From: a virus | Virus record (IMG/VR): IMGVR_UViG_3300030329_004891 | Span: 1-36,798 of that record | Reading direction: 5' to 3' (one strand) | Length of the DNA stretch: 36,798 bases | Shown: one piece after another, positions 1 through 36,798 of the stretch | How positions within the stretch are numbered: the first letter of the stretch is position 1 | Layout of the letters: each line of letters begins with the position of its first letter | The notes under the pieces: generated by a model | Database searches by the model: none | What the model was told of the DNA's origin: nothing | Seen by the model: the letters and a program-made list of their open reading frames with translations, nothing else | Position numbers and translations under genes: made by a program

Positions 1-107
1 GTCTTTCATGCAACTTTCAAAAATAAGGAGGGGGGGGGTATAAAAATTACAACAATAGATCAGGCTACAGATAACTGTATAAATAGAAGGAGTAAAAATA
101 GAAATTA

Positions 108-623
108 ATGAATAAATTACAGATTAAATGTGTAGGAAGTGATGCAATAGAAATAAATAAACTACAAAGCTTTCAGGGTAATTTAAAAATTCTATCAGAA
201 GATCAAAAAAGTAAATTAAAAAATAGTATTTTAGAAAATGGCTTTATAGCACCAGTCTTTATCTGGAAAGATTCAGACCAGGAAGCAAAAAATTATATTT
301 TAGATGGACATCAAAGACTTGTTGTATTAAAAGAATTACAACAAGAAGGAATGGAAATCCCTAAAATACCTGTTTCATATATAGAAGCAAAAAATTTAAG
401 TGAAGCAAAAAAAAGATTGCTTTTAATTGCTTCTGCTTATGGAAAAACTACTAAAGAACGATTAACCGATTACTTAAATACTTCAGGATTAGATATAGAA
501 GTTTTAGATAATACAACATTTATGTTAAGTCAAAAAGATTTAGATAATTTATTAGAAGAAGATCCAACAATAGAACCTTTTAAATTAGAGCATATTTGTC
601 CATCTTGCGGTTATGAATACTAA
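108..623 (+). CDS. ParB/Srx-like nuclease-domain protein
   Basis: A 171-residue protein with the ParB/Srx fold signature: an early helix-strand region followed by YILDGHQRLVVLKEL, where GHQR (residues 67-70) is the usual DGHHR/GHQR phosphate-binding box. The C-terminus carries a CPSCGYEY zinc-ribbon-like tail. In phages such proteins often sit beside DNA methyltransferases, and here the stop overlaps the start of the methylase by 11 bases, so translation is probably coupled. The ATG at 108 is the first start after an in-frame TAG at 99-101. The best ribosome site, AAGGAG at 87-92, is 15 bases away, which is unusually far. The domain call is good. Whether the protein cuts DNA, or guides or protects it together with the methylase, is not visible. 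Confidence 0.8.
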   Translation: MNKLQIKCVGSDAIEINKLQSFQGNLKILSEDQKSKLKNSILENGFIAPVFIWKDSDQEAKNYILDGHQRLVVLKELQQEGMEIPKIPVSYIEAKNLSEAKKRLLLIASAYGKTTKERLTDYLNTSGLDIEVLDNTTFMLSQKDLDNLLEEDPTIEPFKLEHICPSCGYEY

Positions 624-1614
624 ACTTAAAGTTATTAGTTTATTTGCAGGAATTGGTGGATCTAGTTATGGATATAAAAAAGCAGGGTGTGAAGTAATTG
701 CAGCAATAGAATTTTTATCTGATGCTATAAGTAATTATAAACTAAATAATCCAACAGCTAAAACATATTGTGAAGATATAAGAAAACTAGATCCTTTAGA
801 AATTTTAAAAGAATTAAAATTACAACCTGGAGAATTGGATATTTTAGATGGGTCTCCACCATGTACAGGTTTTTCAATAGCAGGACTTGGTCATCATAAA
901 AAAGTAAAAATAAATAATCCTAAACAATATTCTAATACACACAAACATCAAAGAGTAGATGATTTATTTGGCGAATATATAAGATTTGTAAAACATATAC
1001 AACCAAAGACATTTGTAGCAGAAAATGTTAAAGGAATGATACAGGGTAAGTTTAAAGGGTTTTTTAATAATATTTTAAAAGAATTATCAAATTGTGGTTA
1101 TATAGTAGAAGCCCGATTAATGGATTCACAACATTACAAAGTACCGCAAACAAGAAAAAGAATTATTATTAGAGGAATTAGAAAAGATTTAAATAAAAAA
1201 ATACTATGGCCTAAAAGGTTATCTGAAACAGCAAAACTAAAAGACTATTTAAAATTTAAAGAAAAAGATAATAGTGAACGTTATGAATTAAAAGAAGGGA
1301 ATCAAGGGTATAATGATTATTATAAAATAATACCTGGTGAAAATTTTTCAAAAATATATGATGGAAAAAAATCATTTAATTTTCATCGTTCTTCATGGGA
1401 TAAACCTTCTCCCACAGTACCAGCCGCAGCTAATATTTTTCATCCTGATGAGCCTAGGTCTTTTTCTTTAAAAGAATACTATAAAATATTTGGTTTAGGA
1501 GAAAATTTTCAATTAAAAGGATCGTTTTATAAAAAAACAACTTTTTTAGGAAGAATGGTTGTTCCTGCTATAACAGAGAATCTTGCAATTTATATAAAAA
1601 AAGAATTATTATAA
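613..1614 (+). CDS. DNA (cytosine-5) methyltransferase
   Basis: A 333-residue C5 cytosine methylase with the family motifs in order: motif I LFAGIGGSSYG (residues 10-20, S-adenosylmethionine binding), motif IV GSPPCTGFS with catalytic Cys84, motif VI ENV (137-139), motif VIII QTRKR (179-183), and a C-terminal part resembling motifs IX-X. It would methylate cytosine at C5 in a recognition sequence that cannot be read from the protein. No partner restriction enzyme is recognisable, so it is likely an orphan methylase that protects phage DNA from host restriction. It overlaps the ParB-like gene upstream. The length is normal for a small Dcm-type enzyme and all core motifs are intact, so it is probably active. 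Confidence 0.93.
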   Translation: MNTKLKVISLFAGIGGSSYGYKKAGCEVIAAIEFLSDAISNYKLNNPTAKTYCEDIRKLDPLEILKELKLQPGELDILDGSPPCTGFSIAGLGHHKKVKINNPKQYSNTHKHQRVDDLFGEYIRFVKHIQPKTFVAENVKGMIQGKFKGFFNNILKELSNCGYIVEARLMDSQHYKVPQTRKRIIIRGIRKDLNKKILWPKRLSETAKLKDYLKFKEKDNSERYELKEGNQGYNDYYKIIPGENFSKIYDGKKSFNFHRSSWDKPSPTVPAAANIFHPDEPRSFSLKEYYKIFGLGENFQLKGSFYKKTTFLGRMVVPAITENLAIYIKKELL

Positions 1615-1617
1615 ATA

Positions 1618-1728
1618 ATGACTTGGTTAATAATTGTTGCTTTCTTTAGTTATTCGTTAGTGACAATACTATGTTTAATATTAGCTAAATACAGGGCGGA
1701 TAAAATAAGAAAAAATGGCAGTAACTAA
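1618..1728 (+). CDS. small single-pass membrane peptide (36 aa)
   Basis: A 36-codon frame that starts two bases after the methylase TAA and overlaps the terminase small-subunit start by 14 bases. It begins MTWLIIVAFFSYSLVTILCL, a hydrophobic stretch long enough for one membrane helix, followed by a basic tail (KYRADKIRKNGSN) that would face the cytoplasm. It fills the only gap between the methylase and TerS, with the overlapping style used throughout this genome. There is no obvious ribosome site, so it may rely on coupling. Function is unknown. A holin-like or exclusion peptide is possible but not shown. Confidence 0.5.
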   Translation: MTWLIIVAFFSYSLVTILCLILAKYRADKIRKNGSN

Positions 1729-2206
1729 AAGAGCACCTGGAGCAGGAAGACCAAGAAAACCTACTTCCATAGTAAAACTGGAAGGTGGCAGACAGGTAAA
1801 AAAACCAAAAAATGAACCATTGCCATTAGTAACCTACAAAAGACCTCCAGGCAATTTAAATACTAAAGCGAAAGAAAAATGGGAAGAATTGGGACCAAAG
1901 TTGTACAAACTTGGTTTGTTAACAGAATTAGATTTAGATTCATTTGAAGCGTTATGCATCACTTACGCAAAATGGAAAGAAGCAGAAGAAAAAGCAACTG
2001 TGGGAGTAATACAGGCTCCAAGCGGATATGTGCAAATAAATCCTATGATTTCTGTAGCAAGAGGATATTTTACTCAATATAAAGCTTTATTAATTGAGTT
2101 TGGAATGTCTCCAGCAGCAAGAACAAAAATAGAAGCAATGCCTGCTTCTGGTGAACAAATACCTTTAGAGGAACTTTTATCTGGCCCACGTCTCGTTAAG
2201 AAATAA
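1715..2206 (+). CDS. terS: terminase small subunit, P27 family
   Basis: A 163-residue protein that opens with the Gly/Pro/Arg-rich segment APGAGRPRKPTSIVKLEGG and continues PPGNLNTKAKEKWEELGPKL, the pattern of P27-type small terminases. The rest is helical and ends in a polar tail. It would recognise the packaging site and recruit the large subunit. It lies directly upstream of TerL and downstream of the HNH gene if the contig is closed into a circle (HNH-TerS-TerL is a standard order). The ATG at 1715 is preceded by AAGAAAAA only, so a strong ribosome site is absent. Confidence 0.88.
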   Translation: MAVTKRAPGAGRPRKPTSIVKLEGGRQVKKPKNEPLPLVTYKRPPGNLNTKAKEKWEELGPKLYKLGLLTELDLDSFEALCITYAKWKEAEEKATVGVIQAPSGYVQINPMISVARGYFTQYKALLIEFGMSPAARTKIEAMPASGEQIPLEELLSGPRLVKK

Positions 2207-3791
2207 CAGAAAAAGAATAACTCATAATGGAACCAGATATGAGTTTGTTCAGGAAAAAGCAGATTTTGCAATTAATTTTTTTGAAAAACTTTTAACTCAT
2301 AATAAAGGTCAATGGGCTAAGAAACCATTTTTTTTAATTCCCTACCAGGAAGAATTTATTAGTGAAGTTTTTGGTTGGGTAGATAAGCACGGAATGAGAA
2401 TGATCAGAACAGCTTATTTAGAAATCCCTAAAAAAAACGGAAAAAGTCCTTTAGCTGCTGGGGTAGCTTTGTATCTTTTATGTGCTGATAGTGAACCAGG
2501 GGCAGAAATTTATGGAGCAGCAGGAGATAGAGAACAAGCTGGCATTGTATATAACTACGCTTTAGATATGGTAAGAAATTCTGAATATTTACAAAAAAGA
2601 TTAAAAGTTATTGAAAGCAGAAAAAGAATAATTGACATTTCAACAGGTTCTGTTTTTGTAGCTGTGAGTAGTGATGTGCCGACAAAGCATGGACCCAACT
2701 TACATGGAGTAGTTTTTGATGAGCTTCATGCTCAAAGAAACAGGGATTTATGGGACACGCTAACAACTGGAACAGCAGCAAGAAGGCAACCATTGATCAC
2801 TGCAATAACTACAGCAGGAATTTATGCAGAAAATCATATATGTTGGGAACAACATGAGTATAGTTTACAGGTTGCTAAAGATCCATTTTTAGATCCTACA
2901 CATTTTTCCATGATATTTTCTGCTGACCGTGAAGATGATTGGAGAGAAGAAAAAACGTGGTTTAAAGCTAATCCTGCTTTAGGAGTTTTTAGAAGTTTAG
3001 AACATATTAAAAACGAATCAAAAAAAGCAGAAAAAAGCCCAGCCTATCAGAACACTTTTAGAAGGCTTTTTTTAAATCAGTGGACTGCTCAAACTGAAAG
3101 ATGGATTGATATGGTGCGTTGGAAGGAAACAGCAGGAGAGGTGTATGAAGAAGACCTTTTAAATGAAATGTGCTACTGTGGACTAGATTTGTCAGTCAGA
3201 ATAGACTTGACTGCTTTTGTAATGGTTTTTCCAGATGAAGAAGGCTACTATGATATACTTGCTAAGTTTTGGATGCCTGAAGATGAAATTCAAACGAGAA
3301 CAAGAAGAGATAACGTTCCATATGAGTCTTGGGTCCAAAATGGTTGGATTAAAGCAATACCTGGAGCAACAGTAGATTTGGATGAAGTGTTAGATGATAT
3401 TGCAATTTATAGTGATAGGTTTAATTGTGCTTCTATTGCTTATGACAGGTGGGGAGCATCTCATATTAGTAAAAGAATAGAAAATGAACTGGGAATTGAA
3501 ATGGTGCAATTTGGTCAAGGTTATGCAAGTATGTCGGAACCTTCTAAAAGTTTAATTGCTACTATGGCTGAAAAAAAATTAAGACATGGTAATAATCCTG
3601 TTTTAAATTGGAATGCAGAATCAGTTTCGGTTGTTCAGGATGCAGCAGGGAATATTAAACCGGTTAAGCCTAATAGAAGATCATCAAGTTTGCGAATAGA
3701 TGGAATTGTAAGTTTAATTATGGCATTTTCTTTAGCATTAAATAATCAAAAAAATTCGGTTTATGACTATAGGGGTCTAACAGTAATATAA
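2181..3791 (+). CDS. terL: terminase large subunit, non-AUG start
   Basis: ATPase and nuclease motor that packages DNA into the prohead. The ATPase loop IPKKNGKSPLAAG and the acidic FDELH of Walker B are clear, and acidic residues of an RNase H-like nuclease follow (GLDLSVRIDLT, AYDRWG). The first ATG (2394) would start only nine residues before the Walker loop and delete the conserved N-terminus. The frame upstream is open to a TAG at 2166 and encodes the expected segment (YEFVQEKADF, KGQWAKKPFF, LIPYQEEF). No ATG, GTG or TTG occurs between 2169 and 2394. I place the start at CTG 2181, seven bases after GAGGAA, giving 536 residues and a 26-base overlap with TerS. A +1 frameshift from TerS or a sequencing indel remain possible. 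The stop overlaps the portal start (TAATG). Confidence 0.88.
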   Translation: MAHVSLRNNRKRITHNGTRYEFVQEKADFAINFFEKLLTHNKGQWAKKPFFLIPYQEEFISEVFGWVDKHGMRMIRTAYLEIPKKNGKSPLAAGVALYLLCADSEPGAEIYGAAGDREQAGIVYNYALDMVRNSEYLQKRLKVIESRKRIIDISTGSVFVAVSSDVPTKHGPNLHGVVFDELHAQRNRDLWDTLTTGTAARRQPLITAITTAGIYAENHICWEQHEYSLQVAKDPFLDPTHFSMIFSADREDDWREEKTWFKANPALGVFRSLEHIKNESKKAEKSPAYQNTFRRLFLNQWTAQTERWIDMVRWKETAGEVYEEDLLNEMCYCGLDLSVRIDLTAFVMVFPDEEGYYDILAKFWMPEDEIQTRTRRDNVPYESWVQNGWIKAIPGATVDLDEVLDDIAIYSDRFNCASIAYDRWGASHISKRIENELGIEMVQFGQGYASMSEPSKSLIATMAEKKLRHGNNPVLNWNAESVSVVQDAAGNIKPVKPNRRSSSLRIDGIVSLIMAFSLALNNQKNSVYDYRGLTVI

Positions 3792-5839
3792 TGGGAATTG
3801 GAGACTTTTTTAAAAGAGCAAAAAAAATAACTCAATCTCAAGGTGAGATAATAAGAATTTTATCTGGAGAACAAACTTCAGCAGGTATTTTAGTAGATCA
3901 GAATAATGCTTTTCAAATTACAGCAGTAAAAGCAGCAGTAACAAGAATAAGTGAATTTATAGCTACCTTACCTCTAAAGTTATACAGAAGGGTTGGAGAA
4001 AGAGGTAAAGAAGAAGCTAAAGATCATTATTTGTATGATTTAATGAGTAAACAACCTAATAGATTTATGACTTCATATACTTGGAGAGAGACGGCTGAGA
4101 TACAGACTTTATTATGGGGTAATCATTTCTCTCAAATTATGCGAGATCGCTTAGGAAGGATTGCATCGATAACACCTCTTCAGGCAGGAGCAACTCAAGT
4201 AAAAGTAGTTGATAATGTTTTGACTTATCATTATGAAAAAAAAGATGGGGGTTTACGAATATTCCCACAAGATGAAATTTTCCATTTAGCTTGGTTTGCT
4301 TATAACGGGTTGCAAGCACCTGATCCAGTTGTTCAAGCAAGAGATGCCTTTGGTTTAAGTCTAGGTTTGGAAAAATTTGCAAGTAATTATTTGGCTAATG
4401 AAGCAGCACCTTCTGGGGTTTTAGAAATGAAAGGTGCATTAAGAAATGAAGAAGCACGACAAAGATTAAAAGATGATTGGAAAAAGAAACAGGGAAAATG
4501 GGGGAATAAATCATCTGTAGCTGTTTTAGAGCAAGGTATGGAATTTAAACCAATTGCTAATTCACCTCAAGAAAGTCAATTAATTGAAGAAAGAAAATTT
4601 ATGGTAACTGAGATAGCTCGGTTTTTTAATATTCCTCCCCATCTTATTGCAGATTTAGAACACGCTACATTTTCAAATGTTGAAGAGCAACAGAGAGAAT
4701 TTATTAACTTTTGTATGTTACCCTGGTTAGTTAGATGGGAACAAGCATTAGATGCTCAACTTCTTACAAACGAAGAGAAGAAGAGCTTGTTTTTTAAATT
4801 TCAAGTACAAGCTTTATTAAGAGGAGATGCAGAATCAAGAGCTAATTTTTATGCTTCGGGTAAACAGTGGGGATGGCTTTCAAGTGATAATATTAGAGAG
4901 TTGGAAGATATGAATCCTCTGCCAGAAGGTCAGGGAGATGTATTTTTACAACCACTAAATATGGTTGATGCATCAGAGGCTCCGACAGAATTTGGAATTA
5001 ATGCAAATAGAAGTATTTCAAAAGAAAAACAAGAAAAAAGAAATAAAAAAAATGCAATACAAAGAAGTAAATATGCTGAAGATTTCATAGAACTTTTAGA
5101 AGATGGATGGTCAAGAGTAGTAAATGCAGAAGTTCAGGATATTAAAAAATTAATAAATAAAAATTTATCACAAAGAAATACTAATCAATTAATGCAAGAA
5201 GTTGAACAATATTATTTAAAAGATAGCTCAAGAATAATACCAGAAAGAACAAGTGCAATTTATAAATCCATTACATCTTTAATTAGCAATAGTCTTATAG
5301 ATGATACTGGAACAAGATTGACAGAATTTGAAAGAGATCGTTTTTTAAAAGAATATATGGATAATTTAACAGGTGAGTACAGGTTATTAGCTGTTAATCA
5401 ACTAAGTGATGTAATAATTAAATCTCAAGAAAACAATATACCTGTTAAAGAAGCATTAACAGAAAGATTAGATCAGTGGAAAGAAAGAAAAGCAGGGAAA
5501 ATGGCAAGGATACAAAGCTACCAAGCAGTAAATGCAATAGCTTTAGAAAGTTTTAACAGATCACAAATGGTAAAAGAAATTAGATGGGTTAATGTAGGTG
5601 CTAAAAGTTGTGTTTTTTGTAAACATTTAGGTAGGAATGGAGGAAAAATTATTCCAGTAAATGATATGTTTGTAGAACAAGGAACTGATTTAGTTGTTGA
5701 TCCGAATCCTAATAATGCTCCTGTTTCACCTAAAAGTCCCTTTACTTCTGGATTGCAAAGAATACATATGTATAGAAAAATGAAACACCCCCCATTACAC
5801 AGGGGCTGTGATTGTCAAATAGCTCCAGTGGTTTTTTAA
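3791..5839 (+). CDS. portal protein fused to MuF-like domain
   Basis: A 682-residue protein. Residues about 15-400 are a siphovirus portal: ITAVKAAVTRISEFIATLPL near the N-terminus, then ARFFNIPPHLIADLEHATFS, typical of the HK97-type portal clip and stem. After a basic linker (about 410-430) comes a helical region ending in a Phage_Mu_F-like tail: SCVFCKHLGRNGG, then HPPLHRGCDCQIAP, the CxxC and HP-x-H-R-G-C-x-C metal-binding pattern of head morphogenesis proteins. Portal and MuF are usually separate adjacent genes, and here they are one frame. It forms the dodecameric DNA channel, and the MuF part may be internal or act in head assembly. The TAATG overlaps at both ends suggest coupled translation with TerL and the protease. 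Confidence 0.9.
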   Translation: MGIGDFFKRAKKITQSQGEIIRILSGEQTSAGILVDQNNAFQITAVKAAVTRISEFIATLPLKLYRRVGERGKEEAKDHYLYDLMSKQPNRFMTSYTWRETAEIQTLLWGNHFSQIMRDRLGRIASITPLQAGATQVKVVDNVLTYHYEKKDGGLRIFPQDEIFHLAWFAYNGLQAPDPVVQARDAFGLSLGLEKFASNYLANEAAPSGVLEMKGALRNEEARQRLKDDWKKKQGKWGNKSSVAVLEQGMEFKPIANSPQESQLIEERKFMVTEIARFFNIPPHLIADLEHATFSNVEEQQREFINFCMLPWLVRWEQALDAQLLTNEEKKSLFFKFQVQALLRGDAESRANFYASGKQWGWLSSDNIRELEDMNPLPEGQGDVFLQPLNMVDASEAPTEFGINANRSISKEKQEKRNKKNAIQRSKYAEDFIELLEDGWSRVVNAEVQDIKKLINKNLSQRNTNQLMQEVEQYYLKDSSRIIPERTSAIYKSITSLISNSLIDDTGTRLTEFERDRFLKEYMDNLTGEYRLLAVNQLSDVIIKSQENNIPVKEALTERLDQWKERKAGKMARIQSYQAVNAIALESFNRSQMVKEIRWVNVGAKSCVFCKHLGRNGGKIIPVNDMFVEQGTDLVVDPNPNNAPVSPKSPFTSGLQRIHMYRKMKHPPLHRGCDCQIAPVVF

Positions 5840-6699
5840 TGCCTTTACCAGAACCAAAAAACACGGAAAAAGAAGATGAATTTATTTCGAGATGTGTATC
5901 AGACTTAACAGACATTGGAGAAGGAAACAATAATGATCAACGGTTAGCAATTTGTAGTTCAATATGGAGAAAAAAAATGGAACAAAAAAGTAAAGAAACA
6001 AAAAAAGAATTTAGAGCTATTCAATGTGAAATAAGAATGGCAGAAGATGCAGAAAATACTTTAGTTGGATATGCAGCTAAATATGATGTATGGTCTGGTC
6101 CTTTAGTAGGATTTCGGGAAAGAATAAAAAACGGAGCATTTGACAGGGCTATTGCTGAAAATCAAGATGTCCGAGCTTTATGGAATCACGATTCTAATTT
6201 TATTTTAGGTAGAACAAAATCAGGAACTTTAAAACTAGAAACAGATGATATCGGTTTAAAAGTAAAAATTACACCACCAGATACAACTTGGGCTAAAGAT
6301 TTAATGAGTAGTATTAAGCGTGGTGATGTAAACCAAATGAGTTTTGGATTTACAGTAAAGGATGATAAATTCTGGCAAGAAGAAAAAACAGGAGAAATAT
6401 TACGAGAATTAAGAGATGTTGACTTGTTTGATGTTAGTCCTGTTACCTATCCTGCTTATGAGCAAACTGAAGTTTTTACTTCAAGAGAGAAAAAAATTAT
6501 GTCTGCTGTGCGTAAGCATGAGCATGGTTTTGAATTGAATAAAGAAGAAAAAGATATAATAATAGAAATGGTCAAAAATAAAGATGCTGTGGATGCAGTA
6601 CCTGAAGACCAAGAGCAAGACCAAAATCGGACGATGGAGGAATTTGCAAAACAAGAAAAAAATCGTTATGAGAAGATTAGGAGAAAATATGATAAATAA
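5839..6699 (+). CDS. prohead protease, HK97 (U35) family
   Basis: A 286-residue protein. Residues 1-50 are a small N-terminal module (PKNTEKEDEFISRCVSD... NDQRLAICSSIW) with the paired Cys pattern often fused ahead of phage proteases. The protease domain follows: GYAAKYDV, FRERIKNGAFDRAI, then VRALWNHDSNFILGRT (catalytic His region) and MSFGFTV (catalytic Ser region), then VDLFDVSPVTYPAYEQTEV, the classical end of the domain. A charged tail follows. It would cleave the capsid delta domain and itself during maturation. The start is the ATG overlapping the portal TAA. The longer TTG-initiated frame is not needed. Its last bases overlap the capsid gene. Confidence 0.93.
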   Translation: MPLPEPKNTEKEDEFISRCVSDLTDIGEGNNNDQRLAICSSIWRKKMEQKSKETKKEFRAIQCEIRMAEDAENTLVGYAAKYDVWSGPLVGFRERIKNGAFDRAIAENQDVRALWNHDSNFILGRTKSGTLKLETDDIGLKVKITPPDTTWAKDLMSSIKRGDVNQMSFGFTVKDDKFWQEEKTGEILRELRDVDLFDVSPVTYPAYEQTEVFTSREKKIMSAVRKHEHGFELNKEEKDIIIEMVKNKDAVDAVPEDQEQDQNRTMEEFAKQEKNRYEKIRRKYDK

Positions 6700-7930
6700 T
6701 GGAGAAATTCGAAAACTCCAGGACAAACTAACTAATCTGACAAAAGACAATCGAGATTTACTAGCAAGAACAGTAGAAGCTGGTAAAGAAATGAATCAAG
6801 AAGAATGGAATCAATACAACAAACGTGATGAAGAAATTTCTATGCTTGATGAGCAACTTTCTAAAGTTCAAGAATTTTATGAAAGAGATCAAAGATTGTC
6901 TGAGCCTGTTGGAATAGTAGAAACACCTGAAGAAAAACAACCTGAACCTAGCGAAGAGTTTAGAGCTAAGGCTTTTGAAAAGTTATTAGTTCCAAAAGCT
7001 GACAGGTCAGGATCACAGGTTTTAACCCAGGAAGAGAGAGCAGCTTTACAAACTGATGATTTACCTGGAGGTGGATATAATGTCCTTCCAGAAAGGTTTG
7101 TAACTGAATTGCTTAAAAAAATAGAAGATACAACTTTTATGAGAGCTTTAAGCACTAATCAGGTTCTTTTAGAAGCTGTTTCATTAGGAGTACCAACTCT
7201 TGAAACTAATTTTGCAGATTCTGACTGGCAAGGTGAAGTAGCTACAGTTTCTGTAGATACAAGTGCAGTATTTGGTAAGAGGGAACTTAGTCCTCACTTA
7301 AATGTTAAACTTGTAAAAGCTTCAAGAAACTATGTACGCAATGCAGCACAACCAGTAGCAGATTTTGTTAGGGATGAGTTTGCTCGATTATTTGGCGAGA
7401 CCGAAGAGAGGGCATTCCTGAGTGGCAATGGGGTTCAAAAACCTCTTGGAGTATTTACTGCCAGTTCAGAAGGTATTTCAACAAGTAGAGATGTAAGTAC
7501 TGGAAATAGCACTACGGCTATTGTAGCTGATAATCTATTTGAAGTTGCTTATAGCTTAAAAGAAGGATACTTCAATCGATCGACATGGATCGGATCTAGA
7601 GATTGGGTTAAAAAAGTTAGGTTACTCAAAGATGATAATAATCAATATTTGTGGCAACCAGGTATAGCTGGTAATAGACCGAATACGATTATCGATCGTC
7701 CTTATCGCATGAGTGAATTTGCACCATCAACCTTTACTGCTTCCCAGTATGTAGCTATTTTAGGTGATTTTTCTTATTACTGGATTGCTACAGCTTTGGA
7801 TATGCAAATTCAAGTACTAAACGAACTATATGCAGCAAGCAACCAGATTGGTTGGATTGGTAGGCAAGAATGTGATGGAATGCCGATCTATGAAGAAGCA
7901 TTTGCTCGACAGCAATTAGCAGCGAGTTAG
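6689..7930 (+). CDS. major capsid protein, HK97 fold
   Basis: A 413-residue protein of the Phage_capsid family. Residues 1-75 are helical and charged (IRKLQDKLTNLTKDNRDLLA), the delta/scaffold region removed by the protease. The shell domain follows: GGGYNVLPERFVTELLKKI, then VSLGVPTLETNF, ERAFLSGNGVQKPLGVF, and SRDWVKKVRLLKDDNNQYLW, all typical HK97 landmarks. The start chosen is the ATG at 6689, six bases after AGGAG. The longer frame upstream only shadows the protease gene. The protease stop lies inside the capsid start, so the two are coupled. Confidence 0.95.
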   Translation: MINNGEIRKLQDKLTNLTKDNRDLLARTVEAGKEMNQEEWNQYNKRDEEISMLDEQLSKVQEFYERDQRLSEPVGIVETPEEKQPEPSEEFRAKAFEKLLVPKADRSGSQVLTQEERAALQTDDLPGGGYNVLPERFVTELLKKIEDTTFMRALSTNQVLLEAVSLGVPTLETNFADSDWQGEVATVSVDTSAVFGKRELSPHLNVKLVKASRNYVRNAAQPVADFVRDEFARLFGETEERAFLSGNGVQKPLGVFTASSEGISTSRDVSTGNSTTAIVADNLFEVAYSLKEGYFNRSTWIGSRDWVKKVRLLKDDNNQYLWQPGIAGNRPNTIIDRPYRMSEFAPSTFTASQYVAILGDFSYYWIATALDMQIQVLNELYAASNQIGWIGRQECDGMPIYEEAFARQQLAAS

Positions 7931-7940
7931 GAGATAGCAT

Positions 7941-8387
7941 ATGGGAATTAGAGGATTAAATTATAATACTGACAGCAGAGTTGTCAAAAATCACGTAGCA
8001 GCAGGAACAGGAACTAATGCTTGTACTCCAGTTGATATGCAGAACTTCGAAGGTGTTAGATTTGTAGTACCAGTTACTACTCACAAAAACGCTGGAACGG
8101 TTACGGTTACTTTTGCAGAAGCATCAGCAACCTCTGCAACTTTCAACACTTTGACAGGTACAAGTTTAAGTTTTACTGGAACTACTGTTGCAGATTCTAA
8201 AATCTTATTAGCTGATATATACCGTCCAAAAGATCGATATGTAAAAGCAACCGTAGTTGTTGCCACACAGAATTGTTCATTCGGCCCGGTCGTAGCTGAA
8301 TTGTATGGATCACGAAAATTGAAAACTACAAATTCAACTGCTTATCAAGTAGCTGATACTGATCAGCAATCATCGCCAAGTACTTAA
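7941..8387 (+). CDS. probable capsid decoration or stabilising protein
   Basis: A 148-residue protein rich in Thr, Val and Ala with alternating beta-strand patterns (VRFVVPVTTHKNAGTVTVTF) and a polar, disordered C-terminus (VADTDQQSSPST). It follows the capsid gene by ten bases, has a good ribosome site (TAGGAGATAGC), and is closed by the strong terminator at 8396-8418. Position and composition fit a head decoration protein made in high amounts with the capsid protein. I do not recognise the exact family. Confidence 0.6.
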   Translation: MGIRGLNYNTDSRVVKNHVAAGTGTNACTPVDMQNFEGVRFVVPVTTHKNAGTVTVTFAEASATSATFNTLTGTSLSFTGTTVADSKILLADIYRPKDRYVKATVVVATQNCSFGPVVAELYGSRKLKTTNSTAYQVADTDQQSSPST

Positions 8388-8395
8388 TAAGAGGT

Positions 8396-8425
8396 AGGTG
8401 GAGGGTAATCCTCCACCTTCTTTTA
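8396..8425 (+). terminator. strong intrinsic terminator after capsid genes
   Basis: AGGTGGAGG (8396-8404), loop GTAAT, CCTCCACCT (8410-8418), then TCTTTTAT. The stem is nine perfect base pairs and GC-rich. It separates the capsid and decoration genes from the connector and tail genes. Partial readthrough would give high capsid and lower tail expression. Confidence 0.88.
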
Positions 8426-8679
8426 TGTTAAGACTTTTACTATCTTTATGTTTAATAATAGGGATATCTTCATGTAGTTTTTTAAGGGACTCGCCAGGTG
8501 GCAGAGCATTATTAAAGGGTGATTCTATTTATTCTCACGGATATGAGTTTCATAATGTTTTGGCTTTAAAGGTAATACCTGCTCCTGATAACAGTATTGC
8601 AATAAAATTTATTAAAAATAATAAAGAATATACTTGTTTCAATAGTGGTTGCGTTGCTATTATAGTTAGTAAGGAATAG
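8425..8679 (+). CDS. small lipoprotein
   Basis: An 84-residue protein with a lipoprotein signal: MLRLLLSLCLIIGISSC, a hydrophobic run ending in a lipobox (ISSC, Cys17), so it is predicted to be lipid-anchored after export. The frame extends upstream to a GTG at 8398, but that start lies inside the terminator hairpin and would bury the signal. The ATG at 8425 is therefore preferred, though it has no clear ribosome site. The mature part is short, with one further Cys pair (YTCFNSGC). Phage lipoproteins in this place can mediate superinfection exclusion, but nothing here proves that. Confidence 0.65.
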   Translation: MLRLLLSLCLIIGISSCSFLRDSPGGRALLKGDSIYSHGYEFHNVLALKVIPAPDNSIAIKFIKNNKEYTCFNSGCVAIIVSKE

Positions 8680-8681
8680 GT

Positions 8682-8732
8682 ATGGCATACAAATCAAAGA
8701 AGAAAAAACCTAAAAAAAATATCAGAAAATAA
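8682..8732 (+). CDS. tiny basic peptide (16 aa)
   Basis: A 16-codon frame, MAYKSKKKKPKKNIRK, between the lipoprotein and the next gene. Its TAA overlaps the next ATG by one base (TAATG), the same coupling used at other junctions here. Ten of sixteen residues are Lys or Arg, so it would bind nucleic acid or act only as a translated leader that brings ribosomes to the next start. It is preceded by GGAATAGGT, a fair ribosome site. Short frames can occur by chance, so this is tentative. Confidence 0.4.
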   Translation: MAYKSKKKKPKKNIRK

Positions 8733-9511
8733 TGACAGATAAAAAAGCACCAGAATGGTTTATTCCTATTAAGAATAATCATGTTGCTATTGTTGGGTTT
8801 GCTCCTTCTTCTATGGGTTTAGCACCTTTTGGAAATAAAGAAATAGAAATATGGGGAATTAACGAACTTTACATAGTACCCGAAGCTACTAGAATAGACA
8901 GGCTATTTGAGTTACATTCTTATGAAAGATTTACTCAGAAAGATAGAAATCCTAACCATTTAACTTGGTTGCAAAACAATAAAACTATTCCGATATATTT
9001 ACAGAAAAAATATAAAGACATTCCTAAAAGTATAGCTTTTCCTTTTGATTTAATAGTTGAAAAAACAAGAACAAACTATTTCACTAATTCGATTTCATGG
9101 CTTATAGCATTTGCAGTTATAAGTGGAGCTAAAAAAATAGAACTCTGGGGTATAGACATGGCTCGTGCTGAAGAGTACGAAAGTCAAAGACCTAGTGTTG
9201 AATATTTTGTGGGTTGGGCAAGAGGTCTGGGAGTTGAAGTTTTAGTTCCCGATCAATCTGATATATTATTGACAACCCATCTTTATGGTATTGAAGAAGA
9301 AAAGCAAACAAGAATACAAGAAAAATTAAAAGCCAGAAAGGGTGAGTTAGGTTTAATCATAAGAAACTTACAGCGAGAGTTAAAAAACAAGCAGTCTGAA
9401 TTAGATCAATATGTTGGTGCTCATTTAGAATTGTCTCAACAGGAAAAAGCATACTATCCTATGGCTGATGCAAAATGGTCAGCGGGAGGTAAAAACAATG
9501 GAAAAAGTTAG
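8732..9511 (+). CDS. Rossmann-like protein resembling GT42 sialyltransferase / DUF115
   Basis: A 259-residue protein. The N-terminus HVAIVGFAPSSMGLAPFG has the shape of the nucleotide-sugar loop of the CST-I/CST-II (GT42) and DUF115 groups (compare AGNGPSL in Cst-II), followed by EIEIWGINELY (compare the family's FRCNQFY). Further on, NSISWLIAFAVISGAKKIEL then WGIDMA matches the family pattern of a helix, G-K-I and a GID end. The order of these blocks agrees but identity is low. From about residue 190 the protein becomes a charged coiled coil. It sits among head-completion genes, so it may be virion-associated or modify virion proteins. The same genome encodes NeuB- and SpsF-like enzymes, which makes a CMP-sugar transferase role worth testing. 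Confidence 0.5.
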   Translation: MTDKKAPEWFIPIKNNHVAIVGFAPSSMGLAPFGNKEIEIWGINELYIVPEATRIDRLFELHSYERFTQKDRNPNHLTWLQNNKTIPIYLQKKYKDIPKSIAFPFDLIVEKTRTNYFTNSISWLIAFAVISGAKKIELWGIDMARAEEYESQRPSVEYFVGWARGLGVEVLVPDQSDILLTTHLYGIEEEKQTRIQEKLKARKGELGLIIRNLQRELKNKQSELDQYVGAHLELSQQEKAYYPMADAKWSAGGKNNGKS

Positions 9512-9716
9512 AGCTTGGTTAGCTTTAACTCTGGGAGGGGGACTTATATTATTGTTAGGCGGTATAGTTGCTATTGATGCTATAGTATCTTTAAGAGAAC
9601 ATAGACCACTGGATAGTGAGATTTCAAATCTATTAAGTCAAGCTTTGACAGGTATTATAGGGTTACTCGCAGGTTGGATGAGCAACAAAAATAATAATGG
9701 AGTTGAGAAAAAATGA
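9498..9716 (+). CDS. small two-helix membrane protein
   Basis: A 72-residue protein with two hydrophobic segments: WLALTLGGGLILLLGGIVA near the N-terminus and a weaker LLSQALTGIIGLLAGWM near the C-terminus, followed by a short polar Lys/Asn tail. The start is the ATG at 9498, preceded by GGGAGGT. A longer frame from 9468 would overlap the previous gene needlessly. The topology recalls small holins, but it lies in the head-connector region and a better holin candidate lies in the lysis cluster. Function unknown. Confidence 0.6.
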   Translation: MEKVRAWLALTLGGGLILLLGGIVAIDAIVSLREHRPLDSEISNLLSQALTGIIGLLAGWMSNKNNNGVEKK

Positions 9717-9973
9717 AAGTAAAGTTATTAACTATATATGCAAACCCCAATGCTTCATATACAAAAGGGGATATTATAAATGTCTCAGATAAAGAAGCAA
9801 AAGAGTTAATTGAAGGTGGGTATGCGTTAGAGGTGCCTGAAGAAAAATTGACTAAACAGGTAAAAACTGAGAGAGTAAAGAAAATAGTAGAAGATGAAAA
9901 CACTATAGCAAAACCAAAGAAACTGCCATCAGATGGTGAGCAAATAGTAAGAAGACGTAGGAAAACATCTTAA
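9713..9973 (+). CDS. small head-tail region protein
   Basis: An 86-residue protein with an N-terminal beta-rich part: KGDIINVSDKEAKELIEGGYALEV, a pattern common in small phage proteins encoded between capsid and connector genes (a GD-V-V-D/E-S-E-A-L-I-G-A type motif). A highly charged C-terminal tail ends RRRRKTS. It overlaps the previous gene by four bases (ATGA) and the next small gene by one (TAATG). Probably a minor head or gateway-region protein, but the exact role is unknown. Confidence 0.65.
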   Translation: MKVKLLTIYANPNASYTKGDIINVSDKEAKELIEGGYALEVPEEKLTKQVKTERVKKIVEDENTIAKPKKLPSDGEQIVRRRRKTS

Positions 9974-10149
9974 TGAGAAAATGTGAAAACGAAAAATGTG
10001 AAACCAAAGAACTGCAAGATGATCATGCTACTATTTGTCCAGATTGTGGAGAGGTTACTATAGATGCCAAGCCTAGACACCGTAAACGCACTGACAACTC
10101 TAAGCCTAGCGAAGGAGTACATCGGAAGCACGGGGACGACATCCTTTGA
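9973..10149 (+). CDS. zinc-ribbon mini-protein overlapping the connector gene
   Basis: A 58-codon frame starting with a TAATG overlap after the previous gene. It has four cysteines in a zinc-ribbon arrangement: CENEKC (Cys4, Cys9) and CPDC (Cys22, Cys25), then a basic tail (KPRHRKR). The last 86 bases are shared, in another frame, with the beginning of the connector gene at 10064. That overlap is about 52% GC by hand count, against roughly one third nearby, as expected if two proteins constrain the same bases. Its function is unknown; zinc ribbons usually bind nucleic acid or protein partners. Without this gene the 90 bases before the connector would be empty. Confidence 0.6.
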   Translation: MRKCENEKCETKELQDDHATICPDCGEVTIDAKPRHRKRTDNSKPSEGVHRKHGDDIL

Positions 10150-10702
10150 TAGCAGAATAACTGGAGCTATAAATTCAGCTTCAAATAGAGCAAATTCTTA
10201 CACAGGGAGAAAACTAAAAGAAAGAAACTATGATGAAATCTACTCTGGTGATGGATCGCAAACTTTAATTTTAAATCAATATCCTATACAAGCAAGTTCT
10301 AGTACTCAGTTACAGTTATACATTGTTGGTACAAGGGACTCTTTCAAAAGTACAACAGATTTTGATTCAGATTCGCAGATTGCTTTTGAGGACATATATG
10401 TTAATGAAGAAAAAGGTGAATTAAGAATAAAGGATCATGATTTTAGTATTGGAAAAGAAAACGTAAGAGTTAAATATACAGCAGGGTTTTCTACTACAGA
10501 TGCAGTCACAAGTGGTACTCATATACCTTCAGACTTGCAACAAGTAATTCACGAAATGACAGCATTTGAGTTTGAAAAACAAAGACAAAGAGCATGGATA
10601 ACCAGGACAATTAGTCATGATGATGGTTCTGTTTCATATTTCGATTCTATTGCTCCAGGTGCATGGTCGGTTTTAGATACATATAAAGATCGACGTGGCT
10701 AG
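10064..10702 (+). CDS. head-tail connector (gp6-like)
   Basis: A 212-residue protein of the HK97 gp6 / phage_gp6-like connector type: TTLSLAKEYIGSTGTTSFD then ITGAINSASNRANSYTGRKL at the N-terminus, the DNA-packaging connector signature, followed by beta strands (YSGDGSQTLILNQYPI; VRVKYTAGFSTT) and a C-terminal helix (FEKQRQRAWITRTI). It would form a ring below the portal. The ATG at 10064 has GGAGAGG upstream. Its stop overlaps the GTG of the next gene. Confidence 0.75.
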   Translation: MPSLDTVNALTTLSLAKEYIGSTGTTSFDSRITGAINSASNRANSYTGRKLKERNYDEIYSGDGSQTLILNQYPIQASSSTQLQLYIVGTRDSFKSTTDFDSDSQIAFEDIYVNEEKGELRIKDHDFSIGKENVRVKYTAGFSTTDAVTSGTHIPSDLQQVIHEMTAFEFEKQRQRAWITRTISHDDGSVSYFDSIAPGAWSVLDTYKDRRG

Positions 10703-11177
10703 ATTAACAGCAGAAAAGTTTAATAAAAAATTAACCAGATTAGCAAAAAAAGCACCTGATGCAGCAGTCAAAGGATTGAAAGAAGGAACAAAAATAATTT
10801 TACAAGATTCTAAAAGAAAGCATATGTCAGGTCCAAGAATGCCTGTTGGCGTAGGTAGTATGGTAAATCCAACTATAGACAGCAAGGGTAGAATGAGGTC
10901 CCAGTTAAAAGCAACGGTAAAAAAAAGAACAGGTAAAAAAGAAGTATATGCTAATGTTCGTTCTACTAATGGATTATCAAAAATATTACATGATGGGGGT
11001 GTGCTTCATAGAGGGGGAAAAGGATTTATTTTTCAGTTACCAGGACAAACTAAATGGATACGAACCGACAGAATAGAATTTCCTAAAAGACCATTTTTGA
11101 AAGTTTCGGTAGAAAAGAAAAGAAAAAAAGTTATAGAAATAATCAAAAAAGTATGGGTAAAGGAATATAAAAAATGA
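10695..11177 (+). CDS. head-tail joining / minor tail protein, HK97 gp10-like
   Basis: A 160-residue basic protein. The N-terminal helix (TAEKFNKKLTRLAKKAPDAA) followed by LKEGTKIILQDSKRKHMSGP fits the HK97 gp10 family, which has an early helix with a conserved small-residue segment, then a beta sheet. The C-terminus has a basic helix (FLKVSVEKKRKKVIEIIKK). It sits between the gp6-like connector and the tail terminator, the expected order. It starts with GTG overlapping the previous TAG, and its stop overlaps the next ATG. Confidence 0.7.
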   Translation: MARLTAEKFNKKLTRLAKKAPDAAVKGLKEGTKIILQDSKRKHMSGPRMPVGVGSMVNPTIDSKGRMRSQLKATVKKRTGKKEVYANVRSTNGLSKILHDGGVLHRGGKGFIFQLPGQTKWIRTDRIEFPKRPFLKVSVEKKRKKVIEIIKKVWVKEYKK

Positions 11178-11617
11178 GTACAAAAAAAACAGTTATTACT
11201 GCAATTGAAACAGCACTAAAAACAATATCTGGTATTGGTGATGTAGTTCAAGTTGCAGAAGGATTCACTCAAGTTGATCCTGACGAATTTCCTAATTTGT
11301 ATATAAAAGATGAGATTACCGAAAGAGAGAGGATTGCGTTTCCTGCGTCTAGTAATACTAATATAAATGATATGCAGGCTTTATTAAGTTTAGAAATTCG
11401 TGGTAGAGTATTTTCTATCACAGATGAATTAGTTGCTCCATTGGATTCTTTATTAGAAAACGTGGAGAAAACTTTAGTGAGTAGTACAGGGGTAAGTGCC
11501 GTAGTAAAAGACATTTATCCTGTTTCGGATGTTTCAGATGAGGGAGTTCAAGATAACTTTGCTTCTATGTCTCAAATGTACGAAGTACAATATTTTTATA
11601 ATCATGCTAATCCATAA
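11174..11617 (+). CDS. tail terminator / completion protein
   Basis: A 147-residue protein. The N-terminal helix KKTVITAIETALKTISGIGDV, the strand-turn FPNLYIKDEITERER, and a central LLSLEIRGRVF strand fit the small alpha/beta tail terminator proteins of siphoviruses, which cap the finished tail tube. It starts with ATGA overlap and lies directly before the tail tube gene, as expected. The call rests on position and fold pattern rather than unique motifs. Confidence 0.65.
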   Translation: MSTKKTVITAIETALKTISGIGDVVQVAEGFTQVDPDEFPNLYIKDEITERERIAFPASSNTNINDMQALLSLEIRGRVFSITDELVAPLDSLLENVEKTLVSSTGVSAVVKDIYPVSDVSDEGVQDNFASMSQMYEVQYFYNHANP

Positions 11618-11627
11618 GGAGGATTAA

Positions 11628-12026
11628 ATGGCTGATATAATAGGTAAAGATGGATCTTTTAGAGTAGGTTCTAATATTGTAGGAGCACTAGATTCTTGGA
11701 CTATTAACCGTACTGCTGGTATGGCGGAAGTAACAAGTTTTGGAGATACTTTTGAAGAGTTTGTTCCAACAATAAAAGGCTGGACAGCAACTATTAGTGG
11801 AACCTTAAATTCGACTGATGCCCAGCAACTTGCTATCAGAGATCAGTTAGAAGACGGAACGTATGCACAAATTAGCTGTCACTTTTATCTAGCAGGTACT
11901 ACGGCACCAGTCTACAAAGGTGATGCTTATATCGAAAGTGATTCTATAGGCAGTACTTTAAAAGACAGGGTTACTTGGTCTGCTAGTCTTCGTGGTAATG
12001 GCGATCTGCAGTGGGACTTAAGTTAA
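11628..12026 (+). CDS. major tail tube protein
   Basis: A 132-residue beta-rich protein: GKDGSFRVGSNIVGALDSW then TSFGDTFEEFVPTIKGWTA and ATISGTLNSTDAQQLAIRDQ. These are the usual features of small siphovirus tube proteins (opening G-x-G-x-V hairpin, T-x-F-G-D-x loop, and S-G-T/N-D-x-Q-L pattern). It has an excellent ribosome site (AAGGAGGATTAA), which fits a highly expressed structural protein. It precedes the tail chaperones and tape measure. Confidence 0.8.
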   Translation: MADIIGKDGSFRVGSNIVGALDSWTINRTAGMAEVTSFGDTFEEFVPTIKGWTATISGTLNSTDAQQLAIRDQLEDGTYAQISCHFYLAGTTAPVYKGDAYIESDSIGSTLKDRVTWSASLRGNGDLQWDLS

Positions 12027-12029
12027 TAA

Positions 12030-12395
12030 TTGAAATTAATAGTTGAACAAAATTATGAGTTTATTCCTGAATTTAGGAATAACAAACAAGAACTCGAACC
12101 GATAAAAATAAAGTTAAGACAACTAACTACTTCCGAAAGGCAAAGGCTGATGGCTATTGATCCAGTTAAAATAGCACTGAGTAATGAATCGGGAAACAAG
12201 TTAGATTTAAATGTAGATTATGAAGGTTTATTTAGAAGTGCTGTTATAGAAATATTTAATTTAGATGTTAACGGAAAATCTATTAGTACTCCTATTGAAT
12301 TTTTAGCTTCGCCTGGGTTAGGGGATTTATTAATTGAAGTTTGCATGAATATAGTTCAACAGAATTCTAGGAATGAAAATGAAATAAAAAAGTAA
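12030..12395 (+). CDS. tail assembly chaperone, G-like (0 frame)
   Basis: A 121-residue protein starting with TTG three bases after the tube gene. It is charged and helical (KIKLRQLTTSERQRLMAIDP), with a C-terminal SPGLGDLLIEVCMNIVQ. Its place between tube and tape measure is that of lambda gpG. Just before the stop lies A AAA AAG (12386-12392) in the exact zero-frame register required for -1 slippage. It would bind the tape measure and keep it soluble. It is recognised mainly from position and the frameshift site. Confidence 0.75.
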   Translation: MKLIVEQNYEFIPEFRNNKQELEPIKIKLRQLTTSERQRLMAIDPVKIALSNESGNKLDLNVDYEGLFRSAVIEIFNLDVNGKSISTPIEFLASPGLGDLLIEVCMNIVQQNSRNENEIKK

Positions 12396-12763
12396 TAGTC
12401 ACCCTAGCTCTTTTAAAGAAGGGGTGGGGTGATTATCAAGTTACCGATAGAGACGTAGGAAGAGATACAGAAATATGTGGAACTAAAAATTTACCTGGAG
12501 TTTACATAGAAAAGAAAAATAAGGAATTAATAGTTGAAGATATAAAAACTGGAATATGGGTAGAACGGAATGCGATACCAGATATTCTAAATAGAGAAAA
12601 TAAAATGATAATAGACTTTTACAGTAAGTGCCGAATATTTGGAAATCCGATAGCTTTTCCTTTTGCAGGAGGGTGGGGAGAGCAACCCTGTAGAGTGGTT
12701 GATTTGCTGGAATCTTTATTAGTTATTGAAAAGGTAATAGACAGTGGCAACGACAAAAGATGA
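12030..12763 (+). CDS. tail assembly chaperone, GT-like -1 frameshift product
   Basis: The zero frame ends at 12395, but the -1 frame entered after A AAA AAG (12386-12392) is open for 123 codons to a TGA at 12761-12763. It reads VIVTLALLKKGWGDYQVTDR after the slip and ends VIEKVIDSGNDKR. The T part has no ATG of its own near the slip site, and the -1 frame opens only from 12383, so frameshifting is the simplest way to express it. It explains the otherwise empty 350 bases before the tape measure and overlaps its start by 20 bases, exactly as in lambda-type tails. The expected fusion is 244 residues. As in other phages, only a few percent of ribosomes should shift, though I cannot measure that here. 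Confidence 0.8.
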
Positions 12764-14573
12764 AGTAGTAATTGAGCTTGTTGCCCAAACTCAAAAAGCA
12801 CTCGGTGGTATAAAAAAGTTAGGATTAGCAGTAGGTGCTGTAGTTGCTACAGTTAAATCTTTTGAGGTAGTTGCTAAACAAGTATTTGAAAGTGCAATGC
12901 TTGCTAATCGTCTTGAAGATCAATCTATAGCATTTGAACAATTAGCCAAGTCAGCAGGAGTAGCATCGGATGATATCCTAAAAGCAATGCAGGAAATGAC
13001 TAAAGGGACGATTTCAAGAATTGATCTTATGAAAACTGCATCGCAAGCAAGTTTGTTAGGCATTGGTTTTACTGAAATGCCAAAACTTTTAGAGATAGCA
13101 AGAGCAGCAGCAATAGCAACTGGTCAAGATATGAGTTTCATGTTTGAGTCAATTGTTACTGGTGTTGGTAGAGCTTCTCCATTAATTTTAGATAACCTAG
13201 GTATTGTTTTAAAAGTTGGCGAAGCCAATAAAAACTATGCAGAAGAGTTAGGAAAAACTGTCCAAGAATTAACTTCAGCAGAAAAGAAACAAGCTATTCT
13301 TAATCAGACATTAATTAGTGGAGAAGAGATAATAAAAAATGTTGGTACTGCTGTTGATGGCATGACTAACACGGAAGGGGTAGAAGCACTAAAAGTAGCA
13401 TTTGAAGAATTCAGAACGGAACTCGGACAAAATGTAGCACCTGCTACTAATAAAGTTGTAGAAGCATTAACCAAAATAATTAATTTAGGACGAGAACGAC
13501 TTACTGGAATGAATGAGTACACTGATGCAATAGCGTTAGTTAATAAATTAGAAGATGAAAGATTTAGAAGAACTGTAAGTATGGCAGAAGTTGACAAAGC
13601 AAGAAAAATTATAGCAGAAAATTTAGCAAAATCAACTGCTGCCGTAGCTGTTCATATGGAAAAGTATGGTGATGTTAGTGAAAGATTACTAAGATCAGAT
13701 CATCTTCTTTGGATAACACATCAAAACATGAAAAAGCTAAGAGATACTGGTCTCAGAGATATGCAACGGCAGATAAACCTGTTAAACGAAGTTTATGGTA
13801 TTTTAGAAAATTCAAAAAGAGTACAAGAAGAGCAAGGCGTTAGTGTTTCAAATACTCTTGAAGATGAAGAAAAACAAAATGAAGTTTTAGGAAATACCCT
13901 AGAATTATTAAATGGGATAAAAACTACATATGGCACCTTACTTGGGTCTTTACTACCAGAAGGATTCAAAAATACTTTTATATTTGATGAGCCTATGACA
14001 GAAGAATACTGGCAAACGATAGAAGACAGATATAAGTGGTTAGAAAAAGCAGAGTTTGATTTCCAAAGGTCAAAATCCATATTAGCTGGCATAGCTCATG
14101 AAGAACAGGTAAAACAACTTGAAGAAATAAAACAAGGTTGGCAGAGCTTCTTTGATACTCTTTCAAGTGGAGCATTGGCTGATGGAGTAAGTGCTTTTAG
14201 AGAAATGGGAATTGCTATATCTCAAGGTAAGGATATAACTGATGCTTTTGCTAGGTCTATCTTGAATGCAGTATCTGATGCCATGCAATTATTAGCTGTT
14301 GAGCTAGCGATTGCAGGAGCAAAACAAATAGGTATGGGAAACGTACCTCTTGGGCTGGGAATGATTACAGCAGCAGCAGGAGTAGGTTTAGTTGGTGGTG
14401 CATTGTCTGGCATTTCTTCAAGTGCTTCAGGTTCTTCACCTGTAAGTGCAAGTTCAACCCTTTCTACAAGTTTTCAAAAAAGATCGCAACCTGCTAGAAG
14501 TATTATTATAAATAACACCACGGTATCGGGAAGTTATATTGCATCAAGAAATGTAGGAATGCGAGTCACATGA
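12744..14573 (+). CDS. tape measure protein
   Basis: A 609-residue protein starting with GTG. The N-terminal region resembles TMP domains (ALGGIKKLGLAVGAVVATVK, then QMTKGTISRIDLMKTASQAS), followed by long helices and a hydrophobic, small-residue C-terminal part (LGLGMITAAAGVGLVGGALS). The length predicts a tail of about 90 nm at 1.5 angstrom per residue. It lies directly after the frameshifted chaperone. The C-terminal hydrophobic segment probably inserts into the host membrane during DNA ejection. Its TGA overlaps the next ATG. Confidence 0.88.
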   Translation: MATTKDEVVIELVAQTQKALGGIKKLGLAVGAVVATVKSFEVVAKQVFESAMLANRLEDQSIAFEQLAKSAGVASDDILKAMQEMTKGTISRIDLMKTASQASLLGIGFTEMPKLLEIARAAAIATGQDMSFMFESIVTGVGRASPLILDNLGIVLKVGEANKNYAEELGKTVQELTSAEKKQAILNQTLISGEEIIKNVGTAVDGMTNTEGVEALKVAFEEFRTELGQNVAPATNKVVEALTKIINLGRERLTGMNEYTDAIALVNKLEDERFRRTVSMAEVDKARKIIAENLAKSTAAVAVHMEKYGDVSERLLRSDHLLWITHQNMKKLRDTGLRDMQRQINLLNEVYGILENSKRVQEEQGVSVSNTLEDEEKQNEVLGNTLELLNGIKTTYGTLLGSLLPEGFKNTFIFDEPMTEEYWQTIEDRYKWLEKAEFDFQRSKSILAGIAHEEQVKQLEEIKQGWQSFFDTLSSGALADGVSAFREMGIAISQGKDITDAFARSILNAVSDAMQLLAVELAIAGAKQIGMGNVPLGLGMITAAAGVGLVGGALSGISSSASGSSPVSASSTLSTSFQKRSQPARSIIINNTTVSGSYIASRNVGMRVT

Positions 14574-16867
14574 GTCTGAAGTATATTTCGTCAGCTTGGA
14601 AGACAGATTTCAAAACTGGGTTTCCAAGGGATATGAGATTCTATATTGATTTCAGACAACAATCATACCCGCCTATTCCTACAAGTGCAGGTGGTCAAAG
14701 TGATGGAACATATACACTTATAACATCAGCAGAAAACAGATCTGGCAGTCATGACCTTACTGGTGGTATGAATCAATATGCTTTACCGTTAACCTCTGCT
14801 TTTACCATTCGTTGTACTTTTAGACCAGAATTTGCTTATGACGTATCAACGGATCAGATTTTATGGAGTTGGTGGATAGATGCAGATCACTATTTGGAAA
14901 TCTATTATGATGCTAGTGAAGATAAGTTCAGGCTAGCTTGGGAAGATGGTGGAACCTTTGTTTATCTCGAATCTGCACAATTTGATGATGGCACATCTCA
15001 TCGTGATATAGATCAAGATATGACTATTGACTGTACTTTGGATCTGAGTTCTACAAGTACTTCGGGTTCGGCACTTTATTGGAATCGAACACAAGATGAC
15101 ACTACTTGGTCTGCTACCAAAAATGCTAAATCTTCAAATTTTGCAACTTTTGGTATTAGAGGTAGAAGCGATGGTTCTGCAACTGATGGTAGTTATTCAG
15201 TAAATCATGTGATGATTATTGAAGGTCTTACTGCTTCAAGTTCTCAAGTGTCAGCAAATTATAAAGATGTAAAAAATGAGCAAATATTCTGGCACTTGAA
15301 CGGTGAAGGAGTAGGAAGAACAAGATGCGATGTCACCGCTAGAGTAGATCAATTTGAGTTGGAGAGATCGGTTATTGATTCGTCGGGAAGAAGAGGAGCT
15401 AATGTAGCAAGTTTTTCTCTTATGTCACCTACTGGGCAATTCGCTGATGATCAATTTGCAACTTTTGATGCTGTAAACGAAAAGTATAATGGTACCTCTT
15501 CTCAAGCATTTATGACTAAACAGACTCCTGCACAGGTTGAATCGTGGTATGATAATAAATATGAATTATTGATTACTGGAAGGATAGGAAGTGAAAAGTT
15601 CGCCAGACAGAGTGGGGTGGGCAAAGTGTCTAGAGTGCAAATAGGATTATTTGACACCACTGATATAATTCAAAGAAAAGTAATCAAAAATGCTGTTAAA
15701 TTTGAAGACTATAAAATGTCTGATTCGTCATCCGAGTCTGCAAGTTTAGTTCATGTTTTAGCTAGATTAGCAACAGCAGAACCAGTGACCAATTTTTTAT
15801 CAAATAGTTCATTTGAAAATGCCACTATTGGTAACTCGTGGCTTGAGGATGGTTTAACTTTGAGCAGACAGAGTGGTGGTCTTTTTGGTTCTTACTGTGG
15901 TCAGGCTAATACAAGTGTTGCCTGGAAAAATGTTTATCAGACGGTAATTTTTACTTATGCAGCACCCTACTATGGTACTAAAGAACTAAATAAAAATGAA
16001 ACCTACACTTTTGGAGTTTGGTTGAAAAGTTCATCAGCTTGTTCGGGTCTTCTCCTATTAAATGAATACGATTCATCTGGGCATAATGATGATAGTTATG
16101 ATTCGTGGTCTTTAGCTGGTGGTGAAGGATGGAAGTTTTTCTCTACTACTCACAAACTAACAGACGCACAATCGGACAGACTAATTACGCAAATAAGAGT
16201 ACAGACTACAGGGGTAAACGTACAGTTTGACGGTGCGATGCTGACACAGAATAGACAAAGCATAAACTGGTTTGTATTGAATGATAATGATGGTTCAAGT
16301 GGAATAAGTAATGGTTCACTTGCAGATTCAGCAGATTATGATACCTGTGGTTTTGATGTTGATTCAGTAAATATTACCCATCCTTGGGTTTTTCTTCCGC
16401 AGTTCACAAATCCCTGGACGCATCTGGGGTGGCTTGCTGATGCAACTCTTGCAATTTACATCGGCTTTGATTCAGCAGGAACTTTTGTCTATAAATCTAG
16501 ATTAGCAACAGGATATTCAGATCAAGCATCACTAGAAACGGTTTCAGCCACAAGGGATGTGGCATCCTTTATAGAGCAAGATTCAGCTAACTCAATTATT
16601 ATAGCAGGAATAAGAATAACGAAAGATGATTATATTCAAGAGGTTTGGAATGCAGGAGCTTCTGGTGATTTTACTGTTGATGATGGTGGAGTTGTAAAAG
16701 AATCTTTAGCCAATGGATATTTTTTCCCATCTTATGACGACTTTGGTGAATACTGGGCAAAGTATGGAGATGGCACTGACAATCCAGAAGCATTCGGAAA
16801 ACTTATACCTGCTAGTAGTGGTGGCAGTGGAGACAGTAAAAACACAGGCGTAACCAACACGAAATGA
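14570..16867 (+). CDS. tail tip / baseplate protein with carbohydrate-binding-like domains
   Basis: A 765-residue beta-rich protein after the tape measure, where distal tail and tip proteins are encoded. Residues about 60-230 look like a concanavalin/LamG-type sandwich (FTIRCTFRPEF, WWIDADHYLEIYYDA, FATFGIRGRSDGS). Residues about 405-560 look like a CBM4/9-type module (NFLSNSSFENATIGNSWLED, ETYTFGVWLKSS, LITQIRVQTTG). It ends with a Gly/Ser-rich tail (PASSGGSGDSKN). It likely forms part of the tip that contacts cell-surface glycans. The exact role (distal tail or hub) cannot be settled from sequence alone. Confidence 0.65.
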   Translation: MSLKYISSAWKTDFKTGFPRDMRFYIDFRQQSYPPIPTSAGGQSDGTYTLITSAENRSGSHDLTGGMNQYALPLTSAFTIRCTFRPEFAYDVSTDQILWSWWIDADHYLEIYYDASEDKFRLAWEDGGTFVYLESAQFDDGTSHRDIDQDMTIDCTLDLSSTSTSGSALYWNRTQDDTTWSATKNAKSSNFATFGIRGRSDGSATDGSYSVNHVMIIEGLTASSSQVSANYKDVKNEQIFWHLNGEGVGRTRCDVTARVDQFELERSVIDSSGRRGANVASFSLMSPTGQFADDQFATFDAVNEKYNGTSSQAFMTKQTPAQVESWYDNKYELLITGRIGSEKFARQSGVGKVSRVQIGLFDTTDIIQRKVIKNAVKFEDYKMSDSSSESASLVHVLARLATAEPVTNFLSNSSFENATIGNSWLEDGLTLSRQSGGLFGSYCGQANTSVAWKNVYQTVIFTYAAPYYGTKELNKNETYTFGVWLKSSSACSGLLLLNEYDSSGHNDDSYDSWSLAGGEGWKFFSTTHKLTDAQSDRLITQIRVQTTGVNVQFDGAMLTQNRQSINWFVLNDNDGSSGISNGSLADSADYDTCGFDVDSVNITHPWVFLPQFTNPWTHLGWLADATLAIYIGFDSAGTFVYKSRLATGYSDQASLETVSATRDVASFIEQDSANSIIIAGIRITKDDYIQEVWNAGASGDFTVDDGGVVKESLANGYFFPSYDDFGEYWAKYGDGTDNPEAFGKLIPASSGGSGDSKNTGVTNTK

Positions 16868-17253
16868 GAATAGAAAAATTAACCCAACATCACCATGATG
16901 AACTTTCACAAAAACTGATTGAGCAAAAATCGGCTTTTGCATTTGTTACAGACGAAGGTGAGACCATTGCTTGTGCAGGAATTGTAGAAATGGCATGGCA
17001 TACCGCAGGGGAAATCTGGTTCAAAAAAGGTCTGGCAATTAAACAGGGAACAATTGAGATGTTACGGTATGCATCAAAATTATTAGAAGAAGAGATGCAA
17101 AGAATAGGCATGATAAGTATCTGGGGTCATGTTTATTGTGATCGGGAAGAAGATGTCAAATTTGCTAGAGTCATGGGAATGCAATGTCTAGCGACTGTTC
17201 CAAGAATGGGAAAAAACGGAAAAGATATGTTCTTGTTTTGGAAGGGTTTGTGA
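16864..17253 (+). CDS. GNAT-like small protein
   Basis: A 129-residue protein with the flow of a phage GNAT/gp13-like protein: AFAFVTDEGETIACAGIVEM, EIWFKKGLAIKQGT, LLEEEMQRIGMISIWGHVY, then FARVMGMQCLATVPRMG. T7-type phages encode comparable proteins near virion genes. Here it lies between two tail tip genes with ATGA-type overlaps on both sides. The acetyl-CoA loop is not convincing, so it may be a non-enzymatic structural relative. Confidence 0.55.
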   Translation: MRIEKLTQHHHDELSQKLIEQKSAFAFVTDEGETIACAGIVEMAWHTAGEIWFKKGLAIKQGTIEMLRYASKLLEEEMQRIGMISIWGHVYCDREEDVKFARVMGMQCLATVPRMGKNGKDMFLFWKGL

Positions 17254-19736
17254 TGTGGTTTAATTTTCATATATTCTGGGATGCCGAAACAGCAAGTTCA
17301 GCACCAGATGCAACACCAAGCGAGACTCTTGAAGATCCCTATGAAGAAACAATTCTAGATCTAGGGGGAACAGGTGCAGAATCTTCAAGAAGTAGTAGAG
17401 ATACAGATTCTTTAGAACCTGCACCACCTCCACCACCTAGATTAGTTCCAGATTATACTTTTGACAATATTGGTACTGCTGAAGATGTCATAGGAATAAG
17501 AGATCCAGAATTGTATCATGGAGCAACAGACAATTTATCAACGGGAAGCAGAGTGAATTTAACCACAGCTATTTTTGACACGACCAGCAGAGCAGATTCT
17601 GCCAGAATATGGCTAAAAAATGAACTAGGTTATACTGTCTATGTACGAGGAGTAAGCATAAGAGGAAAACTTGTTTACAAGAATTCACCGCCAAAGTCTG
17701 GTATAGTTCATGACCAATACAAAGACCATGACAGCATAAGGGAAAGCGGTGAACGAAGGTTCACGATAAAAAATGATTATGTGGTTAACTGGGATCAAGC
17801 CAGAAAACTTGCAGACTATTACTGGAAGTTTTTTGGAGGTGATGACCCAACAAGTGCAAAACATATATACACTTTGAGACTGCATGGTGTCTATGCTTGG
17901 TTTGAAGTAGGAAATAGGTATCGGGTTACGATAGGTGGTTCTGGACAAGCTGAAAATATTGATTCACATTGTGAGCTACAAAGTGTTTCAACGGTAATTA
18001 ATGCAAAAGGTATAGGGAAAACTACATTAGTACTAAGACAGATGGAACTGTTATGGTCAGATACTAGTAGTGCTAATCTAAGAACATTTGCTTATGGCAG
18101 ACGAGCACAGTATTCCACCAACAATGGGACAGTCTTAGTAGCTCCATCAAGTGCTTTTGTGACTGCTGACTATTACTGCGATGGCACAGCCGACAATGTA
18201 CAGATCCAATTGGCGATAGATTATTTGTCTACCACTTTTGGCGGTGGAGTAGTTAACCTGCTTTCAGGAACTTATAACTTAACAACTGCTTTAACTTTAC
18301 GTTCTGGAGTTGTTTTAATGGGACAAGGGAAAGAGAATACGAAACTAAGCCTTGGACTTGATGAAGGGATAACATCAACTTCTACTGTTGATGCTTCGGT
18401 TCGTGAACTGACAATCGACGCAACTTATACTAGATCTTCAACACCGTCAAACAACACATGGACTTATAATTCTACTTCTGACACGAGACTAACTTTACAT
18501 AACGTGAAAATAAATAATTCGAATGGTGGCTGTGTTAAGGTGTCAGGAGCAACTGAATTCTGGATGCATGGATGTGTTCTTGTTGATGCTCAAAGAGCAG
18601 TAATCGCCGAATCTTGGAGTGGAGGATATACTGCGACAAATCCTGCAAGTTATATATCGATGGATGACAATAATAGTTTCCTTGTTGAAAATAACGAAAT
18701 ATATAGTACGTCTGCTCCTGCAACTTCGAACACTGGTGGTCAAGGATTTAATGTTATTTATGCAGTCGCTTCAACAGGAGGCAGGATAAGAAATAATTTT
18801 ATCCATGATATGATTTATACTACTCTCAATACTGACGGTGAAAATGTGAACATAATATGGGTTCAAGGATATCCAGAATTTTCACCTACTTATGTCAATG
18901 AACAGAACGATGTCGGAACAGTAATCGAAAACAATACTATAGTTGATTCGTATTGCACCAATAGTGTCTTCATGGCAATCAAGTCGGAATCTGACAACTT
19001 AAAAATATCAGGAAATGTACTAACGAATCTTTCTGGAAGATATAATAACGCAGATTCTCCAACTATTGGAATGATAAGTATAAAACATGATAATAATGTT
19101 GTTTCTAATAATACTTTCACGAACTGTACAGCAACATTCGTTACTATATCGACGGCAGACAGAACGCTATTTGAAGGAAATCAAACTTTAAAATCAGGAC
19201 AACTTTTAACGTCATCGAGATGTGAGGAAACACAAGCTCCAACGATTGACGGAACTGCTGCGACTTCGAATGCTACTTATGCGAAAGATACGGCTCAAAA
19301 ATATACAGGATTAGCTTCGTTCAAAATCACCAGTTCTGGGTCTGGAGTTGCATATGCATATCTTCATGACAACGCAGGAGCAACAGGTGATCTTCATGGT
19401 CTGTATGTAGGAAGAAAATATACTTGTTCGGCTTGGGTTTATATCCCTTCTGGAGTAGGAATCACTGGGACTAATTTTGGAATCACATTTCAGGATTATC
19501 AAGGTTCTTGGGGTTGGACAACAGGTTCTGCAACAAATACTTATGGTTCATGGCAGTTTATCACAGTAACAAGAACAATAAGATCTTCAGCAACGGCTGT
19601 GAATATCTATTTTGCATGGAATGCGTCTGGATCAGGTGAATATCTCTACGTTGACGATTTAAGGTTCTATCCTGATAATATTTTCAATGATCATTCAACT
19701 TTGTTAAACGATAATGGAACGAATACTATAACGTGA
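17253..19736 (+). CDS. tail spike: hub-like region, beta-helix, C-terminal CBM
   Basis: An 827-residue protein. The N-terminal third contains a Pro-rich linker (EPAPPPPPRLVPDYTFDN) and a beta-rich hub-like region. Residues about 300-620 form a right-handed beta-helix of pectate-lyase type: DYYCDGTADNVQIQLAIDYL, GGGVVNLLSGTYNLTTALTL, then many Asn/Ile repeats such as IRNNFIHDM and VVSNNTFTNC. The last 150 residues look like a CBM4/9 sandwich (YLHDNAGATGDLHGLYVG; YLYVDDLRFYPD). It is probably the receptor-binding or glycan-degrading spike. The ATG at 17253 overlaps the previous TGA. The frame is open to 17184, but that start would overlap the GNAT-like gene by 70 bases. Confidence 0.8.
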   Translation: MWFNFHIFWDAETASSAPDATPSETLEDPYEETILDLGGTGAESSRSSRDTDSLEPAPPPPPRLVPDYTFDNIGTAEDVIGIRDPELYHGATDNLSTGSRVNLTTAIFDTTSRADSARIWLKNELGYTVYVRGVSIRGKLVYKNSPPKSGIVHDQYKDHDSIRESGERRFTIKNDYVVNWDQARKLADYYWKFFGGDDPTSAKHIYTLRLHGVYAWFEVGNRYRVTIGGSGQAENIDSHCELQSVSTVINAKGIGKTTLVLRQMELLWSDTSSANLRTFAYGRRAQYSTNNGTVLVAPSSAFVTADYYCDGTADNVQIQLAIDYLSTTFGGGVVNLLSGTYNLTTALTLRSGVVLMGQGKENTKLSLGLDEGITSTSTVDASVRELTIDATYTRSSTPSNNTWTYNSTSDTRLTLHNVKINNSNGGCVKVSGATEFWMHGCVLVDAQRAVIAESWSGGYTATNPASYISMDDNNSFLVENNEIYSTSAPATSNTGGQGFNVIYAVASTGGRIRNNFIHDMIYTTLNTDGENVNIIWVQGYPEFSPTYVNEQNDVGTVIENNTIVDSYCTNSVFMAIKSESDNLKISGNVLTNLSGRYNNADSPTIGMISIKHDNNVVSNNTFTNCTATFVTISTADRTLFEGNQTLKSGQLLTSSRCEETQAPTIDGTAATSNATYAKDTAQKYTGLASFKITSSGSGVAYAYLHDNAGATGDLHGLYVGRKYTCSAWVYIPSGVGITGTNFGITFQDYQGSWGWTTGSATNTYGSWQFITVTRTIRSSATAVNIYFAWNASGSGEYLYVDDLRFYPDNIFNDHSTLLNDNGTNTIT

Positions 19737-19742
19737 GGGAAT

Positions 19743-20186
19743 ATGGCGAATAGTTGGATAGGTGTGAATAGTTACGTTCAGGGAAAAGTGGAGATTTTAA
19801 AATCAACTGCTAGATCAAGTTCATACGACATTATGGATACGTCTGTTTCTACTTCAGCAGGAGGTGAAACTGCTGATTTTCAGTCTTTGGCAGGAACGGA
19901 AGTTTCAGCAATTATCGTGATTTCTATAGGTTTTTTAACTAGCACGCAGAAGTGGGGGATTTTGAAAACTAGAGAAATTGGAGATACTGGAGATAATGAC
20001 GGTGATGAAATGATCTATTTTCTGCAATCAGCAAATGGGGGGTCATCACCAACGGGAACTAGACTGGGTCAGCAGTGGATAATTCCTTGCTCTGGAGTAG
20101 ACTCGGGTAAATTTGAGTATTGGACAACTTCAGGACAGCCATTAGATGAAGTTGCTTTTATTTACTATGGGAGAATTAGAAGGTGA
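19743..20186 (+). CDS. putative tail fibre / spike accessory protein
   Basis: A 147-residue protein directly after the spike gene, rich in Ser, Thr and Gly with beta-strand patterns (SSYDIMDTSVSTSAGGETAD; VSAIIVISIGFL) and a basic end (YYGRIRR). Gene order suggests a structural tip component. I do not recognise a family. It starts with an ATG six bases after the spike stop (GAGGGAAT upstream), and its TGA overlaps the next GTG. Confidence 0.5.
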   Translation: MANSWIGVNSYVQGKVEILKSTARSSSYDIMDTSVSTSAGGETADFQSLAGTEVSAIIVISIGFLTSTQKWGILKTREIGDTGDNDGDEMIYFLQSANGGSSPTGTRLGQQWIIPCSGVDSGKFEYWTTSGQPLDEVAFIYYGRIRR

Positions 20187-20611
20187 GACATATCAGGAAA
20201 GTGGAATTTATTTCTGAAAGAGTTAGCAAATGGTACCCAGTATCTAAAATTGAAAATAGTGATGGAACTTTTTCGGAAGTAACCGAACCTGATGGCAAAG
20301 AATATTTTTGGTCAGATGATCCTATTTTTAAAACGATGCAAAAACTCAGGAGTGATCATGGAAACAGGCAGTGGAAAATAAAAGATGGAAAAACTGAACA
20401 AGTGATTGATCAGTTAACGACAGAGCAAAAAAAAGCAGAGGTAGAACGCAGGTTTGAAATAGAATATAATCTGAGTGAAAGACAAAAGATTTTAGAAGAA
20501 GCAGAGGAAGCACGAATGGACGGAGCAAGCAACGCAGATGATGCGATAGTGGCTTTCCAAAAAATGCGAGCCAAAAGAAAAGAAATTGAAGTCGAGGTAG
20601 ATAAATTATAG
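20183..20611 (+). CDS. hypothetical protein, possible fibre chaperone
   Basis: A 142-residue protein with a beta-rich first half (EFISERVSKWYPVSKIENSD) and a highly charged helical second half likely to form a coiled coil (LTTEQKKAEVERRFEIEYNL then RQKILEEAEEARM). Its place after spike genes is like that of tail fibre assembly chaperones, but no diagnostic motif is visible. Starts with GTG overlapping the previous TGA, and ends in a TAG sharing its G with the next GTG. Confidence 0.45.
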   Translation: MRHIRKVEFISERVSKWYPVSKIENSDGTFSEVTEPDGKEYFWSDDPIFKTMQKLRSDHGNRQWKIKDGKTEQVIDQLTTEQKKAEVERRFEIEYNLSERQKILEEAEEARMDGASNADDAIVAFQKMRAKRKEIEVEVDKL

Positions 20612-20919
20612 TGGAACCTACTGAATTAATAACGGAAGCTTTTAGTGGAGTTTCTGCAGGTCTTTTATTAAATGTTCTTATCCTTTTAGTTGTTTATGCT
20701 TCGTGGACAGCAATAAGTACAAGAATAAAAGCTGAACTTTTATATCAGAGAATCAAGGGTGGTTCTCTCGGATATTTGAGTAGGATTCTTTATGAAGGTA
20801 AGCAATATAAACTTACTAACTTAACTCGAATGTCTGTAGAACTAACGAACACAGACCATAAGGTTTATATCCCGATAACTCAATGGGAGCAGCTTATTAA
20901 AAAAATACCTACTCAGTGA
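20611..20919 (+). CDS. membrane protein with MscS-like beta segment
   Basis: A 102-residue protein with one membrane helix (AGLLLNVLILLVVYASWTAI) followed by a soluble part containing KQYKLTNLTRMSVELTNTDH then KVYIPITQWEQLI. The order GY-x-I-L-Y-E-G, a V-E-L strand, and a V-Y-I-P end resembles the small beta domain of MscS channels (G-V-x-I-x-x-R-x-T and V-x-I-P-N), but it is much shorter than a channel. It opens the lysis cluster, so a holin-related or inner-membrane role is possible. Function not established. Confidence 0.45.
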   Translation: MEPTELITEAFSGVSAGLLLNVLILLVVYASWTAISTRIKAELLYQRIKGGSLGYLSRILYEGKQYKLTNLTRMSVELTNTDHKVYIPITQWEQLIKKIPTQ

Positions 20920-20929
20920 TGGAGTAAGA

Positions 20930-21355
20930 ATGATAGGACAAAGATCGCAAGAATTAAAAGTTAGACCACACATTCATGATACGGGGTGCTACTTTTTATG
21001 CATTTGTTATTTAGGATGGCAACATTCGGAACCTAAAAAAAGCTTAACTGCAAATGATATAATATACTTATATGATTGTGCTATTCATGAAAAAACGATG
21101 GAAAAAGATTGCTATGTACTAAATCCTCAAAAAATCATGAATGAGATAACTACCCCGGAAGTTAAATTAAAATTTAAAGGTAAGTATCCTTCTGATTACG
21201 ATTTAAAGAAAAATGAAAAAGCTATAGAATTATGGAACTACGAACCTGAAAACTGGTGGCATTTTGTAATCGGGAATTATGATCCTTGGAAAGAGAGCAT
21301 AACTCGAAAAAAGGGAAAGTTAGATAGTTATAGAGTATGGGAGGTTATTAAATGA
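20930..21355 (+). CDS. papain-like cysteine peptidase, probable endolysin (DUF261-like)
   Basis: A 141-residue protein with a probable catalytic Cys20 in HIHDTGCYFLCICYLG and a probable His111 in WWHFVIGNYDPW, the spacing of NlpC/P60- or DUF261-like peptidases (Cys at the start of a helix, His at the start of a strand, polar Asn116 soon after). It is encoded between a membrane protein and a two-helix holin-like gene with spanin-like genes following, so the natural substrate is peptidoglycan. It has no signal peptide, so a holin would be needed for export. The family assignment is from memory of motif shape, not a search. Confidence 0.55.
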   Translation: MIGQRSQELKVRPHIHDTGCYFLCICYLGWQHSEPKKSLTANDIIYLYDCAIHEKTMEKDCYVLNPQKIMNEITTPEVKLKFKGKYPSDYDLKKNEKAIELWNYEPENWWHFVIGNYDPWKESITRKKGKLDSYRVWEVIK

Positions 21356-21564
21356 CAACTAAATTACCAGATACTCCAAAATATATAGAGTGGAAGACCA
21401 TAGCAAGATGGATTGTTGGGATTATTGTTTCTGCTCTGTTTTGCATAGCAACTATTATCGTGCTAATGGGTGATGATAGAGAAATACGTTTATTGGTAAT
21501 GGGAGCTTTAATTGGATCGTTCACAACTGTAGTAGGATATTATTTTGGGTCTTCAGAATCTTAA
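21352..21564 (+). CDS. holin-like two-helix membrane protein
   Basis: A 70-residue protein with two membrane helices: WIVGIIVSALFCIATIIVLM and LLVMGALIGSFTTVVGYYFG, joined by a short charged turn (GDDREIR), and a charged N-terminus. Size, topology and position between the endolysin-like and spanin-like genes fit a class II holin that opens the inner membrane. It has a strong ribosome site (GGAGG, eight bases before ATG), and its start overlaps the endolysin TGA. Confidence 0.6.
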   Translation: MTTKLPDTPKYIEWKTIARWIVGIIVSALFCIATIIVLMGDDREIRLLVMGALIGSFTTVVGYYFGSSES

Positions 21565-21931
21565 TGAAAAATTAATCGATATAAGAACTTTCTTCTGGAA
21601 GTTGTTATTTAAAATAACAGCTAATTTACAACCAAAACATATAGTTTTTATAACTATAGGAATAATAATAATTGCTATTGCAATGATTGTGGTTTTTAAT
21701 AATTCTGTAAAAATAGAAGAAGTCATAGAAAAAGCAGAAACCGAAGGAGAGCAAGCAGAAAATGAAGTTAGAGAAATTTTTGATATGCAAACCGATGAAG
21801 AAATTGCTGATTCCAGTCATGTTGTTGACACTCATACCAGTGATAGGGTGCGAACCGATACCGAACTTGATAACCTCGGAGACATTGCAAAAGACAATCT
21901 CCGTCGAAGATTGCTTAACTTTAGCCGATGA
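21545..21931 (+). CDS. i-spanin-like (Rz-like) protein
   Basis: A 128-residue protein with one N-terminal membrane helix (HIVFITIGIIIIAIAMIVVF, about residues 32-51) and a charged periplasmic part likely to be helical (KIEEVIEKAETEGEQAENEV). This is the inner-membrane spanin pattern. It starts with TTG at 21545, nine bases after AGGA, and overlaps the holin-like gene. Its last 137 bases (21795-21931) are shared in another frame with the lipoprotein gene, the classical nested Rz/Rz1 arrangement. Confidence 0.6.
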   Translation: MGLQNLNEKLIDIRTFFWKLLFKITANLQPKHIVFITIGIIIIAIAMIVVFNNSVKIEEVIEKAETEGEQAENEVREIFDMQTDEEIADSSHVVDTHTSDRVRTDTELDNLGDIAKDNLRRRLLNFSR

Positions 21932-22160
21932 AGAGATAGGTCATTTAGTAGCAATGGCTAAAATTGAAAAAACAGAAGCAGTAGAAAAAGCAATAGCAGA
22001 AGAAAGAAAATACTACGAACCAGAGATAGCTAAAAAAACAGCTATAATAGAAAGTCTACAATCAGATTTATCTAAAATAAAAAAGAATCCTGGGGAACTT
22101 TTAATTGCGGGATTAATTAGTGCAGTAGCAGGATTTATAATAGGAGTGCTGTTTGTTTGA
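21795..22160 (+). CDS. spanin lipoprotein with C-terminal membrane helix (u-spanin-like)
   Basis: A 121-residue protein. It begins MKKLLIPVMLLTLIPVIGC, a lipoprotein signal with lipobox VIGC (Cys19), so the mature N-terminus would be anchored in the outer membrane. A helical, charged middle (EKTEAVEKAIAEERKYYEPE) follows, then a C-terminal hydrophobic helix (LLIAGLISAVAGFIIGVLFV) that could sit in the inner membrane. Lipobox plus C-terminal membrane helix is the architecture of unimolecular spanins such as T1 gp11. It also nests within the 3' part of an i-spanin-like gene. The frame continues upstream to 21762, but the ATG at 21795 gives a proper signal peptide. Confidence 0.65.
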   Translation: MKKLLIPVMLLTLIPVIGCEPIPNLITSETLQKTISVEDCLTLADEEIGHLVAMAKIEKTEAVEKAIAEERKYYEPEIAKKTAIIESLQSDLSKIKKNPGELLIAGLISAVAGFIIGVLFV

Positions 22161-22324
22161 AGCAACTAATAGTAAAACTATTAATAATTGCGTTACCAAC
22201 CTATGCTGTAGCTATTCTAACTGAGAAAATGGTTTATACTATGCCTATGCTTGCAATTACATCTATAATAGCTTCTAATGTTTTTAAGTTAGATGAAGAA
22301 GGGGAAGGTACAGAATCAGACTAA
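22157..22324 (+). CDS. small membrane protein (55 aa)
   Basis: A 55-codon frame starting with TTG that overlaps the spanin TGA by three bases. It starts MKQLIVKLLIIALPTYAVAI, has a second hydrophobic stretch MPMLAITSIIASNVFKL, and ends in an acidic tail (DEEGEGTESD). Two short membrane helices and an acidic end make it a possible extra holin or antiholin in the lysis cluster. It is preceded by AGGAGTGCTGTT, giving a fair ribosome site. Confidence 0.5.
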   Translation: MKQLIVKLLIIALPTYAVAILTEKMVYTMPMLAITSIIASNVFKLDEEGEGTESD

Positions 22325-22392
22325 AATGCCATTGTTAATGGCTAAAAAATTTAAAAAGGAGAAGAATATAATCTTTGTTTGGAGGTAGTGGA

Positions 22393-22734
22393 ATGTTTCT
22401 GCTACCTCTTATTTTTATGGGTATATATAAATGGAAAAAACTAAAAAAATCACAATACAAATGTGAGTTTAATTTAAAAAAAGTATTTAAGTCATATTTT
22501 TCTCCTAATATAGAATATGAAGAAGATGAAAAAGAATGTGGAGCAAGAGCAAACTTCCAAGTATCTGATGATAAAAATGATTGGTGGATTTGTGGAAATC
22601 ATTTAGATTATTTATTTCCTACGGTCAAAACAGAAGTAAATCAAAAGGATGAAAAAAAGTTATTACTCCAAAGACAATGGTACTATAAAAAACGTTATGG
22701 AATCGAAAAAGATGGAGTACCTCAAAAAAGATAA
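22393..22734 (+). CDS. membrane-anchored zinc-motif protein
   Basis: A 113-residue protein. The N-terminus MFLLPLIFMGIYKWKKLKK is a single membrane helix or uncleaved signal with a basic edge. The rest contains ECGARANFQVSDDKNDWWIC then GNHLDYLFP: Cys...Cys-x2-His, a probable zinc site that recurs in the proteins at 33596 and 31367. The start at ATG 22393 has GGAGG upstream. The TTG at 22375 is less likely. It ends one base before the stop of the leftward gene, so the two genes converge with no visible terminator between them. Confidence 0.6.
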   Translation: MFLLPLIFMGIYKWKKLKKSQYKCEFNLKKVFKSYFSPNIEYEEDEKECGARANFQVSDDKNDWWICGNHLDYLFPTVKTEVNQKDEKKLLLQRQWYYKKRYGIEKDGVPQKR

Positions 22735-22735
22735 A

Positions 22736-23311
22736 TTAACTAAGAAAATCATATCCTGTAGCTAAATCATTATTTAAATTTTGTAAATCTTCTATATCAT
22801 TATGTATAAATTTTATACCTTTTTTAGAAGAATCTACAAAAAAAAGTCCTCCACAAATTTTTGTTTGTATATATTTTTCAAGCTTTAAATTTGGTACACC
22901 AAATGATTTATGTTTTTTAATATTTTCATTTATATATAACTCAAAAAAATGATGAAAATACCAGTTATTATTAATATTAGAATTGGGTAACATTTCCATA
23001 AAACCTTCATCGATTTTAAAAAAATGACAATCAAGTTCTGGAAAATCAAAATCTGCTAAAGTTTTATTAAATCCTATATATCTTAAAGCAATACAATTAA
23101 TAGTGATAACATGATTAATATTTCCATAAAACCCAGGTCTTATAAGAGGACTTAAATCATAAGGAAGTTTGCGAGGGTTTTTATATTGCAGATAAGTTAA
23201 AACCTTAGGAACATCTCGTAAACAAATCAAATCCCCATAACCTTCAATAGTAGCTTTAATACTTTCTATTTTATTTTTAGGCAGGTTATCAAAATTATCC
23301 ATAAATTCCAT
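22736..23311 (-). CDS. leftward hypothetical protein, own promoter
   Basis: A 191-residue protein with no family I recognise. It is a mixed alpha/beta soluble protein with several aromatic-rich stretches (NNNWYFHHFFELYINENIKK; HCISA-like motifs are absent). It is the only leftward gene between the late genes and the recombination module, and it is very AT-rich. Reading leftward, a possible sigma70 promoter TTGATA, 18 bases, TAATAT lies just upstream. This isolation is typical of cargo (moron) genes, but a role in exclusion or defence is only a guess. The ATG at 23311 has only a weak ribosome site, and an internal ATG three codons in is an alternative. Confidence 0.6.
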   Translation of the reverse strand: MEFMDNFDNLPKNKIESIKATIEGYGDLICLRDVPKVLTYLQYKNPRKLPYDLSPLIRPGFYGNINHVITINCIALRYIGFNKTLADFDFPELDCHFFKIDEGFMEMLPNSNINNNWYFHHFFELYINENIKKHKSFGVPNLKLEKYIQTKICGGLFFVDSSKKGIKFIHNDIEDLQNLNNDLATGYDFLS

Positions 23312-23319
23312 AATAGGAT

Positions 23320-23366
23320 ATTACCTATATATTACTTAAAAAATAATTATTTTATCAAACCAGTAA
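23320..23366 (-). promoter_or_regulatory. possible leftward sigma70-type promoter
   Basis: On the minus strand TTGATA is followed after 18 bases by TAATAT, shortly before the ATG of the 191-residue leftward gene. In an AT-rich region such matches are common, so this is tentative. Confidence 0.35.
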
Positions 23367-23476
23367 AATATTGGATTTTAGGGGTATACACTGAAAGAGA
23401 TTGGGCAAAAGCTTGGTTACGTTCGGGAGGAAGTATTTAATAAAACTTTTACAAAAGTTAACGTTTAAGTATTCAA

Positions 23477-23504
23477 AAGACCCTCTTCCAGAGGGTCTTT
23501 TTTA
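23477..23504 (+). terminator. intrinsic terminator in the intergenic region
   Basis: AAGACCCTC (23477-23485), loop TTCCA, GAGGGTCTT (23491-23499), then TTTTTA. Nine perfect base pairs and a U-tract. It ends a rightward transcript that carries no convincing gene, so a short RNA may be made here. The A-run on the left side allows it to work leftward as well. Confidence 0.85.
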
Positions 23505-23717
23505 TGTATTATTAACTAATTAGTTTACATAATTAACCAAAAAGTGTTTTTAAATATTTTAAAGAAATCAAAAAATTAATGTTTCTTCTTTGAAAAAAAT
23601 ATTTTATAGTAAGTTTTAGGGGGTATTTATAAGGAGTAAAAATAAAAATATTAAATTAAAAACCATTAAAATGTTGTTAATTCAACTCGTTAAAAATTTA
23701 AAAACAAGGATTAAAAA

Positions 23718-24782
23718 ATGCATAGTGAAATAAAAAGTATTCAAGGTTTAGTAACGCATTGTAAGGATTTACAACAATATCAAAATGATTTAATTGTAGA
23801 TACTAAAAAAGTGCATATGATAAATGATTCTGATATAGAAATTCCTGATTATGGAATTTACAAAATTAGTAATCACGCTTCAAGTCAAATAGCGTCTAGG
23901 TTAAGAATACCGAAACGTTTTTTTGATGAATTACCAAACAGAGTTCCAGGTTTAAAACAAAAATTAGTTAATGATTTAATGCATACAGAATCAGAAAAAA
24001 GAATGCTAAGATTAGATGAAACTCCTAATGATTTTTCTTTAAGAGCATTTCTTTCTGATAGGTATAGGAGATGGGATAATTTAGATGCTTTACAAGCAAT
24101 GTTGCCGACATTACAAAAATTATATGAAAGCAATACTAAATTTACTATTAAATCAGCAAACGTTTCAGACAAAAGAATGTATTTACAAATTATGTTTGAT
24201 GAAAGAGAAGAAAATATAACTGTGAATGATCCTGTTTGTTATGGAGTAATTGTTACTAATTCAGAAATTGGAGCTGGTGCCTGGAATATTAGTGAAATGG
24301 TTTGGCGTTTAGTTTGTTCAAATGGAATGATTAGTGGAAGTTTAAGCAGAAGACATCATGTAGGTAATCGTTTGGAAATAGGAGAAAATGGAGTTTCTGA
24401 ATATTTATCTAATGAAACTTTAGATGCAGATCTAGAAGCACAAAGATTAACTATTAGAGATATTTTTAAAAATGCTGTATCTAATGCAGATCATTTTCAA
24501 AAATTAATAGAACCATTAAAAGAAGCTGTAGGAGTAAAAATAGAAAAACCTAAAGCAACTATAGAAAAGCTTTCAAAGAAATTTGCGTTTAATGAAGAAA
24601 CCACAGATAAATTTTTAGAAAACTTTTTTTCAGAAGGTGATATGAGCAAATGGGGGGTTATTAATGGAGTAACTGCTTTAGCTCATCAAACTAATAATCC
24701 AGATGAACAATATTCTTTTGAGCAAACAGGTGGACAGCTTGCATCTATGAACCAGAAAGAGTGGATGCAATTCGTAAATTAG
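23718..24782 (+). CDS. DUF932 family protein
   Basis: A 354-residue protein of the DUF932 (phage/plasmid TIGR03299-like) family: GIYKISNHASSQIASRLRIP, RAFLSDRYRRWDNLDALQAM, then GVIVTNSEIGAGAWNISEMV and WRLVCSNGMISG are family landmarks. DUF932 proteins are common next to phage and plasmid single-strand annealing genes. Their biochemical role is not settled. It heads the SSB-ERF-exonuclease block and is closed by its own strong terminator, so it can be expressed separately from the recombination genes. Confidence 0.85.
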   Translation: MHSEIKSIQGLVTHCKDLQQYQNDLIVDTKKVHMINDSDIEIPDYGIYKISNHASSQIASRLRIPKRFFDELPNRVPGLKQKLVNDLMHTESEKRMLRLDETPNDFSLRAFLSDRYRRWDNLDALQAMLPTLQKLYESNTKFTIKSANVSDKRMYLQIMFDEREENITVNDPVCYGVIVTNSEIGAGAWNISEMVWRLVCSNGMISGSLSRRHHVGNRLEIGENGVSEYLSNETLDADLEAQRLTIRDIFKNAVSNADHFQKLIEPLKEAVGVKIEKPKATIEKLSKKFAFNEETTDKFLENFFSEGDMSKWGVINGVTALAHQTNNPDEQYSFEQTGGQLASMNQKEWMQFVN

Positions 24783-24787
24783 GAACA

Positions 24788-24820
24788 AGAGCATAGTCCT
24801 TATGGGCTATGCTCTTTTAT
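24788..24820 (+). terminator. strong intrinsic terminator after DUF932 gene
   Basis: AGAGCATAGTCC (24788-24799), loop TTAT, GGGCTATGCTCT (24804-24815), then TTTAT. Twelve pairs with one G-U. It sits only about 20 bases before the SSB start, so SSB and later genes need readthrough, antitermination or a promoter inside this gap. Confidence 0.9.
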
Positions 24821-24836
24821 TTATAAGGAAAAAATA

Positions 24837-25181
24837 TTGAGGAATTTTAATCAGGTAATTATAGAAGGTAGATTAGTTAAAGATTTAGAAATCAAATATA
24901 CCAATACGGATATAATGGTTGCTAATTTAACTATTGCGTATAATAGAAGTTGGACAGATGCAGAAAAGAAAAAACATGAAGAAGTAGATTATATAGAAGC
25001 TAGATTATGGAATAAGTTAGCAGAAAACTGTTCTAAGTACCTGGGCAAGGGGCAATTAATAAGAATAGTTGGAGAACTAAGACAACAAAGATGGACAACC
25101 GAAAGCAACGAACCTAGATCTAAACTTATTGTAAATGTTAATCTTATTGATTGGGAGTATAGGGAGACAAAAAGTGAGTGA
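24837..25181 (+). CDS. ssb: single-stranded DNA-binding protein
   Basis: A 114-residue OB-fold protein: NQVIIEGRLVKDLEIKYT at the N-terminus, then ANLTIAYNRSW, YIEARLWNKLAENCSKYLGK and GQLIRIVGELRQQRWTTESN, the typical SSB order. It lacks the long acidic C-terminal tail of host SSB and ends EYRETKSE. It starts with TTG after AAGGA. It protects single strands during replication and recombination and is followed directly by its likely partner ERF. Confidence 0.92.
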   Translation: MRNFNQVIIEGRLVKDLEIKYTNTDIMVANLTIAYNRSWTDAEKKKHEEVDYIEARLWNKLAENCSKYLGKGQLIRIVGELRQQRWTTESNEPRSKLIVNVNLIDWEYRETKSE

Positions 25182-25818
25182 TGCTTTAAATATTGAATTT
25201 GACCAAGCACTTTTAAATTTTCAAAAAGAATGTCCATCAATACCAAAAAACAAATCGAGCAAATATCATAAATATGCCGATTTAGAATCAGTCATAATGA
25301 CAGTAAGACCTGTACTAAATAAGCATGGAATTGTTCTTCAGCAAGCTACTGAAAAAGATGGTGATGATCTTCTTTGCTATACAATTTTAAGATACAAAGG
25401 ATTAGTTAGAGAATCTAAAGGTTTTCCCATACCAAAAAATTCTGGAAATCCTAATATGACTCCTGCACAGGCTTGTGGTAGTGATAGCACTTATCAAAGA
25501 AGATATGATATGTGTGCCTTTTTAGGGGTAGTAAGTGAAGAAGATCCAGATGGAGGATTTGCATCTTCACGTTTAAATGAAGAAAAATCTGTAAAAAAAG
25601 TTACATCTATAAAAAAAAATAAACCAATAGAAAAAACTATAGAAAAAGTTTTAAATGATGATTTAGCTATTGGTTTAGAATATTGCTCTAAGTTTAAAGA
25701 CAAAAGCAAGGAAAAGTATTGGATGGAAAAAATGAAAAAAACCGTTCAAGAAAAAAATGGATCTTCTCTCTTATCTGCTCAAATAGAATCTGTAAAAAGA
25801 CAAATTGAGAATCAATAA
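25174..25818 (+). CDS. ERF-family single-strand annealing protein
   Basis: A 214-residue protein. FDQALLNFQKECPSIPKNKS then KYADLESVIMTVRPVLNKHG, and later MTPAQACGSDSTYQRRYDMC with FLGVVSEEDPDGG, are the conserved ERF core. It anneals complementary single strands and works with the exonuclease next door. A GTG at 25174, overlapping the SSB stop, is preferred over the longer ATG frame that runs inside ssb. The C-terminal 80 residues are a Lys-rich linker and a helical end. Confidence 0.88.
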   Translation: MSDALNIEFDQALLNFQKECPSIPKNKSSKYHKYADLESVIMTVRPVLNKHGIVLQQATEKDGDDLLCYTILRYKGLVRESKGFPIPKNSGNPNMTPAQACGSDSTYQRRYDMCAFLGVVSEEDPDGGFASSRLNEEKSVKKVTSIKKNKPIEKTIEKVLNDDLAIGLEYCSKFKDKSKEKYWMEKMKKTVQEKNGSSLLSAQIESVKRQIENQ

Positions 25819-26630
25819 TGGCAGGACATTGGTATAATAAAGAAGGTGAGCCTTGTCATGATGCTACTATGAAAGAAGTGAGAAAATATAAACTTTTACC
25901 TAGTGTAACTAGTATTTTAGGAATAATAGATAAAGGTCCATGGCTTTCAGAGTGGAAAGTAAATCAGGCAATATATAAAACTAAAAGCATTTTAGAAGAA
26001 CTTTCCAAAATAGATAATTTAAAAGAAGTTGAAGGATATACACCTAAAAAAGGAATTGATGAAGAAAAAATAAAATCCATGGTAAAAGAAGCATTATCTA
26101 ATGAGAGAGAAGTAACTTTAGAATTAGGCGAAGGTGTACACAGGTTATGCGAAGCATATTTAGGAAACGATCAGAACCTGTTTGAAGTTGAAAAAACAAA
26201 AGCTAATGCTTTCCAGGTTTATTTAAATTCTAAAATAGAGGAGAAGTTAGAAAAGTATAAAAATCAAGAAGATGGTTATACTGAAGAAATAGTTGTAAGT
26301 AGTTTAGGTTATGCAGGTAGGGTAGATTATTTTTGGCTAGATGATTCTATTCATATAAGAGATTTTAAAACACAAAACGTAAAGAAGCAACCTAATTTCT
26401 ATACTGACTGGATACCTCAACTTATGGCTTATAGCTATGCTATTCATGATAAAGATTTTTTTGAACCAGAAAAAGTAGATGCTGGTTCTATTATTATTTC
26501 TACAAATGAAATTAATAAAGGCAGCCATGAAAAAATATGGAGTAACAAGTCTAAAATAAAGGGTTGGCGAATCTTTATTAATGCTTTTAATTTATGGAAG
26601 ACGGTGTATGACTATGATCCGATTGTCTAA
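25818..26630 (+). CDS. PD-(D/E)XK exonuclease (RecB/Cas4-like)
   Basis: A 270-residue protein with the RecB-type nuclease motifs: LPSVTSILGIIDKGPWLSEW at the N-terminus, GEGVHRLCEAYL (His motif), GYAGRVDYFWLDDSIHIRDF then KTQ (the D...D-x-K active site) and WIPQLMAYSYAI (the Q-x3-Y motif). It would degrade one strand of phage ends to give substrate for the ERF annealing protein. The start overlaps the ERF stop as TAATG. All catalytic landmarks look intact. Confidence 0.88.
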   Translation: MAGHWYNKEGEPCHDATMKEVRKYKLLPSVTSILGIIDKGPWLSEWKVNQAIYKTKSILEELSKIDNLKEVEGYTPKKGIDEEKIKSMVKEALSNEREVTLELGEGVHRLCEAYLGNDQNLFEVEKTKANAFQVYLNSKIEEKLEKYKNQEDGYTEEIVVSSLGYAGRVDYFWLDDSIHIRDFKTQNVKKQPNFYTDWIPQLMAYSYAIHDKDFFEPEKVDAGSIIISTNEINKGSHEKIWSNKSKIKGWRIFINAFNLWKTVYDYDPIV

Positions 26631-27042
26631 AGTATTTTGTGAGATTAAAAATAATAAAATAAATATTTCAAACTTAAATCCTAAACAGATTTTAGCATTT
26701 CAAAATATAGTAAAAAAAACAAAAGAATGGAATGTTGAATTTAAAAAGTACGGAGCAATTAGGTCAACAGAAATTTCTACAAGGTTTCATGGATGGGTAA
26801 CATTTTTAGCAAGAGAAACAGGTAATGAAAGAGATGTTATATATGTGCAAGCATTAAAAAAAGCAATAGAAATAGTTGCTGATGGTGGATCACCTTATCC
26901 ATATTGTATAGTTGATGATGTAGCATATCCCTATAGAACAAGTGGCAGAACTAATAAGGAAATGATGACTGCGTGTTTAGCAATTCAATTATTAGCTGAT
27001 GAAATTGAACCTGGGTTAATGCTACCAGAAGGAGTTACATGA
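26608..27042 (+). CDS. hypothetical protein of the recombination block
   Basis: A 144-residue protein without a sure family. The order RSTEISTRFHGWVTFLARET, then YVQALKKAIEIVA, then TSGRTNKEMMTACLAIQLLA is loosely like lambda NinB (single-strand-binding recombination protein). The match is weak and could be chance, but an HNH-like gene follows, as ninG follows ninB in lambdoid phages. The frame is open to 26581, but starts at 26608 (MTMIRL) or 26614 avoid a long overlap. It ends with ATGA overlap with the next gene. Confidence 0.5.
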   Translation: MTMIRLSKVFCEIKNNKINISNLNPKQILAFQNIVKKTKEWNVEFKKYGAIRSTEISTRFHGWVTFLARETGNERDVIYVQALKKAIEIVADGGSPYPYCIVDDVAYPYRTSGRTNKEMMTACLAIQLLADEIEPGLMLPEGVT

Positions 27043-27335
27043 CAAGAAAAGATTTATTTAAAAAACAACCATATTGTTTTATTGCTTTTGAAAAGTATAA
27101 GATTATTGAAAAACCTACAGAATTGCATCATGCAAGAATTCATAATACTAAATGGGCTAAATTAAAATATCCGAGATTTTTAAATTCTGCTTTTAATTTA
27201 AAACCTGTGTCTCATAAATATCACATGGAAAATCCTAGTTATGGAAAATGGGCAGAATGGAGAATAGCAATTATTGAGAGAGGTTTAAAAAGGCATAAAA
27301 ACCATGAAAAATATTTATGTTATTTAAGGTATTAA
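27039..27335 (+). CDS. HNH-like endonuclease domain protein
   Basis: A 98-residue basic protein with the spacing of an HNH fold: PTELHHARIH (His pair), NSAFNLKPVSHKYHMENPSY (Asn and final His), but without the zinc-binding Cys pairs seen in the HNH protein at the right end. Such small HNH relatives are encoded in phage recombination or Nin-like regions and may cut branched DNA. A ribosome site AAGGAG is five bases before the ATG. Confidence 0.65.
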   Translation: MTRKDLFKKQPYCFIAFEKYKIIEKPTELHHARIHNTKWAKLKYPRFLNSAFNLKPVSHKYHMENPSYGKWAEWRIAIIERGLKRHKNHEKYLCYLRY

Positions 27336-27336
27336 A

Positions 27337-27552
27337 ATGAGTGAAAACCGAGGTGAAAGAGTAAAGAAAAAGACAATAAAAATTATTCAAGGTATAGAAG
27401 ACTTGTATGGTGTCGTATATTTAGAACCTCATGTAATAAAATCCGAGCTTCTAAAAATAAAAAAACATTTAGATGGATGTCTTGTTGGAATGAAGTACAC
27501 AGAAAAGGAAGCTAAAAAAACCCAAGACAGTCATGGTAGAAGATTGAATTAG
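27337..27552 (+). CDS. small hypothetical protein
   Basis: A 71-residue charged protein (MSENRGERVKKKTIKIIQGI, then LLKIKKHLDGCLVGMKYTEK) with one predicted long helix and a polar C-terminus (KTQDSHGRRLN). It follows the HNH-like gene by one base and ends the rightward block before the terminator at 27627. No family recognised. Confidence 0.5.
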   Translation: MSENRGERVKKKTIKIIQGIEDLYGVVYLEPHVIKSELLKIKKHLDGCLVGMKYTEKEAKKTQDSHGRRLN

Positions 27553-27626
27553 CGTTGCTAATTATAAAAATTTTAATAAGGAGATTTATTTGGAAAGATT
27601 GAGATAATCGTTTTTACTATCTGAGC

Positions 27627-27660
27627 AAAAGAGCCATCCGAAAGGATGGCTCTTTTATAT
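27627..27660. terminator. bidirectional terminator, 13-bp stem, GAAA loop
   Basis: AAAAGAGCCATCC (27627-27639), loop GAAA, GGATGGCTCTTTT (27644-27656), then ATAT. It lies between the end of the rightward recombination block and the end of the leftward 93-residue gene, and has U-rich ends in both directions. Confidence 0.92.
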
Positions 27661-27672
27661 ACTTCTTAAAGA

Positions 27673-27954
27673 TTAACCGTTAAGTGATTCTAATTCTTCG
27701 TAACATTTATCTAGAATTGAATAGATATCTTTACTAGATCCATGCTGTAAACTAGCAACTGTTTGTATAATTAAAAACACTTGCTCCATTTGCTTGTCTG
27801 TCAATTCTTTTATTTTTGACAATGTCATTACTACGTCATTAGCAGACTTTTCATCTATAAGTCTTTTGCATTCTCGTTCCAAAAGATTTATTTTCCGTTT
27901 TTGGCTTTTGATTATATCTTTATGTAAATCTATAACAGCTGATTCTGCTTTCAT
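27673..27954 (-). CDS. small helical leftward protein
   Basis: A 93-residue, mainly helical protein: VIDLHKDIIKSQKRKINLLE then CKRLIDEKSANDVVMTLSKI, probably a coiled coil. It is the second gene of the leftward unit that begins at 28329. The leader between the two genes has three hairpins, and the ATG has the site AAGGAGATACAAAAA, close to the shared leader block of the other leftward genes. No family recognised. By place it belongs to the early or control region. Confidence 0.65.
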   Translation of the reverse strand: MKAESAVIDLHKDIIKSQKRKINLLERECKRLIDEKSANDVVMTLSKIKELTDKQMEQVFLIIQTVASLQHGSSKDIYSILDKCYEELESLNG

Positions 27955-28020
27955 TTTTTGTATCTCCTTGTGGTGTATTCCACTACCCTACCGTAGTAGG
28001 GTTTCGGCCTTCTGGCCTCT
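27955..28020 (-). promoter_or_regulatory. structured 5' leader with three hairpins, one UACG tetraloop
   Basis: Read leftward this 66-base gap contains GGCC-AGAA-GGCC (28017-28006), then ACCCTAC-TACG-GTAGGGT (28002-27985), a 7-bp stem closed by a C-G pair on a UACG loop (an especially stable UNCG loop), then GTGG-AATACA-CCAC (27983-27970) directly before AAGGAG. It is clearly more GC-rich than its surroundings. It may set mRNA stability or control access to the ribosome site. Confidence 0.55.
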
Positions 28021-28329
28021 TCAGGTGGAAAGGTGTCTTTCTGAACTATGGTCTCGGTCAAATTGCGTGTTATTTTTATAGGACTGCGTTATTGTATAAA
28101 AGCGGGAACACGCATTTACCTTTGATCTTCGCATAGCTACAAACTTTATTCCCTTAGAGGTTAGCGGTGCAGTTCTCCAACCTGGGCCAGTTTTGTATCG
28201 TCTGTCTCGACTAATTGGTGTTATCTGTCCTTTATGGCTATTGTACCAGTAAACATAGTACTTGCCGTTTACCTCTGACATCTGTAATGATGTTGCTTCG
28301 GTTACGTGATATTCTTTTAGTATATTCAT
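28021..28329 (-). CDS. leftward protein divergent from the Xre regulator
   Basis: A 102-residue basic protein with no known family. It contains NGKYYVYWYNSHKGQITPIS then RDRRYKTGPGWRTAPLTSKG, a beta-rich, Arg/Lys-rich part that could bind nucleic acid. It is transcribed from promoter copy A, with the ribosome site GTACTTAAGGAGGTAC five bases before ATG. Lying back to back with the Xre-type gene, it takes the place of a cro-like or early-switch gene, but it does not look like a helix-turn-helix protein. Confidence 0.65.
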   Translation of the reverse strand: MNILKEYHVTEATSLQMSEVNGKYYVYWYNSHKGQITPISRDRRYKTGPGWRTAPLTSKGIKFVAMRRSKVNACSRFYTITQSYKNNTQFDRDHSSERHLST

Positions 28330-28334
28330 TTTTT

Positions 28335-28385
28335 GTACCTCCTTAAGTACAAACTAAATATATCATGTATACTAAAGAGTGTATA
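28335..28385 (-). promoter_or_regulatory. leftward promoter/operator copy A with ribosome-site block
   Basis: Read leftward: the dyad TATACACTCTTTAGTATACA (28385-28366), -10-like ATGATATAT, and GTACTTAAGGAGGTAC (28350-28335) five bases before ATG 28329. The ribosome-site block is two bases longer than in the other copies (GTACTTGGAGGTAC). This copy lies between divergent genes, next to the Xre regulator. Confidence 0.75.
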
Positions 28386-28413
28386 CCCTTTATTATAAAA
28401 ATATAGGTTATGG

Positions 28414-28442
28414 TTTACAAAAAACAAGATTTAAACTAAATT
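28414..28442 (+). promoter_or_regulatory. possible promoter of the Xre regulator gene
   Basis: TTTACA (28414-28419), 17-base spacer, TAAATT (28437-28442). The start point would fall close to the ribosome site AGGAG, giving a very short leader, so it is uncertain. It lies beside operator copy A. Confidence 0.4.
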
Positions 28443-28458
28443 TTGTATAGGAGATATT

Positions 28459-28734
28459 ATGATAGGAAAAAAGAAAAAAACAGATAAAGAAATAATAGCT
28501 AAAAAAGAATTGAATTCTGAATTGTTTGCTTATAGTAAATATATTGAAGCCTATAATTTTGTTAAAACTTTTAAACCAGATTTAAAAAAAATTAGATTGG
28601 CAAAAGGTTACACACAGCAAACATTAGCTGATTTAATAGGTGTAACTAAAAGTTATATTTCTAAAGTAGAAAATGGTGGTTCTGGTTTAACTGCTGATTT
28701 TTTAGATAAAATTATAAAATTATTTTTGAAATAA
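28459..28734 (+). CDS. Xre/Cro-type helix-turn-helix regulator
   Basis: A 91-residue protein. The C-terminal 55 residues form an HTH_3 domain: LKKIRLAKGYTQQTLADLIG then VTKSYISKVENGGSGLTADF, with the recognition helix around VTKSYISKVENG. The basic N-terminal extension (MIGKKKKTDKE) and helix are of unknown use. No peptidase or oligomerisation domain is present, so it resembles a Cro-type repressor more than CI. It has a good ribosome site (TAGGAG) and is divergent from promoter copy A. It is the best candidate to bind the 20-bp dyads. Confidence 0.85.
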   Translation: MIGKKKKTDKEIIAKKELNSELFAYSKYIEAYNFVKTFKPDLKKIRLAKGYTQQTLADLIGVTKSYISKVENGGSGLTADFLDKIIKLFLK

Positions 28735-28735
28735 T

Positions 28736-29476
28736 TTGGCAGAATTATTTGATGAGATGGGAAAGTTTGTTACTATTCCCCATGCAATAATTAACGATAA
28801 TAACATTAATTCCTATGATCTTGCTGTTTATGTTGTGTTGATGAAACACATCAAAAGCAATAATAGACTTGTTTTCCCTGGACTTAAAACAATAGCTAAT
28901 TTGACAAAATGCTCCAGGGATAGAGTCATAAAAAGTATTGTTAATTTAGAACTACAAAAATGGCTAAAAGTAGACAGGAAAGCAGGAGGAGTTAATACCT
29001 ACCATTTAATTGTTAATCAGAACCAGTCGATCTCAGCGACTACTACCAGTCGATCTGAACGACTACCACCAGTCGACGTGGTCGACCCTAAGAAGAATAA
29101 TAATAAGAAGAATATATATAATGATATAGCAGATGAAGTTTTTGAATATTTAATTAATAAAAGTGGCAGATCAAGATTAAGAAAAACAAAGAATAGTTTG
29201 TTACCAATTATTAAGGCATTGAAAAACAAATACAGTAAAGAAGACCTATTTCACATAATAAAAGTGAAATGTTCAGAATGGAAAAACGATGATGTATTTA
29301 AGAAATATTTGCATCCATCAACTTTGTTTGCAAACAGGAATATAGATAAATATCTATCTCAAGAAGTTTCACAAGAAAAAACAATTAAAGATGTAGTATG
29401 TAAAAATTGTGGAAGTAAAAGTTTTATTGGATCGGGTGATAGAAGGAGGTGTTTAAAGTGCGAGAAGAAAATATAA
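28736..29476 (+). CDS. replication initiator with C-terminal phg_2220-like domain
   Basis: A 246-residue protein. The N-terminal winged-helix domain (KFVTIPHAIINDNNINSYDL, LKTIANLTKCSRDRVIKSIV) resembles phage replisome organizers. A low-complexity linker (about 95-125) holds the iterons at DNA level. The C-terminal part CSEWKNDDVFKKYLHPSTLF then ANRNIDKYLS is the phg_2220 pattern, followed by a zinc ribbon CKNCGS...CLKC. It would bind the origin and load DnaB, encoded next. Start TTG at 28736, one base after the regulator stop, without a clear ribosome site; ATG 28757 is an alternative. Confidence 0.82.
   Translation: MAELFDEMGKFVTIPHAIINDNNINSYDLAVYVVLMKHIKSNNRLVFPGLKTIANLTKCSRDRVIKSIVNLELQKWLKVDRKAGGVNTYHLIVNQNQSISATTTSRSERLPPVDVVDPKKNNNKKNIYNDIADEVFEYLINKSGRSRLRKTKNSLLPIIKALKNKYSKEDLFHIIKVKCSEWKNDDVFKKYLHPSTLFANRNIDKYLSQEVSQEKTIKDVVCKNCGSKSFIGSGDRRRCLKCEKKI
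29023..29137 (+). other. candidate replication origin: three 23-bp iterons and AT-rich stretch
   Basis: Inside the initiator gene are tandem units starting at 29023, 29046 and 29069, exactly 23 bases apart. Each begins CCAGTCGA; the first two share CCAGTCGATCT and CGACTAC, and the third is CCAGTCGACGTGGTCGACCC. Each unit holds an inverted repeat (AGTCG ... CGACT, or GTCGAC ... GTCGAC). They are far more GC-rich than the rest of the gene. A nearly pure A/T/G-purine tract of AAT and AAG repeats follows (29091-29137). Lambda has the same plan: iterons inside gene O followed by an AT-rich region. Confidence 0.7.
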
Positions 29477-30714
29477 ATGATATTGTTTTAGGTTTGCTTA
29501 TTAAATATAAAAAAGTTAGAGAGCAATTCATTAATGATTTGAATCAAGAGTTGTTTGAATTGGAAAGAGAAAAAGTACTCTTTGCTACTATTCAAGAATT
29601 AACATTACAAGATATAGACATAGAAATACCAATAATAAATGAACATTTAATAATAAAATATAAAGAAAATATAAATACTGTTTGTCCACCTTCGTGGTTT
29701 GCAAGTTTAACAGACTCTTTAATATCATCTGCTAATGCAAAGTTTTATATAGATAGATTATTTGATTTTAGAGAAGAAAAAAGAATAAAGGAGGTTTTAG
29801 AACTTGCCACGAAACATAGTTGGAATACTGAACAAATTGAGAGTGCATTACAAAAAATTGTAAAACCTAAATTTAAATATATTGATGGTAAGGAATTATC
29901 ATTATTAACTGGTAACGCTATTGATGATGCTGCTAAAAAGGGTGAGTTATATATAAAAGCAAGTTTGGGTTTGAAGTCAATTGATTCTATGCTTGGTGGT
30001 TTTAAGCCTGGAGAATTAATAATTATTGGTGCAAGACCAAGTGTAGGAAAAACTGCTGTTGGATTACAGTCTGCATTGCATATGACAATGAGTAAAAATT
30101 TATCAGTTGCTTTTTTTAGTTTAGAAATGTCAGCCCAAAGTTTAGGCATAAGACTTTTATCTATGTGTACAGGTATTAATCAAAGAAAGTTAATGTATAA
30201 TCCACAAATAAAAGACATAGAAAAAGCTACAGAAGTTTTACGAACCATATACGAAGCTAATCTATATGTAGCTACCAATAGCATAAAAACTATAAACATT
30301 AGAAAGATGTCACATCAATTAAAAAAAAATAAAAAATTAGATGCTGTTATTGTAGATTATATACAACTGATTACTCCTTCAGTAATAAAAGCAAATAGAA
30401 CTGAACAAGTATCGCAAATATCACGAGACTTGAAACTTATTGCAGAAGAATTGGAGGTGCCAATTATTGCACTTTCACAAGTAAGGAGGGAAAGCGATCA
30501 GGAAAAAAGACCACCTAAGTTAAGCGATTTAAGAGAGTCGGGATCATTAGAACAGGATAGTGATATAGTTTTATTATTACATAGAGAAAGGAATCCCATC
30601 ACTGGAGATTTGAGTGAAGAGGGTACTTTGAGTGTGAGTAAAAATAGGCATGGTGAAACAGGTAGTATTTTGGTACACTTTAATCCTGACAAAGTGAGGT
30701 ATGAAGAAAAGTGA
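29458..30714 (+). CDS. dnaB: replicative DNA helicase, DnaB-like
   Basis: A 418-residue helicase. The N-terminal helical domain (DIVLGLLIKYKKVREQFIND) is followed by the RecA-type motor: FKPGELIIIGARPSVGKTAV (Walker A), AVIVDYIQLI (Walker B), then PIIALSQVRRESDQEKRPPK and LSDLRESGSLEQDSDIVLLL (motifs H3/H4). A GTG at 29458, eight bases after AAGGAGG inside the initiator gene, is the best start. It unwinds DNA ahead of the fork and is the partner of the initiator. Confidence 0.94.
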   Translation: MREENINDIVLGLLIKYKKVREQFINDLNQELFELEREKVLFATIQELTLQDIDIEIPIINEHLIIKYKENINTVCPPSWFASLTDSLISSANAKFYIDRLFDFREEKRIKEVLELATKHSWNTEQIESALQKIVKPKFKYIDGKELSLLTGNAIDDAAKKGELYIKASLGLKSIDSMLGGFKPGELIIIGARPSVGKTAVGLQSALHMTMSKNLSVAFFSLEMSAQSLGIRLLSMCTGINQRKLMYNPQIKDIEKATEVLRTIYEANLYVATNSIKTINIRKMSHQLKKNKKLDAVIVDYIQLITPSVIKANRTEQVSQISRDLKLIAEELEVPIIALSQVRRESDQEKRPPKLSDLRESGSLEQDSDIVLLLHRERNPITGDLSEEGTLSVSKNRHGETGSILVHFNPDKVRYEEK

Positions 30715-31100
30715 CACCATCGGCAAGAACTAAACATTTATTAACATCTCAAAATTGGACAGTAGGAACTGTACAAAGATTTGTACCTCAAGCAAAAAGA
30801 TTCTTTGATTTATATGGTTTTATTGATTTGTGCTGTATTCATAAAATTCATGGTTTTTTAGCAGTCCAAGTTACAGGTGGAAATAATGGAAGTGCAAGAA
30901 TAAAAAAAATTATAAATAATGCATCAGCATATTTATGGCTTCAAGCGGGAGGTAAAATAGAGGTGCATGATTGGAGATATTTAAAAAAATTAAAAAAATG
31001 GGATGTAGCAATTAATAAAATTGAAAAAAATGATTTTCCAGAAAAAATAAGAAAAGGAGAATATATAGATGAGCAATTCATTAAGAACAAAAAAAAGTAA
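30711..31100 (+). CDS. putative PD-(D/E)XK-like nuclease
   Basis: A 129-residue protein. TVGTVQRFVPQAKRFFDLYG, FIDLCCIHKIHGFLAVQVT and YLWLQAGGKIEVHDWRYLKK resemble small Holliday-junction-resolvase or VSR-like nucleases, with a probable active-site Asp (FIDL) and a Q-x-T in place of E-x-K. The replaced Lys makes catalysis uncertain. It starts with GTG overlapping the DnaB stop, so it belongs to the replication block. Confidence 0.5.
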   Translation: MTPSARTKHLLTSQNWTVGTVQRFVPQAKRFFDLYGFIDLCCIHKIHGFLAVQVTGGNNGSARIKKIINNASAYLWLQAGGKIEVHDWRYLKKLKKWDVAINKIEKNDFPEKIRKGEYIDEQFIKNKKK

Positions 31101-31377
31101 AACAGCAAATAAGTTTTATGAAAAAAGAGCTGTAGATTTTAAAGTAGCTACAAAAGTAAAAATAACAAATCCTAAAAACAATTATGAAAGAGTAGATCAA
31201 TGCACGGAAATGATTATTAATTTAGCAGATAAGGCATATGGCACTGATCCTATTCCCGGTAAATATCTGCATCAAAAATTAAAAAAAGCAAAAAATCATT
31301 TAGAAGATTTAATGAAAGCTTTAGAAGCAGAAGCAAGAGATAGCTTTCATAAAAACAAATACTGGGATGAAGTTTAA
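31069..31377 (+). CDS. small hypothetical protein
   Basis: A 102-residue charged protein with a helical C-terminal half (KLKKAKNHLEDLMKALEAEA). No family recognised. The start, with ribosome site AAAGGAG, lies within the end of the previous gene, and its stop lies 11 bases inside the next frame, so it is tightly packed in the operon. Confidence 0.55.
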   Translation: MSNSLRTKKSKTANKFYEKRAVDFKVATKVKITNPKNNYERVDQCTEMIINLADKAYGTDPIPGKYLHQKLKKAKNHLEDLMKALEAEARDSFHKNKYWDEV

Positions 31378-31579
31378 AGTGCCTACATTTGAACAAATGG
31401 TAAGAGAAAGTGACAAAAGAAAAGAAAGATTATGTCATCACAGGTTGAAAAATTACTTCAAGACTGACAGCAGATATTATGATGAAAGTAATCGATGTAA
31501 AAATAAAGTAAGAAATGGTGATGTTTATTGTCAAGAGCATAAAAATATTTATCATCATGATGATGCGAGGGGACAATAA
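31367..31579 (+). CDS. small C...C-x2-H zinc-motif protein
   Basis: A 70-residue protein. The core is ESNRCKNKVRNGDVYCQEHK: Cys, about twelve residues, Tyr-Cys-x2-His, a frequent minimal zinc-binding motif in small phage and bacterial proteins. An additional LCHHRL lies upstream. The C-terminus HHDDARGQ is polar. The same C...C-x2-H core recurs in the proteins at 22393 and 33596, so it may be part of a small family here. Confidence 0.55.
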   Translation: MKFKVPTFEQMVRESDKRKERLCHHRLKNYFKTDSRYYDESNRCKNKVRNGDVYCQEHKNIYHHDDARGQ

Positions 31580-31581
31580 AG

Positions 31582-32379
31582 ATGAAAGTATTAATAGTGT
31601 TGCAAGCAAGAAATGCAAGTACAAGATTTAAAAATAAAAGTTTATATCCTATAGGCAATATTTCGGCAATATCTCATCATTTAGAAAAAATGGTAAAATT
31701 AAAAGAGGTGTGTCAAAACTTAATAAAAATAGATTTAGGATTATGTACTACAGGTTTTAGTGAAGATGATATTCTAGTTCATTATGCTAAAAAGTTCCAT
31801 GTGAAACAAATAGTACGCGGAAAACCTTTACATTTATGGGAGCAATTTTATGATATTGTTCCTGGATATAAATTTTTTATGCGAATTTGTGGGGATCAGC
31901 CGTTTTTTAATTTGAAAATGGCAGAACATTTATTAAATGTTTTGTATCAAAATGAAGAGCATGATTATTATTCTTGGGTAACAAATAATAATATACCTAT
32001 TATGCAAACAAAAATAGGTTTAGGAACTGAAATAGTTAGAAGTTCAAAATTAAATACAAGAGTACAATTTAATCAAAATTATATGGAACATTTAACTCCT
32101 AAGTTTTATCTGGAAAAAGGACACAAAACTAAATTTATAGAAATACCAGAATTTATAACAAAATCAAAAGTATCTTTAAGTATTGATTATTTAGAAGATT
32201 GGATCATAGCTAATAAATGTTATTATGAATTAAAAGAAAAAACACAAGATTTAAAAGTTTTGTCACAATGGTTTATGAAAAATAAAATAGCTAATTCTTT
32301 ATTACAAGGAAGAAACAAAGCAAAAGAAAAATACAGGGGAAATAAATATAAAGGGGAAAAATGGGAACTTACATTATAG
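31582..32379 (+). CDS. SpsF-like cytidylyltransferase (CMP-nonulosonate type)
   Basis: A 265-residue protein. The N-terminus LIVLQARNASTRFKNKSLYP is the nucleotide-binding Q-A-R-x-x-S-x-R-F-K-x-K loop of SpsF/CMP-sugar synthetases, and FFMRICGDQPFFNLKMAEHL is the G-D-x-P-F motif. Its stop lies 19 bases inside the next gene, a NeuB-like synthase, so the two form one pathway: acid sugar made from PEP, then activated with CTP. The C-terminus is basic (SLLQGRNKAKEKYRGNK). The exact sugar is unknown. Confidence 0.75.
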   Translation: MKVLIVLQARNASTRFKNKSLYPIGNISAISHHLEKMVKLKEVCQNLIKIDLGLCTTGFSEDDILVHYAKKFHVKQIVRGKPLHLWEQFYDIVPGYKFFMRICGDQPFFNLKMAEHLLNVLYQNEEHDYYSWVTNNNIPIMQTKIGLGTEIVRSSKLNTRVQFNQNYMEHLTPKFYLEKGHKTKFIEIPEFITKSKVSLSIDYLEDWIIANKCYYELKEKTQDLKVLSQWFMKNKIANSLLQGRNKAKEKYRGNKYKGEKWELTL

Positions 32380-33461
32380 CTGAGATTGGTCAAAATCATA
32401 ACGGTAGTAAAAGAATAGCATCAGAATTAATAGATGTAGCAAGTCAAGAAATCATTCACGAAGGTGAAAAATTAAAAAAAGCAAATGCCGTAAAGTTTCA
32501 AATAAGAGATTTGGATTATGAATTAAATGAAGATTCTTATTTAAAAGAATATAAAAGTGTTAATGCTTTTGCAGATACTTACGGAAAGCATAGAGAATAT
32601 TTAGAAATTCCAATAGAAGAATATAAAGATTTAGCAGAAGAAGCAAGAGATAAAGGGTTAGATGTTGTTGTTACTGTTTGCAGCCCAACTATTATAGAAA
32701 AAATAAAAAAAATAATAAAACCTGATGCCTGGAAAGTAGCAAGTAGGGATTTAGGAAACATTCCATTATTAGAAGCTATTAATGAAGTGGACCCAAAAAA
32801 AGTTATTTTAAGTTCTGGTATGCATCAATTAGCAGATATAGAAGAAGCTGTTTACAGATTAGTGCTGCCAGAAATTATAGGAATCCTGCATTGTATAAGT
32901 GCTTACCCTACTAAGTATGAAGATTTAAATTTACGGGGTATGGAACAAATTAAAGAAAATTTTAAATCATATAATGGAACAACATTTAAAATAGGTTTTT
33001 CAGATCATACAGCAGGAGTTTTAGCTCCATCTGTTGCTGTAGCTTTAGGAGCACAAATTATAGAAAAACACATAACTCTAGATCATAGTATGAAAGGATC
33101 AGACCATTTTGGAAGTATGAATAGGGAAGGCTGGTTTAGGGTTGTTAGGGATATTAGAAATACTGAAAAAGCTATTTCTTTATGTCAAAGATTAAATGAC
33201 GGAATAAAAAATCCAGAAGAACAAAAAACATGGAACAAAATAGGTAGGGTTGCCTGTTATAAAAACAATATTAATAAAGGACAATATTTGGAAATAGAAG
33301 ATGTAATAATGTTATCACCTCCATCAAATGGACATTTAACAGGTATATCATGGGAAGATGCTTATAAATTTAACAATAAACCTTTACAAAAAGATGTAAA
33401 AGAAAATGAAATAATAATCCCTGAGCTTCACTTTCCTTTTGTTTCAAAGTATTATAAGTAA
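32361..33461 (+). CDS. NeuB/SpsE-like nonulosonic acid synthase
   Basis: A 366-residue NeuB-family enzyme: YIIAEIGQNHNGS at the N-terminus, AVKFQIRDLD, LHCISAYPTKYEDLNLRGME, FKIGFSDHTAGVLAPSVAVA and AQIIEKHITLDHSMKGSDHF, all hallmarks of the TIM-barrel that condenses PEP with an N-acetyl-hexosamine. The last 60 residues are a SAF-type antifreeze-like domain (GRVACYKNNINKGQYLEIED). It could make sialic, legionaminic or pseudaminic acid. No sugar-precursor gene is present, so it likely uses host intermediates. Ribosome site AAGGGG before the ATG. Confidence 0.9.
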   Translation: MGTYIIAEIGQNHNGSKRIASELIDVASQEIIHEGEKLKKANAVKFQIRDLDYELNEDSYLKEYKSVNAFADTYGKHREYLEIPIEEYKDLAEEARDKGLDVVVTVCSPTIIEKIKKIIKPDAWKVASRDLGNIPLLEAINEVDPKKVILSSGMHQLADIEEAVYRLVLPEIIGILHCISAYPTKYEDLNLRGMEQIKENFKSYNGTTFKIGFSDHTAGVLAPSVAVALGAQIIEKHITLDHSMKGSDHFGSMNREGWFRVVRDIRNTEKAISLCQRLNDGIKNPEEQKTWNKIGRVACYKNNINKGQYLEIEDVIMLSPPSNGHLTGISWEDAYKFNNKPLQKDVKENEIIIPELHFPFVSKYYK

Positions 33462-33508
33462 TTGATTAACTCTTGATACTTAGTTAGTATTTTAAAATAA
33501 TAAATAAA

Positions 33509-33594
33509 ACCAGAGCAGGTGGTTTTGCTGTACCTCCTTTATACTGCACTCATAATACCTCCTAAAGTATTTTCCATCTGCTCTGGTCTTTTTA
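33509..33594. terminator. long-loop inverted repeat, possible bidirectional terminator
   Basis: ACCAGAGCAG (33509-33518) and CTGCTCTGGT (33578-33587), a perfect 10-bp stem with a 59-base loop, followed rightward by CTTTTT and leftward by TTTATTTATT. It ends the SpsF-NeuB transcript. The loop, read leftward, contains AGGAGGT twice and a 12-codon frame (MENTLGGIMSAV), so it may be more than a terminator. Confidence 0.55.
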
Positions 33595-33595
33595 G

Positions 33596-33826
33596 ATGAA
33601 ACATAAAAATTATAAAGTAATAAGATGTAATAATGGATTTAAATGTGAAATGAAAAATTGTACTTCTTTTGCAAGATGGGTAATAACAGACTTGCAGGAA
33701 GAAAAAAACTTTAATAAAAAAGGATTAAATAATAATCCCATAGATACCTGGTTATGCCAGAAGCATTTTAAAATAATTTATCCAAAAATGTATAAAAAAA
33801 TAATAGACAAAAAACGAAAAACTTAA
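33596..33826 (+). CDS. small zinc-motif protein
   Basis: A 76-residue basic protein with MKNCTSFARWVITDLQ, a loop, then TWLCQKHFKIIYPKMYKKII: Cys...W-x-Cys-x2-His, the same arrangement as in the protein at 22393 (CGARANF...WWICGNHLDYLFP). The start lies directly after the inverted repeat and lacks a ribosome site, so expression may be leaderless or the hairpin may matter. No known family. Confidence 0.55.
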   Translation: MKHKNYKVIRCNNGFKCEMKNCTSFARWVITDLQEEKNFNKKGLNNNPIDTWLCQKHFKIIYPKMYKKIIDKKRKT

Positions 33827-33877
33827 TAATATATCAACATATTTAAATAACCAGTTAAATATGTGCCTTGTCTTACT

Positions 33878-33905
33878 AACCCTGTCTTTTGGCAGGGTTT
33901 TTTAT
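33878..33905 (+). terminator. intrinsic terminator
   Basis: AACCCTG (33878-33884), loop TCTTTTGG, CAGGGTT (33893-33899), then TTTTTATTT. Ends the zinc-motif gene transcript. Confidence 0.82.
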
Positions 33906-33911
33906 TTAAGG

Positions 33912-33940
33912 TTTACATAATATAACCGATAATATAATAT
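33912..33940 (+). promoter_or_regulatory. sigma70-like promoter of the 40-residue gene
   Basis: TTTACA (33912-33917), then TATAAT at 33933 (15-base spacer) or TAATAT at 33935 (17 bases). It lies directly after a terminator and before a gene with a good ribosome site, so a promoter is expected here. Confidence 0.6.
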
Positions 33941-33960
33941 ACAAAATATAGGGGGTTATT

Positions 33961-34083
33961 ATGAACAATCTAATAAAAAAGTTATTCATAAAAAAATACA
34001 CAAAGAAAAAAGATTGCAGGTGGCAATTTGCAAAATCCTACAAAGAACTCAACAACATAGACAACAAAGTAATTACAAAATAA
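33961..34083 (+). CDS. small basic protein (40 aa)
   Basis: A 40-codon frame, MNNLIKKLFIKKYTKKKDCR then WQFAKSYKELNNIDNKVITK, with 13 Lys or Arg. GGGGG lies six bases before ATG, and a promoter lies just upstream. The gene is framed by a promoter and a terminator, so it is likely real although short. It could bind nucleic acid. No family known. Confidence 0.55.
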   Translation: MNNLIKKLFIKKYTKKKDCRWQFAKSYKELNNIDNKVITK

Positions 34084-34102
34084 TTACTTATCTGTAATCT
34101 TT

Positions 34103-34162
34103 CCCCTACTTTTTAAGTATATTATGTAGTTTAAAACCTACTCTTAAAATGTAGGGGTTTTT
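34103..34162 (+). terminator. weak terminator with alternative pairing
   Basis: CCTAC (34137-34141), nine-base loop, GTAGG (34151-34155), then a U-rich run. CCCCTAC at 34103-34109 can pair instead with GTAGGGG (34151-34157), and CTAC with GTAG at 34125-34128. Two exclusive folds are the pattern of attenuators, but no ligand or leader peptide is evident. Confidence 0.4.
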
Positions 34163-34178
34163 ATATCTAGGGGGAGAT

Positions 34179-34469
34179 ATGAAAAAATTAATTATTATAT
34201 ATATGTTAGTAGCAACTATAGGAATAGCAGAAAGTTATTATCATTTTTACAACCAATTAACTTCAGAAGAAAAAATAATTTTTATTAAAGGAGTTATAAT
34301 TGGTTTTGACTCTGCTAAAATATTAATAGAACAAGATAAAGAAAGACAAATAAGACACATAGAAATAAAGTTACATAAATTTATTGGTGCTATAGATGAA
34401 GGAATAGAACCAGATTTAACTTCAAGAATAGTAAGAGAAATAAGAAAAATGATGTGGTTTTTAGAATAA
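34179..34469 (+). CDS. small exported or membrane-anchored protein
   Basis: A 96-residue protein with an N-terminal hydrophobic segment (MKKLIIIYMLVATIGIAESY) that looks like a signal peptide (possible cleavage near GIA|ES), followed by a helical, charged domain (QDKERQIRHIEIKLHKFIGA). It has the site GGGGGAGAT before ATG. No family recognised. It is the last rightward gene before the leftward cassettes and shares a bidirectional terminator with the first of them. Confidence 0.6.
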   Translation: MKKLIIIYMLVATIGIAESYYHFYNQLTSEEKIIFIKGVIIGFDSAKILIEQDKERQIRHIEIKLHKFIGAIDEGIEPDLTSRIVREIRKMMWFLE

Positions 34470-34470
34470 A

Positions 34471-34500
34471 AAAGCCCACTCGAAAGAGTGGGCTTTTAAT
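34471..34500. terminator. bidirectional terminator, GAAA loop
   Basis: AAAGCCCACTC (34471-34481), GAAA, GAGTGGGCTTT (34486-34496), 11 perfect pairs with U-tracts both ways. Ends the rightward gene at 34469 and the leftward gene at 34517. Confidence 0.93.
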
Positions 34501-34516
34501 AACTTATTAATAAGTT

Positions 34517-34819
34517 TTATTGTAAATTGCCTGTAGGTTCTTCTGTCCAATGATCAAAATCATCTTGGTCCAAATTATCCATGTTGTAGTGTCTGCTTAA
34601 TAAATTTTCCATTTTTATTTCTACTTTGTTTTTACTTAGTTTTAATACTTTTTCAATGTTAGCTATTTCTAATAGTTCTTTTTCTAAATTTGCTAAATGT
34701 TTTTTAACAGCATCAGCTACAGCAGTTTCATCAGCTAAATGATTTTTAGCTAAAGTAAAATCAAGTGCATATCCTTTTAATCCAACTTCATCATTAATTA
34801 AAGAATTATTTTTTTCCAT
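34517..34819 (-). CDS. leftward cassette protein (100 aa)
   Basis: A 100-residue acidic helical protein: GYALDFTLAKNHLADETAVA then HLANLEKELLEIANIEKVLK, ending in an acidic tail. No family known. The start is ATG 34819, six bases after GTACTTGGAGGTAC. The longer frame to 34870 only translates the promoter leader. Single-gene unit with its own promoter (copy B) and terminator. Confidence 0.72.
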   Translation of the reverse strand: MEKNNSLINDEVGLKGYALDFTLAKNHLADETAVADAVKKHLANLEKELLEIANIEKVLKLSKNKVEIKMENLLSRHYNMDNLDQDDFDHWTEEPTGNLQ

Positions 34820-34825
34820 TTTTTT

Positions 34826-34883
34826 GTACCTCCAAGTACTTTTAAACTTAATTAAATATATCATATACACTAAAAGGTGTATA
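34826..34883 (-). promoter_or_regulatory. leftward promoter/operator copy B
   Basis: Read leftward: TATACACCTTTTAGTGTATA (34883-34864), -10-like ATGATATAT, TTAATTAAG, then GTACTTGGAGGTAC (34839-34826). The right arm is a perfect complement of the consensus TATACACT; the left arm differs at one base. Confidence 0.8.
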
Positions 34884-34923
34884 CCCTTTTATTAAAAATA
34901 ATTAGCATTTAAGCAAAAAAAAA

Positions 34924-34950
34924 CCTACTCAAAAGAGTAGGCTTTTAATT
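34924..34950 (-). terminator. leftward terminator
   Basis: CCTACTC-AAAA-GAGTAGG (34924-34941), with an A-run on the left giving a U-tract leftward, and TTTT on the right. Ends the 109-residue gene. Confidence 0.85.
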
Positions 34951-34969
34951 TAATTATTTTATATTTATG

Positions 34970-35299
34970 TTAAAATGGAGAACCATCCCACCATAATGGG
35001 TTATTTCTAACATTTTCATCAAGGGCTTGAGATTTTAAATACTTTTTAGAAATTTTGTCTATTTTTTTATCAAAATCTGTAAATACAGTTTTTACTAATC
35101 GTGTTAAATCTGCATTAATTTTTTTACCTAATGAATTTGAATGTTCAATAACTTCATTTGTTACTGGATTAACAGAATTATAAACACTCATAGTTGAAGA
35201 AAAAGCTTTTACCATTTGCAATTGTTCTATAGTAAGACTTGGAAATTTTATTTCCAATAAGTTTTTTATAATTTCTTGTTTTTGTTTTTTTTCTGACAT
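34970..35299 (-). CDS. leftward cassette protein (109 aa)
   Basis: A 109-residue protein, mainly helical and Lys-rich: EIIKNLLEIKFPSLTIEQLQ then ADLTRLVKTVFTDFDKKIDK, ending NNPLWWDGSPF. No family known. ATG three bases after GTACTTGGAGGTAC. Its own promoter (copy C) and terminator. Confidence 0.72.
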   Translation of the reverse strand: MSEKKQKQEIIKNLLEIKFPSLTIEQLQMVKAFSSTMSVYNSVNPVTNEVIEHSNSLGKKINADLTRLVKTVFTDFDKKIDKISKKYLKSQALDENVRNNPLWWDGSPF

Positions 35300-35302
35300 T
35301 GT

Positions 35303-35356
35303 GTACCTCCAAGTACTTTATACATTTAATATATCATAAACACTAAAGAGTGTACA
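35303..35356 (-). promoter_or_regulatory. leftward promoter/operator copy C
   Basis: Read leftward: TGTACACTCTTTAGTGTTTA (35356-35337), ATGATATAT, then GTACTTGGAGGTAC (35316-35303). Arms ACACT and AGTGT pair exactly. The distance between dyad and ribosome-site block is four bases shorter than in B, D and E. Confidence 0.8.
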
Positions 35357-35395
35357 TAGTTATTTAAAAATAATTCATATTTAAGCAAAAAAAAA

Positions 35396-35420
35396 CCCAC
35401 TCTTTCGAGTGGGATTCTTT
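35396..35420 (-). terminator. leftward terminator, GAAA loop
   Basis: CCCACTC-TTTC-GAGTGGG (35396-35413); leftward it reads CCCACTC-GAAA-GAGTGGG followed by a U9 run. Ends the 81-residue gene. Confidence 0.9.
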
Positions 35421-35431
35421 TGAAGATTTGT

Positions 35432-35677
35432 TTAAAAATCCATATCTACAGCTAAGCCTTGGGCTATATGCTGTAAAAAGTGATGAATATTACCGTTAGC
35501 AAAATCAAGCTGTCTTAAAATATTTTCAATTTGCTTGGCTTCGTCTCCTTTTGTTCTTTTAATTGCGTCTATTACAGTAGTAGATGGTATTATGTTTGCT
35601 GTTCCTTTTGCTGAAGTAACTGTATAAGTTTTTTCTGAAAGATTTTTTTCTGCAAAGAAAGTTTCAAAGAATGTCAT
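35432..35677 (-). CDS. leftward cassette protein (81 aa)
   Basis: An 81-residue protein (MTFFETFFAEKNLSEKTYTV; VIDAIKRTKGDEAKQIENIL; FANGNIHHFLQHIAQG) with one beta and two helix regions. No family known. The start is ATG 35677, five bases after GTACTTGGAGGTAC, not the upstream ATG 35692 which lies inside the leader. Own promoter (copy D) and terminator. Confidence 0.72.
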   Translation of the reverse strand: MTFFETFFAEKNLSEKTYTVTSAKGTANIIPSTTVIDAIKRTKGDEAKQIENILRQLDFANGNIHHFLQHIAQGLAVDMDF

Positions 35678-35682
35678 TTTTT

Positions 35683-35740
35683 GTACCTCCAAGTACTTAT
35701 TAACTTAATTAAATATATCATGTTAACTAAAAAGTGTACA
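35683..35740 (-). promoter_or_regulatory. leftward promoter/operator copy D
   Basis: Read leftward: TGTACACTTTTTAGTTAACA (35740-35721), ATGATATAT, TTAATTAAG, then GTACTTGGAGGTAC (35696-35683). The right arm is the least conserved of the set. Confidence 0.8.
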
Positions 35741-35780
35741 TACTTTTATTAAAAATAATTAGTATTTAAGCAAAAAAAAA

Positions 35781-35805
35781 CCCACTCTTTCAAGTGGGTT
35801 TTTAA
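35781..35805 (-). terminator. leftward terminator
   Basis: CCCACT-CTTTCA-AGTGGG (35781-35798), A9 on the left giving a U9 run leftward, TTTTT on the right. Ends the 85-residue gene. Same family of sequence as the terminators at 34471 and 35396. Confidence 0.88.
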
Positions 35806-35819
35806 TTTAATTATTTACA

Positions 35820-36077
35820 TTAATCTCTTTCGTAAAATATTCCAATCGTACTTCCATAATAATCTTTCCATCCAGTTTCATGAATAGAACTTAATGCGAC
35901 TGCTTCCCTCCAAGTTGGTAAAGCGTCTTCATCTGGATATTCTTTTTCCCATTCTATAGTAGCAATGTCATTATTTATCATAATAATCTTTCCATGTCCT
36001 TCTGAAATTCCTGCACCATAATCAGCCCTAACCTTAGGTAATACTTCACTTAAAATTGTTGATTTGTGTTGTTCCAT
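35820..36077 (-). CDS. leftward cassette protein (85 aa)
   Basis: An 85-residue protein (EGHGKIIMINNDIATIEWEK; WREAVALSSIHETGWKDYYG), beta-rich and acidic. No family known. The start is ATG 36077, three bases after GTACTTGGAGGTAC. The longer frame to 36248 translates the promoter leader, giving the same IYLIKFKSTWRYK seen before the 34.5 kb gene, which shows that this is shared control DNA, not protein. Confidence 0.72.
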   Translation of the reverse strand: MEQHKSTILSEVLPKVRADYGAGISEGHGKIIMINNDIATIEWEKEYPDEDALPTWREAVALSSIHETGWKDYYGSTIGIFYERD

Positions 36078-36080
36078 TTT

Positions 36081-36138
36081 GTACCTCCAAGTACTTTTAA
36101 ATTTAATTAAATATATCATAAACACTAAATAGTGTATA
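36081..36138 (-). promoter_or_regulatory. leftward promoter/operator copy E
   Basis: Read leftward: TATACACTATTTAGTGTTTA (36138-36119), ATGATATAT, TTAATTAAA, then GTACTTGGAGGTAC (36094-36081). The inner arms ACACTA and TAGTGT are perfect. It lies between the leftward gene and the rightward gene at 36193. Confidence 0.82.
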
Positions 36139-36192
36139 TAAGTATTAGCTTTTTTATTGAAAAAAATAATAAAAAATAATAAAATAGGATAT

Positions 36193-36471
36193 ATGTTTAC
36201 AGAGTTTATTGAAGGTTTTAAAGCGATGGAAAACTCTGCAAAATACACAGGTAAAATTAAAAATCAATTTCAAATTAAATATTGTAATAAGCATTTTAAA
36301 GTTATAAAAGCAATGGAAAAAGGTGATCCTGGGTTAGCTTTAGAATTTGAAACTTATGCAAAATATAAGATGAATAAAACAGGTTGTTCTATATGTCAAT
36401 ATATAGCTCAAGTAGAGTGGGGGCATAAAGAATATATGAGGGGGGGTATTGCAGAAACCAGACAGAACTAA
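36193..36471 (+). CDS. small Cys/His metal-motif protein
   Basis: A 92-residue protein with IKYCNKHFKVIKAMEKGD then NKTGCSICQYIAQVEWGHKE: a C-x2-H pair and a C-x2-C pair, probably one zinc site. The start at ATG 36193 has AGGA upstream; the TTG at 36157 lies in the control region. It overlaps the HNH gene by 23 bases. Possibly related to HNH cofactors, but no family is certain. Confidence 0.6.
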   Translation: MFTEFIEGFKAMENSAKYTGKIKNQFQIKYCNKHFKVIKAMEKGDPGLALEFETYAKYKMNKTGCSICQYIAQVEWGHKEYMRGGIAETRQN

Positions 36472-36798
36472 AACAGCTAACTTTACTTATAGAAAATATA
36501 ATCATGAATGGAAAAAAATACGGAATAGCTATATTAAAAGAAATCCTAAATGTGTGAGGTGTAAACATCCTGCAGAATTAGTAGATCATATAATTACTTT
36601 ATTTGATGGAGGAACACATCACGAAAGCAACTTGCAAAGCTTATGTAGAATCTGTCATGGTATAAAAACTAAATATGATCTAATTAAAAGATATCCAAAG
36701 AGAAAACCGTCCAGGCTACCTAAAGAAGTTATTAGTGTTACTCATGTAGACGATAGGGGGGAAAGGGGGGTAAAATCTCTAGAGGGATTCTCAACACA
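36449..36798 (+). CDS. HNH endonuclease, partial at right end
   Basis: A frame of 116 codons running off the window. It begins with TTG just after GAGGGGGGG. Visible motifs: NPKCVRCKHPAELVDHIITL (first Cys pair and the D-H), then HHESNLQSLCRICHGIKTKY (Asn and second Cys pair), a classical zinc-HNH. Such genes precede TerS in cos-type phages, and the enzyme helps terminase cut cos. Joining the right end to the left end keeps the frame open for 13 more codons to a TAA at 41-43, giving about 130 residues. The last part is GVKSLEGFSTQ. Confidence 0.88.
   Translation, partial: MQKPDRTKTANFTYRKYNHEWKKIRNSYIKRNPKCVRCKHPAELVDHIITLFDGGTHHESNLQSLCRICHGIKTKYDLIKRYPKRKPSRLPKEVISVTHVDDRGERGVKSLEGFST
36757..36798 (+). 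other. G-run region, possible cos-proximal site
   Basis: GATAGGGGGGAAAGGGGGG then TAAAATCTCTAGAGG lies at the right end inside the HNH frame, and a similar G9 run (30-38, GGAGGGGGGGGGTATAAAAA) lies near the left end, before the first gene. G-rich runs with short inverted repeats between HNH and TerS are commonly where cos lies. No direct proof of the cleavage position. Confidence 0.35.

What the first reader, a model, noticed from the sequence alone, without database searches (positions are those of the whole stretch)
28335..36138. Five copies of one leftward promoter/operator: a phage regulon
Copies at 28366-28385, 34864-34883, 35337-35356, 35721-35740 and 36119-36138 share the 20-bp dyad TATACACTNTTTAGTGTATA (8-bp arms, 4-bp spacer) followed by ATGATATATT(T)AATTAA, all facing leftward and all just before a small unknown gene. 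The dyad overlaps the place of a -35 box, so the bound protein would act as repressor, or as activator replacing the missing -35. This is a coordinated regulon of small genes with no known families, a good place to look for host-takeover or anti-defence proteins.
Basis: seen in the sequence. Interest (0 to 1): 0.85.

Follow-up and report, generated by a model that had tools for sequence, protein, structure and literature searches.

The report
Repeated phage promoter-operators for small genes
A bacterial virus carries five near-identical promoters, each in front of a small gene and probably switched off together by one viral regulator; other viral sequences carry relatives of one of these genes on similarly repeated promoters of different sequence.

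Summary
The five sites are real, at the stated places, and far beyond chance. Each is a promoter, -35 T[AG]TACA, 17 bp, extended -10 TGATATATT, with a 20-bp imperfect dyad covering the -35 and most of the spacer. So the -35 is not missing, and the geometry points to repression. Four sites head tandem single-gene cassettes (promoter/operator, SD, small gene, terminator). The fifth lies beside a Cro-like gene (28459-28734) that precedes replication genes. A sixth dyad (23510-23529) and a weak one at the Cro-like gene's own promoter (28430-28449) also score. Among solved structures that protein is nearest to restriction-modification controller proteins, whose site GACT/AGTC resembles the ACT-N4-AGT core. 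One cassette gene belongs to phrog_6004. Its relatives in viral contigs often sit on reiterated, phage-specific promoters (28 of 52 against 57 of 273 control genes), but not in genome contigs (1 of 22 against 9 of 138). Two such contigs carry their own dispersed dyads over the -35 or spacer. Best reading: a repressor-controlled early regulon, new in sequence and build, of a known kind.

The parts
28357..28385 (-). promoter/operator copy 1: dyad 28366-28385 plus extended -10; before gene 28021-28329
34855..34883 (-). promoter/operator copy 2: dyad 34864-34883; before gene 34517-34819
35328..35356 (-). promoter/operator copy 3: dyad 35337-35356; before gene 34970-35299
35712..35740 (-). promoter/operator copy 4: dyad 35721-35740; before gene 35432-35677
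36110..36138 (-). promoter/operator copy 5: dyad 36119-36138; before gene 35820-36077
23510..23529 (.). sixth operator-like dyad TATTAACTAATTAGTTTACA, just after a terminator (23475-23501) and upstream of the rightward genes that begin at 23718 (unknown-function protein, SSB, Erf, exonuclease); no matching -10 beside it
   Evidence: score 17.4, next 10.3; reached in 1 of 60 and 0 of 300 Markov genomes; terminator; genes
28430..28449 (.). weak operator-like site over the -10 of a candidate rightward promoter (TTTACA-17-TAAATT, 28414-28442) of the Cro-like gene
   Evidence: score 10.3, rank 7 in the window; 1.4 such sites expected per random genome, 43 of 3000 random 73-bp stretches reach it; promoter
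28459..28734 (+). 91-aa HTH_3 (Cro/C1, XRE) protein, candidate regulator
   Evidence: Pfam HTH_3 3.7e-14; solved relatives C.BclI, C.AhdI, C.Esp1396I
28021..28329 (-). 102-aa gene under copy 1, no known family
27673..27954 (-). 93-aa gene downstream of 28021-28329, no promoter copy of its own, perhaps same transcript (inferred); DUF6495 match 4e-4 is below the curated cut-off
34517..34819 (-). 100-aa cassette gene, no known family
34970..35299 (-). 109-aa cassette gene, no known family
35432..35677 (-). 81-aa cassette gene, family phrog_6004 (function unknown)
   Evidence: E 2.3e-11 over 77 of 81 residues; homologues
35820..36077 (-). 85-aa cassette gene, no known family (DUF6679 match 0.019, below cut-off)
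34470..34497 (-). terminator after 34517-34819
34919..34946 (-). terminator after 34970-35299
35396..35413 (-). terminator after 35432-35677
35776..35803 (-). terminator after 35820-36077
28736..30714 (+). replication initiator (28736-29476) and DnaB helicase (29449-30714) downstream of the Cro-like gene

Best explanation
A phage early regulon of stand-alone single-gene cassettes under one repressor. Shown by sequence: five leftward sigma70-type promoters with extended -10, a shared 20-bp dyad over the -35 and spacer, SDs, and terminators between four tandem cassettes. Inferred: on entry of the phage DNA host RNA polymerase fires these promoters at once. The 91-aa HTH protein at 28459, made with the replication initiator and DnaB from the divergent rightward operon, in the place of lambda Cro, binds the dyads as it accumulates, excludes polymerase and ends the burst. 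It probably also damps its own promoter and perhaps the operon that starts at 23.7 kb. The repeated intergenic cassette also makes small genes easy to gain, lose and swap.
For: Sites and chance level. Promoter anatomy and terminators. The dyad is centred about -25 with a normal 17-bp spacer, so a bound dimer should block polymerase (inference). Element conserved at 86% while flanks average 52-53%. Operator-like sites at the regulator's own divergent region and promoter. Among solved structures the regulator is nearest to R-M controller proteins, whose canonical site is GACT/AGTC (PMC4321490, passages), close to ACT-N4-AGT here; C.AhdI may repress when bound between -35 and -10 (PMC5282649, passages). 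A like build with unrelated dyads in two other viral contigs: 13 sites against a null mean of 0.37, and 11 against 0.22. phrog_6004 genes sit on repeated promoters in 28 of 52 viral loci against 57 of 273 controls.
Against: No binding or transcription data. The pairing of HTH protein and operator rests on position, likeness of the core and a weak site; about 1.4 sites as good as that one are expected per random genome. Other libraries rank other HTH groups above controller proteins: PADLOC HTH_VI and RmrA, HipB-like in NCBIfam. Elsewhere an HTH_3 gene is not the rule: 3 of 22 records with phrog_6004. The structure model of the HTH protein is poor (pLDDT 57.5). Column-shuffle support for the window dyad alone is modest (14 of 300 shuffles as good), and in 7 of 11 promoter sets no dyad stands out, so an operator is not general. 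The phrog_6004 link to repeated promoters is absent in genome contigs. No relative with the same operator was found, so covariation of protein and site could not be tested.
Confidence: 0.6

Rival explanations
1. Promoter-terminator shuffling cassettes like the PeSLs of T4-type phages: the repeats serve gene swapping by homologous recombination and early constitutive expression, and the dyad is incidental.
For: Terminator, promoter and SD are repeated between unrelated small genes; copies 2 and 4 are 93% alike for 40 bp upstream. In 7 of 11 reiterated promoter sets no dyad stands out.
Against: Spacer positions are conserved (ACT-N4-AGT), which constitutive promoters do not need; copies 1, 3 and 5 have diverged flanks yet keep them. 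An operator-like site occurs without the promoter at 23510. Not exclusive of the best explanation.
Confidence: 0.2
2. The dyad is an activator site replacing a weak -35.
For: The -35 is only 4 of 6.
Against: A 17-bp spacer and extended -10 make the promoter self-sufficient on paper; activators of MerR type use a 19-20 bp spacer (recalled). The dyad centre near -25 is inside the polymerase footprint.
Confidence: 0.08
3. A host regulator (for example of the SOS or a stress response) binds the dyad, so the phage genes follow host state.
For: Host regulators do control phage promoters in known cases (recalled); the host here is unknown.
Against: One site lies beside the only HTH_3 gene found among the proteins scanned with Pfam. 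The site with its -10 was not found in the genome collection, though a host operator need not carry that -10, so this is weak.
Confidence: 0.07
4. The sites act at RNA level: the conserved leader with a hairpin holding the SD is the regulated part.
For: All five leaders fold part of the SD into a small hairpin, -3.9 to -7.5 kcal/mol.
Against: The conserved dyad lies upstream of the expected start and would not be transcribed; four of the hairpins are weak (-3.9 to -4.0).
Confidence: 0.05

Closest known systems
SPbeta repeated element (SPBRE) and its repressor MrpR, Bacillus phage SPbeta (PMC10516654, passages)
   Same: One repressor, a repeated element in the promoter regions of about ten genes, most of unknown function; the repeats were seen 24 years before the binder.
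   Different: SPBRE motif is 15 bp and MrpR has a tyrosine-recombinase fold; here a 20-bp dyad over the -35 and an HTH_3 candidate. SPbeta is a prophage; no integrase was found among the proteins scanned here.
SAS/ESAS of cluster K mycobacteriophages (PMC3203893, passages)
   Same: Repeated inverted repeats before phage genes, the consensus differing between phages; function unknown.
   Different: ESAS arms are 17 bp with mostly 4-13 bp spacers, tied to a 13-bp start-associated sequence; here 8-4-8 and an explicit -35/-10.
PeSLs of T4-type phages (Arbiol 2010, Comeau 2014; texts not held; known from a citing passage in PMC4503421)
   Same: Promoter-terminator motifs said to mediate gene shuffling.
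   Different: No operator is part of PeSLs as far as I recall; the virus here is a 36.8-kb record.
Restriction-modification controller (C) proteins and C-boxes (PMC4321490, PMC5282649, passages)
   Same: Small HTH-only protein; core ACT...AGT inverted repeat; may repress by binding between -35 and -10.
   Different: C-box is GACT-N3-AGTC, usually two in tandem; here single sites with N4 and longer arms, and no restriction gene beside it.
lambda Cro and its operators (recalled)
   Same: HTH protein before O/P-like replication genes, divergent promoter, operators over promoters.
   Different: No CI-like partner among the proteins scanned; operators are dispersed over 13 kb as single sites.

Membership tests
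Phage dispersed repressor regulon (SPBRE/MrpR kind) | several near-identical intergenic elements in promoters | tested here: met
   five sites
Phage dispersed repressor regulon (SPBRE/MrpR kind) | a phage repressor shown to bind them | not testable with these tools
   no binding data; candidate only
R-M controller protein | small HTH_3 protein similar to solved C proteins | tested here: met
   C.BclI 8.1e-7, C.AhdI 7.5e-5, controller protein of entry 3clc and others 2.2e-4; but other HTH groups rank higher in PADLOC and NCBIfam
R-M controller protein | canonical GACT-N3-AGTC C-box pair upstream of its gene | tested here: not met
   ACT-N4-AGT single dyads; consensus read
R-M controller protein | restriction and modification genes in the same operon | tested here: not met
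   neighbours are replication genes; the DNA methyltransferase seen is at 613-1614
lambda-type Cro switch | HTH protein upstream of replication genes, divergent promoter with operator | tested here: met
lambda-type Cro switch | CI repressor and integrase | tested here: inconclusive
   not found in the 40 window proteins scanned with PHROGs; several ORFs were not scanned and the record may be incomplete
PeSL-type cassette | terminator plus promoter repeated between small genes | tested here: met
PeSL-type cassette | evidence of gene shuffling between close relatives | not tested
   no close relative found
ESAS | 17-bp inverted repeats and a 13-bp SAS | tested here: not met
   arms 8 bp; definition; I did not search for the SAS consensus itself
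phrog_6004 | profile match over the whole length | tested here: met
   35432-35677, E 2.3e-11, profile 8-88 of 88

The most novel reading that the evidence does not exclude
Operator-bearing single-gene cassettes are a widespread phage device, evolved with a different dyad in each phage lineage, for loading and timing accessory early genes; phrog_6004 is a conserved passenger, with no match to a known fold, whose repeated placement there marks it as an early host- or defence-facing protein.
Probability: 0.3. Interest if true: 0.72.

Novelty: new variant of a known kind. Interest (0 to 1): 0.52.

Why it matters
If right, the dyads give a way to list, from sequence alone, the genes a phage fires first and then shuts off, which are often small orphans that ordinary annotation cannot read. 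The family phrog_6004, found on such repeated promoters in varied viral contigs, becomes a concrete target for tests of early host or defence interaction. It would also tie a controller-protein-like regulator to a multi-site phage regulon.

Tried and rejected
Two site patterns in viral contigs found nothing, as did one in genome contigs. The SD motif gave 10 contigs with one match each, which I did not pursue. Megablast of the region against phage records: no match. DnaB and HTH protein as queries in viral contigs gave none and four weak relatives. Terminase gave 588 relatives, the best 80 kept, at 43-51% identity; phrog_6004 was absent from the 44 records I tested, 40 of them from that set. 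Four cassette-region genes (28329, 34819, 35299, 36077) had no relatives in the phage records or in the loci fetched by then.

The phrog_6004 association did not hold in genome contigs (1 of 22 against 9 of 138). A first, laxer control gave 31 of 52 against 121 of 729. The 52 are what was left of 80 viral loci after near-duplicates were dropped. In one search the controls, not the targets, were limited to genes with at least 50 bp of free upstream DNA; with the same limit on the targets the count is 27 of 44. Controls include other genes of the same arrays.

The dyad test used the window and 10 of the 19 loci printed, chosen by eye; some copies were left out (truncated, opposite-strand or poorly aligned ones in L093, L097, L100, L139), and the L097 copies were not all in register. 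The score limits were set after seeing the ranked list, and the sites used to build each matrix are among those counted.

Rejected: a missing -35; a MerR-like spacer; a known Rfam RNA (no match). The fold of phrog_6004 (pLDDT 86.7) matched nothing at E 0.001 or better. The HTH model was too poor to use. Three literature searches for the general idea listed no direct description; I saw listings only, and this is no proof of absence.
Full report
What is there. The window is a 36,798-base viral record with no named source. The pattern TRTACACYNTTTAGTDWWYATGATATAT occurs at 28358-28385, 34856-34883, 35329-35356, 35713-35740 and 36111-36138, all on the minus strand, and nowhere else in the window; 100 shuffles gave none. 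Each site reads -35 TATACA or TGTACA, 17 bp, then TG-A-TATATT, an extended -10. They are the only five of 43 sigma70-like sites in 27500-36798 with that extension. The 20-bp dyad occupies the -35 and the first 14 bp of the spacer. ATGs follow 56-64 bp after the dyad's 5' end.

Cassette build. At 34.5-36.1 kb four units stand in tandem, each made of promoter/operator, leader, SD, one small gene and a terminator (terminators at 34470-34497, 34919-34946, 35396-35413, 35776-35803). Mean pairwise identity is 86% over the 29-bp element, 52% over the 40 bp before and 53% over the 20 bp after it. Copies 2 and 4 are 93% alike upstream and look recently duplicated; copies 1, 3 and 5 are not. The ACT-N4-AGT core is paired fully in 4 of 5 sites, the outer arms less so. 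A search for the best dyad in column-shuffled copies reached the observed value in 14 of 300 trials, so the dyad as such has modest support from the five copies alone.

More sites. A symmetric matrix from the five sites finds a sixth dyad at 23510-23529 (17.4, next best 10.3). One of 60 Markov genomes and none of 300 reached that score. It lies just after a terminator and upstream of a rightward gene set with SSB, Erf and exonuclease, but has no matching -10 beside it. The seventh score, 28430-28449, overlaps the -10 of a candidate promoter (TTTACA-17-TAAATT) of the HTH gene. About 1.4 sites as good are expected per random genome, and 43 of 3000 random stretches of 73 bp reach it. The two are suggestive, not proof.

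The likely regulator. The 91-aa protein at 28459-28734 is HTH_3 (3.7e-14) and stands before a replication initiator and DnaB, the place of Cro in lambda (recalled). Its best solved relative is the controller protein C.BclI; an unspecified transcriptional regulator comes second, then C.AhdI and entries of C.Esp1396I (entry 4I6R is named as C.Esp1396I in PMC4041747, passages). Other libraries put other HTH groups first: PADLOC HTH_VI and RmrA before its controller models, a HipB-like model in NCBIfam. The canonical controller site is GACT/AGTC, consensus GACTTATAGTC (PMC4321490, passages), and C.AhdI may repress when bound between -35 and -10 (PMC5282649, passages). The likeness to ACT-N4-AGT is a lead: spacing and flanks differ, and there is no restriction operon, so I do not file it as a controller protein. 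No integrase or CI-like gene showed up among the 40 window proteins scanned with PHROGs; several ORFs were not scanned and the record may be incomplete.

Relatives of one cassette gene. Gene 35432-35677 is phrog_6004 (2.3e-11), with matches in 34 phage records: 29 of Mycobacterium, 4 of Methylophilales, 1 of an enterobacterium. An alignment-based scan of viral contigs gave 151 relatives, of which 80 were kept. Of the 52 left after near-duplicates were dropped, 28 have their 70-bp upstream region repeated before another ORF in the same locus, against 57 of 273 other genes with at least 50 bp of free upstream DNA (Fisher 3.4e-6); with the same limit on the targets it is 27 of 44 (1.3e-7). In 22 relatives from bacterial and archaeal genome contigs there is no such link (1 of 22 against 9 of 138). 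The repeats are phage-specific in sequence, from TTGACA-type to a TTTGG/TATCTTTG type (that the last looks like Bacteroidota promoters is recalled).

Dyads in other viral contigs. I tested 11 promoter sets: the window and 10 of the 19 loci printed, chosen by eye. Four showed a dyad that few column shuffles matched: the window (14 of 300), L097 (8), L093 (0) and L137 (5); the other seven did not (68 to 282 of 300). In the contig of L097 (72,540 bases) the dyad CCACnnCTAGCYAGnnGTGG, again 8-4-8, occurs 13 times at a score limit set after seeing the list (null mean 0.37, maximum 3 of 100), the four matrix sites included. Eight of the 13 run within 3 nt into TATNNT and then an ORF of 63-105 codons. 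In the contig of L137 a 16-bp dyad over the -35 occurs 11 times (null mean 0.22, maximum 2 of 100), four of them the identical copies used for the matrix; nine stand before ORFs of 42-108 codons, the other two lie inside a 283-codon open frame. ORFs there were called mechanically. The contig of L093 has five such sites and nothing else near their score. An HTH_3 gene was found in only 3 of 22 records with phrog_6004, so the regulator, where there is one, is not always of this type.

Reading. I take the five sites as operators over early promoters, with repression by the HTH protein as the likeliest mechanism (0.6). Shown: promoter and operator anatomy, cassettes, terminators, statistical excess, recurrence of the build. 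Inferred: timing, the binding protein, repression, and the gain and loss of cassettes by recombination.

Known kinds. The nearest are SPBRE/MrpR (PMC10516654, passages), ESAS (PMC3203893, passages; PMC12699233, passages) and PeSLs (known only from a citing passage in PMC4503421; both original papers were not held). This is a new variant of that kind: new operator, explicit promoter overlap, cassette form, and a recurrent passenger gene. The listings of three searches for a prior general description showed none.

Noticed in passing
31582-33461: A KdsB-like nucleotide-sugar transferase (2.1e-7, below cut-off) and a NeuB-like sialic-acid synthase (6.1e-63, below the curated cut-off) overlap in the rightward region; neither matches a PHROG.
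   Followed up: partly
33509-33587: A long stem (ACCAGAGCAG...CTGCTCTGGT) with a loop whose minus strand holds two SD motifs around a four-codon ORF (ATG AGT GCA GTA TAA), perhaps a decayed leftward cassette or leader.
   Followed up: no
28329-28357, 34819-34854, 35299-35327, 35677-35711, 36077-36109: All five leaders fold part of the SD into a hairpin (GTACTTGGAGGTAC in four; -3.9 to -4.0 kcal/mol in copies 2-5, -7.5 in copy 1), a possible second layer of control.
   Followed up: partly
L098 1124-6942, L100 3898-6714: A group of viral contigs repeats a TTGACA promoter with a conserved stretch like TGTATACTAAAGAAGTCA around and after the -10: ten places in L098, some partial, five in L100. Its ACT-N5-AGT core recalls the window's.
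   Followed up: partly
L151 8-7196: A contig whose phrog_6004 protein equals that of Mycobacterium phage Thonko repeats TTGACA...CGACnnnGTCGGGTAACTT-like promoters at eight places; its dyad did not pass the shuffle test (96 of 300).
   Followed up: partly
L210, L213, L216: phrog_6004 relatives lie in contigs binned as archaea, two of them as Lokiarchaeota; binning of viral DNA may be at fault.
   Followed up: no
108-1614: ParB-like protein and a DNA methyltransferase directly before the terminase genes.
   Followed up: no

Follow-up and report, generated by a model that had tools for sequence, protein, structure and literature searches.

Does the tandem repeat in the middle of this phage's replication initiator gene mark the site at which the phage starts its replication, or do the repeats owe their position to regulation, to slippage, or to some other DNA transaction? 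The virus record analysed here (36.8 kb, hereafter the window) carries a single strong array of inverted-repeat units, and this array is probably, at roughly 87%, the theta replication origin of the phage, of the iteron type and nested within its own initiator gene, a reading drawn from sequence comparisons and from analogy with characterized systems.

The initiator gene and its surroundings

The replication initiator gene (28736..29476, plus strand; 246 aa) was recognized from the list of open reading frames, Pfam, PHROGs, and AlphaFold; its start codon is TTG as listed, and a later ATG at 28757 is a possible alternative. The product combines an HTH_36 winged helix (aa 23-77, Pfam E 3e-9) and a Phg_2220_C helical domain (aa 136-207) in one protein, both above the Pfam gathering thresholds (53.1 and 37.1 bits where 27 and 25 bits are required, respectively), and matched phrog_428, annotated as ‘replication initiation protein’, with E 2e-30. 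Phage_rep_O (PF04492) gave no match at E ≤ 0.1, with weak O-like PHROGs only (phrog_678, 2.7e-4), and RepA_N (PF06970) gave no Pfam match, similarity to that family being confined to the level of the fold. The AlphaFold model contained a confident winged helix (residues ~7-98) and a helical C-terminal domain (127-208), and pLDDT fell below 50 solely at residues 96-124, which form a disordered linker between HTH_36 and Phg_2220_C whose codons lie in the array and in the first part of the AT-rich tract that follows it. The placement of the array in the linker region that an earlier sequence-only reading had proposed agrees with the structural model; its description of the linker as low-complexity does not hold over the array itself, where the protein is disordered instead.

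The best structural matches of the N-terminal domain were plasmid Rep proteins (4pql, Z 9.2; 4pt7, Z 9.1), a Rep-DNA complex (5kbj, Z 8.5), and DnaD (Z 8.4), with unrelated winged helices scoring just behind them. A fold search with the isolated C-terminal domain returned nothing above Z 4.9 (AAA+ proteins, which were not trusted); the resemblance to DnaD was seen for the N-terminal domain. The C-terminal tail (29398-29473) encodes a zinc-ribbon-like CxxC...CxxC arrangement that is absent from the C-termini of the relatives listed. No close relatives of either the initiator or the helicase were obtained in single-protein searches of viral_contigs, and tblastn recovered no plasmids carrying the N-terminal domain of the window protein.

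The 3′ end of the initiator gene is overlapped by a gene for a DnaB-type replicative helicase with both N- and C-terminal domains (29449..30714, plus strand; DnaB_C 6.5e-72, DnaB N-domain 1.8e-9, phrog_19), and a Cro/CI-like HTH regulator lies directly upstream in the same direction (28459..28734, plus strand; HTH_3 3.7e-14). An SSB, an exonuclease, and an annealing protein of the ERF type are further products of upstream genes. A candidate operator, GTATAC-N8-GTATAC (28366-28390), lies in the divergent intergenic region that precedes the regulator; a promoter and terminator scan gave results at chance level. Elsewhere in the window, a cytidylyltransferase gene (CTP_transf_3) adjoins one for a sialic/legionaminic acid synthase of the NeuB type (31582-33461; NeuB E 8e-58), a pair that is unusual for a tailed phage and may belong to a surface-sugar pathway, and two minus-strand ORFs (34517-34870 and 35820-36248) have the peptide MIYLIKFKSTWRYK in common near their N-termini, which suggests a duplicated promoter or leader segment.

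A dyad array in the linker-encoding DNA

The array (29022..29090, plus strand) consists of three 23-bp units, specifically unit 1 (29022-29044, ACCAGTCGATCTCAGCGACTACT), unit 2 (29045-29067, ACCAGTCGATCTGAACGACTACC), and unit 3 (29068-29090, ACCAGTCGACGTGGTCGACCCTA), which are the putative initiator-binding sites; the three units had been described before with starts at 29023, 29046, and 29069, and the true register is one base to the left. Each unit contains a dyad, given without a strand: GTCGATCTCAGCGAC at 29026..29040, GTCGATCTGAACGAC at 29049..29063, and GTCGACGTGGTCGAC at 29072..29086. The inverted repeat ascribed to every unit is present in all three as GTCG-N7-CGAC; the longer form AGTCG-N7-CGACT is limited to units 1 and 2, unit 3 ending in CGACC. 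In a scan of the whole window, GTCG-N7-CGAC occurred without mismatch in the three units and nowhere else, and no second array of the kind known from phage SPP1 was found, apart from one isolated dyad with one mismatch at 28197, which is at chance level. The array has the top TRF score in the window (89; runner-up 53). As had been noted, the units are GC-rich within an AT-rich gene (56% GC in the array vs. 31% gene-wide), and only 0.014% of the 68-bp segments of the window are as GC-rich.

The same protein was recoded synonymously 5,000 times with the phage’s own codon usage. None of the recodings reproduced the repeat (observed repeat score 24.5; mean of the recodings 10.4, maximum 16.0), and none reached a comparable GC content over the array stretch. 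The earlier proposal that selection seems to act on the DNA is supported for the array; the AT content of the adjoining tract is explained by the residues encoded. Such repeats could also arise without any DNA-level function, from tandem duplication or slippage in an unconstrained disordered linker; the linker is indeed disordered and tolerant, and units 1 and 2 share 87% identity. Against this, a period of 23 bp is not divisible by three, which places the copies in three codon phases, where they encode different residues and make no protein repeat. The arms are also conserved where the spacer has diverged, with between-unit changes in five of seven spacer columns vs. one of ten arm columns (Fisher p = 0.035, a weak result given only three units).

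The array is followed immediately on its 3′ side by an AT-rich, purine-rich tract (29090..29135, plus strand; 20% GC), a candidate DNA unwinding element and the weakest part of the assignment. The tract is present as the sequence-only reading had described it but is not exceptional, since 7.9% of equal windows are as AT-rich. Its status as an independently selected element found no support in the recoding, in which its AT content was what the amino acids KKNNNKKNIYND force; those residues may themselves reflect selection at the DNA level. Trinucleotide-like repeats of the TAA/CTA/AAC kind are frequent in AT tracts 3′ of such arrays (the window tract and those of L144, L163, L174, and L123) and vaguely resemble DnaA-trio elements, a likeness that is confounded by coding periodicity. 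GC skew, which had been suggested as a check, gave no origin signal: the cumulative curve climbs almost throughout, with no turning point at the array.

Blind recovery of the same layout

Viral contigs were scanned, on DNA sequence alone, for pairs of GTCG-N7-CGAC dyads set in 23-bp register, and ORFs at the resulting loci were called initiator-like when they matched, at E < 0.05, a profile built on 25 relatives; since the profile rests on these 25, distant members are under-counted. The search returned 107 loci, of which 50 lay in initiator-like ORFs. The proportion rose with the length of the array, from 14/65 at two-unit loci, where the ORFs were mainly other genes (e.g., terminases), to 36/42 at loci with at least three chained units (p = 4e-11), and 18 of the 20 low-GC loci were in initiator-like ORFs. 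A control dyad matched in base composition and geometry, but lacking the CpG, gave 32 loci, none of them in an initiator-like ORF. HTH_36 was present in 21 of the 37 blind-found proteins scanned (including that of the window); some of the proteins carried Phage_rep_O or RepA_N, and the C-terminal domains were mostly of other kinds.

Across 42 distinct arrays, the spacing was mostly 22 or 23 bp. On the coding strand, mean AT content was 0.62 in the 45 nt 3′ of the arrays vs. 0.48 in the 45 nt 5′ (41 cases compared; p = 3e-7, which is optimistic because the arrays are partly related), and the AT-rich 3′ side held in most GC-rich genomes too; the position of the window tract, 3′ of its array, is thus the typical one. 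The agreement of the window array and its AT tract with this blind-found layout is the strongest argument for the array as an origin. GTCG-N7-CGAC arrays at 22-23 bp recur in initiator genes through the set (L121-L227), and the commonest unit is GTCGGAAAAACCGAC. The matches listed by a literature search with the repeat string look unrelated.

One dyad code and one reader domain that recur across otherwise different initiators form a pattern in the sequences that goes beyond routine annotation. Tentatively, GTCG-N7-CGAC at 22-23 bp may be an iteron code that is shared widely and has a single class of winged helix as its reader, often with [RK][DE] starting the recognition helix, and the N-terminal domain together with the linker-encoding DNA may form a swappable cassette of origin and reader that has been re-joined to unrelated C-terminal domains across low- and high-GC phages; this broader idea is possible but less likely than not. 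As a mark of specificity, [RK][DE] was set aside as suggestive only, the pair being present also in L099 and L101, which have other repeats.

Repeats and domain exchange among relatives

In total, 36 relatives with the common C-terminal domain were gathered, and 26 non-redundant genes, including that of the window, were tested for direct repeats in the 200 nt before the C-terminal domain (p ≤ 0.01 against dinucleotide shuffles), with the 200 nt on either side as controls. A linker kept by relatives that lack the repeat had been named as the observation that would speak against the origin reading; repeats were found in 23/26 linkers, vs. 1/26 of the preceding and 1/26 of the following segments. 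Short inverted repeats (p ≤ 0.05) were similarly concentrated, in 11/26 linkers vs. 1/26 in each flank. The relatives L092-L094, L100, and L115 have linkers without significant direct repeats, and their origins may be elsewhere or degenerate.

The repeat sequences are mostly unlike between members of the family, as in the Marinitoga phage MPV1, with an 11-bp linker repeat (GCAACAGCAAC), and a Lactobacillus bombicola genome contig, with 24-bp units containing GTGACACACATGTCAC. Periods divisible by three account for 17 of 23, so the family signal may in part reflect tandem duplication at the protein level, and some of the repeats are AT-rich purine runs; for both reasons, not every family repeat is taken to be an iteron. 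Although the many periods divisible by three would suit slippage, the enrichment of dyads in linkers across the family and the recurrence of dyad and register in distant initiators speak against it, as do the codon phases and conserved arms of the window array, and slippage without DNA-level function is considered very unlikely for this array.

The family repeats change along with the N-terminal domain while the C-terminal domain stays, in what are natural chimeras. L089 (2030-2797) and L090 (1111-1833) are 100% identical in the C-terminal domain, only 17% in the N-terminal domain, and differ in their iterons, and L102 and L111 follow the same pattern (C-terminal domain 90%, N-terminal domain 16%, iterons different). 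Conversely, L101 and L116 are more alike in the N-terminal domain (57%) than in the C-terminal domain (40%) and have kept a 24-bp array layout. This tracking of the N-terminal domain by the repeats, along with the location of the array inside the initiator gene, also argues against a partition (parS-like), packaging, or recombination site. The sites of the array are palindromic and tandem, which would suit such a role, and the window does contain an ORF with a weak ParB-like domain (108-623, E 5e-5); however, that ORF is ~28 kb from the array, beside a C5 cytosine methyltransferase gene with which it spans 108-1614, and such a role for the array is regarded as extremely improbable.

Comparison with established in-gene origins

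The sequence-only reading had likened the locus to the plan of the lambda O gene. In layout the likeness is close: the lambda O iterons start at 39034, 39054, 39078, and 39101, in mid-gene, and are followed by an A-rich tract. In family membership it fails, given the lack of a Phage_rep_O match. The in-gene origin has been shown experimentally for lambda and Stx phages (PMC7466680), whose O genes, like the window gene, carry in their middle a tandem series of dyad iterons, at distances of 20-24 bp, and then an A-rich unwinding tract, to which the AT tract of the window would be the candidate counterpart; the iterons number four in lambda and three here, and their sequences are unrelated. Lambda relies on its loader P and the DnaB of the host, whereas the window phage encodes a DnaB-type helicase of its own. 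This last trait is shared with SPP1 (PMC6316719), in which direct repeats and an AT-rich unwinding element in gene 38, encoding the origin-binding protein gp38, constitute the experimentally shown in-gene origin oriL (PMC6316719). SPP1 differs in its additional origin, oriR, and in its separate loader protein, gp39; in the window, neither a second array nor a loader was recognized.

The TP901-1 Rep (ORF13) and Tuc2009 Rep2009 proteins are replisome organisers that bind direct repeats in their own genes, a shown phage ori (PMC8965321). TP901-1 Rep resembles the window protein in its HTH_36 N-terminal domain (marginal) and its match to phrog_428 (6e-18), and the two dairy phages differ from the window in their C-terminal domains, which are DnaB_2 and Rep_Org_C rather than Phg_2220_C, and in their repeat sequences. 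Since the layout is that of ori-lambda and TP901-1 Rep, a closer relative, has a proven origin within its gene, the window case belongs to a known kind. In the staphylococcal plasmid pSK41, the winged-helix N-terminal domain binds four Rep boxes located centrally in rep, the middle of which encodes the linker, and pPR9, a natural chimera of pSK41 in which the N-terminal domain, here a phage-type HTH_36, and the origin region have both been exchanged, supports replication (PMC5703833). The likeness to pSK41 RepA_N and pPR9 lies in the fold matches already given (Z 9.2, 9.1, and 8.5) and in a swap of N-terminal domain with repeats as seen among the relatives; the window protein differs in lacking the RepA_N domain and in drawing its C-terminal domain from a different family.

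These systems also bear on the possibility that the array is an intragenic operator, at which the initiator or a Cro-like regulator binds the dyads mainly to control transcription of the operon, with replication starting elsewhere. The dyads have the shapes of ordinary winged-helix or HTH operators, a Cro-like regulator is encoded directly upstream, and expression can also be regulated by binding within a gene; yet the array sits in mid-gene, away from the position of a promoter, and several systems have a proven origin of this layout. Its place in the linker, the AT tract on its 3′ side, and its recurrence in initiator genes with unrelated C-terminal domains all fit origins, and an operator role to the exclusion of an origin is therefore judged very unlikely.

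Proposed course of initiation and significance

By analogy with lambda, SPP1, TP901-1/Tuc2009, and pSK41, from which the steps of binding, opening, and loading are inferred, an origin at the array would work as follows. The N-terminal domain would bind the GTCG-N7-CGAC sites, probably as one dimer per dyad, and the 23-bp spacing, equal to two helical turns, would place the dyads on roughly one face of the helix. Strain from the nucleoprotein complex so formed would melt the AT tract (29090-29135), whereupon the C-terminal domain would recruit or position the phage's own DnaB helicase, the product of the next gene, with host polymerases completing the replisome. We propose that selection bears on the linker-encoding DNA as a binding site, and that the protein segment itself can for this reason afford to be disordered.

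The locus adds a new example to a layout already familiar from staphylococcal plasmids, dairy phages, and lambda, and does not constitute a new kind; an unclassified virus genome gains with it a probable origin and initiator. The blind search shows that initiator genes that are hard to recognize from protein sequence can be found with a simple DNA pattern. For the family, origin sites and DNA-binding domains appear to travel together, and by pairing natural swaps the recognition code between phage initiators and their iterons becomes testable.

What the first reader, a model, noticed from the sequence alone, without database searches (positions are those of the whole stretch)
34471..36138. Single-gene cassettes: promoter, ORF, terminator repeated in tandem
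From 36.1 to 34.5 kb four leftward units repeat the same frame: dyad promoter, ribosome block, unrelated ORF (85, 81, 109, 100 aa) and terminator of the CCCACTC/GAGTGGG type. The intergenic DNA is similar in each case (AATAATTAGTATTTAAGC beside an A-run). Such similar flanks would let genes be swapped by recombination, making this an exchangeable accessory array.
Basis: partly seen in the sequence, partly recalled or inferred. Interest (0 to 1): 0.7.

Follow-up and report, generated by a model that had tools for sequence, protein, structure and literature searches.

The report
Phage array of swappable one-gene cassettes
At one end of an uncultured phage genome, four unrelated small genes each carry their own near-identical promoter, ribosome site and terminator, and in other phages that share one of these genes such one-gene cassettes are seen to come and go by crossing over inside the repeated promoters.

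Summary
Four leftward units (ORFs of 85, 81, 109 and 100 aa, unrelated to each other) each have a repeated promoter, a 17-nt ribosome-site block identical in all four (0.11 matches expected by chance) and a terminator; the three junctions are 76-86% identical.

It could be run on arrays carrying ORF2 relatives. In five related phages (L133-L137) the outer genes are 94-96% (left) and 81-93% (right) identical in DNA, while 4, 3, 0, 1 and 1 small ORFs lie between them; two junctions are hybrids with crossovers inside the promoter repeat. Of 51 ORF2-family loci, 29 have their upstream DNA repeated nearby, against 26 of 348 small genes of other phages; each phage uses its own repeat.

Best reading: a co-regulated array of accessory genes whose repeated flanks allow gene gain and loss, a PeSL-like and SAS/ESAS-like system. 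For the window itself, exchange is inferred.

The parts
36111..36138 (-). promoter/operator of cassette 1 (TATACACTATTTAGTGTTTATGATATAT)
36080..36096 (-). ribosome-site block of cassette 1, AAGTACTTGGAGGTACA; Shine-Dalgarno GGAGG partly inside a predicted 5-bp hairpin
35820..36077 (-). ORF1, 85 aa, no family match above cut-off, no homologue found
35776..35803 (-). terminator after ORF1
35713..35740 (-). promoter/operator of cassette 2
35682..35698 (-). ribosome-site block of cassette 2
35432..35677 (-). ORF2, 81 aa, phrog_6004 family (function unknown), at least 161 relatives in IMG/VR
35396..35413 (-). terminator after ORF2
35329..35356 (-). promoter/operator of cassette 3
35302..35318 (-). 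ribosome-site block of cassette 3
34970..35299 (-). ORF3, 109 aa, no family
34919..34946 (-). terminator after ORF3 (loop inverted relative to the first two)
34856..34883 (-). promoter/operator of cassette 4
34825..34841 (-). ribosome-site block of cassette 4
34517..34819 (-). ORF4, 100 aa, no family
34470..34497 (-). terminator after ORF4; could also serve the convergent ORF 34179-34469(+)
28358..28385 (-). fifth copy of the promoter/operator (TATACACTCTTTAGTATACATGATATAT), followed by a variant structured ribosome site TTTGTACTTAAGGAGGTACAAAA
28021..28329 (-). 102-aa ORF placed behind the fifth copy, followed by a 93-aa ORF at 27954-27673 and a stem-loop terminator
28459..28734 (+). HTH_3 (Cro/C1-type) regulator, divergent from the fifth copy; candidate binder of the dyad (inferred)
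25135..26630 (+). Erf single-strand annealing protein and PD-(D/E)XK exonuclease: the phage's own recombination machinery

Best explanation
The locus is an array of four autonomous one-gene transcription units, each made of a promoter with an operator-like dyad, a structured ribosome site, a small accessory ORF and an intrinsic terminator. Shown: the anatomy, the near identity of the flanks, the lack of relatedness of the ORFs, and a fifth promoter copy beside a Cro/C1-type regulator gene. Inferred: that regulator, or a related one, sets all five promoters together, so the cassettes are one dispersed regulon of small host-interaction proteins. Also inferred for this phage, but shown by comparison in other phages carrying ORF2 relatives: the repeats let homologous recombination (here plausibly by the phage's Erf and exonuclease) insert, delete or move single genes without disturbing expression, because a crossover within the repeat rebuilds a working promoter.
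For: Repeated flanks far beyond chance; ORFs unrelated. Fifth copy at the switch beside an HTH_3 gene. Phage-encoded Erf and exonuclease. Shared sites are clustered along the three junctions (permutation p=0.006), consistent with exchange between copies. In L133-L137, gene F1 and the ORF2 homologue enclose 4, 3, 0, 1 and 1 small ORFs (3, 2, 0, 1 and 0 of them behind the repeated promoter), gaps 1693, 1525, 177, 560 and 362 nt, while left flanks are 94-96% and right flanks 81-93% identical; one ORF family (L133c/L136a) sits at a different position in each. L135 and L137 junctions are hybrids: -35 and spacer 19-21 of 21 like the first array promoter (only 12-14 like the ordinary ORF2-homologue promoter), while -10 to start is 19-20 of 20 and 20-22 of 22 like the ORF2-homologue promoter, with different crossover points. 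Group A: the ORF2 homologue and the next conserved gene are separated by nothing, a 256-aa gene or a 294-aa methyltransferase-like gene. Upstream DNA of ORF2-family genes is repeated in 29 of 51 loci against 26 of 348 controls.
Against: No relative of the window phage itself could be compared, so exchange here is by analogy. About 40% of ORF2 relatives are not behind repeated DNA. The mosaic test on three short junctions is weak, since the terminator-loop change counts as several sites. Consensus promoters alone are no more frequent than in shuffles (19 against 22). There are no expression or binding data.
Confidence: 0.72

Rival explanations
1. The flanks are alike only because of shared regulation: one regulator and strong selection for the same promoter and ribosome site; the array is stable and gene exchange plays no part.
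For: The fifth copy at the switch shares promoter and ribosome site but not the terminator-side spacer; the ribosome block is 17/17 identical in all four.
Against: The terminator and the spacer of about 28 nt, which a promoter does not need, are also alike at three junctions. Comparable arrays show gene gain/loss with crossovers in the repeats.
Confidence: 0.2
2. Recent tandem duplication of one cassette, followed by rapid divergence of the ORFs.
For: Junction identity of 76-86%; two adjacent same-family genes (83 and 94 aa) in L133 show that duplication does happen in such arrays.
Against: The four ORFs have no shared sequence; the best pair, ORF2/ORF4, is reached by 1 of 200 shuffles, not significant over 15 pairs. 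ORF2 alone has a wide phage family. Coding DNA would have to lose all trace while non-coding spacer stayed over 75% alike.
Confidence: 0.06
3. Integron-like or other site-specific cassette system in which the dyad or ribosome block is a recombinase site.
For: Dyads and exact repeats next to each gene.
Against: No integrase was identified among the ORFs scanned; crossover points in L135 and L137 differ, which fits homologous rather than site-specific exchange; the repeats are promoters and ribosome sites.
Confidence: 0.02

Closest known systems
PeSLs (promoter-early stem-loops) of T4-type phages (Arbiol 2010, Comeau 2014; as cited in PMC4503421)
   Same: Intergenic unit of terminator stem-loop plus promoter, repeated between small genes, credited with shuffling of genes between related phages.
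   Different: T4-type early promoters in large myophages; here sigma-70-like promoters with a dyad and a structured ribosome site in a 37 kb phage, with one copy at a regulator gene. The source papers were not held; described from the citing paper and own knowledge.
SAS/ESAS of cluster K mycobacteriophages and Microbacterium cluster EF phages (PMC3203893, PMC11373665, PMC7302621)
   Same: Extra-conserved 13-bp ribosome-site sequence at small genes, part of them with an upstream inverted repeat that contains a SigA-like promoter; the sequence differs between phage groups.
   Different: Sequence unrelated; here every unit also ends in an intrinsic terminator and the genes are tandem single units; exchange is shown in arrays of ORF2 relatives.
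Shared early promoters of anti-defence genes in archaeal viruses (PMC11065993)
   Same: Virus-specific repeated regulatory sequence before unrelated small single genes, some with inverted repeats and a linked regulator.
   Different: Archaeal TATA/BRE promoters; anti-defence function was tested there and is unknown here.
Morons of lambdoid phages (own knowledge)
   Same: Single gene with its own promoter and terminator.
   Different: Morons have individual, not shared, flanks and usually sit alone.

Membership tests
PeSL | Composite terminator stem-loop plus promoter between small genes, several copies per genome | tested here: met
PeSL | T4-type phage and T4-type early promoter | tested here: not met
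   TerL, portal and capsid match phrog_9, phrog_12 and phrog_10 in a 37 kb contig with a tape-measure gene; promoters are TRTACA-17-TATATT
PeSL | Mediates gene shuffling between relatives | tested here: inconclusive
   No relatives of this phage; shown for ORF2-bearing arrays L133-L137
SAS/ESAS | Extra-conserved short sequence at the ribosome site of several small genes | tested here: met
   AAGTACTTGGAGGTACA 4 of 4
SAS/ESAS | Upstream inverted repeat overlapping a sigma-70/SigA-like promoter | tested here: met
   Five promoters with an imperfect dyad in the same register, two individually p<0.03
SAS/ESAS | Sequence homology to the cluster K or EF motifs | tested here: not met
   By reading: GTACTTGGAGGTAC here against GGGAAAGGACCCC in cluster EF
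phrog_6004 (ORF2) | Profile match over the full length | tested here: met
   E=2.3e-11, residues 4-80 on 8-88 of 88
Anti-defence genes | Inhibits a defence system | not testable with these tools
   No meaningful PADLOC, Pfam or structural match

The most novel reading that the evidence does not exclude
Diverse tailed phages have independently built lineage-specific repeated promoter/ribosome-site cassettes around small accessory genes, and certain gene families (phrog_6004/ORF2 first) live preferentially in them. Repeated flanks would then be a general device for plug-in gene exchange and a sequence-only way to find host-takeover and anti-defence genes in bacteriophages.
Probability: 0.4. Interest if true: 0.75.

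Novelty: new variant of a known kind. Interest (0 to 1): 0.55.

Why it matters
It shows, with hybrid junctions, how phages can gain and lose single small genes without breaking their expression, outside the T4 group where this was proposed. It also supplies a marker (repeated promoter plus ribosome site within one genome) and a gene family with which to find accessory genes in uncultured phages.

Tried and rejected
Close relatives of the window by DNA, by exact ribosome block (35 stretches, inspected, none with this promoter), by promoter pattern and by TerL (best 51%): none near. Relatives of ORF1 and ORF4: none; ORF3: one weak partial match, L122; no copy of the window's flank was seen among its listed repeats. 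Genome scan for ORF2: one hit, Halomonas sulfidaeris, upstream DNA not repeated. ORF2 fold: AlphaFold model with pLDDT 83, no significant match in PDB or BFVD. Rfam: only sub-threshold matches, three of the four at terminators. A general rule that such promoters carry a dyad between -35 and -10 was tested and rejected: clear in L169, partial in the window and L186, absent in L180 and most L133 copies. Integron-like and tandem-duplication readings are rejected as given under rivals.

Full report
WHAT IS THERE. The window is a whole IMG/VR virus record of 36,798 bases, a tailed phage: TerS, TerL, portal, major head and tape-measure genes run rightward, followed by single-strand DNA-binding protein, Erf annealing protein, exonuclease, an HTH regulator, replication initiator and DnaB helicase. 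Near the right end four genes run leftward, against most of the genome. They are ORF1 36077-35820, ORF2 35677-35432, ORF3 35299-34970 and ORF4 34819-34517, of 85, 81, 109 and 100 aa.

Every unit has the same parts in the same register: TRTACA, 17 nt, TATATT preceded by TGa (a sigma-70-like promoter with extended -10), then AAGTACTTGGAGGTACA a few bases before the start codon, the ORF, and a stem-loop followed by T's. The 17-nt block is identical four times (0.11 expected). The only 16-mers found three or more times in the whole window come from these flanks. The three full junctions are 110/135, 125/145 and 103/135 identical, while no pair of ORFs is convincingly similar. In RNA the block is predicted to fold into a weak 5-bp hairpin that holds part of the GGAGG.

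A FIFTH COPY. The promoter/operator recurs at 28358-28385 (about zero expected), followed by GTACTTAAGGAGGTAC, a variant of the block with a longer predicted stem. It lies before a leftward pair of small ORFs and faces the HTH_3 (Cro/C1-type) gene at 28459-28734, which heads the rightward replication genes. The array therefore looks like a remote part of the regulon of the phage's switch. That the HTH protein binds the dyad is inference. The dyad (TRTACACT-n4-AGTGTAYA, imperfect) is better than shuffled sequence at p<0.03 in two of five copies and weak in the rest.

IS IT EXCHANGEABLE? The direct test needs relatives of this phage, and none turned up in IMG/VR, INPHARED or GTDB genomes; the nearest TerL is about 51% identical. 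ORF1 and ORF4 have no detectable relatives, and ORF3 has one weak partial match. ORF2 belongs to phrog_6004 and has many, and these allow an indirect test.

Five phages, L133 to L137, carry ORF2 homologues (about 55% identical to the window's for those measured) and share the gene family F1 on one side and the ORF2 homologue with its downstream genes on the other. Left flanks are 94-96% and right flanks 81-93% identical in DNA; between them lie 1693, 1525, 177, 560 and 362 nt holding 4, 3, 0, 1 and 1 small ORFs, of which 3, 2, 0, 1 and 0 stand behind the repeated promoter. These are separated by the same kind of joint of roughly 95 nt: a terminator, often GACCCCGAAAGGGGTC, then TTGACA-17-TATACT, AAAGAAGTC or a variant, and the start. 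The joint before the ORF2 homologue in L135 and L137 is hybrid. Its -35 half is that of the first promoter of the longer arrays (19-21 of 21 matches, against 12-14 for the ordinary promoter of the ORF2 homologue). Its -10 half and leader are those of the ordinary promoter of the ORF2 homologue (19-20 of 20, and 20-22 of 22). The switch point differs: L135 has TTGTTTG and L137 has TTATATG before the -10. Gain or loss of cassettes by crossing over inside the repeated promoter is the simplest account; the direction is not determined.

A second group (L120, L121, L128 and others) tells the same story with other flanks: after the ORF2 homologue comes directly the next conserved gene (L121), or an extra 256-aa gene (L120), or an extra 294-aa gene that reads as a DNA methyltransferase (L128). 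That last name is from reading the sequence, not from a profile search.

HOW GENERAL. For 51 ORF2-family loci the 80 nt upstream of the gene were compared with the rest of the locus (up to about 8 kb). In 29 the match is far above shuffled controls (z>6), against 26 of 348 small genes and 30 of 684 larger genes in TerL-anchored loci of other phages (Fisher p about 1e-15 for the first comparison). The repeats differ between phages: Mycobacterium phage Thonko (L186) has eight copies of a TTGACA..CGACnnnGTCG..TAACTT promoter with a hairpin before the ribosome site, and L174 has three copies over 67-69 identical bases. Controls used the first ATG as start, which may lower their rate somewhat, and some ORF2 loci are near-duplicates, so the p-value overstates independence.

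COMPARISON WITH THE KNOWN. Two described things come close. The SAS/ESAS of cluster K mycobacteriophages are 13-bp extra-conserved ribosome-site sequences at small genes, part of them with an upstream inverted repeat that holds a SigA-like promoter (PMC3203893; PMC11373665); similar motifs of other sequence exist in Microbacterium phages (PMC7302621). The PeSLs of T4-type phages combine stem-loop and promoter and are credited with gene shuffling (PMC4503421; original papers not held). The present array combines both anatomies in an unrelated small phage. It works like a PeSL array but is not a member by promoter type or phage group. In archaeal viruses a shared early promoter marks anti-defence genes (PMC11065993), so a host-takeover or anti-defence role of ORF1-ORF4 is a reasonable guess, but nothing here tests it: PADLOC, Pfam, PDB and BFVD gave no meaningful match.

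VERDICT. Observation confirmed and extended.

Noticed in passing
window 34919-34946 and 34470-34497 against 35776-35803 and 35396-35413: Terminator loops of cassettes 3/4 (TTTT/TTTC) are the reverse complement of, or close to that of, those of cassettes 1/2 (GAAA): the stem-loops appear flipped in place.
   Followed up: no
L186 (Mycobacterium phage Thonko), eight copies between 28 and 7275: Repeated promoter with a CGACnnnGTCG dyad in the spacer and a GGCGGGA/ACCCGCC hairpin before the ribosome site of unrelated small genes.
   Followed up: partly
L169, copies at about 3896, 5817, 6108, 6499: Strong dyad ATAGGGC-n5-GCCCTAT between -35 and -10 of four repeated promoters (p 0.006 or less each).
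   Followed up: partly
window 31582-33461: Cytidylyltransferase-like gene and NeuB-like sialic-acid synthase gene, unusual cargo for a 37 kb phage.
   Followed up: no
window 108-1614: ParB-like/methyltransferase-associated gene followed by a DNA methyltransferase just before TerS.
   Followed up: no
window about 36460-36798 (+): Open-ended ORF that reads like an HNH endonuclease, cut by the contig end; the contig is probably incomplete or circularly permuted.
   Followed up: no
L120 829-1599 and L128 271-1155: In sister arrays, larger genes (256 aa, and a methyltransferase-like gene of 294 aa) sit directly after the ORF2 homologue's terminator without a promoter of their own in view.
   Followed up: partly
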